A stretch of DNA of 33,514 nt from Microtetraspora fusca. Its GTDB lineage: Bacteria; Actinomycetota; Actinomycetes; Streptosporangiales; Streptosporangiaceae. The stretch spans positions 1 through 33,514 of the forward strand of contig NZ_BBYK01000089.1 in assembly GCF_001570365.1 (NCBI RefSeq). The letters are read 5' to 3'. This document shows, piece after piece, positions 1 through 33,514 of the stretch (positions within the stretch are counted from its first letter, which is position 1; the number at the start of each line of letters is the position of its first letter). The notes below the pieces were generated by a model. The model made no database searches. It saw only the letters and a program-made list of their open reading frames with translations, and had not been told where the DNA came from. The position numbers and the translations under genes were made by a program.

Positions 1-308
<308 letters not shown>

Positions 309-495
309 CTGCAACGGGTCTGAGCTGGCAGCATCGCTTTTTCGCACGTCGCGCATCATGGATCTACCCCGCCTGTACGGATGGTCCCACCACATAGGAC
401 CGCCAGGCCGTGGTACGGCGACCGCGAGGGCCGACCCCAGGATCACACGGGGGTTCGAAGGTCGCGCACAGGACGCGCTGGCCGGGGAACGCGAA

Positions 496-524
496 GGCCC
501 GGCTCGCCCCACGCGAACCGGGCC
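496..524 (-). terminator. possible terminator of the cold-shock gene
   Basis: GGCCCGG (496-502) pairs perfectly with CCGGGCC (518-524) across a 15-base loop, about 45 bases downstream of the cold-shock stop codon on the minus strand. No T tract follows, which is common for actinomycete terminators but weakens the call. Confidence 0.4.
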
Positions 525-568
525 CCACGCCGGTGCTCCGCCGAAGCACCACCAGATGCCGCCTCGGA

Positions 569-772
569 TCAAAGGACGGTGCGCACGCCCTCGGCCTGCG
601 GACCCTTCTGACCCTGCGTGATGTCGAACTCCACCCGTTGCCCCTGCTCAAGGGCCTTGTACCCGTCCATCATGATTGCCGAGTAATGGACGAACACGTC
701 CTTACCACCGTCTACCGCGATGAAGCCATAGCCCTTGTCCGCGTTGAACCACTTGACGGTGCCCTGCGCCAC
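569..772 (-). CDS. cold-shock domain protein (CspA family)
   Basis: A 67-residue single cold-shock domain. It has the RNA-binding motifs RNP1 (KGYGFI, residues 13-18) and RNP2 (VFVHY, 26-30), the WFN at 8-10 and the usual family length. It is a small OB-fold RNA chaperone that melts mRNA secondary structure in the cytoplasm. The start is the GTG at 770-772, because the family begins at this [10 protein letters not shown] and an AGAGGA Shine-Dalgarno sits about nine bases upstream. A longer in-frame extension to 874 is not conserved-looking and is left out. The gene lies between groEL and the sulfur-carrier gene, an order I recall from Streptomyces. A long upstream leader may matter for its regulation. 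Confidence 0.95.
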
Positions 773-998
773 TTTCCGACTCCTCTTGCTGGGCTGGAGA
801 TCACGCCCATTCCCGCGCGATCCATAACACCTGATCTCAATGAAGACACTGAGACCAGTGCTGACCGCCTTCACCGAAGAGGCCCCCGGTTACGTCGATC
901 GTCCTCGACCATACCCGTGTCAAGCCGTAGGGCAACAGAGTCAATCCCCAAACTCGTTCTTGGCGTTCGCCCAAAGCGGGATCAGGACAATATTCGGT

Positions 999-1011
999 TA
1001 ACCATTGGTTA
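999..1011. promoter_or_regulatory. palindrome near the presumed csp promoter
   Basis: TAACCA, one base, TGGTTA: six-base perfect arms in the most AT-rich part of the csp upstream region. This is a candidate regulator site; no matching regulator is recognised. Confidence 0.35.
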
Positions 1012-1084
1012 GTTGAGAATTGCACTAATCGTCATGAGCCTCCGCATTAAGCACCATTAGCCAGAACCGCACGTCAACATGCAA

Positions 1085-1116
1085 ACACCCACGTACCGAG
1101 CGTGGCACGTGGGTGT
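1085..1116 (-). terminator. terminator of the metM-metO operon
   Basis: ACACCCACGT (1085-1094) pairs perfectly with ACGTGGGTGT (1107-1116) across a 12-base loop, starting 17 bases after the metO stop codon. On the minus strand the stem is followed by TTTGC, so it resembles a weak intrinsic terminator. Confidence 0.8.
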
Positions 1117-1133
1117 CGCGAGGGCGCGGGCGG

Positions 1134-1409
1134 TCAGCCGCCGGCGACCGCGGGGATGACCGAGATCTGGATGCCCTCGGGGGTCGCAGTGTCCAGCCCC
1201 TCGGCGAAACGGACGTCCTCTTCGCCGACATATACGTTGACAAAACGCCGGATCTTGCCCGCTTCATCGAGGATGCGGGCGCCGATGCCGGGATAGTCGG
1301 CGTCGAGCTTCTGCAGCACCTCGCGAAGGGTTCCGCCTTCGCCGGACACCTCCGCGGCTCCGCCCGTGTACGTGCGAAGAATCGTCGGAATCCGCACAGA
1401 TACGCTCAT
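1134..1409 (-). CDS. metO: CysO/ThiS/MoaD-like sulfur-carrier protein, probable MetO
   Basis: A 91-residue ubiquitin-fold sulfur carrier. The N-terminal VSVRIPTILRTYTGG, the middle RRFVNVYVGEEDVRF and the terminal VIPAVAGG closely resemble mycobacterial CysO. The protein ends exactly in Gly-Gly, which is adenylated and converted to a thiocarboxylate in this family. The gene starts 38 bases after the threonine-synthase-like gene and shares its terminator, so the two form an operon. No cysM or mec protease gene accompanies it, unlike mycobacterial cysO. In Streptomyces a carrier next to a threonine-synthase homologue (MetO with MetM) has been reported to donate sulfur to O-phosphohomoserine, giving homocysteine. 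The same role is inferred here. A role in cysteine synthesis with a distant CysM remains possible. Confidence 0.88.
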   Translation of the reverse strand: MSVSVRIPTILRTYTGGAAEVSGEGGTLREVLQKLDADYPGIGARILDEAGKIRRFVNVYVGEEDVRFAEGLDTATPEGIQISVIPAVAGG

Positions 1410-1447
1410 TTTTCGCTCACTTTCGTTGCTTCGTCGGTAAAACGCGG

Positions 1448-2710
1448 TCAGTTGGCGAAAGCCGTACGGAATGCCGCGAGGGAGGGGCGGATGACCGCGG
1501 CGGGCCGAGCCTCGGCCGCGACGGCGTCGAGCGTCTTCAGCCCGTCGCCGGTGTTGAGCACGACGGTCTCGGCCTCGGGGTCGAGCAGGCCGTTCTCGGC
1601 GAGCTTGCGCAGCACGCCGACGGTCACGCCGCCGGCGGTCTCGGCGAAGATGCCCTCGGTGCGGGCCAGCAGCCGGATCGCCTCGACCACCTGGCCGTCG
1701 GTCACGTCCTCGACCGCGCCGCCTGTGCGCCGCGCGATGTCCAGCACGTACGGCCCGTCGGCCGGGTTGCCGATCGCCAGCGACTTGGCGATGGTGTCCG
1801 GCTTGACCGGCTGGACCACGTCGTGTCCGGCCTTGTACGCGCCGGAGACCGGCGAGCAGCCCTCGGCCTGGGCGCCGAAGACGCGGTAGGGCTTGTCCTC
1901 GACCAGCCCCAGCTTGATCAGCTCACGGAAGCCCTTGTCGATCTTGGTGAGCTGGGAGCCGGAGGCCACCGGGATCACGATCTGGTCGGGGATCCGCCAG
2001 CCGAGCTGCTCGGCGATCTCGTACGCCAGCGTCTTGGACCCCTCGGCGTAGTACGGCCGGAGGTTGACGTTGACGAAGCCCCACTTCTCACCGAGCTCGT
2101 CGCCGATCAGCTCCGAGCAGAACCGGTTGACCTCGTCGTAGGTGCCGTCGATGGCGACCAGGCGGCCGCCGTACACGGAGGCCATGGTGATCTTGGCCGC
2201 TTCGAGGTCGGAGGGGATGAACACGCACGAGTCGAGCCCGGCGCGGGCCGCCGCGGCGCCGACCGCTCCGGCGAGGTTGCCGGTGGAGGAGCAGGAGAGA
2301 GTGTGGAAGCCGAAGTTGCGTGCGGCCTCCAGGGCGATCGCCACCACCCGGTCCTTGAAGGAGTGGGTGGGGTTGCCCGAGTCGTCCTTGACGTACAGCG
2401 AGCGGAGGCCCAGCTCGGCGGCGAGGGTGTCGGCCTTGACCAGCTTGGTCCAGCCCGGCTGGAGGTTGGGCCGGGTCTCGACGTTCGCGGGGACGGGGAG
2501 GAGCTTGCGGTATCGCCAGATGTTGGTCGGGCCGGCGGCGATCTCCTCGCGGGTCACCGGGCCGAAGTCGTAGGCCACCTCAAGCGGGCCGAAACACTCG
2601 ATACAGGCGAAGATCGGGCCGAGGTCGTAGCGGGTGCCGCACTCACGACAGGAAAGAGCGGAGGCGGGACCGAAGTCGAGAGTGGTGTCTGCAGTGCTTG
2701 CGAGCGCCAT
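1448..2710 (-). CDS. metM: threonine-synthase-like PLP enzyme, probable MetM (homocysteine from O-phosphohomoserine)
   Basis: A 420-residue fold-type II PLP enzyme closely matching threonine synthase. It has an N-terminal four-cysteine zinc-ribbon-like element (CREC at 21-24, CIEC at 36-39), the PLP lysine in NPTHSFKDR (Lys119) and the SSTGN loop. Sequence alone would name it ThrC. Two context facts argue for methionine synthesis: a SAM-I riboswitch directly upstream, and a co-transcribed sulfur-carrier gene. Both fit the MetM/MetO route in which O-phosphohomoserine is diverted to homocysteine. The ATG at 2708-2710 is chosen because the in-frame ATG at 2729-2731 lies inside the riboswitch P1 helix; the SD GAGGGAAAGG sits between them. 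A separate true thrC should exist elsewhere in the genome if this reading is right. Dual activity cannot be excluded. Confidence 0.85.
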   Translation of the reverse strand: MALASTADTTLDFGPASALSCRECGTRYDLGPIFACIECFGPLEVAYDFGPVTREEIAAGPTNIWRYRKLLPVPANVETRPNLQPGWTKLVKADTLAAELGLRSLYVKDDSGNPTHSFKDRVVAIALEAARNFGFHTLSCSSTGNLAGAVGAAAARAGLDSCVFIPSDLEAAKITMASVYGGRLVAIDGTYDEVNRFCSELIGDELGEKWGFVNVNLRPYYAEGSKTLAYEIAEQLGWRIPDQIVIPVASGSQLTKIDKGFRELIKLGLVEDKPYRVFGAQAEGCSPVSGAYKAGHDVVQPVKPDTIAKSLAIGNPADGPYVLDIARRTGGAVEDVTDGQVVEAIRLLARTEGIFAETAGGVTVGVLRKLAENGLLDPEAETVVLNTGDGLKTLDAVAAEARPAAVIRPSLAAFRTAFAN

Positions 2711-2726
2711 GAAGCGAGGCCTTTCC

Positions 2727-2862
2727 CTCATCTTCGCTCGTGGCCACCCTGGTCACGAGCCGGAATTGGCACCTGTCCCGGCCGGCCTCGTGGTCACGAG
2801 TACGGGCACCGGGAGGGTTGCCGGGGCTTCGCAGGGCCGGTCCCTCCACCCCTCTGGATGAG
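2727..2862 (-). promoter_or_regulatory. SAM-I (S-box) riboswitch upstream of metM
   Basis: Read on the minus strand, the element starts CTCATCCAGAGGGGTGGAGG, continues with GGACCGGCCC, GAAGCCCCGGCAACC (the kink-turn and SAM-binding core) and GGTGCCAATTCC, and closes with GATGAG. The outer CTCATC (2857-2862) pairs with GATGAG (2727-2732) to form P1. These are the diagnostic conserved blocks of the S-box family in the right order. The GATGAG strand of P1 runs directly into the GGGAAAGG ribosome-binding site of metM, and I see no T-tract terminator after it, so control is probably at translation initiation. High SAM should switch the operon off. Confidence 0.93.
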
Positions 2863-2968
2863 CAATATTCAGTTGTCGCCCGACGGGGATCCGCGGGTCG
2901 CGTCCCACTAGATCATCCGGGGACGCTTCCTAGCACTGTACCTTGCCGTCCCCGGAGTCCGATCCGGC

Positions 2969-2985
2969 GTCTCACCATCTGAGAC
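2969..2985 (-). terminator. possible terminator of the sigma-factor gene
   Basis: GTCTCA (2969-2974) pairs with TGAGAC (2980-2985) across a five-base loop about 26 bases after the sigma-factor stop codon on the minus strand. It is short and has no T tract. Confidence 0.35.
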
Positions 2986-3010
2986 GAAATCGTACTGGCA
3001 GGTAAGACGA

Positions 3011-3574
3011 TCAGCCGTATGCCTCGCCCAGGGCCGTCTGCACGTACTTGCGCGCCTGGTGGATGCGGGACTTCGCGGTGCCGAGCGGGATGCGGAGCTG
3101 CTCGGCCACCTCGGCGTAGTCGAGCTGGCAGATGTCGCGCAGGACCAGCGCCTGGGCGAGGTCGGGCTTCTCCGCCTCCAGCGCCTCCATCGCGTCCAGC
3201 AGGTCGAGCCGCGAGCCCGCGATCACGCTGACCCGGCGCGGGTCGGGACGCTGCTCCGGCAGCTCCTCCGCCTGCTCCGACGACCGCCGCTTCAGCGAGC
3301 GGTAGGTGGTGCGGGCGCAGTTGGCGGTCACGATGTGCAGCCAGGTGCTGAACTTCGCCCGGCCCTCGAACCTGCCGATGTTGCGCGCCACCGCGAGCAG
3401 GGTGTCCTGCGCGGCCTCCTCCGCGTCCTGCCGGTACGGCAGGAGCCGTTCGCAGTGCCGCAGCACGTCCGGCTCGATCCGGCGCAGTAGCTCGCCGAGA
3501 GCCCGGTGATCACCCTGGGCGGCCGATCGGGCCAGGTCCTCGGTCGTCTCGTCCAGTGCCATCTCTGTTCTCAT
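3011..3574 (-). CDS. ECF-type RNA polymerase sigma factor
   Basis: A 187-residue sigma-70-family protein with a region 2 (DAEEAAQDTLLAVARNIGRF followed by FSTWLHIVTANCARTTYR) and a region 4 helix-turn-helix (DYAEVAEQLRIPLGTAKSRI), separated by a short acidic linker. It lacks regions 1 and 3, as ECF sigmas do. No anti-sigma gene is adjacent, so the control signal is not visible. A -10-like TAGGAT at 3608-3613 (minus strand) would give a leader of about 27 bases containing a small CGCGGG-CTTC-CCCGCG hairpin just before the start. Starts at 3574 (preferred, GAGG four bases upstream) or 3562 are both possible. It is divergent from otsA with about 90 bp between them. Target promoters cannot be told from sequence. 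Confidence 0.9.
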   Translation of the reverse strand: MRTEMALDETTEDLARSAAQGDHRALGELLRRIEPDVLRHCERLLPYRQDAEEAAQDTLLAVARNIGRFEGRAKFSTWLHIVTANCARTTYRSLKRRSSEQAEELPEQRPDPRRVSVIAGSRLDLLDAMEALEAEKPDLAQALVLRDICQLDYAEVAEQLRIPLGTAKSRIHQARKYVQTALGEAYG

Positions 3575-3663
3575 CCCGCCTCGCGGGGAAGCCCGCGGTT
3601 CCTTGACATCCTATTGGCGACGATCAGGATTTTCGCCGGTCCAGCCCGGTAGGGTCGTGTGTA

Positions 3664-5091
3664 ATGAGCAGCAACGTGCTGATCGCCTCCAATCGGGGGC
3701 CCGTCTCGTTCACTCTGTCGGACGACGGCGCGCTGACCATGCGCCGCGGCGGCGGCGGCCTCGTGTCCGGCCTGTCCGAGGCGTTCAAGGACTCGGACAT
3801 GCTCTGGGTCTGCGCCGCGCTCTCCGACGGCGACCGCAGCGCCGTACGGCTCGTGCCGGGCGGGCGGCTCGACCGGGCGGGGTACGACGCCGGGCGGCTG
3901 CGGATGCTCGACATCCCCCCGGCGACCTTCCAGCGCGCCTACAACGCGATCGCGAACTCGACCCTGTGGTTCGTCAACCACCTGCTCTACAACACCCCGA
4001 ACAGCCCGATCTTCGACCGGCGCTTCCGCCGGGAGTGGGCCTCCTACCAGGAGTACAACGGGGCGTTCGCCCTCGCCCTGGCCGAGGAGGCCGCGCACGG
4101 CGCCAAGGTGATGATCCAGGACTACCACCTCACCCTGGCTCCGGCCATGCTCCGGGTCGAGCGGCCGGACCTGCGCATCTCCCACTTCTCGCACACGCCC
4201 TGGGCCCCGCCCGAGTACTTCTCGCTGCTGCCCGACGACGTCGCCGCCGAGGTGCTGTGCGGCATCCTCGGGGCCGACCACGCCGGGTTCCTCACCGCGC
4301 GCTGGGCGGACGCGTTCATGGACTGCTGCGCCGCCATCCTGGAAGCGCGAGTGGACCGGGCCGCGCGTACGGTCACGCACGAGGGCCGGACGACGCGCAT
4401 CGGGGTGCACGGCCTCGGCGTGGACGGCGCGGCACTGCGGGCCAGGGCGGCCGAGCCGGACGTGGAGGCGCGCCTGACCGCGCTCAGGGAGCAGGTGGGC
4501 GACCGGCGGCTCATCGTCCGCATCGACCGCACCGAGCTGTCCAAGAACATCGTCCGCGGCCTGATGGCCTACAGCGAGTTCCTGGCGGAGCACCCCGAGT
4601 GGCACGGCAAGGTGGTCCACCTCGCCTTCGCCTACCCCTCACGTCACGACCTGCCGGAATACCGCGAGTACACGGCGGCCGTGCAGCGGTGCGCCAAGGA
4701 GATCGAGGACGCCTACGCCACCGACGACTGGGATCCGCTCATCCTCAACGTGAACGACGACTACCCCCGGTCGCTCGCCGCGTACCGGCTGGCCGACGTG
4801 CTGCTGGTCAACCCGATCCGCGACGGCATGAACCTGGTCGCCAAGGAGGGCCCGATCCTGTCGCCGCGCTGCGCGCTGGTGCTCTCCCGGGAGGCGGGGG
4901 CCGCCGCCGAACTCGGCGCCGACGCGCTGCTGGTCAACCCCTTCGACATCTCGGGCACCGCGGCCGCGCTGCACGAGGCGCTGATCATGCCCGACGCCGA
5001 GCGCGGGGAGCGGTGCGCCCGGCTCCGCGCGGCGGCCACCGCGCTCCCGCCCCGGCTGTGGCTGGAGGAGCAACTCGGCGCTTTGTCGTGA
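3664..5091 (+). CDS. otsA: GT20 trehalose-6-phosphate synthase family protein
   Basis: A 475-residue retaining glycosyltransferase of family GT20, the usual length. It has the N-terminal SNRGPVSF and glycine loop [11 protein letters not shown] (27-37), IQDYHL (151-156), [10 protein letters not shown] (177-186) and the nucleotide-sugar motif [11 protein letters not shown] (386-396). The expected reaction is transfer of glucose from UDP- or GDP-glucose to glucose 6-phosphate. The motif that is DRLDYSKG-like in E. coli OtsA here reads DRTELSKN (288-295), so this belongs to a divergent actinobacterial clade. A phosphatase gene (otsB, 6986-7819) lies nearby on the other strand, which supports trehalose synthesis. 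Glucosylglycerol-phosphate synthase or a pseudo-glycosyltransferase are alternatives. A -10-like TAGGGT (3650-3655) eight bases before ATG suggests a leaderless or very short-leader mRNA. Confidence 0.85.
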
Positions 5092-5155
5092 CTGTCGGCC
5101 GCTGATCACAGGTGATACGGTCTGCCTCGTTTCGCACGAAAGCGGGGATCAGGGC

Positions 5156-6331
5156 GTGACGACCGTCGCGGCAGCCAGGCTCGCCAGGGATCGGCCCACC
5201 TGGCTGATCTACCTCCAGCTCGCCACCTTCGCCACGTACCTCTACGGACTCTCGGCCGCGCTTCCCATGATCAGGGCGGAGCTCGGCGTCTCCCAGGCCG
5301 CCGCCGGGCTGCACGGCACCGCCATGGCCGTCGGCGGGATCGCCGCCGGGCTGGCCCTGCCCGCGCTGACGTCGCGGTTCGGACGACGGGCCGCCACGTG
5401 GGCGGGTCTCGCGGGCATGAACATCGGCATGGTCACCGTGGCGCTCGGCCACGCCCTGCCCGTGACGGTGCTGGGCTACCTGTTGGCCGGCGGATCGGCC
5501 TCGGTGTCGCTCTACGCCGCGATGGCGGTCCTCAGCGACCACCACGGCGCCGCCGGGCCCGCCGCCATCAGCGAGGCCAACGCCGTCGGGGTCACCTCCG
5601 GCATCGCCGTCTCGTACGTGTTCAGCCTGGCGGCCGACTCCGCGCTGGGGTGGCGCTCGGCGCTCTACATCCCGGTCGTCGCGACCACGGTCCTCGCGCT
5701 GGCCATGGGCCGGGTCTGGGTTCCCGCCCCCGCCCCCTCGCCCGCGCCGGCGCCGGTCCCGTCCGCCGGGGCGGAGCGCAGGCCGTACGGCTGGCGCTTC
5801 CACACGGCCGGCGCGGTCCTGTTGTGCTGCGTGGCCCTGGAGTTCACGTTCAACCTGTGGGCCGCCGAGCTCCTCGCCCAGCGGACCGGCCTCACGGTGG
5901 CCCAGGCGACCACGGGGCTGTCCGCGATGCTCGCCGGTGTCGCCGCCGGGCGGTTCGGCGGCGCCCGGCTCGCGCTGCGCCACCCGGCTTCGGCGGTGCT
6001 GCTCGGCGCGCTCGCGGTGACCCTGGCCGGGTGGACGATCTTCTGGACGGCCACGGCGGTCCCGGTCGCCTACGCCGGGCTGGCGCTCAGCGGTCTCGGC
6101 ATCTCGGTGCACTTCCCGCTGGCCCTGTCGCGGGTCATCGCCGCGTCGGGGGGCCGCCCCGACGCGGCGTCCGGGGCCGCGTCGATCTGGGGAAGCCTGG
6201 GCTCCGGAGGCGGGCCGTTCGTCCTCGGCGCCCTGGGCGACGGGTTCGGCACGCACACGGCGTTCCTGCTCGTCCCCGCGCTGATCCTGCTGGCCTGCGG
6301 CGGGATCCTCAGCTCCAGGTCGCCTGCTTGA
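5156..6331 (+). CDS. MFS transporter
   Basis: A 391-residue, strongly hydrophobic protein with about 12 membrane segments. An MFS-type cytoplasmic loop (TSRFGRRAATWAG) follows the second helix, and a Pro/Ala-rich central linker (VWVPAPAPSPAPAPVPS) separates the two six-helix halves. The substrate is unknown; the overall pattern fits a small-molecule exporter or sugar-efflux type. The GTG at 5156 follows GGGGATCAGGG. The stop codon lies inside the 3' end of the convergent secreted-protein gene (23-base overlap). It sits between otsA and otsB, but nothing in it shows a link to trehalose. Confidence 0.85.
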   Translation: MTTVAAARLARDRPTWLIYLQLATFATYLYGLSAALPMIRAELGVSQAAAGLHGTAMAVGGIAAGLALPALTSRFGRRAATWAGLAGMNIGMVTVALGHALPVTVLGYLLAGGSASVSLYAAMAVLSDHHGAAGPAAISEANAVGVTSGIAVSYVFSLAADSALGWRSALYIPVVATTVLALAMGRVWVPAPAPSPAPAPVPSAGAERRPYGWRFHTAGAVLLCCVALEFTFNLWAAELLAQRTGLTVAQATTGLSAMLAGVAAGRFGGARLALRHPASAVLLGALAVTLAGWTIFWTATAVPVAYAGLALSGLGISVHFPLALSRVIAASGGRPDAASGAASIWGSLGSGGGPFVLGALGDGFGTHTAFLLVPALILLACGGILSSRSPA

Positions 6332-6905
6332 GGATCGCGGACAGGCCCGGCGTGTTCCACTGGTCGACGAACAGGATCTTCGACGTGGGCAGGAACCACT
6401 CGCGCTGCGTGAAGCGCGCCTTGTTCTTGTACGTCTTCGGAGACACGCACCTGGCCGACCAGGCGCGATAGTACGCCTTGTGGCCGCGGCCGACCTGGGC
6501 CAGCCCCTTGTCCGCGAGGGTCATCGGGCCGAGCCACAACTTCTTGTCGTACGGGCAGGGGCCGACGTCGTTGGCCGGATAGAAGGGCTCGTCCGGCGTG
6601 TACGCGTCGAAGTGCTCGTGCCCGACCTTGATCGCCTCGGGGCCCATGACCCAGAAGCTGCGGCATCCCGAGTCGCGGAAGCCGAACCGGGAGGTGCCCG
6701 CCGTCGGGCACGCGCCGGTCACGACCCGGGTCCAGTCCTTGTCGACCGTGTACACCTTCCAGGTCGTGGGGATCCGCAACGTCAAGCCCGCGCGCACACG
6801 CAGTTCCTTGGTGCCCTGCGCGGAGGCGGACGCGGCCGAGGGGAGGGACAGTGCGGCGACTCCGGCGAGCCCGGCCGCGACCATCGCGATCGCTCTTTTA
6901 TCCAT
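6309..6905 (-). CDS. secreted protein of unknown function with four cysteines
   Basis: A 198-residue protein with a clear Sec signal peptide (charged MDKR, hydrophobic core to residue 22, cleavage predicted after ASASA near residue 29). The mature part is Trp/Tyr-rich with four cysteines (66, 81, 117, 153), enough for two disulfides. No membrane anchor or sortase signal follows, so it is probably released. I do not recognise the family. The start is the ATG at 6903-6905, because the signal peptide begins there; the longer in-frame extension upstream is Arg-rich and unlikely. Its last 23 bases overlap the 3' end of the convergent MFS gene. Confidence 0.75.
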   Translation of the reverse strand: MDKRAIAMVAAGLAGVAALSLPSAASASAQGTKELRVRAGLTLRIPTTWKVYTVDKDWTRVVTGACPTAGTSRFGFRDSGCRSFWVMGPEAIKVGHEHFDAYTPDEPFYPANDVGPCPYDKKLWLGPMTLADKGLAQVGRGHKAYYRAWSARCVSPKTYKNKARFTQREWFLPTSKILFVDQWNTPGLSAILKQATWS

Positions 6906-6985
6906 GACCGGAAAGCGTAGGTGTGAGCACTTGCAGTTCGATTTGAGGCGGTTCGCCGGGCCGTCCAGCGGGTGCGCGCGGTACG

Positions 6986-7819
6986 TCAGCCGATCCGGGA
7001 CGCGAGCGCGCCGAGGAACCGTACGACGCCATCGGGGCCGTCCACGACGGCGTCGGCGTGCTCGACCAGCCGGGTGACCTCGGCCGAGCCGCTGCACACC
7101 CGAACCCCCGGCAGGCCGCAGGTCGCCACCGCGTCGAACGCCGCGATGTCGCCGAGGTCGTCCCCGAAGAACATGACGGAGCGCGCCGCGCGCTCGGCGA
7201 GGAACCCGCGCAGGGCCCGCCCCTTGTCCATGCCGGGCGGCCGCAGCTCCAGGACCAGCCGTCCCGGCTCGACGATCAACCCGGAGGCCGCGGCCAGCTT
7301 CGCCACCGGCTCGCTGAGCGCCAGCAGCGCCCCCTCGGGGTCGGCCGCCGTCCGGGTGTGCACGGCCACCGCCCGGCCCTTGTCCTCGATCAGGACGCCG
7401 TCGAGACCCCGTGTGACCGCGGGCAGCTCGGCGCGTACGCGGTCGAGGCCGGGCGGCGGGGGCGGGGCGGTGACCTCACCGCGCTCCCATCGCTCCATGC
7501 CGTAGTGGCCGAGGACGACCAGCCCGGGCACGTCGGCGAGGGACGGGCCGTCGGACGCCTCGCCGAGAGCGAGCGCCTGGAGGGGCGGGCGGCCGGTCAC
7601 GATGACGACCGAGCGCACCAGCCCGCCGAGCCGTACGAGCACGGCGGGGGCGTCGGGGTGGATCCGGGCGGACGCGGGGTCGGGCACGATGGGCGACAGC
7701 GTGCCGTCGAAGTCGAGGCCGATCACCACCCCGGACGGGTCCTCCAGCACGGCGGCCAGCCCGGCGCGCCCGGTCTCGGTCCTGATCAGCGCCTCGACGG
7801 GCGTCGTCTCATCTGACAT
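6986..7819 (-). CDS. otsB: trehalose-6-phosphate phosphatase
   Basis: A 277-residue HAD-superfamily phosphatase. Motif I is DFDGTLSPI (nucleophile Asp36, acid/base Asp38), motif II lies in VVIVTGR, the motif III lysine is in MDKGRALRGF, and the metal-binding motif IV is FFGDDLGDIAAF. The order and length are typical of OtsB, which dephosphorylates trehalose 6-phosphate to trehalose in the cytoplasm. It lies about 1.9 kb from otsA on the opposite strand, so the two are clustered but not co-transcribed. Confidence 0.93.
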   Translation of the reverse strand: MSDETTPVEALIRTETGRAGLAAVLEDPSGVVIGLDFDGTLSPIVPDPASARIHPDAPAVLVRLGGLVRSVVIVTGRPPLQALALGEASDGPSLADVPGLVVLGHYGMERWERGEVTAPPPPPGLDRVRAELPAVTRGLDGVLIEDKGRAVAVHTRTAADPEGALLALSEPVAKLAAASGLIVEPGRLVLELRPPGMDKGRALRGFLAERAARSVMFFGDDLGDIAAFDAVATCGLPGVRVCSGSAEVTRLVEHADAVVDGPDGVVRFLGALASRIG

Positions 7820-7844
7820 GACGGGCTACATACCCCCAAAACGG

Positions 7845-8147
7845 TCAAGGGCCCAGGCGGCGGGCGGCGCGATCGCGCCGGCGCGCGGCCCGCATCCGCC
7901 GTAGGCGCTTGACCAGCATCGGGTCGTGCTCCATCGCCTCGACCCGGTCGATCAGCTCGCCCAGGATCTGGTAGTAACGGGTCGCGGAAATGTCGAAGGT
8001 CTCCCGGATGGCCTGTTCCTTGGCTCCCGCGTAGCGCCACCACTGGCGCTCGAACGCGAGCACCTGACGATCGCGATCCGAGAGTGCCTGAGGTCGGGGG
8101 GCGTTCTCGGGAGCGGGACCTTCGCCGCCTACCGGCGCAGTATCCAT
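7845..8147 (-). CDS. DUF3263-domain protein
   Basis: A 100-residue protein. The block ALSDRDRQVLAFERQWWRY, then GAKEQAIRETFDISATRYYQ and ILGELIDR, is the DUF3263 signature seen widely in actinobacteria and looks like a helix-turn-helix. The C-terminus is a basic tail (RRMRAARRRDRAARR), so nucleic-acid binding is likely. The start is the ATG at 8145-8147, preceded by a strong GAGGAGGA at the correct spacing; the upstream in-frame Met at 8183 lacks one. It is divergent from the SAM-hydrolase-family gene with about 80 bp between them. Its biological role is unknown. Confidence 0.85.
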   Translation of the reverse strand: MDTAPVGGEGPAPENAPRPQALSDRDRQVLAFERQWWRYAGAKEQAIRETFDISATRYYQILGELIDRVEAMEHDPMLVKRLRRMRAARRRDRAARRLGP

Positions 8148-8229
8148 GCTCTCCTCCTCAGCGGGCTTGTGGCCCGCCCTCATGGTAGTCGCGGTAGGGC
8201 GGGGTGTTCAGAGCCGAGAGCCGGACGTA

Positions 8230-9063
8230 ATGTCACCTGGTGTGACCTCAGTTATCACGCTCCTCACCGACTACGGGCTGGAAGACGGTTTCGTCGCCGC
8301 GTGCCACGGAGTGATCATCGGTATAGCCCCGCAGGCCCGGATCATCGACGTCGCGCACCTCGTGCCCGAGGGCGACGTGCGGCGCGGCGCGGCGATCCTG
8401 GCGCAGACCCTGCCCTATCTGCCCGCGGGCGTCCACGTCGCGGTCGTCGATCCCGCCATGGGCGGGAACCGCCGGCTGGTCGCGATCGAGGCGGGCGGGC
8501 GGGTGTTCCTCGCCCCCGACAACGGCGTGCTGTCCTGGGCGGTCCACGCGGCGGGCGGCGCTGAGGCGGCCTACGAGATCGCCAACGAGGAACTGTTCCT
8601 CACGCCGGTCTCGCCGACCTTCCCGGGGAGGGACGTCTTCGCGCCCGTGGCGGCGCATCTGTGCGCCGGGCGCCGGCCGTCCGACGTCGGCCCGCGGATC
8701 GACGTCCTCGGACTGGTCTCGCTGCCCGCGCCCACCTCCCGCGTGCGGGACGGCGTGGTCGAGGGCGAGGTGCTGTCGGTGGACCGCCACGGCAACGTGC
8801 AGCTCTCCATCACCGGGGCGGACCTCGCCGCCCTGAACGTGCGCCCGGGCGACACGCTGGGCGTCGGGCTGGGCAGGCGCCAGCTCGTCGTGCCGTACCG
8901 CGAGACGTTCGCGACGGTCCCGCCGGGTGACCTGGTCGCGTTCACCGACTCGGCGGGGCTCGTCGCGCTCGCCGTCAACTCCGGGGACGCCTCCGAGCGG
9001 CTCGGCCTGCCACCGGGCGCGCACGTACGGCTGTCGCCGCAGCCGCACAAGGCACACTCCTGA
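8230..9063 (+). CDS. SAM hydroxide adenosyltransferase (DUF62) family protein with altered active site
   Basis: A 277-residue protein of the DUF62/SAM hydroxide adenosyltransferase family, which hydrolyses S-adenosylmethionine to adenosine and methionine. Family blocks are present: LLTDYGLEDGFVAACHG (11-27), AHLVPEGD, VVDPAMGGNRR (72-82), LAPDNGVLS (94-102), GRDVFAPVAAHLCAG (133-147) and a C-terminal beta-barrel domain with VDRHGNVQLSI. The usual DPGVGTxRR reads DPAMGGNRR, keeping the Asp and Arg. The usual TFHGRD reads TFPGRD, so the histidine I recall as part of the Asp-Arg-His catalytic set is Pro132. The protein may be slow, altered or a SAM sensor. The ATG at 8230 is chosen; a start at 8146 overlaps the divergent gene and adds a non-family extension. 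Confidence 0.85.
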   Translation: MSPGVTSVITLLTDYGLEDGFVAACHGVIIGIAPQARIIDVAHLVPEGDVRRGAAILAQTLPYLPAGVHVAVVDPAMGGNRRLVAIEAGGRVFLAPDNGVLSWAVHAAGGAEAAYEIANEELFLTPVSPTFPGRDVFAPVAAHLCAGRRPSDVGPRIDVLGLVSLPAPTSRVRDGVVEGEVLSVDRHGNVQLSITGADLAALNVRPGDTLGVGLGRRQLVVPYRETFATVPPGDLVAFTDSAGLVALAVNSGDASERLGLPPGAHVRLSPQPHKAHS

Positions 9064-9172
9064 CATAACCGAAAGCGACCGCTCGTTCACGGAAATCATC
9101 GCTCCGGCGGGCGGATCATGCGAGAATCGGCCTCCCTGACCCGCCGTCCCGGGGAGGAGGACCGTCACGGCC

Positions 9173-10261
9173 ATGAGGTCGGCGCTGCTCCTCTGCATCG
9201 TGCCGATCCTGCTGGCCGCCTTCCTGCTCACCGGCGCGGCCGGTCCCTCCGAGGACGTCGGCGCGACGATCCGGGCCCGCCAGTGGCCGCTCCAGGCGAT
9301 GGAGGTCCGTACGGCGTGGCGGACCACGCGCGGCGCCGGAGTCACGGTCGCCGTGCTCGACACCGGCGTCGACGACCGGCACCCCGATCTCTCCGGAGCG
9401 GTCGTCCAGGGCCCCGACTTCACCGGTGCGGCGTCCGCGCCGGGGGCCCCGCCGTCCTGCGGCCGCGGAACCGGTGGCGGAACCGGCGCCGAGCCGGACC
9501 CCGGACCGAGCACCAAGGCGAGCGGCGGCGCGCCACCGGCCACGCCCGGCAAGCACGGCACCGCGATGGCCGCCCTGATCGCCGGACGCGGGCACGGTCC
9601 GAGCCGCTCCTACGGCGTCCTCGGCGTCGCCCCCGAGGCGCGCATCCTCTCCATCAAGGTCACCCTGGACGGCGACGACCCGCGGTGGACCGGCGCGGCG
9701 CACACGGCCTGCCGCGACGCCGTCGCCCGGGGCATCCGGTACGCCGTGGACCACGGCGCGCAGGTGATCAGCATGTCGCTCGGCGGCGGCAGCGGCGCCT
9801 ACCGCGGGTCACCGGCCGAGGAGCGCGCCGTGCGGTACGCGCTGTCCCGCCAGGTCGTGCTGATCGCGTCCTCCGGCAACGACGGCGCGGGGGCCAACCG
9901 CAGGAACTTCCCCGCCGCCTATCCCGGCGTCATCGCGGTCGGCGCGGTGGACCGGGCGCTGCGTCCCGCGCCCTTCTCCAACCGGCAGCGCTACCTCTCC
10001 CTGGTCGCGCCGGGCACGGAGATCGTCAGCGCCCGCGGAGGGCACTCCTACGTGACGGCGGACGGGACCAGCCCCGCCGCGGCCCTCGTCTCCGGCGTCG
10101 CCGCGCTGGTCCGCTCCCGCTACCCCGACCTGCCCGCCCGCGATGTGCGCCGGGCGCTCCAGCGGGGCGCCTCCCCCCAGCCGCCCGGCGGCCACGACGA
10201 CGCGTACGGGGCGGGAATGGCGAACGCCCGGCGCGCCATCGAGGCGGCCGGGCGTCTGTGA
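9173..10261 (+). CDS. secreted subtilisin-like serine protease (S8, mycosin-like)
   Basis: A 362-residue protein with an N-terminal signal segment (RSALLLCIVPILLAAFLL, residues 2-19). The complete S8 triad is visible: Asp63 in VLDTGVD, His128 in GKHGTAMA and Ser300 in ADGTSPAAA, plus the oxyanion Asn236 in SSGND. A Gly/Pro/Ala-rich insert at 88-126 between Asp and His may be a surface loop. It resembles the mycosin group, but there is no C-terminal membrane helix and no type VII secretion gene nearby, so it is probably a free extracellular protease. GGAGGAGG lies about 12 bases upstream of the ATG. It is convergent with the oligopeptide importer genes; a link through peptide scavenging is conceivable but not shown. 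Confidence 0.92.
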   Translation: MRSALLLCIVPILLAAFLLTGAAGPSEDVGATIRARQWPLQAMEVRTAWRTTRGAGVTVAVLDTGVDDRHPDLSGAVVQGPDFTGAASAPGAPPSCGRGTGGGTGAEPDPGPSTKASGGAPPATPGKHGTAMAALIAGRGHGPSRSYGVLGVAPEARILSIKVTLDGDDPRWTGAAHTACRDAVARGIRYAVDHGAQVISMSLGGGSGAYRGSPAEERAVRYALSRQVVLIASSGNDGAGANRRNFPAAYPGVIAVGAVDRALRPAPFSNRQRYLSLVAPGTEIVSARGGHSYVTADGTSPAAALVSGVAALVRSRYPDLPARDVRRALQRGASPQPPGGHDDAYGAGMANARRAIEAAGRL

Positions 10262-10278
10262 CCCGTGGAGCGGCGGCG

Positions 10279-11298
10279 TCAGCTCACGTGGACGACGTCC
10301 GACGCCTCGGCGAAGTGGCAGGCGCTCGGGTGGTCGCCCGACTTCGCGCGGATCTCCAGCAACGGCTCCTGCTCGGCGCAGATGTCCTGCGCCTTCCAGC
10401 AGCGCGTACGGAACCGGCAGCCCGACGGCGGGTTGGCCGGCGAGGGCGGGTCACCCTGCAGGATGATCCGCTCCCGCTGCTCGCGTCCCTCCGGATCGGG
10501 CACGGGCACGGCCGACAGCAGCGCCTGCGTGTACGGGTGGCTCGGCCGGTCGTAGATCTGGTTGTCCGTGCCGATCTCGACCATCTTGCCGAGGTACATC
10601 ACCCCGACGCGGTCGGAGATGTGGCGCACCACCGACAGGTCGTGGGCGATGAAGATGTACGCGAGGTTGAACTCCTTCTGGAGCCCGTCCAGCAGGTTCA
10701 TCACCTGGGCCTGGATCGACACGTCGAGCGCGGAGACCGGCTCGTCACAGATGATGATCTCCGGCTGGAGCGCGAGCCCCCGGGCGATGCCGATGCGCTG
10801 GCGCTGGCCGCCGGAGAACTGGTGCGGGTAGCGGTTGATGTGGTCGGGGTTGAGACCCACGACCTCCAGCAGCTCCTGCACCCGCTTGCGCCGGCCGTCC
10901 TTCGGCACGACCCCTGAGTGGATCTCGAACGGCTCACCGACGATGTCGCCGACCGTCATCCGCGGGTTCAGCGAGGTGTACGGGTCCTGCATCACCATCT
11001 GGATGTTGCGCCGCATGTGCTTGAGCTCGGAGCCCTTGGCCGTGGTGATGTCCTTGCCGTTCACCACGACCTTGCCCGAGGTGGGCCGTTCGAGCGCCAT
11101 CAGGAGCTTGGCCAGGGTGGACTTGCCACACCCCGACTCACCCACGATGCCGAGCGTCTCACCGCGGTGCAGGTCGAAGGAGATGCCGTCGACCGCCTTG
11201 ATCGCGCCGACCTGCCGCTTGTAGAGGATGCCCTGGGTCAGCGGGAAGTGCTTGACCAGGTCGCGGACTTCGAGCACGACCTCACTGGGCGTCGCCAT
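10279..11298 (-). CDS. oppF: oligopeptide ABC importer, ATP-binding protein F
   Basis: A 339-residue ATPase with Walker [10 protein letters not shown] (53-61), signature SGGQRQR, Walker [13 protein letters not shown], and the C-terminal oligopeptide-transporter extension ending in a four-cysteine segment ([14 protein letters not shown]). These features identify the OppF/DppF subtype. It is the last gene of the five-gene importer operon, and its start overlaps the oppD end by 17 bases, so translation is coupled. It pairs with OppD to power peptide uptake. Confidence 0.93.
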
Positions 11299-12313
11299 CG
11301 AGGACCTCCCTCCAGAAGTGGCAGGCGCTGCCGCGCGTGCCGCTGATCGTGTGCAGCGGGGGAACGTCGGTCACGCACTTCTCCTGCCGGTACGGGCAGC
11401 GGGGGTGGAACGCGCAGCCCGTCGGCATGTCGAGCAGGTTGGGCGGCATCCCCTTGATCGCGTACAGCTCCTGGCCCTTGAGGTCGACCCGGGGGATCGA
11501 CTCCAGCAGGCCCTTCGCGTACGGGTGCGCCGGGCTGCGGTACAGATCGTGGACCGAGGCGTTCTCCACGATCCGCCCGCCGTACATGACGGCGATCTTG
11601 TCCGCGACGTCGGCGACGACGCCGAGGTCGTGGGTGATCAGGATCAGCCCCATGTTGCTCTCGCGCTGGAGCTCGGCGAGCAGCTCCATGATCTGCGCCT
11701 GCACCGTCACGTCCAGGGCGGTGGTCGGCTCGTCCGCGATCAGCACCTCGGGGTCGAGCGCGATCGCCATCGCGATCATGATGCGCTGGCGCATACCGCC
11801 GGAGAACTGGTGCGGATAGTCGCTCACCCGCTCCTTGGCGGCCGGGATGCGGACCCGGTCCATGAGCTCGATCGCCTTCTTCTTGGCGTCGGCCCGGGAC
11901 ATGCCGCGGTGCATGCGGAACATCTCGGCGATCTGCCAGCCGACCGGGAAAACCGGGTTGAGCGCGGACAGGGCGTCCTGGAAAATCATGGCGATGCCCT
12001 CGCCCCTGACCTTCCGCCGCTCCTCCTCGGGGAGCTTCAGCAGGTCCGTCCCGCGGAAACGGATCTCCCCACTGGCGATCTTGCCGGGCGGCATGTCCAG
12101 GATGCCCATGATGGTCTGGGCGGTGACGCTCTTGCCGGAGCCGGACTCGCCCAGGACGGCCAGCGTCTCCCCCGCGTTCACGCTGTAGGTGACGCCATTC
12201 ACCGCCTTGGCCACGCCGGCCCGGGTGTGGAACTCGACGTGGAGGTTGTCCACCTCAAGCAGCGCGCCACCGTAGGTGCCGTCGCTCTTGCTCTCGGGAA
12301 GCACTTCGGTCAC
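11282..12313 (-). CDS. oppD: oligopeptide ABC importer, ATP-binding protein D
   Basis: A 343-residue ATPase with Walker A GESGSGKS (55-62), signature FSGGMRQR, Walker [13 protein letters not shown] and a C-terminal cysteine-bearing extension ([12 protein letters not shown]) typical of OppD/DppD. The GTG start at 12313 follows AGGAGG by eight bases. It overlaps oppF by 17 bases and follows oppC by 12 bases. Confidence 0.93.
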
Positions 12314-12325
12314 GGTACGTGCCTC

Positions 12326-13273
12326 CTAGCGAAGCTTGGGGTCGAGTGCGTCGCGCACGGCTTCGCCCAGCATGACGAACGTGAGCACGCAGAGGGACAG
12401 GAACGCGGCCGGGAAGAGCATCGCGTGCGCGCCGGTCCGGATGTACCGGGTGTGGTCGGCGATCGCGATGCCCCAGGAGATGACCGGCGTGCGCAGACCG
12501 ATGCCCAGCAGCGACAGCGTCGCCTCGGCGCCGATGTAGCTGCCGATCGTGATCGTGGCGTACACCAGGATCGGGGCCAGCGAGTTGGGCAGCAGGTGCT
12601 TGAAGATGATCCGGAACGGCCCGGCGCCCAGAGCCCGCGCGGCCTGCACGTAGTCCTGGTGTTTCGCCTGGATGACCGCGGATCGCGCGATGCGGGCCAG
12701 CACCGGCCAGCCGAGCACCGCCAGCACGATGATGACGACGGTCATGATCAAGGTCTTGCCCGGGTTGGCCTGCACCGGCGCGACCGAGCCGAGGATGATG
12801 ATCGCCCCCAGCACGTACGGCACACCGAGGAAGATCTCACCGATGCGGGACAGCAGCGAGTCGAGCCACCGGCCCCGGTACGCCGCGACCACGCCGACCA
12901 CGCCGCCGAGGAGGACGGTGCCCACAGTGGCGAGCACGCCCACGATGATCGACGTGCGGGCGCCGTAGATGGTGCGCGCGAACACGTCCCGGCCCTGGAG
13001 GTCGAACCCGAACCAGGCGTCGGAGCTCGGCGGCTCCATGCTCCTGGCCAGCGTGGCGTACTCGGGGTTCTTGCTCGTGAACAGTGACGGGAAGGCGGCC
13101 ATCACCAGGAACACGATGAGCAGCACGAAGGAGATCCAGAAGATCTTCCGGTGCTTCAGGATGTCCCAGGTGTCGTGCCAGAGGCTGCGCGGCTTTCCGG
13201 ACGAGGCCGGCGCGGCGGCCGAGGGCTCCGGTACGCCCTGAACCAGGTCTTGCGTGGCGGTCGGTTCACTCAT
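12326..13273 (-). CDS. oppC: oligopeptide ABC importer, permease C
   Basis: A 315-residue permease. After a cytoplasmic N-terminal stretch it has a first helix at ISFVLLIVFLVMAAFPSLF, a DUF-type periplasmic loop and the BPD_transp_1 EAA loop (ARALGAGPFRIIFKHLLPN), followed by further helices. This is the OppC/DppC topology. It overlaps the oppB stop by eight bases. Confidence 0.92.
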   Translation of the reverse strand: MSEPTATQDLVQGVPEPSAAAPASSGKPRSLWHDTWDILKHRKIFWISFVLLIVFLVMAAFPSLFTSKNPEYATLARSMEPPSSDAWFGFDLQGRDVFARTIYGARTSIIVGVLATVGTVLLGGVVGVVAAYRGRWLDSLLSRIGEIFLGVPYVLGAIIILGSVAPVQANPGKTLIMTVVIIVLAVLGWPVLARIARSAVIQAKHQDYVQAARALGAGPFRIIFKHLLPNSLAPILVYATITIGSYIGAEATLSLLGIGLRTPVISWGIAIADHTRYIRTGAHAMLFPAAFLSLCVLTFVMLGEAVRDALDPKLR

Positions 13274-14192
13274 AACGGATCCTCGGGTCGAGCACGCCGT
13301 AGAGGAGGTCGACGAGCAGGTTGGCGAGCAGGTAGACCAGCACCAGCAGGGACGCGATCGGCACCACGATGGTGAAGTCGTGGTCGTTGACCGCGCGCCA
13401 CAGCAGGCCGCCGATGCCGTTGATGTTGTAGATGCCCTCGGTGATGATCGCTCCGGACATCAGTGAGCCGACCTCGGTGCCGATGAAGGTCAGCGCCGGG
13501 ATCAGCGAGTTGCGTAGGAGGTGCACCCCCACGACCCGGCGGTTGGTCATGCCCTTGGCGATCGCGGTCCGCACGTAGTCGGACCTGCGGTTCTCGATGA
13601 TGCTCGTCCTGGTCAGTCGGGCGGTGAAGGCCAGGTTGAGGCTGGCCAGCACGAACGCCGGCACGATCAGTTCGCCGAACGGCGCCTCCGGGCTGACCGT
13701 CGGCTTGATCAGGTCGAGCTGCACGCCGAACAGCCACTGCAGGAGGAAGCCGGTGACGAAGACCGGCAGCGACAGCAGGATCAGCGTCGAGATCGTGATC
13801 ACGTTGTCGAGGAAGCCGCCGCGCTTGAGGCCGGAGAGCACGCCGGCCGTGATGCCGATGACGGCCTCGATCACGACGGCCATCAGGCCGAGCCGGACCG
13901 TGATCGGCCACGACTCTCCGAGCTGCGAGGCGACGGAGACGTTGTTGAAGTTGACGCCCAGGTCGCCGGTCAGCAGGTTCTTCAGGAAGTGCCAGTACTG
14001 CACGAGGATCGGCTGGTCGAGGCCGAACTCCGCACGCATGGCGTTGATGTAGGCGTCCGGGCAGGGACGCTGGCCGCAGCGCGCGGCGAACGGGTCGCCG
14101 GGAAGCTGCCAAACCATGTAATTGATGAGAAAGGTCGTGCCAAGGAGCACGGGTATGAGTTGCAGCAGGCGCCGGATCGCATATCGGCCCAT
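13266..14192 (-). CDS. oppB: oligopeptide ABC importer, permease B
   Basis: A 308-residue permease with the OppB/DppB N-terminal RRLLQLIPVLLGTTFLINYM helix, the periplasmic loop with two cysteines (CGQRPC) and the EAA loop (RTAIAKGMTNRRVVGVHLLR). The ATG at 14190-14192 is chosen because GGAGGTG precedes it at five to six bases; the upstream GTG at 14204 overlaps that SD. It is separated from oppA by about 190 bases carrying two hairpins. Confidence 0.92.
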   Translation of the reverse strand: MGRYAIRRLLQLIPVLLGTTFLINYMVWQLPGDPFAARCGQRPCPDAYINAMRAEFGLDQPILVQYWHFLKNLLTGDLGVNFNNVSVASQLGESWPITVRLGLMAVVIEAVIGITAGVLSGLKRGGFLDNVITISTLILLSLPVFVTGFLLQWLFGVQLDLIKPTVSPEAPFGELIVPAFVLASLNLAFTARLTRTSIIENRRSDYVRTAIAKGMTNRRVVGVHLLRNSLIPALTFIGTEVGSLMSGAIITEGIYNINGIGGLLWRAVNDHDFTIVVPIASLLVLVYLLANLLVDLLYGVLDPRIRYE

Positions 14193-14296
14193 GCGCACCT
14201 CCACTCTGACGCTAAAGGTCGTGCACGCAATCCCCTACCGGTCCACAATGCCGCAGGTAGATGAGTGCGGGTGACCGAAGGAAGGCTGGACGGTGA

Positions 14297-14320
14297 TGAT
14301 CACGTGACGTTGCGTGATCA
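14297..14320. repeat. palindrome between oppA and oppB
   Basis: TGATCACG (14297-14304) and CGTGATCA (14313-14320) are perfect inverted arms around eight bases. It lies after the oppA terminator-like hairpin and about 105 bases before the oppB start (minus strand). It may be a regulator operator for an internal promoter or an RNA stem that stabilises the upstream oppA message. Confidence 0.55.
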
Positions 14321-14335
14321 TTACAAACAGCCAGC

Positions 14336-14364
14336 GAGGCCGGCCCCGGTCAGGAACCGGCCTC
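14336..14364 (-). terminator. terminator or attenuator after oppA
   Basis: GAGGCCGG (14336-14343) pairs with CCGGCCTC (14357-14364), 20 bases after the oppA stop. On the minus strand the stem is followed by GCTGGCTGTTTGT. Partial termination here would let the binding protein be made in excess over the membrane parts, as in many importer operons. Confidence 0.6.
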
Positions 14365-14384
14365 GTGGCGCATGCGAGGCGAGC

Positions 14385-16076
14385 CTACGCTTCCTTGATC
14401 GCGATAGAGAGGGGGTCGAGGACGCCGAACGGCGTGACCTTCACCCCGGTCACCCACTTGGAGGTGCCGGCCTGCAGACCGAAGGACCACAGCGGGATGG
14501 CGTTCATCTCCTTGGTCAGCATGGCCTCGGCTTCCTGGTACTTGGCGATGGAGTCGGCCGGGTCGGTCGCGGTGTCGGCCTCACGCAGCTTGGCGTCGAG
14601 CTCCTTGTCGCTGAACAGCCCGTCGTTCGAGCCCGCGCCCGTCTTGAACAGCGGGTTCAGGAAGTTCTCGATGTGCGGGTAGTCCATCTGCCAGCCGGTG
14701 CGGAACAGGCCCTTCATCTTGTGCGACGTGATGATGTCGCGGAACTCGGCGAAGGTCGGGACCGCCTTGCCGACGAAGGTCACGCCGGCGTCCGGGCCGA
14801 AGGCCTGGTTGATGCTGTTGGCCGTGGCGTCCACCCACTCCTTGTGGGCGGCGTCGCCGTTGTACCAGATCGGGAACTCCTTGGGCGGGGTGTAGCCCGC
14901 GGCCTTGGCCTTGGCGAGGTACTCCTTGGCCTTGGCCGGGTCGTAGGCGCAGAGCTCGCCGCACGCGCCCGGGGTCTTGTAGCCGTCGACCAGCGGGGAG
15001 ATCCAGCCGTCCAGCGGGACGCGACCCTTGTTGAAGATCTTGTCGGTGATCGTCTTCCGGTCGATCGCCATGGAGACGGCCTTGCGGAAGTCAGCGTTGC
15101 CGCCGAACTCCTTGTCGTACAGCGGGAAGGTGACCGTCTGGATGACGCCCTGCTGGCCCTCGATGGCGCGGTCGCCGAGGTCGCTCTTCCACTTGTCGCC
15201 GGCCAGAGCGGACGGCGGGATGAGCTCGGTGAAGTCGAGGTTGTTGGAGACCAGGTCCGCGTAGGCCGCGTCGTCGTCCTTGTACATCTTGTAGACGATC
15301 TTCTTGACCTTGGGCTTCTCGGTGCCCGCGTAGTCCGGGTTGGCGTCAACCACGATCTGCGAGTTGTGGTCCCACTTCACGAACTTGAAGGCGCCGTTCG
15401 TGACCGGGTTCTGGGCGAAGCTCTTCGGGTCCTTGAAGAACGCCTCGGGGAGCGCGGAGAAGGTGGTGTAGCCCAGCTTGGTGCGGAACACCGCCTCGGG
15501 AGCGGTCAGCGTCACCTTGAAGGTCAGGTCGTCGATGACCTCAAGCCCGGACATCTTGTCGGTCTTGGGCTTCGGGGCCTCCTTCGGCCCGTCCGGGCCG
15601 TCCGGGTCCTCGGTCGCCACGTCCGAGTAGCCCTCGACGCCACCGAACCACCAGCCGCCGTTCTGCGCGTTCGGGCTGTACGCCGTGTAGTTCCACGCGT
15701 CCACGTAGTTCTTGGCGGTGACCGGCGAGCCGTCGCTCCACTTCAGGCCCGGCTTGAGCTTGATCGTCCAGACCTTGTTGTCCGGGCTCTCGATCGACTC
15801 GGCCTGGCTCAGCTCAGGGGCGGCGGTGTCGCTGTTGTACTTGATCAACTGGTCGAAGACGAACTGGTTGATCGTGCCGCCGCAGACCTCGTTGATGTTG
15901 CCCGGGACGAAGCCGGTCTGGGGCTCACACCCGCGGATGTAGACGGTGCCGTCAGCCGCGCGCGGGTTGGTGCCGCCGCTGCCGCCGGAGCTGCTGCCGC
16001 CACCGCCGCACGCGGCGACACCCAGCGCAAGCAGCGCGGTGCCGGCGGCGATCTGTGCGCCCTTAGCTACGCGCAT
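14385..16076 (-). CDS. oppA: oligopeptide ABC importer, substrate-binding lipoprotein
   Basis: A 563-residue family 5 solute-binding protein. It has a lipoprotein signal peptide with lipobox LGVAAC (lipidated Cys23) and a Gly/Ser linker. The body is typical: WTIKLKPGLKWSDGSPVTAK, ALTLT-type domain segments and a repeated Tyr/Trp-rich ligand pocket. The length fits OppA/DppA-like peptide binders. GAGGGAGGA lies upstream of the ATG at 16074-16076. It leads the operon A-B-C-D-F, so this set forms a complete peptide importer. Whether it takes oligopeptides, dipeptides or another ligand cannot be told. Confidence 0.93.
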   Translation of the reverse strand: MRVAKGAQIAAGTALLALGVAACGGGGSSSGGSGGTNPRAADGTVYIRGCEPQTGFVPGNINEVCGGTINQFVFDQLIKYNSDTAAPELSQAESIESPDNKVWTIKLKPGLKWSDGSPVTAKNYVDAWNYTAYSPNAQNGGWWFGGVEGYSDVATEDPDGPDGPKEAPKPKTDKMSGLEVIDDLTFKVTLTAPEAVFRTKLGYTTFSALPEAFFKDPKSFAQNPVTNGAFKFVKWDHNSQIVVDANPDYAGTEKPKVKKIVYKMYKDDDAAYADLVSNNLDFTELIPPSALAGDKWKSDLGDRAIEGQQGVIQTVTFPLYDKEFGGNADFRKAVSMAIDRKTITDKIFNKGRVPLDGWISPLVDGYKTPGACGELCAYDPAKAKEYLAKAKAAGYTPPKEFPIWYNGDAAHKEWVDATANSINQAFGPDAGVTFVGKAVPTFAEFRDIITSHKMKGLFRTGWQMDYPHIENFLNPLFKTGAGSNDGLFSDKELDAKLREADTATDPADSIAKYQEAEAMLTKEMNAIPLWSFGLQAGTSKWVTGVKVTPFGVLDPLSIAIKEA

Positions 16077-16547
16077 AGTGGATTGATCCTCCCTCTAAGG
16101 ATGGGCGTTGGCGGGCCTGCCCCGTCACTTCGCGAGGTCCCTCTGATGGTGGTGAGGTTCCCTCGTTTGTACGCATGGCCAAGCCTGCTGACGCCCTGCC
16201 AGTCGTCGCGAGCATCCCTCACTCCGCACACCAGACGAGTCTCTGGCGCATTGCAGTTCGGTCACACGTGCGTCGGCGGGGCGTCATACGCATACCAACA
16301 AGGCCGGGCTAAATGCCACTGTTAAGCCTAAACCACCAAATAAGGTACACATAGGATGGGATTGGTGGGGCATCGGTCGCCTCATGACATCAGACCTCGT
16401 GCCTTGTCCCCATACCACGACCCGCTGGGCTACCTTTGACCAAGCCGCGGCCCCGCACCCCGCGACGGTCGTGGCCGACATCCATGAGAGGCCAACGGAT
16501 GACCATCACCGGTCTCTTACTCATCACCATCCAATAGAGTCCATCCC
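16077..16547. other. divergent promoter region of oppA and the exporter genes
   Basis: About 470 bases with no credible gene; ORFs crossing it belong to antisense frames of oppA. It must hold the oppA promoter (minus) and the exporter promoter (plus). The part around 16315-16360 is clearly AT-richer (TTAAGCCTAAACCACC and TAAGGTACACATAGGAT), a likely promoter or regulatory zone. No clear operator palindrome was seen. Confidence 0.5.
16535..16540 (+). promoter_or_regulatory. -10 element for a leaderless exporter mRNA
   Basis: TAGAGT sits seven bases before the ATG at 16548 and no Shine-Dalgarno sequence precedes that ATG. This is the TANNNT-N7-ATG layout of leaderless actinobacterial transcripts. 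No good -35 is visible. Confidence 0.45.
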
Positions 16548-17453
16548 ATGAGCCAGCCGGATTCCGCGGTCGCGGACGCCCAGGCGGGCGGCGGGGCGCC
16601 GGAGTCGATGGCCGCGCTCGCCGCGCGACACGGGTTGCGACGCGCCATCGCGCGCCCCACCCTGCCCGCGTACCTGCGCCAATTGTGGACGCGACGGCAC
16701 TTCATCCTGACGTATGCCACGTCCAGGAACGTGTCGAAGTACTCCGAATCGGCACTCGGCCAGCTCTGGCAGGTGCTCACACCGTTGCTCAACGCCGCCG
16801 TCTACTGGCTGATGTTCGGCGTCATCCTCGGGCAGAGCAAGCACATCGACAACTACCCCGCGTTCCTCATCACCGGGGTCATGGTCTTCACCTTCACGCA
16901 GCGGACGGTCATCAGCGGCGCCAAGTCCGTCTCGTCGAACCTCTCGCTGATCAGGGCGCTGCACTTCCCGCGCGCCTCGCTGCCCCTGGCGTACGCGGTG
17001 CAGGAGCTGCAGCAGCTCGCCTGGTCCATGGGCGTGCTCGTCGCGCTCATCCTGGTGACCAGGGAGCCGATCACCTGGCTCTGGCTGCTGATCCCCGTGT
17101 CGCTGGCCCTGCAGATGATCTTCAACATCGGCGCCAGCCTCTTCATGGCCCGCGTCGGCGCGTTCGTCCGCGACACCAACCAGCTGTTGCCGTTCATCAC
17201 CCGCACCTGGCTGTACGCCTCCGGCGTCTTCTACAGCATCACGGAGCGCACCGCGAACCTGCCGCAGGTGCTCCGCTGGGCCCTGGAGTTCAACCCGGCC
17301 GCGGCCTACATCGAATTCATGCGCGATCTACTGATCTACCAGAGGTTCCCCGAGCGCTGGGCCTGGATAACGTGCGTATTCTGGGCAGTGTTCGCACTGA
17401 TCGTCGGCTTCTGGTACTTCTGGCGGGCCGAGGAGAGGTACGGACGTGGCTGA
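16548..17453 (+). CDS. ABC-2 type polysaccharide or teichoic acid exporter, permease
   Basis: A 301-residue membrane protein of the Wzm/TagG type. A cytoplasmic N-terminus contains the amphipathic FILTYATSRNVSKYSESALGQLW-like gate region. Six membrane helices follow (PLLNAAVYWLMFGVILG, AFLITGVMVFTFTQ, LAWSMGVLVALILV, WLWLLIPVSLALQMIF, TWLYASGVFYS, ITCVFWAVFALIVGFWYFW). It overlaps the ATPase gene by eight bases, so the two are co-translated. These pairs move undecaprenyl-linked glycans or teichoic acids across the cytoplasmic membrane. No glycosyltransferase genes are adjacent, so the cargo is unknown. Confidence 0.9.
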   Translation: MSQPDSAVADAQAGGGAPESMAALAARHGLRRAIARPTLPAYLRQLWTRRHFILTYATSRNVSKYSESALGQLWQVLTPLLNAAVYWLMFGVILGQSKHIDNYPAFLITGVMVFTFTQRTVISGAKSVSSNLSLIRALHFPRASLPLAYAVQELQQLAWSMGVLVALILVTREPITWLWLLIPVSLALQMIFNIGASLFMARVGAFVRDTNQLLPFITRTWLYASGVFYSITERTANLPQVLRWALEFNPAAAYIEFMRDLLIYQRFPERWAWITCVFWAVFALIVGFWYFWRAEERYGRG

Positions 17454-18303
17454 GCTGACCAAGGAGTCGTCCCACGTGGCCCAGGAAGAATCCCCGGCGC
17501 CCAAGCCCCCGAAAACGCCCAAGCCCTCGGAGACGCCGGCGCCGCCCGCTCAGGAGCTCGGGACGCCCACGGTGATCGTGGACAACCTCCACATCGTCTA
17601 CAAGGTCTACGGCGCCGCCACCGACGCGCAGAAGGGCAACGCCGCCAACGCGCTCATGCGCGTCCTCCGGCGCCAGGGCCGTCCCCAGATGAAGGAGGTC
17701 CACGCCGTCAAGGGCGTCTCCTTCGTGGCCCGGCACGGCGAGGCGATCGGCATCGTCGGCCGCAACGGCTCCGGCAAGTCGACCCTGCTGCGGGCGATCG
17801 CCGGCCTCCTCCCGCCGCACAAGGGCGCGGTCTACACCGACGGCCAGCCGTCCCTGCTGGGCGTCAACGCGGCCCTGATGAAGGAGCTCACCGGCGAGCG
17901 CAACATCGTCCTCGGCTGCTACGCCATGGGCATGTCGCCGAACGAGCTGCGCGAGAAGTACGACGAGATCGTCGACTTCTCGGGCATCGGCGAGTTCGTG
18001 CAGTTCCCGATGTCCACCTACTCCTCGGGCATGGGCGCGCGGCTCCGCTTCGCCATCTCCTCGGCCAAGACCCACGACGTGCTCCTCATCGACGAGGCCC
18101 TGGCCACCGGCGACCGCGAGTTCAAGAAGCGCAGCCAGAAGCGCATCAAGCAGATGCGCGAGTCCGCTGGCACGGTCTTCCTCGTGGCCCACAACCTCGA
18201 CGTCATCGAGGAGACCTGCAGCCGCGTGATCTGGCTGCACAAGGGCAAGATCAAGATGGACGGCGACCCGACCGAGGTCCTCGCCGCGTACAACAAGGCA
18301 TGA
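17446..18303 (+). CDS. ABC exporter ATP-binding protein (Wzt/TagH type)
   Basis: A 285-residue ATPase with a 40-residue Pro/Lys/Glu-rich N-terminal extension, Walker A GRNGSGKS (105-112), signature YSSGMGARLRF and Walker B VLLIDEALATGD with the following RSQKRIKQM. This is the polysaccharide/teichoic-acid exporter subfamily. No C-terminal carbohydrate-binding domain follows, unlike O-antigen Wzt. The GTG start at 17446 is supported by AGGAGAGG seven bases upstream and by overlap with the permease stop. Confidence 0.92.
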   Translation: MAELTKESSHVAQEESPAPKPPKTPKPSETPAPPAQELGTPTVIVDNLHIVYKVYGAATDAQKGNAANALMRVLRRQGRPQMKEVHAVKGVSFVARHGEAIGIVGRNGSGKSTLLRAIAGLLPPHKGAVYTDGQPSLLGVNAALMKELTGERNIVLGCYAMGMSPNELREKYDEIVDFSGIGEFVQFPMSTYSSGMGARLRFAISSAKTHDVLLIDEALATGDREFKKRSQKRIKQMRESAGTVFLVAHNLDVIEETCSRVIWLHKGKIKMDGDPTEVLAAYNKA

Positions 18304-18393
18304 TCGGCCGCTGAGCGCGGTCAGTGGCGACCGGGGCGGCGGCCGTACCAGGATGGGAGACGACCATGACGTCTCATCATCGGAGGACGGATC

Positions 18394-18930
18394 GTGCCGA
18401 CGCAGCCGCCGATTCCCTATGATCACCTTCCGCAGGTGCCCAGCCTGACCGTCGAGAGTGGCGACGTGCAGGACGGCGAGCGCCTGTCCGACGCCCACGC
18501 GTTCAACGACTGGGGCATGAGCGGGCAGAACCTGTCGCCGCACCTGCGCTGGTCGGGGGCGCCCGAGGGCACGAAGAGCTACGCGGTGACCTGCTTCGAC
18601 CCGGACGCGCCCACCGGCAGCGGATTCTGGCACTGGCTGGTCTACGACATCCCGGCGAACGTGACCGAGTTGCCGACCGGCGCGGGGACGGCCCCCGCCT
18701 TCGCCGGCCTTCCCGAGGGCGCCGTGCAGGGGCGCAACGACTTCAGCCAGCAGGCGTACGGCGGCGCCGCCCCGCCGCCCGGATGGCCGCACCGCTACGT
18801 CTTCGCCGTACACGCGCTGAAGGTCGAGAAGCTCGGGGTGGGCGAGGACGCGCCGCCCGCGGTGGTGGGCTTCAACATCACGGCGAACACGCTCGCTCGC
18901 GGCTACATCGCGCCGACGTACGAAACCTGA
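18394..18930 (+). CDS. PEBP-family protein (YbhB/YbcL, Raf-kinase-inhibitor-like)
   Basis: A 178-residue phosphatidylethanolamine-binding-protein homologue. It carries the ligand-pocket motifs [20 protein letters not shown] and [13 protein letters not shown], and the length is typical for bacterial members. There is no signal peptide, so it is cytoplasmic. GGAGGA precedes the GTG start. The function of bacterial members is poorly known. It stands alone; the 90 bases separating it from the exporter make co-transcription possible. Confidence 0.9.
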
Positions 18931-18953
18931 TGCGGCCGGCCCGGCGTTCCATT

Positions 18954-18974
18954 ATGATTCGAACGTAGATTCGA
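18954..18974 (+). promoter_or_regulatory. promoter with LexA-type SOS box
   Basis: TATGAT (18954-18959) is a good -10 hexamer. It runs into TCGAACGTAGATTCGA (18959-18974), which has perfect TCGAA/TTCGA arms and one mismatch to the actinobacterial LexA consensus TCGAAC-N4-GTTCGA. The predicted transcription start falls inside the box, and the small ORF starts 21 bases after it. LexA repression released by DNA damage is the straightforward reading. Confidence 0.65.
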
Positions 18975-18994
18975 CCTGGACACCGGAGGGCGGG

Positions 18995-19156
18995 ATGGGT
19001 GACCTCGCGACGGCGATCGACCACTTGGCCGCCGAAGATCCCTCGGAGCTTCCGTTCAATCTGATCGCCGAGCAGCTCATCGACCTGCACTGGCAGATGG
19101 CCCGGCTGCAGGCGGAGATCGGGCGACGCACCTGCCTGCGCGGCTCGTACAACTGA
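18995..19156 (+). CDS. 53-residue protein of unknown function, probably SOS-controlled
   Basis: ATG at 18995 with GGAGGG a few bases upstream, 53 codons and a TGA at 19154-19156. The peptide begins MGDLATAIDHLAAEDPSELP and continues with a long amphipathic helix (FNLIAEQLIDLHWQMARLQ) and a basic end containing one Cys. Evidence for a real gene is the SD, the promoter with a LexA-like box, codon use with high GC3, and a strong terminator 80 bases downstream. I do not recognise the family. A small DNA-damage-induced regulator or cell-division inhibitor is conceivable but not shown. Confidence 0.65.
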   Translation: MGDLATAIDHLAAEDPSELPFNLIAEQLIDLHWQMARLQAEIGRRTCLRGSYN

Positions 19157-19238
19157 TCTGATCCCGCGCCGGTCGTCGCGGCAGCCGTTCCTGCTCTTCC
19201 ATCAGGGCCGGGACGGCGCCGCCGAGGCGGGCGGCAAA

Positions 19239-19281
19239 GAGAGAGCCGGTCGGCGCCTGGATGGCGCCGACCGGCTCTCTC
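19239..19281. terminator. strong bidirectional terminator
   Basis: Nineteen-base perfect inverted arms (19239-19257 and 19263-19281, starting GAGAGAGCCGG) around the five-base loop TGGAT. It lies between the plus-strand small ORF and the convergent repeat-protein gene and can serve both. Confidence 0.9.
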
Positions 19282-19315
19282 GTGCTCTCAGTGCCTCGTC
19301 AGCACTCGATCAAAC

Positions 19316-20341
19316 TCAGCTGCCGGACGGGGCGTAGGAGCCCGGGGTGCTGGTGGTCGTGGTGGTGGTGGTCGAGGTCGGGGTGCTGCTGGTGGTGGTG
19401 CCGTTGGTGCTGGTGCTGCTGGTAGTGGTCTCGGTGTTCTTGACCACGGTCACCGTGTTCCACGGCACGATCGTCGTGGTGACCGTCTTGGTCCAGCCGT
19501 TGGCCCGGGTGATGGCGGTCGACGAGGTCGACTTCACGGTGTTGACGGTGGTGGTGGCCGTACCGGGGATCAGCACCCTGATCCCGGCAAGGGCGTTGAC
19601 CGCGACGTTGGTGTTGAGGAGGGCGCTGAGGTTCGCCACGAGGCCGACGTTGATGGCGGCGTTCACGTTGGCCGAGAGCGCGGCCTGGGCGGCGACCAGG
19701 GCCCGGGCGTCGCCCACGAGGACGACGACGGGGATCCTGACGCCCGCGAGCACGGCCACACCGGCGCAGAGGGGCGCGGTCGTGACGACGGAGACGGTGG
19801 CGGCCGCGTTGGCGGCGGCGCTGGCGGCGACGGCGAGCTGGGCCGCGACGAGGGCGTTCGCGTTCACCGCGGCCGCCGCGGCGGCGTTGACGTTCGCGGT
19901 GACGGCGGCGGCGACGCCGGCGGTGAGGTTCGCGGCGGCGGTGAGCTGGGCCTGCACGTTCGCGTTCACGTTGGCGGCGAGCGCGGCGGTGACACCCGCC
20001 GTCAGGTTGGCCGCGGCGTTGAGCTGGGCCTGCACGTTCGCGTTCACGTTGGCGACCGCGCCGAGCGCCACGTTGGCCGTCGCGGCGAGCTGGGCCGCCA
20101 CCGTCGCGTTGACGGTCGCGTCCGCGTGGGCCGCGATGTTCGCCACGGTGGCGAGCTGGCCCTGGAGGGAGCCGGTCGCGCCGGCGACCACGTCGGCGCG
20201 GACGTCGGCGAGCACCCTCGTGACGGCCGCGAGCTGTGCGTCGGCGCCGGTGTCAGCGGCCGAGGCCTGGGCCGGCAGGGCGGACATGCCCGCGATACCG
20301 ACGGTGACGAGGACCGCGGCAGCCTTAATGATTCGATTCAT
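19316..20341 (-). CDS. secreted Ala/Asn/Val-rich repeat protein with Ser/Thr stalk
   Basis: A 341-residue protein. The signal peptide is MNRIIKAAAVLVTVGIAGMS with an AQASA cleavage region near residue 28. Residues 36-190 are imperfect repeats of 22-26 residues, each opening with a QL pair (Gln at 36, 62, 84, 106, 132 and 168). The best copies read VQAQLNAAANLTAGV and VQAQLTAAANLTAGV. Polar and aliphatic residues alternate strictly in many parts (NVNANVQAQLNA), as in beta-strand or amyloid-forming surface proteins. A second Asn/Val/Ala stretch lies at about 224-256, and the tail (from about 270) is very Thr/Ser-rich, like a glycosylated stalk. No LPXTG, lipobox or membrane anchor is present. 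GGGGGA precedes the ATG. Family unknown; a structural cell-surface or spore-coat protein is my inference. Confidence 0.8.
   Translation of the reverse strand: MNRIIKAAAVLVTVGIAGMSALPAQASAADTGADAQLAAVTRVLADVRADVVAGATGSLQGQLATVANIAAHADATVNATVAAQLAATANVALGAVANVNANVQAQLNAAANLTAGVTAALAANVNANVQAQLTAAANLTAGVAAAVTANVNAAAAAAVNANALVAAQLAVAASAAANAAATVSVVTTAPLCAGVAVLAGVRIPVVVLVGDARALVAAQAALSANVNAAINVGLVANLSALLNTNVAVNALAGIRVLIPGTATTTVNTVKSTSSTAITRANGWTKTVTTTIVPWNTVTVVKNTETTTSSTSTNGTTTSSTPTSTTTTTTTSTPGSYAPSGS
19943..20054. repeat. direct repeats inside the secreted repeat-protein gene
   Basis: An identical 34-base stretch (starting GAGCTGGGCCTGCACG) occurs at 19943-19976 and 20021-20054, exactly 78 bases apart, i.e. 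one 26-residue protein repeat. Weaker copies continue on both sides. This indicates recent unit duplication and makes the gene prone to length change. Confidence 0.9.
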
Positions 20342-20715
20342 AATTCCCCCGGTTCATATCCCATTTCACGAGAGCGGGAATTTACCCCTCGTGCGCCGGC
20401 GTACGTCGCCGGTCAGGACTCAGCTACGGACGGCATTTCTATCACCCTTCTCGGTGATCGACCCGCCGAGCATGTCCAGGGCTCTACCAGGGCAAAGGAC
20501 CGGAATATCCGGAAATCAGCGACTAGTGATCACCTTCCAGTCATCACCAGGAATCCCGTTTCATCGGGATATCGAAGGAAGCGATCCCCGGCCTGGGAAA
20601 AAGGCACGGTAAACGCGTCTCCCAGGCCGGGCGAACAGATTTTCCTCGCGCTTGATAATTCAGGCCGGTTCGAGGGCCCCCGCTGGAGCGCTACTGCGGC
20701 CGATTTCGGACGGAA
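20342..20715. other. intergenic region upstream of the repeat-protein gene
   Basis: About 370 bases with no convincing gene. It holds the terminator of the KamA-like gene (20587-20631), a small hairpin ATCCCG/CGGGAT (20553-20570), and then the leader and presumed promoter of the repeat-protein gene. The region is less GC-rich than its neighbours. Confidence 0.55.
20587..20631 (-). terminator. terminator of the KamA-like gene
   Basis: CCCGGCCTGGGA (20587-20598) pairs perfectly with TCCCAGGCCGGG (20620-20631) across a 21-base loop, about 85 bases downstream of the stop codon. It separates this gene from the repeat-protein gene on the same strand. Confidence 0.65.
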
Positions 20716-22035
20716 TCAGGCGTCGAGCCGGCCGTGAGCGGCGGCGGCCTCGAAGGGGAAACGGTCCGCGAAGGCCGGTCTCAGGTCGCTGAGCCAGACC
20801 GCGTCCGGGTCGTAGTGGGCGAAGAACGGGCGCCCGACCAGTTCGGGATCGCGCGCCTGGATGAAATGGAGGACGAAGACGCGCTGACCGGCGACCTCGG
20901 TGACGCCGTCGACGCAGACCTTGCCGGGGGTGGCCGACATGGAAGGGCCCCTGACCGTACGGCACAGCCCGGAGACCTGCGCGTACGCGTCACGGAAGAC
21001 ACGGTGGGCGTCGGCGAGGGGGACCGCGAAGTAGTCCTGGGGGCCGGTGTCCCGCTCGACGAACATGTAGTAGGGGATCATGCCCATGGCGGTCTGCCGC
21101 CGCCACATGTGAGCCCAGACGTCGGGCCGGTCGTTGATGGAGCGGATGAGGGGCGCCTGGGTGCGGATGGTGGCCCCGCTCTCCAGGATCCGCTCGACCG
21201 CCCGCTGCACGACGTCGGACTCGAGCTCGCGGGGGTGGGAGAAGTGCGCCATGAAGGCGAGGCTCTTGCCCGAGGCGACCACCTCGGCGAAGAGCTTGAG
21301 CGTGGCGTCCGCGTCCGGGTCGCCGACGAACCGGTCCGGCCAGTACGCCAGGGACTTGGTGCCGATGCGGATCGATTCGAGCTGCTCCAGCCCGAGCAGC
21401 GGTTCGACGTACCGGCGGAGCACCGCCTCGCTCATGATCATCGGGTCGCCGCCGGTGAAGAGGATGCTCGTCACCTCGGGGTGGGCCTTGACGTACTCGA
21501 CGAGATTGCCGATGTCGTCGGAGGCCATCTTGAGGTCGGGCTCGCCGATGAACTGGGCCCAGCGGAAGCAGTAGGTGCAGTATGCGTGGCAGGTCTGTCC
21601 CTGCTTGGGGAAGAACAGCACGGTCTCGGGGTACTTGTGCTGCAGCCCCTGGACGGCTTCGCCGTCGACTCGGGGCACATTGAGTTCGAGCTGCCCGGCC
21701 GGGTGCGGGTTGAGCCGCATCCGGACCTCGCGGGCCGCCTCCTGGATCCGCGCCGCCGGCGCGCCGTCGCGCAGTAGGGCCGCCAGCCGCGAGACGTCCG
21801 CCTCGGGCAGCATGTCCTCCTGCGGGAAGACGAGCCGGTAGATCGGGTCATCGGGGACGGCCGACCAGTCGATCAGCTCGTCGACGACATAGGCGTTCGT
21901 GCGGAACGGCAGGACCGTCGCCACGGCGCGCACCCGCAACCGGGCCTGTTCGTCGAGGCCGCCGCGGCCGAGAAGCTCGTCAAGATGCTTGGTGGTGTAG
22001 GCCCGGAAGCCGCGTGTGCCCTCGCTAAAGATCAC
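20716..22035 (-). CDS. KamA-like radical SAM protein (lysine 2,3-aminomutase family)
   Basis: A 439-residue radical SAM protein. The iron-sulfur motif is C149-HAY-C153-TY-C156 followed by FRWAQF, with the SAM-binding GGDP (195-198). A candidate PLP lysine sits in TPGKVCVDG (Lys372). The layout matches the aminomutase family. Many substrate-binding regions of clostridial lysine 2,3-aminomutase look different (for example YMFVERDTGPQDYFAVPL), so the substrate is uncertain: lysine, glutamate, another amino acid or a protein lysine are all possible. The GTG start at 22033-22035 is preceded by GAAAGGAAGG. No biosynthetic neighbours are visible; terminators isolate it as a single gene. Confidence 0.85.
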   Translation of the reverse strand: MIFSEGTRGFRAYTTKHLDELLGRGGLDEQARLRVRAVATVLPFRTNAYVVDELIDWSAVPDDPIYRLVFPQEDMLPEADVSRLAALLRDGAPAARIQEAAREVRMRLNPHPAGQLELNVPRVDGEAVQGLQHKYPETVLFFPKQGQTCHAYCTYCFRWAQFIGEPDLKMASDDIGNLVEYVKAHPEVTSILFTGGDPMIMSEAVLRRYVEPLLGLEQLESIRIGTKSLAYWPDRFVGDPDADATLKLFAEVVASGKSLAFMAHFSHPRELESDVVQRAVERILESGATIRTQAPLIRSINDRPDVWAHMWRRQTAMGMIPYYMFVERDTGPQDYFAVPLADAHRVFRDAYAQVSGLCRTVRGPSMSATPGKVCVDGVTEVAGQRVFVLHFIQARDPELVGRPFFAHYDPDAVWLSDLRPAFADRFPFEAAAAHGRLDA

Positions 22036-22189
22036 TCGGCCTTCCTTTCTCAGTAGGTTTCGGGAACTGTGTAAACCAACTACCCCCGTCGCGCGTCTGA
22101 GGTTCTCATATAACCCCAGGAGACCGCCTCACCGCAGGTTCCACACCCTGGAAACTTCCTTGTGAGGTTCTGCCATGTCCGGCGAGATC

Positions 22190-22218
22190 TCGCGACATAT
22201 CGCGAAAGCGAGTATCGT
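22190..22218 (+). promoter_or_regulatory. palindrome overlapping a leaderless promoter
   Basis: TCGCGA-CATA-TCGCGA (22190-22205) lies just upstream of TATCGT (22213-22218), a TANNNT -10 six bases before the GTG start of the DUF1707 gene. The palindrome occupies the -35 and spacer region, the typical place for a repressor. Confidence 0.5.
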
Positions 22219-22224
22219 GCGGAT

Positions 22225-22818
22225 GTGACTTCCTTAACCCCATATGGCGATGGAGACGCAGGCCAGCGGGCCTCGGACGCCGATCGGGACAGGGTCGCGG
22301 CCGTCCTCGGGGAGGCGCTGGCGACCGGCCGCCTCACCTCCGCGGAGCACGCGGACCGGCTCGACGCGGCCTACCGCGCCGTGACGCTCGGCGACCTCGT
22401 CCCCCTGACCCACGACATCCCCGACCTCCCCGACGCCTCCCGGACGCCGACACCCGCCACCGAACGCCACGAAGTGGCCGCGGTCTTCAGCAAGGTCATC
22501 CGAAGCGGCCGCTGGGTCGCCGGGCGGCACACGCGGCTCCGCTCGACCTTCGGCGCCCTGATCGTGGACCTGCGTGACGCCGTACTGCCCGGCCGCGAGG
22601 TCACCCTCGAACTCGACTCCTTCTGCGGCAAGCTCATCGTCCGCGTCCCCGAGAACGCGCGGATCGTGGACGAGGGCAGCGCGCTGTTCTCCAAGCGCCA
22701 CGTCTCGGGCGGCCATGAAGGAGACGGACCGCTGATCAGGGTGACGGGGAAGGCCAGGTTCGGCAAGATCATCCTGTCCCGGGTGGCCACCGACTGGCAC
22801 TCCCCCTGGCACAGCTGA
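22225..22818 (+). CDS. DUF1707 protein with LiaF-like C-terminal domain
   Basis: A 197-residue protein. Residues 16-66 form a DUF1707 domain (RASDADRDRVAAVLGEALAT, then GRLTSAEHADRLDAAYRA). Residues 85-190 resemble the cell-wall-active-antibiotics-response (LiaF-like) beta domain (STFGALIVDLRDAVLPG, then GKLIVRVPENARI and GKARFGKIILS). There are no membrane helices. Such proteins are common in actinobacteria and suspected in envelope-stress signalling; the function is unproven. The GTG at 22225 is preferred because DUF1707 begins there and a leaderless promoter fits; the upstream in-frame ATG at 22162 crosses that promoter. Confidence 0.8.
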   Translation: MTSLTPYGDGDAGQRASDADRDRVAAVLGEALATGRLTSAEHADRLDAAYRAVTLGDLVPLTHDIPDLPDASRTPTPATERHEVAAVFSKVIRSGRWVAGRHTRLRSTFGALIVDLRDAVLPGREVTLELDSFCGKLIVRVPENARIVDEGSALFSKRHVSGGHEGDGPLIRVTGKARFGKIILSRVATDWHSPWHS

Positions 22819-22882
22819 CCGTCCCGCCCCACGTAAGGTCTACGCTCGCGCCAACGATCCGCGCAGGTGGCAGACTCGTGAG

Positions 22883-23938
22883 GTGAACCGATTGGACCGC
22901 GTTGCGCCAGATCCGGCTCCAGTCGGCACGCTTCCGGTGGCCCTCGACGCCATGGGCGGGGACAACGCCCCCGGTGAGATCGTGGCCGGAGCCGTACAGG
23001 CGGTCAGGGAACGCGGCGTCCCGGTGGTCCTCGTCGGCCAGCCGCGGCTGCTCTACGAGACGCTGGCCGCGCACGACGCCACCTCCGAGATCCCGATCGT
23101 ACGCGCCGAGGAGGCCCTCTCCATGGACGAGGGCGCGCTCGCCAGCCTGCGCCGTCCCCGCTCCAGCATCGCGGTCGCCTGCCACCTGCTGAAACGCGGC
23201 GACGCGTCGGCCGTCGTGTCGGCCGGCTCGACCGCCGGAGTGGTCGCCACCGGCAAGCTGCGGCTGCGCGGGCAGCAGGGCGTCGGACGCCCGGCCATCG
23301 CGGTCACCCTGCCCACCCTGCCGACGCCCACCGTGCTCCTCGACGCGGGCGCCAACGCCGACGCCAAGCCGGAGATGCTGGTCCAGTTCGCGCACCTCGG
23401 CGTGGCCTTCGCGCAGGTCGCCCTCGACCTTCCCCGCCCCCGCGTCGGGCTGCTCACGATCGGCTCGGAGGCCGGAAAGGGCAACAAGCTCGTCAAACGA
23501 GCCCACGAACTGCTCTCCGCCACGCCCGGCGTCGACTTCGTCGGAAACGTGGAGGGTCACGACCTTCTCACCGGCCGCGCCGACATCGTGGTCACCGACG
23601 GCTTCACCGGCAACGTCGCGTTGAAGACCCTCGAAGGCAGCATCAAATACGCCTTCGGCCAGTTCAGGGAGACGATCGACGAGAGCGCCGTGGCCCGGCT
23701 CGGCGGCGTGCTTCAACGTCCGCGGCTGCGCCGCCTCTATCGCCGGCTCGACCCCGAGGCCACCGGCGGGGCCGTACTGCTCGGCCTGAACGGGACCGTC
23801 GTCATCGCGCACGGCTCCTCCAGGGCCGCGGGCATCGCCTCCGCCTGCGAGCTGGCCGCCCGGCTCGCAGGCGGAGAGATCGTCACCCGCATCGGAGAGC
23901 GGATCGCCTCGATCCCGAGATCCCATCGGCTCTGGTGA
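22883..23938 (+). CDS. plsX: phosphate acyltransferase PlsX
   Basis: A 351-residue PlsX, which converts acyl-ACP and phosphate to acyl-phosphate, the first step of PlsX/PlsY phospholipid synthesis. The family signature VALDAMGGDNAP is at 19-30, followed by SAGSTAGVVATGKLRL, LLDAGANADAKPEMLVQFA, VTDGFTGNVALKTLEG and IAHGSSRAAGI. The GTG at 22883 adds about 18 residues before the family core, so a later start is possible. It stands apart from rpmF, acp or fab genes, its usual company; whether this is the only plsX of the genome cannot be seen. Confidence 0.93.
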   Translation: MNRLDRVAPDPAPVGTLPVALDAMGGDNAPGEIVAGAVQAVRERGVPVVLVGQPRLLYETLAAHDATSEIPIVRAEEALSMDEGALASLRRPRSSIAVACHLLKRGDASAVVSAGSTAGVVATGKLRLRGQQGVGRPAIAVTLPTLPTPTVLLDAGANADAKPEMLVQFAHLGVAFAQVALDLPRPRVGLLTIGSEAGKGNKLVKRAHELLSATPGVDFVGNVEGHDLLTGRADIVVTDGFTGNVALKTLEGSIKYAFGQFRETIDESAVARLGGVLQRPRLRRLYRRLDPEATGGAVLLGLNGTVVIAHGSSRAAGIASACELAARLAGGEIVTRIGERIASIPRSHRLW

Positions 23939-23979
23939 ACGGCCGCGCTGACCTGGAAAACGGGGTGGACCGCCATCGA

Positions 23980-23985
23980 TAAACT
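23980..23985 (+). promoter_or_regulatory. -10 element for a leaderless argS mRNA
   Basis: TAAACT ends six bases before the ATG of argS and no Shine-Dalgarno is present. This is the leaderless layout. A -35 is not obvious. Confidence 0.45.
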
Positions 23986-23991
23986 TGGCGC

Positions 23992-25713
23992 ATGACCGAC
24001 CCGCAGCTCGTACTCGCCGCGCGGGTCCAGCAGGCGCTGGGCACCGCATTCGGCCAGGAGTACTCAGGCGAAGACCCGCTGATCAGGCCCTCCCAGTTCG
24101 CCGACTACCAGGCGAACGTCGCGCTCAGCCTGGCCAAGCGGCTGCGACGTGCGCCGCGGGAGGTCGCCCAGGCCCTGGTGGACGCCCTCGACACCACTGA
24201 CATCCGCGTCGAGGTCAGCGGCCCCGGCTTCCTCAACCTGACCCTCGACGACGGCTGGATCGCCGCCCAGGCCGACCGCCTCCTCGATGACGAGCGGACC
24301 GGCGTGCCGCAGCCCGCCCCCAAAACCGTCGTCATCGACTATTCCGCACCCAACGCGGCCAAGGAGATGCACGTCGGGCACCTGCGCACCACGATCGTCG
24401 GCGACACGCTGGCGCGCACCCACGAGCACCTCGGTGACCGGGTCATCCGGCAGAACCACCTCGGCGACTGGGGCACGCCGTTCGGCATGCTGATCGAGCA
24501 CCTGCTCGACATCGGCGAGGAGGAGTCCCTGGAGCGGCTCGCCGCCGGTGACGGCAACGCCTTCTACCAGGAGGCCCGCCGCAAGTTCGACAGCGACCCC
24601 GATTTCGAGGAGCGCGCCCGCCGTCGGGTGCCGATGCTGCAGGGCGGCGACCCCGACACCCTCCGGCTCTGGCGCGAGTTCATCGAATACACCCAGCGCT
24701 ACTTCAACCGCGTCTACCGGCAGCTCGGCGTCACCCTCACCGACGACGACATCGCCGGCGAGAGCATGTACAACCCCATGCTGACCGACGTCTGCGACGA
24801 GCTGGAGCACGCCGGCGTCGCGGTCATGAGCGAGGGCGCGCTCTGCGTCTTCCCGCCCGGCTTCACCGGCCGCGACGACCAGCCGCTCCCGCTGATCATC
24901 CGCAAGAGCGACGGCGGCTACGGCTACGCCACCACCGACCTTGCCGCCATCCGCTACCGCGTGCGGGACCTGAAGGCCGACCGCATCCTCTACGTCGTGG
25001 GCGCGACGCAGTCGCTGCACTTCCAGATGGTGTTCGCCTCGGCGCGCATGGCCGGCTGGCTGACCGACGAGGCCAGCGCCGAGCACGTCCAGATCGGCAG
25101 CGTGCTGGGCAGCGACGGCAAGATGTTCAAGACCCGCAGCGGCGAGTCGGTCAAGCTGACCGAGCTGCTCGAAGAGGCCGTCATCCGGGCCGAGGCCGTC
25201 ATCGCCGACCGCGGCTACGACGCCGCCACCCGCCGTTCGATCGCGCAGCAGGTCGGCATGGGCGCGGTCAAGTACGCCGACCTGTCGGTCAGCCACGACA
25301 GCGAGTACGTCTTCGACTTCGACCGGATGCTCGCCCTGACCGGCAACACGGGGCCGTACCTGCAGTACGCGACCGCCCGGATCCGCTCGATCTTCCGCAA
25401 CGGCTCCATCGACCCGGCCACGGTGAGCGGGCCGATCGTCCTCGGCGAGCCCGCGGAACGCGCCCTCGCGCTGCAGCTCCTCGGCTTCGGCTCGGTCATC
25501 GAGAGCGTCGTCGAGCTGTCCGAGCCGCACCGGCTGTGCAACTACCTCTTCGATGTGGCCCAGGCGTTCACGTCCTTCTACGAGAGCTGCCCGGTGCTCA
25601 AGGCCGAGAACGAGTCCGTACGGCAGTCGCGTCTGGCGCTCTCCGCCCTGACTCTGCGCGTCCTGCTCCAGGGCCTCCACCTGCTCGGCATCGAGGTCCC
25701 CGAGCGGATGTGA
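23992..25713 (+). CDS. argS: arginyl-tRNA synthetase
   Basis: A 573-residue class I synthetase of full length. It has the N-terminal Add-1 domain, the HIGH-type motif in APNAAKEMHVGHLRTT (HVGH, 127-130), QNHLGDWGTPFGMLIE, a KMSKS-region variant in GSDGKMFKTRSG, and the C-terminal DALR anticodon-binding domain (EPHRLCNYLFDVAQAFTSFY). It charges tRNA-Arg in the cytoplasm. It is a single gene flanked by its own promoter and terminator; the lysA-hom-thrC genes that often follow argS in other actinobacteria are absent here. Confidence 0.97.
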   Translation: MTDPQLVLAARVQQALGTAFGQEYSGEDPLIRPSQFADYQANVALSLAKRLRRAPREVAQALVDALDTTDIRVEVSGPGFLNLTLDDGWIAAQADRLLDDERTGVPQPAPKTVVIDYSAPNAAKEMHVGHLRTTIVGDTLARTHEHLGDRVIRQNHLGDWGTPFGMLIEHLLDIGEEESLERLAAGDGNAFYQEARRKFDSDPDFEERARRRVPMLQGGDPDTLRLWREFIEYTQRYFNRVYRQLGVTLTDDDIAGESMYNPMLTDVCDELEHAGVAVMSEGALCVFPPGFTGRDDQPLPLIIRKSDGGYGYATTDLAAIRYRVRDLKADRILYVVGATQSLHFQMVFASARMAGWLTDEASAEHVQIGSVLGSDGKMFKTRSGESVKLTELLEEAVIRAEAVIADRGYDAATRRSIAQQVGMGAVKYADLSVSHDSEYVFDFDRMLALTGNTGPYLQYATARIRSIFRNGSIDPATVSGPIVLGEPAERALALQLLGFGSVIESVVELSEPHRLCNYLFDVAQAFTSFYESCPVLKAENESVRQSRLALSALTLRVLLQGLHLLGIEVPERM

Positions 25714-25720
25714 CGTCCTT

Positions 25721-25751
25721 CCCCGCCCGGAGCGACCTGCCCCGGGCGGGG
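25721..25751 (+). terminator. terminator of argS
   Basis: CCCCGCCCGG (25721-25730) pairs perfectly with CCGGGCGGGG (25742-25751) across 11 bases, beginning seven bases after the argS stop codon. No T tract follows. Confidence 0.85.
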
Positions 25752-25922
25752 GCAAGTCCGCGTCGCCATTCGGCGCGTCTCGTCCAGATATGCCGCTACA
25801 ACGGTCTAGTCTTGGCCCGGTCAAGGGAGTGTCCGCCGATCCCGCAACCCGTGGCCATCGCCAGGAGCGGTCGTCAGTCGGCGGCATTTCGTCACCTTCT
25901 CGGGGAGCGTTCTGCGTTGAGC

Positions 25923-27236
25923 ATGGACCTGAGCAAGAACCCCGACGTCGCGGGTCTCGCCGACACCGCCGAGCTGCATCGGTACGCTGAGGCGCTCCTG
26001 GTCCACCTCGCCGCCGACGGGAGCGCGCCCGGCCTGCCGTCCGACGTCGCCGACGTGCCCGGCTACTGGCTCGCCCCCGCCGTCCAGGCCCTCGTCCTCA
26101 CGCTCGCCGGCGAGGACGCGATGGAGCCGCTTTCCCGCGCCGCCGGTCTCGACGAGGGGCGCACCGCGCTGTTCCTCTGCCTCGCCCTCGCCGTCGCCGG
26201 TCACGGCGACCGCATCCACGCCTCCTGGCTCGGCACCGCCTTCGGCGACCTGAGCGACGACCGCCCGGTGACCTCAGGCCAGCGCGCGGTGTGGCTCGCC
26301 GCGGCGCGCGGCGCGTACGGGCCGGTCGGCAAGATCTTCGTGCTCCGCAAGCTCGACGCGGTGGCCGTACCGGCCGGGGATGAGCGCTGGCTGGAGGCCC
26401 TCGTCCCCGATGAGCCGGCGCAGGTCGTGCCGCAGGCGCTCGCCGGCTTTCCCCCACTGACCGAGCTCCCCGAGATCTGCGGTCCGGTCAGGGCCGCCGA
26501 CCGGCTGAACCGGCTGCGCGAGCGCTGCGCCGAGATCACCACCTCCCGGCAGCCCGCCACCGCCTCCAAGATCGTGACCGGCTCCGTGTGGCCGGACGCC
26601 GAGCCGCTCGCCGTGCTCCACACGTTGATCGGGCAGAGCGGCCATGAGGGGCCGCTCAGCTCGCTTCGCGGCCATCTCCTCCAGGACGTCCAGCCCGGCG
26701 CCGAGCCCCACCTGGCCGCGCTCGCCCTCCATGTCGCCGCTCCCGCGGTGAAGGAGGCGGCGGAGACGCTCCTGCGCGCCGCTCAGGAGCCGCCGCCCGA
26801 CACGGTGACCCTCCCCGTGCTGGGGCACCCGGTGATCCTCCGTCCCGAGGGGCCCGATCGCGACTCCATGCAGGCGGCCGAGCACGGCATCGTCACCGAG
26901 TCGGTGCCGGAGCGGCGCGGCAACTGGCTGGGGTACGCGCTGATCGCCATCGGCGTCGTTGTACTCGGCGTCGGCTTCACGATCTCGCTGGCGGCCCCGT
27001 TCGCCGGGGTCGCCGTCGCGATGTGGGGCGGATTCCTGCTGTGGCGGCGCAGAGTCCAGGAGCAGGCCGATCTCGACCGCGTCCAGGCCCGGCTCGCCGA
27101 GCTCCACGAGACCGCCGAAGGCGCGGTGTGGGCGCTGCACGAGCACGCGCGAGAGTCGATGAAGCGCGCAGACGCCGCGGCCGAGGATTTCACGGAGCTC
27201 ACCCGTCTGCTCCGCCGCGGTCCCCGGGCCGCCTGA
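25923..27236 (+). CDS. membrane protein of unknown function with coiled-coil tail
   Basis: A 437-residue protein that I do not recognise. Residues 1-330 are Ala/Leu-rich and mostly helical, without a signal peptide. Two adjacent membrane helices follow (about 336-353 and 356-374), then a cytoplasmic tail (376-432) with heptad-like pattern (RVQEQADLDRVQARLAELHE). The large N-terminal domain is probably cytoplasmic and tethered by a hairpin of helices. The ATG at 25923 is used; a TTG at 25917 has better spacing to GGGGAG and could be the true start. An in-frame extension back into argS is non-coding. It is convergent with sepF. Confidence 0.75.
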   Translation: MDLSKNPDVAGLADTAELHRYAEALLVHLAADGSAPGLPSDVADVPGYWLAPAVQALVLTLAGEDAMEPLSRAAGLDEGRTALFLCLALAVAGHGDRIHASWLGTAFGDLSDDRPVTSGQRAVWLAAARGAYGPVGKIFVLRKLDAVAVPAGDERWLEALVPDEPAQVVPQALAGFPPLTELPEICGPVRAADRLNRLRERCAEITTSRQPATASKIVTGSVWPDAEPLAVLHTLIGQSGHEGPLSSLRGHLLQDVQPGAEPHLAALALHVAAPAVKEAAETLLRAAQEPPPDTVTLPVLGHPVILRPEGPDRDSMQAAEHGIVTESVPERRGNWLGYALIAIGVVVLGVGFTISLAAPFAGVAVAMWGGFLLWRRRVQEQADLDRVQARLAELHETAEGAVWALHEHARESMKRADAAAEDFTELTRLLRRGPRAA

Positions 27237-27299
27237 TCTCGTCGGGGGGTTTCGGATCTCTGTGGGTCGTGCGTCGCCGAGCGCCTGATCTCTGGGTTT

Positions 27300-27376
27300 C
27301 GGGTTGTTCAACCGGCCGCGTACGGCTCCGGGTTGTTCAACCGGCCGCGTACGGCTTCGGGTTGTTCAACCGGCCG
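27300..27376. repeat. 29-bp tandem repeat, 2.6 copies
   Basis: Units begin CGGGTTGTTCAACCGGCCG and start at 27300, 27329 and 27358. Units one and two differ at one base; the third is cut after 19 bases. Each unit contains the near-palindrome GGTTG-TT-CAACC. It lies between two convergent genes, with no spacers as CRISPR would have. Confidence 0.92.
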
Positions 27377-27418
27377 AGCCGGGACGGGCGAAGTACGGCC
27401 CGGGATCCCGGCCCGGCT

Positions 27419-27799
27419 TCAGATCATGGAGACTTCGACGTTGGCAGGGGTCAACAGGAAGACCTTCTCCGCGATGCGCTCGATGCGGCCCTCGCAGCCG
27501 TACGCGAGACCGGCCGCGAAATCCACCATCCGCGTCGCCTCGGCCGTCGACATGCCGACCACGTCCATGACCACCGTGTGGCCCTCGCGGAAATGCCGCC
27601 CAACGGTCAACGCGTCATCGTACTTCTGCGGACGCACCATCACGATCCGCGCGGGCTGTTCCGCGGGCTGCCAGCGCCTGGCCGCCCGCTCCGAGGCCGG
27701 CATCCAGTCATCCTCGTATTCTTCGTCGCCATAGGGCTCGTCGTACTGCTCAACGCCACCCAGGCCAAGGTAGCTTGCTACCTTGCGCACTGCCCCCAT
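27419..27799 (-). CDS. SepF-family cell-division protein (paralogue)
   Basis: A 126-residue SepF homologue with an N-terminal amphipathic membrane-targeting helix (MGAVRKVASYLGLG), an acidic linker (DEPYGDEEYEDDW) and the C-terminal SepF domain (RIVMVRPQKYDDALTVGRHF, then GHTVVMDVVGMSTAEATRMV and DFAAGLAYGCEGRIERI). SepF anchors FtsZ to the membrane. The linker is short and no ftsZ, ylmD, ylmE or divIVA is adjacent, so this is probably one of the accessory SepF paralogues of filamentous actinomycetes rather than the division-cluster copy. GAGAGG lies eight bases upstream of the ATG. Confidence 0.9.
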   Translation of the reverse strand: MGAVRKVASYLGLGGVEQYDEPYGDEEYEDDWMPASERAARRWQPAEQPARIVMVRPQKYDDALTVGRHFREGHTVVMDVVGMSTAEATRMVDFAAGLAYGCEGRIERIAEKVFLLTPANVEVSMI

Positions 27800-27875
27800 C
27801 GGTACATCCTCTCCCCGAGATCCGGCCGCATTGGGCTACCCCGATAGAAAGGACGGTAACCAACCATTCGGCCCC

Positions 27876-27910
27876 AGTCGGGCGACACGCCCGACTTGTA
27901 TTTCTTTTTT
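27876..27910 (+). terminator. intrinsic terminator upstream of phzF
   Basis: AGTCGGGC (27876-27883) pairs perfectly with GCCCGACT (27889-27896) around GACAC, followed by TGTATTTCTTTTTT. This is an unusually canonical intrinsic terminator for such a GC-rich genome. It points in the plus direction but no plus-strand gene ends nearby, so it appears to insulate the phzF promoter from readthrough. Confidence 0.88.
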
Positions 27911-27951
27911 CTGGCGTACGCCCCCGCGCCAGGCCGCATTCACGGCGTCGA

Positions 27952-27957
27952 TAGCAT
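27952..27957 (+). promoter_or_regulatory. -10 element for a leaderless phzF mRNA
   Basis: TAGCAT ends six bases before the phzF ATG; no Shine-Dalgarno is present. It lies downstream of the intrinsic terminator, so phzF has its own promoter. Confidence 0.5.
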
Positions 27958-27963
27958 CACCGT

Positions 27964-28755
27964 ATGCGCGTCTTCACCGTCGATTCGTTCACCGACCAAC
28001 CCTTCAAGGGTAACCCGGCGGGCGTCTGTTTGCTGGAAGCCTCGGCGACTGATTCCTGGATGCAGTCCGTCGCCGCCGAAATGCGCCACTCGGAAACCGC
28101 GTTCGTGCTCGGCCCGGACGCCGACGGACGCTACTCGCTGCGCTGGTTCACGCCGACGGTGGAGGTCGCGCTGTGCGGGCACGCCACCCTCGCGGCGGCG
28201 CATGTGCTCTATTCGGCCGGCCTCGCCGAAAACACGATCGAATTTACGACGCTGAGTGGAATTCTCACCGTCAGTCAGTCGGAAGACGGCTCCATAGCGA
28301 TGGATTTCCCGGCGCATTCCCCGTCGGAAATCACCCCGCCGGACGGTTTGGCCGAGGCCCTCGGAGTGCCCGTACGGTGGACCGGAATGGGCCGTACCGA
28401 TCTCCTCGCCGAGGTCGAGTCGTCACAAGTGGTACGCGATCTGACCCCTGACATCGACGCGCTGTCCGCGTTCGACGTCCGAGCCGTCATCGTGACCGCT
28501 CCCGCCGACCCGGCCGACGCGGCTGATTACGTCTCCCGGTTCTTCGCCCCTCGGGTGGGTGTCCCGGAGGACCCGGTGACGGGTTCGGCTCACTGCGTCC
28601 TGGCGCCGTACTGGTCGGCGAAGCTGGGGCGGGAGAGCCTTCTCGCCAAGCAGCTCTCACCGCGTACCGGCACGATGCGCACAACCGTCAAGGGGGACCG
28701 GGTCGAGCTTGTCGGCCAGGCCCTCACGATCTGGTCCGGCGACCTCCACGTCTAG
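27964..28755 (+). CDS. PhzF-family isomerase
   Basis: A 263-residue protein of the PhzF/diaminopimelate-epimerase fold. It has VDSFTDQPFKGNPAGV (6-21), the catalytic glutamate in MRHSETAF (Glu44), FTPTVEVALCGHATLAAAHV (62-81) and GVPEDPVTGSAHC. Members isomerise small molecules by acid/base chemistry; PhzF itself acts in phenazine synthesis, but no other phz genes are here, so the substrate is unknown. It is leaderless, insulated by a terminator upstream and followed by a hairpin at 28933-28961. It opens the more accessory part of the window. Confidence 0.93.
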   Translation: MRVFTVDSFTDQPFKGNPAGVCLLEASATDSWMQSVAAEMRHSETAFVLGPDADGRYSLRWFTPTVEVALCGHATLAAAHVLYSAGLAENTIEFTTLSGILTVSQSEDGSIAMDFPAHSPSEITPPDGLAEALGVPVRWTGMGRTDLLAEVESSQVVRDLTPDIDALSAFDVRAVIVTAPADPADAADYVSRFFAPRVGVPEDPVTGSAHCVLAPYWSAKLGRESLLAKQLSPRTGTMRTTVKGDRVELVGQALTIWSGDLHV

Positions 28756-29431
28756 GAACAGCAGGCCGCAGGACGGACGCAGGCCCAAGCGATCGTTGAG
28801 GAGCGCGGCGGCAGCCGTCATCGCAGCAATCGTCGGGACGGCGGACATGGGCCATCGTTGAGAATCACAGGCAGAGATCGCCGCTGAGGACCGGCGAAGC
28901 GGCCATCGCCGATATCAGCGAGGTGACAGCCGGCACAGCCCGGATCGCTTCCGGGCTGTGCTTCTCCCGAGTCACCGGTATGGCCGCCGAAATGGGTGGG
29001 GCGTGGGGACAGTGGAGGGAGCGGTGGCTGATGCCCGTAGGCACTACGACGGGGGGCTGCTCCGGCCGGCCGTGATAGTTGCGCTCCGGTGATGCCGCTC
29101 CCGCGGCCGTCGCGGGCGCGGTGGTACATGGCACGGTCCTACGCCGGCCTCCGCAACCCCCCGCCTCCGCGCCACACTCTCCCGCCGCACCTCCCTGCGG
29201 AACGGCCGGCCGCGTCGGGCCGTCCAGGGCCCCGTCGGTGCCGGCCGCCCAGACGCACGCTGCCGTACAGCTCCGGCCCAGTCGAGGGCCACGTGAAGCG
29301 GACGCCGCCACCTCTGGCACCGCAACCAGCGATGAGCCATGGCAGTACTACGACCTGGGCCACGGTGCCTCGCCAACCCGGTGCAGCGGCCGCCACCATG
29401 CTCCTGCCGATTGCCGATGTCCGCCAAGGCC
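28756..29431. other. 676-bp region without a recognisable gene
   Basis: ORFs occur on both strands but give Pro/Arg/Gly-rich sequence with no family match. One minus-strand stretch ending in phzF (about 28657-28914) has plausible codon bias (peptide MSAVPTIAAMTAAAALLNDR) but has no SD and runs antisense into phzF. It may be the tail of a decayed gene. The region also contains the strong hairpin at 28933-28961. I see no transposase, tRNA or attachment site. Confidence 0.5.
28933..28961. terminator. strong hairpin downstream of phzF
   Basis: GCACAGCCCGG (28933-28943) pairs perfectly with CCGGGCTGTGC (28951-28961) around seven bases. Further out GGTGAC (28922-28927) and GTCACC (28972-28977) extend the stem with an internal loop. 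It lies about 180 bases after phzF and is probably its terminator. Confidence 0.7.
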
Positions 29432-30106
29432 CTACACAGGAGACTCCGCAGCGGGCGGCAGCGTTGCCGGTGATGGGACACGCGGAACGGCGAATGCGGG
29501 ATCAAAGCCCGCGAAGGCCAGCCCGATGACGAAACCCGCGACCTCCTCCAGCTGACGGACACGATCCAGCGAGCCCAAAACGGCCGGCACCCCGCCGACA
29601 TCACGCACCAGCGTGCTGACCACCTGCAGCGCAGCCGGATCGTCGCCGCACATCGCCACCGTCACCGGATGCTCGTCCTTGCCGGGCGCCCTGCTCCACT
29701 GCTCGGCCGGAAACAGGTGGAAGGCTTTGACGACATGCGCTCCCGGAGCGAGTGCGGCGATTCGCTCAGCCATCGCCTCTCCACGTTCGGTCAGCAACAC
29801 ACCGACGCCATGCTCGACGGCATTCGTGGGATCGATCAACGGGGTCCCCTCCAGCGAGCCCTCGGACGCGCCCGCGCTTCGCAGCATCTCATCGACGCCG
29901 TCCCACGACACCGCGAGCAGCACCGCATCCCGTCCCGTGACCGCCTCACGCGGCGTGACAGCCCGCACGCCCCGGCCAAGCCGATCGGCCAGCTTCTGTG
30001 CATTGGCCTGCGACCGCCCACCGATCACCAGCTCATGTCCGGCGCGCGCCCAGCCCTCACCCAGCGCCTCCGCCAGTGTTCCGGCCCCCAAGATCCCGAT
30101 TCGCAT
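29432..30106 (-). CDS. NADP-binding oxidoreductase (F420-dependent NADP reductase-like)
   Basis: A 224-residue protein with an N-terminal Rossmann motif (MRIGILGAGTLAEALGEGWA) and the NADP-type GGRS. Downstream segments include VLLAVSWDGVDEML, DPTNAVEHG and a conserved KAFH (VKAFHLFPAEQW) as in the F420:NADP-oxidoreductase/ProC-like group. The start is the ATG at 30104-30106, since the Rossmann fold begins there and GAGGGGAGAG precedes it; the 58-residue extension upstream crosses the divergent promoter. It is divergent from an hxlR-type regulator, a common pairing in which the regulator controls the reductase. The substrate is unknown. Confidence 0.85.
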   Translation of the reverse strand: MRIGILGAGTLAEALGEGWARAGHELVIGGRSQANAQKLADRLGRGVRAVTPREAVTGRDAVLLAVSWDGVDEMLRSAGASEGSLEGTPLIDPTNAVEHGVGVLLTERGEAMAERIAALAPGAHVVKAFHLFPAEQWSRAPGKDEHPVTVAMCGDDPAALQVVSTLVRDVGGVPAVLGSLDRVRQLEEVAGFVIGLAFAGFDPAFAVPRVPSPATLPPAAESPV

Positions 30107-30160
30107 CGGTCTCTCCCCTCTCAAACAGTGATCGTCGGGCCACGGTAGTAAGGCCGATAC

Positions 30161-30174
30161 GCACCGATCGGTGC
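30161..30174. promoter_or_regulatory. candidate HxlR operator
   Basis: GCACCGATCGGTGC is a perfect 14-base palindrome located centrally in the 96-bp divergent region between the reductase and hxlR-type genes. Binding there could control both promoters. Confidence 0.65.
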
Positions 30175-30202
30175 CTGACGAACGCACGACAATGGAGGCA
30201 GG

Positions 30203-30589
30203 ATGAGCGATCGTGAAGCACACTGCTACGAACTGATTGCCGATTGCCGCCTGCGCGCGGCCATCGACCTCTTCGCCCACACATGGGATCCCGTCGTACT
30301 TGCGGCCTTACGCTCGCGTCCGCGTCGACGCCGCGAGCTGCGCACCGCGATCGGCGGCATCAGCGACAAGGTACTGACCGAGACGTTGCACCGCCTGCTC
30401 GCCAACGGCTTGGTCGACCGGCAGGCCTACGCCGCGGCCCCGCCTCGCGTCGACTACAGCCTCACCGACCTGGGCGAGAGCCTGGTCGATGGCCCGCTGG
30501 AGGCACTCGGACGCTGGATTCTCGAGCACGGCGACGAGCTTTCCGATGCCCAAGAACGCGCCCTGCGGATGCAGTCGACGCCGGGGTAA
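30203..30589 (+). CDS. HxlR-family transcriptional regulator
   Basis: A 128-residue winged-helix protein. It shows the HxlR pattern CRLRAAIDLFAHTWDPVVLAALR followed by RRRELRTAIGGISDKVLTETLHRL and the wing VDRQAYAAAPPRVDYSLTDLG. Two cysteines (8 and 15), one at the position used for redox or electrophile sensing in some family members, suggest control by oxidants or reactive aldehydes and quinones; this is inferred. GGAGG lies upstream of the ATG. It probably represses itself and the divergent reductase. Confidence 0.92.
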   Translation: MSDREAHCYELIADCRLRAAIDLFAHTWDPVVLAALRSRPRRRRELRTAIGGISDKVLTETLHRLLANGLVDRQAYAAAPPRVDYSLTDLGESLVDGPLEALGRWILEHGDELSDAQERALRMQSTPG

Positions 30590-30807
30590 CCAACCGGGAC
30601 GTCGCTCTCACCGAGCATCCATTCGACAGCCGACCACTGCGGAACGCCGACAGCGCTCGACCCGCAAGCCGCTGGCCAGCAGAGCTTGACAGCACGTGAT
30701 TCCACAGTTGCCCTCAGATATCGCCTGCGATGAGTTCCACCTCGAACCCCTCCACGTACAGCTGCATTTCCAACGGAGGGCGTGTCCTTCGTTCAGAGTG
30801 ACGGGTC

Positions 30808-30830
30808 GTGGCACCCGGTGCGGGTGCCAC
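30808..30830 (-). terminator. terminator of the epoxide hydrolase gene
   Basis: GTGGCACCC (30808-30816) pairs perfectly with GGGTGCCAC (30822-30830) around five bases, 13 bases after the stop codon of the minus-strand gene. The rest of the 254-bp gap (30590-30843) shows only a short minus-strand peptide ending MQLYVEGFEVELIAGDI, which I cannot assign. Confidence 0.75.
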
Positions 30831-30843
30831 CACCTTCGGGCGG

Positions 30844-32001
30844 CTAGCGCAGTGTGCGGAAGAACGCCCGGATGTCGGCGATGAGCAGGTCCGGCGCCTC
30901 CAGCGCGGCGAAGTGGCCGCCCCGGTCGAACTCCGACCAGTGGGTGATGGTGTTGCCGCGTTCGGCGTAGCGGCGGATGGGCAGGTCCTGGGCGAACACC
31001 GCGACCCCGGTCGGGGTCGTGGCCGGCTCGGTGTGCCAGCTGTGGGCGTGCATGTTCTCGTAGTAGAACTGCGCTGCGGACCCGCCGGTGCCGGTGAGCC
31101 AGTACAGCATCACGTTGGTCAGCAGCACGTCCCGGTCGATAGCCACCTCGGGCAACTCGGCCGCCGGGAAGGTCCATTCCTTGAACTTCTCGACCAGCCA
31201 GGCGAGCTGGCCGACCGGCGAATCGGTCAGCGCGTAGGCCAGCGTCTGCGGCCGGGTGGCCGAGAGCTTGAAGTAACCGCTCTGGTCGTCGGTGAACTCC
31301 GCCAGCACGTCCAGTCGGGCCTGCTCGGCGGGGGTGAGGCTGGCCCGCTCCTCGGCGGAGACCTGCCCGAACGGGATGAAGCCGAAGGATGCCGCGTTGA
31401 CGTGCACACCGGTGACCTGCCCTGTGGCGGCACGTCCGAGTTCCGGCGCGACCAGCGCACCCAGATCACCGCCCTGGGCGCCGTAGCGGTCGTATCCCAG
31501 CCGGTGCATCAGCTGCGCCCAGGCCGCCGCGACCCGGCCGGTGTTCCATCCGGTTTCCCGGGTCGGTCCGGACAACCCGAACCCGGGGAGCGACGGGATG
31601 ACCAGGTGGAAGGCGTCTGCGGGATCACCGCCGTGCGCGGCCGGGTCGGACAGCGGGCCGATCAGGTCGAGAAACTCCACGATAGATCCGGGCCAGCCGT
31701 GGGTGAGGATCAGCGGCAGCGCGTCCGGCCGGGGCGAGCGGATGTGCAGGAAGTGCACGCGCTGCCCGTCGATCTCGGTGGTGAACTGCGGGATCTCGTT
31801 CAGCCTCGCTTCGTGCTTCCGCCAGTCGTAGGCCGTACGCCAGTACTCCGCCAGCTCACGCAGGTAGGCCAGTGGCACGCCGCGGGCCCACCCGACGCCC
31901 GCCAGGTCGGTCGGCCAGCGGGTGGCGGCCAGGCGGTCGCGCAGGTCGTCCAGGTCGCACTGGGGGATCTCGATGCGGAACGGAGTGACGGTGTCGTTCA
32001 T
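30844..32001 (-). CDS. epoxide hydrolase (alpha/beta hydrolase with EHN domain)
   Basis: A 385-residue protein. The EHN domain is at the N-terminus ([18 protein letters not shown], 7-24). The oxyanion motif is HGWPGS (101-106), the nucleophile Asp179 is in AQGGDLGA, and the C-terminal catalytic His363 is in GGHFAALE. This matches microsomal-type epoxide hydrolases, which open epoxides to diols. The start is the ATG at 31999-32001; an extension upstream is antisense to the WYL regulator. It is divergent from that regulator and very likely controlled by it. The natural substrate (xenobiotic or a secondary metabolite) is unknown. Confidence 0.92.
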
Positions 32002-32010
32002 GTCGGTAAC

Positions 32011-32049
32011 GCTAGAAGCACTAGCGGACACCTTCGGTCCTCTAGTGCT
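32011..32049. promoter_or_regulatory. candidate operator of the WYL regulator
   Basis: AGCACTAG (32017-32024) and CTAGTGCT (32042-32049) are perfect inverted arms 17 bases apart. A smaller palindrome GCTAG-AAGCA-CTAGC (32011-32025) overlaps the first. All lie in the 63-bp divergent gap, so one protein could control both genes. Confidence 0.7.
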
Positions 32050-32064
32050 GGCAGACTTGCGCGG

Positions 32065-33045
32065 GTGAAGGAGACATCCGCGCGTCTGCTGCGGCTGCTG
32101 GCCCTGTTGCAGGCCCGCCGCGACTGGTCCGGGCAGGAACTGGCCGACCGCCTCGGCGTCACTACTCGCACTGTGCGCCGGGACGTGGACAAGCTGCGCG
32201 ACCTGGACTACCCGGTCCATGCCGTGAAGGGCATCGCCGGTGGCTATCGACTCGGCCCGGGCGCTCAACTCCCCCCGCTGCTGCTCGATGACGACGAAGC
32301 CGTCGCCGCGGCCATCGCGCTGCGCATGGCGGCCGGCAGCGGCGTCGCGGAGATCGGCGAAACCGCGGTGCGCGCCCTGCTCAAGCTCGAACAGGTGCTG
32401 CCGGCCCGGCTCCGGCACCGGGTCAACGCCGTACGGCCCTCCGCGGTGCGCACCCCGTCGCCCGCATCCGCCGTGGACGCCGACGTGCTGAGCACCATCG
32501 GCTCCGCCTGCCGAGACCATCAGCGCCTACGCTTCGACTACCGCGGCAGCGGCGGTGCCCATACCCGTCGGCAGGTCGAACCGCACGCACTGGTGACGTG
32601 GGGTTCCCGCTGGTATCTGGTCGCCTGGGACTGCGACCGTGCAGACTGGCGCACCTTCCGCGTCGACCGCATCCAGCCCAAGACCCCCACCGGGCCACGG
32701 TTCACGCCGCGTGAGCTGCCCGGCGGAGATCCTGCCGCACATGTCGCCTCCAGCGTCGGCCGGATGTGGACCTACCAGGCAACCGTCCGGCTACACATCC
32801 CGGCGACCTCCGACATCGCCCGGACCGCCGCCACCTACGGCCGCGTCGAGCCCGTCGAGGAGGACAGCTGCCTGCTGCACATCGGTGCCGACACCCCGCG
32901 CGCGCTCACATTCCTGCTCGGCGCGCTCGAGGTCGACTTCGACATCGTCGACGCACCCGGCCTCGCCGTCCATTTGCGGCACATCACGGAGCGATACCAG
33001 CGGGCCCTCAGCGCGTGCCCGCCGGAAGGCCCGGCAGAGGCTTGA
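32065..33045 (+). CDS. WYL-domain transcriptional regulator
   Basis: A 326-residue protein. An N-terminal helix-turn-helix ([20 protein letters not shown], 21-40) is followed by KLRDLDYPV and a middle segment. The WYL domain (about 139-210, with W183-Y184-L185 in [11 protein letters not shown]) and a C-terminal WCX region complete it. WYL proteins sense small ligands or nucleic acids and are typically local regulators. The GTG at 32065 is chosen because the HTH begins directly after it; upstream frame is antisense to the epoxide hydrolase. The likely target is the divergent epoxide hydrolase gene. Confidence 0.92.
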
Positions 33046-33072
33046 TCGCGACATGGAGAAAGCCAGGGAAAC

Positions 33073-33099
33073 AAAAAAGGGGCCTGCCACAGACCCCCT
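33073..33099 (-). terminator. intrinsic terminator, cassette copy 1
   Basis: On the minus strand AGGGG (from 33099) pairs with CCCCT (to 33078) and is followed by five more T. It also lies just beyond the WYL gene, but it points the other way, so it serves a minus-strand transcript from further right. Confidence 0.75.
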
Positions 33100-33236
33100 C
33101 AAAACACCGGCGACACTCGCAGGCGCAGCCAGCACAACAGATCCCACGAATGAACCGCCCACAACCCCCTACCCACGGCACAGCACCAGCCGGCGGGCCA
33201 CAAAGCCAGCCCTCGCCCCACAGCCACCGACAGCAC

Positions 33237-33260
33237 AGCCAGCCAGCCAGCCAGCCAGCC
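33237..33260. repeat. AGCC microsatellite, six copies
   Basis: Six perfect AGCC units inside the T-free stretch. Slippage at this site could vary the length of the non-coding region. Confidence 0.95.
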
Positions 33261-33405
33261 GGGACACCACACCCCGGCCCGGGGAAACCCCCAACCCCGG
33301 CACCACCACCGGACGCAGGAAACAAACCCAGCCCCCGGACCCGGAACACCACACCCCAGCCCCGGCCGACAACCACCAACACCACAGCCCGCCGACCCCG
33401 GGAAC

Positions 33406-33437
33406 AAAAAAAGAGGGGCCCCACCACGGACCCCCTC
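33406..33437 (-). terminator. intrinsic terminator, cassette copy 2
   Basis: On the minus strand GAGGGG (33437-33432) pairs with CCCCTC (33418-33413), followed by seven T (33412-33406). Flanks match copy 1 (CCCCTCAAAACACC on the plus strand). Confidence 0.82.
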
Positions 33438-33498
33438 AAAACACCACACCACCACCAGCCGGGCCAGCCAGAACACCACAACCCCGGCCGTGGGAAAC

Positions 33499-33514
33499 AA
33501 AAAAGAGGGGCCCG
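33499..33514 (-). terminator. intrinsic terminator, cassette copy 3 (cut by window edge)
   Basis: The plus strand ends AAAAAAGAGGGGCCCG, the same beginning as copies 1 and 2, 93 bases after copy 2. The pairing arm lies outside the window. Confidence 0.6.

Follow-up and report, generated by a model that had tools for sequence, protein, structure and literature searches.

In Streptomyces albulus, the product of metO reportedly functions as the carrier partner of MetM, as Hasebe and co-workers are said to have described in 2024. The accessible parts of a later article credit Hasebe et al. (2024) with recognizing MetM as the Streptomyces homocysteine synthase, which converts O-phosphohomoserine to homocysteine (PMC12172450), a Streptomyces route that the original prediction for the locus studied here treated as established knowledge. 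The same parts of that article place a SAM riboswitch upstream of S. albulus metM, in contrast with a cyanobacterium, where the homologue of MetM has no riboswitch and the gene beside thrC resembles metO of S. albulus, a carrier-family gene (PMC12172450). A Microcystis homologue with 51.6% identity to S. albulus MetM is described there as having threonine synthase activity and as not fully acting as MetM (PMC12172450), which calls for caution when members of this family are named by homology. For Streptomyces lividans TK24, a 2021 paper lists RF00162 ahead of SLIV_16930-SLIV_16925 and gives its function as 'Threonine biosynthesis' (PMC8079986). The arrangement is similar in that the same riboswitch class lies ahead of a two-gene transcript, and the accessible portion of that text files the riboswitch under threonine, with no link to methionine. 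From its annotation and position, we infer that SLIV_16930 is metM. The MetM/MetO pathway with its riboswitch is not new, being already published for a related lineage, and the reassignment first proposed for the locus studied here is most likely right. The additions made here are a tight co-distribution, a corrected metM start, a residue signature and lineages without an adjacent metO; these were not found among the open-licence papers listed in our searches, and Hasebe et al. may contain some of them.

The window, that is the whole stretch of 33,514 nucleotides that was analyzed, is contig 88 of the draft genome of Microtetraspora fusca (9.02 Mb, 108 contigs, 99.23% complete). Its minus strand carries a SAM-I (S-box) riboswitch aptamer (RF00162, 2725-2864), a putative expression platform proposed from leader comparison and folding (2711-2735), metM (1448-2710, stop codon included), encoding a threonine-synthase-like fold-type II PLP enzyme of 420 amino acids, and metO (1134-1409, stop codon included), encoding a ThiS/MoaD/CysO-like sulfur carrier of 91 amino acids with a C-terminal Ala-Gly-Gly. 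As in S. albulus, a threonine-synthase-like gene, a sulfur-carrier gene and a SAM riboswitch before metM are found together, but the host belongs to another genus and family (Streptosporangiaceae). Among the best 80 of 582 MetM matches, the closest relative is from Microtetraspora niveoalba (98% identity), and orthologues from Streptomyces other than S. albulus share 76 to 80% identity. Upstream of the riboswitch-metM-metO group is a gene for a sigma factor (3574-3011; Pfam sigma regions 2 and 4), and metO sits between metM and a cold-shock gene (874-569). The promoter scan returned no sigma-70 promoter. A single terminator had also been predicted, and this was upheld in part: 3' of metO, a hairpin with 13-nt arms (1085-1097/1104-1116, minus strand) and a 6-nt loop was identified by an inverted-repeat search, and its region folds better than shuffled sequences (z -2.55; 5 of 200 shuffles equally good), but a T-run is lacking and a scan for intrinsic terminators gave no hit. 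We list it as a possible terminator.

The predicted S-box aptamer was confirmed with the RF00162 covariance model, which matched 2864-2725 over its full length (positions 1-108 of 108) with 72.4 bits against a gathering score of 44.4 (E 2.8e-15). A search of the host genome found this single match, upstream of metM. The open frame of metM (2731-1448, minus strand) would place the start at 2731, inside the aptamer, and was rejected; relatives share the ATG at 2710-2708, which gives an aptamer-ATG spacing of 14 nt and a product of 420 amino acids. Short spacing is a general property of these leaders, with the first ATG 13 to 18 nt past the aptamer in 81 close leaders (the window plus the best 80 of 582 relatives) and the first in-frame ATG or GTG 6 to 18 nt past it in all 26 diverse leaders. 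A start codon so near the aptamer leaves no space for a terminator between the aptamer and the gene, and regulation of metM is therefore most likely translational.

The 3' strand of P1 reads GAUGAGG in the window (2732-2726), and the Shine-Dalgarno-like GGGAAAGG (2727-2720) comes next. According to folding, CCUCGCUUC (2719-2711) would be able to pair with the 3' side of P1, leaving GAAAGG looped, a role that we propose for it. A CYUC motif between P1 and the ATG is present in 81 of the 81 close leaders, and when the window leader is folded without constraints its motif is paired with the 3' strand of P1. In some of the diverse leaders (L132, L140), a Shine-Dalgarno-like GAGGAG directly overlaps the P1 3' strand. 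We then used short RNAs in which the P1 strand was made unavailable as a stand-in for the SAM-bound state. With the strand free, the 7 nt after it were more open in 76 of the 81 leaders (mean 0.85 vs 0.63), the openness of the start codon was unaffected across the 81 leaders (0.62 vs 0.63), and the overall shift was modest. Folded in full and without constraints, the leader did no better than shuffled sequences (z -1.14, 25 of 200 as good) and did not adopt the aptamer fold. These folding calculations are only suggestive and lend support to SAM as an off-signal for metM.

MetM scored 275.1 bits against the TIGR00260 thrC model (cut-off 167.1), in agreement with the threonine-synthase-like gene that had been predicted, with its start now moved to 2710. 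The second thrC that we looked for on the strength of the original prediction is present: a canonical gene lies at C45:246554-247546, adjoining a thrB-type homoserine kinase gene, and its product shares 36% identity with MetM (35% over 326 columns by a second comparison). To compare the two groups at the residue level, we aligned 27 MetM sequences (that of the window and those of 26 loci in 24 families), 21 canonical ThrC sequences (that of the host and 20 others) and a stretch of Thermus thermophilus ThrC. All 48 sequences retain the PLP lysine (K61 in T. thermophilus, K119 in the window), and the groups differ at 45 positions where each of them is at least 90% fixed. Five residues fixed in 21/21 ThrC sequences are changed in MetM: T88 to L146 (27/27), S155 to N216 (26/27), R160 to Y221 (27/27), N188 to S250 (27/27) and R242 to A312 (24/27). 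Conversely, R218 and K309 are invariant in all 27 MetM sequences; ThrC carries N in place of R218 and T or S in place of K309. Several of the residues lost in MetM are, we assume, substrate-phosphate contacts in T. thermophilus ThrC; if O-phosphohomoserine is the substrate of MetM, its phosphate would have to be held in another way.

The same separation is seen in the tree of the 27 MetM and 21 ThrC sequences, where the MetM sequences cluster together and the branch leading to them is 2.2 substitutions per site long (support 0.79). The tree script returned ThrC as non-monophyletic, which we read as a rooting effect due to the T. thermophilus sequence in the root set. The N-terminal part of MetM has four invariant cysteines in a 24-member alignment. 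A structure model built with an alignment of 24 rows had a mean pLDDT of 77.9 and a pTM of 0.76, and among PDB structures the best matches to MetM, by sequence as well as by predicted structure, are threonine synthases. Such a match is expected of a descendant of that fold and would add little beyond the sequence comparison. ThrC and MetM thus share the fold, the PLP lysine and the best solved-structure matches, while the 45 group-specific positions, the Cys-bearing N-terminal part, the riboswitch and the carrier neighbour distinguish MetM. The possibility that MetM is the canonical ThrC of the host was rejected, as another gene takes that role and both group-specific residues and the tree set MetM apart.

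The product of metO (1409-1134, minus strand) ends in PAVAGG and scored 53 bits against Pfam ThiS (cut-off 22.5), as anticipated for a CysO-like gene ending in Gly-Gly. In the profile search, MetO fell below the NCBIfam MoaD and SAMP1 cut-offs. The suggestion that automated annotation would name the two genes thrC and moaD thus holds for the first, which passes the thrC model, and fits the second only partly, MetO being under the MoaD cut-off and over that of Pfam ThiS. The best solved-structure match of MetO is 3dwg_C, from a structure that we take to be M. tuberculosis CysO. A protein combining ThiF and rhodanese domains, presumably the architecture of MoeZ, is encoded elsewhere in the host genome. 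A separate host locus (L031) encodes a protease of the Prok-JAB (Mec-like) type together with a carrier resembling CysO and a synthase resembling CysM. This host CysO shares 55% identity with MetO and has Gly-Gly-Ala-Arg at its C-terminus. The Mec-CysO-CysM and MetM/MetO systems resemble each other in the carrier fold, the Gly-Gly motif and a PLP fold-type II partner, but MetM resembles ThrC rather than CysM, and metO has no Mec-type neighbour. We considered whether metO could be the cysO of a CysM/Mec locus and rejected it, since metO adjoins metM and the cold-shock gene and the Mec-CysO-CysM genes are those of the separate locus. In the host, cysteine and homocysteine probably each have a carrier-based sulfur route of their own.

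An acyl-homoserine route was not recognizable in the host genome, an observation that we use as supporting rather than required evidence. Within this genome there was no match to MetA or to HcyBio, and the sole sizeable MetX-like protein was rejected, since it reached 155.9 bits where 500 are required and fitted NF005757 better (547 bits); by sequence, it is probably a different alpha/beta hydrolase. The combination that would have spoken against the original prediction, no other thrC together with a complete metX/metY set, was accordingly not seen. Eight proteins matched PF01053, six of them above the cut-off and four strongly. One of these four exceeds the cut-off of NF005871, a model for cystathionine gamma-synthase (674.3 bits vs 513), and its gene is directly 3' of one for a cystathionine beta-synthase (TIGR01137, 653.5 bits vs 510.25). 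For each of the remaining three strong proteins, 25 curated models were listed, and no cut-off was reached.

The conservation of the locus was analyzed at two depths. The near set comprised the best 80 of 582 MetM relatives in named genomes, hence closest relatives only (76 to 98% identity). Among these 80, RF00162 above threshold precedes metM in 80/80 and a metO-type carrier gene follows metM in 80/80, with MetO C-termini of Gly-Gly or Gly-Gly plus 1-2 residues, namely AGG (61), AGGC (14) or other short extensions (5). For a broader view, we used 197 evenly drawn genomes of the class, for which at least 95% completeness was requested. MetM was called at 500 bits or more, a threshold at which the lowest accepted score was 512.6 and the next match was 245, and it was present in 131 of the 197 genomes. 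RF00162 was detected at 138 places in 135 genomes (134 genomes above the cut-off), by a search with stricter filters that may lose weak matches. It lies upstream of metM on the same strand in 131 of 131 cases, 14 to 282 nt before the MetM match (median 41), so that 131 of the 138 places are at metM and seven are elsewhere, one of the seven below the gathering score. Pfam matches at four of the non-metM places were a peroxiredoxin, a GNAT acetyltransferase and an oxygenase-like protein, the fourth having no match. Near-threshold RF00162 scores (44.7 to 49.1 bits) occurred in five genomes of one family, f14.

Using the thrC product of the host as query (E < 1e-120), a canonical ThrC was found in all 131 MetM genomes, and five of the 66 genomes without MetM had no strong ThrC match. 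MetX, called by NF001209 above its cut-off, has a different distribution. It was present in 125 of the 197 genomes, that is in 63 of the 131 with MetM vs 62 of the 66 without, and, of the 72 genomes lacking MetX above the cut-off, 68 had MetM. Four genomes had neither, although in one of them a MetX match is cut short by the end of a contig. The association is strong by Fisher's test (p 2.5e-11), a value that overstates its significance as the genomes are related. MetM and MetX are partly, not strictly, exclusive: in the family sample of the window MetM was found in 20/20 genomes and MetX in 7/20, and in family f14 the figures were 19/19 and 16/19. The presence of MetM is tied to the absence of MetX and not to that of ThrC.

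Adjacency of metO was less constant than that of the riboswitch. A strict pattern and tblastn agreed on an adjacent metO at 19 of 26 diverse loci (24 families), and within about 1 kb downstream none was found at the other seven (families f7, f9 twice, f12, f14, f28 and f30). Twenty additional 3' flanks from f14 (16), f12 (3) and f30 (1), one of 96 nt and four of 429 to 1067 nt, also gave no metO by tblastn. The riboswitch is kept at metM in the genomes without an adjacent metO. MetX was encoded in the genome for four of the seven loci without metO vs eight of the 19 with it, which does not clearly link the absence of metO to MetX. For the families with riboswitch and metM and without a neighbouring metO, we tentatively suggest that MetM may obtain its sulfur from CysO, one carrier then coupling cysteine and methionine synthesis, or from free sulfide, which would make the riboswitch the constant part of the system.

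Judging from these comparisons, the window very probably contains a MetM/MetO homocysteine operon under SAM feedback, the reading first proposed for it, and the presence of a second thrC together with the lack of a MetA match and of a MetX above the cut-off supports it. The RNA element, the gene order, the paralogy, the missing acyl-homoserine route and the co-distribution are direct observations; the substrate, the sulfur donor and the sense and level of regulation are proposals. In the scheme that we propose, MetO would receive a C-terminal thiocarboxylate, and the ThiF-rhodanese protein, whose gene lies at another locus, would probably carry out this step. MetM, apparently a PLP-dependent descendant of threonine synthase, would swap the phosphate of O-phosphohomoserine for the sulfur of MetO, yielding homocysteine, from which methionine is made. 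When SAM is high, the P1 helix would form and cover or abut the ribosome-binding site before the metM start, so that translation of metM would fall, and that of metO as well if it is coupled to metM. When SAM is low, the 3' strand of P1 would pair with the downstream CCUC, leaving the ribosome site in an open loop.

MetM could instead be a second threonine synthase that is SAM-regulated by chance, for example one diverting O-phosphohomoserine at low SAM. Its 275.1 bits against TIGR00260 and the threonine synthases that head its solved-structure matches, in sequence and in structure, are what such an enzyme would show, and the cyanobacterial homologue with 51.6% identity is reported to have threonine synthase activity in the accessible part of PMC12172450. 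However, a canonical thrC stands beside thrB in the host and a canonical ThrC is found in 131/131 MetM genomes; the two groups differ at 45 positions that are at least 90% fixed in each, MetM follows the absence of MetX and not of ThrC, and a threonine synthesis shut off by SAM would make little metabolic sense. We regard this explanation as highly improbable.

A very unlikely alternative in our judgement, hardly fitting the gene arrangement, is that homocysteine is made mainly from O-phosphohomoserine and cysteine by the cystathionine gamma-synthase-type protein and a lyase, with MetM/MetO as an auxiliary. Plants use a cystathionine gamma-synthase route from these two compounds, and the host does encode a protein above the NF005871 cut-off (674.3 vs 513). 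Its gene, however, lies behind that for cystathionine beta-synthase, as expected for reverse transsulfuration, and has no RF00162, and for an acyl-homoserine supply there was neither a MetA match nor a MetX above the cut-off in the host genome. Unlikely, though deserving more weight, is a variant in which MetM does make homocysteine and draws its sulfur not only from MetO but also from the CysO-thiocarboxylate used in cysteine synthesis or from free sulfide. The 55% identity between CysO and MetO of the host and the lineages in which riboswitch and metM occur with no adjacent metO are compatible with it. Against it, metO directly follows metM here and in 80 of the best 80 of 582 relatives, and for S. 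albulus metO is described as a gene of the carrier family (PMC12172450). For the locus of M. fusca, we favour MetO as the carrier of a probable SAM-regulated homocysteine synthase.

Because MetM passes TIGR00260, automated annotation would call it threonine synthase, and actinobacteria that rely on MetM would then seem unable to make homocysteine. The riboswitch, found at 131 of 131 MetM genes in the class sample, offers a simple sequence marker for telling MetM apart from true threonine synthase, and one of use in correcting gene names and metabolic models.

The operon is flanked downstream of metM by a cold-shock-domain gene (window 569-874). Among the loci of the 80 closest metM relatives (L043-L122, best 80 of 582), 73 have 1.5 kb or more of sequence after metM, and in 69 of these 73 a cold-shock-domain gene occurs inside that 1.5 kb. 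Upstream of the operon, the stretch 3664-7819 holds two trehalose-related genes: one for a family 20 glycosyltransferase that resembles trehalose-phosphate synthase but scores under the OtsA cut-off, and one for a trehalose-phosphatase, whose model score exceeds its cut-off.

In several families, metM has the riboswitch and no metO alongside (seven of 26 diverse loci, L125, L126, L127, L130, L132, L143 and L144, and the 3' flanks L176-L195, five of them shorter than 1.1 kb). In loci of families f9 and f12, the position after metM is taken by a cold-shock gene, not metO. Away from metM, in the class sample of 197 genomes, an RF00162 match (L172:94-928) sits about 100 nt ahead of an AhpC/TSA peroxiredoxin gene; that genome carries a riboswitch-metM as well.

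Elsewhere in the M. fusca genome, the canonical thrC adjoins thrB (L030:7372-11363), and the next upstream gene gave weak glycosyltransferase model matches below cut-offs, not a homoserine dehydrogenase match. The CysO-like carrier of this genome (L031:6260-6538, minus strand) ends in Gly-Gly-Ala-Arg, with a gene for a Prok-JAB (Mec-like) protease close by. Residues beyond Gly-Gly were also found in 19 of the 80 MetO proteins from L043-L122, 14 of which end in GGC. Such MetO proteins would need trimming ahead of thiocarboxylation.
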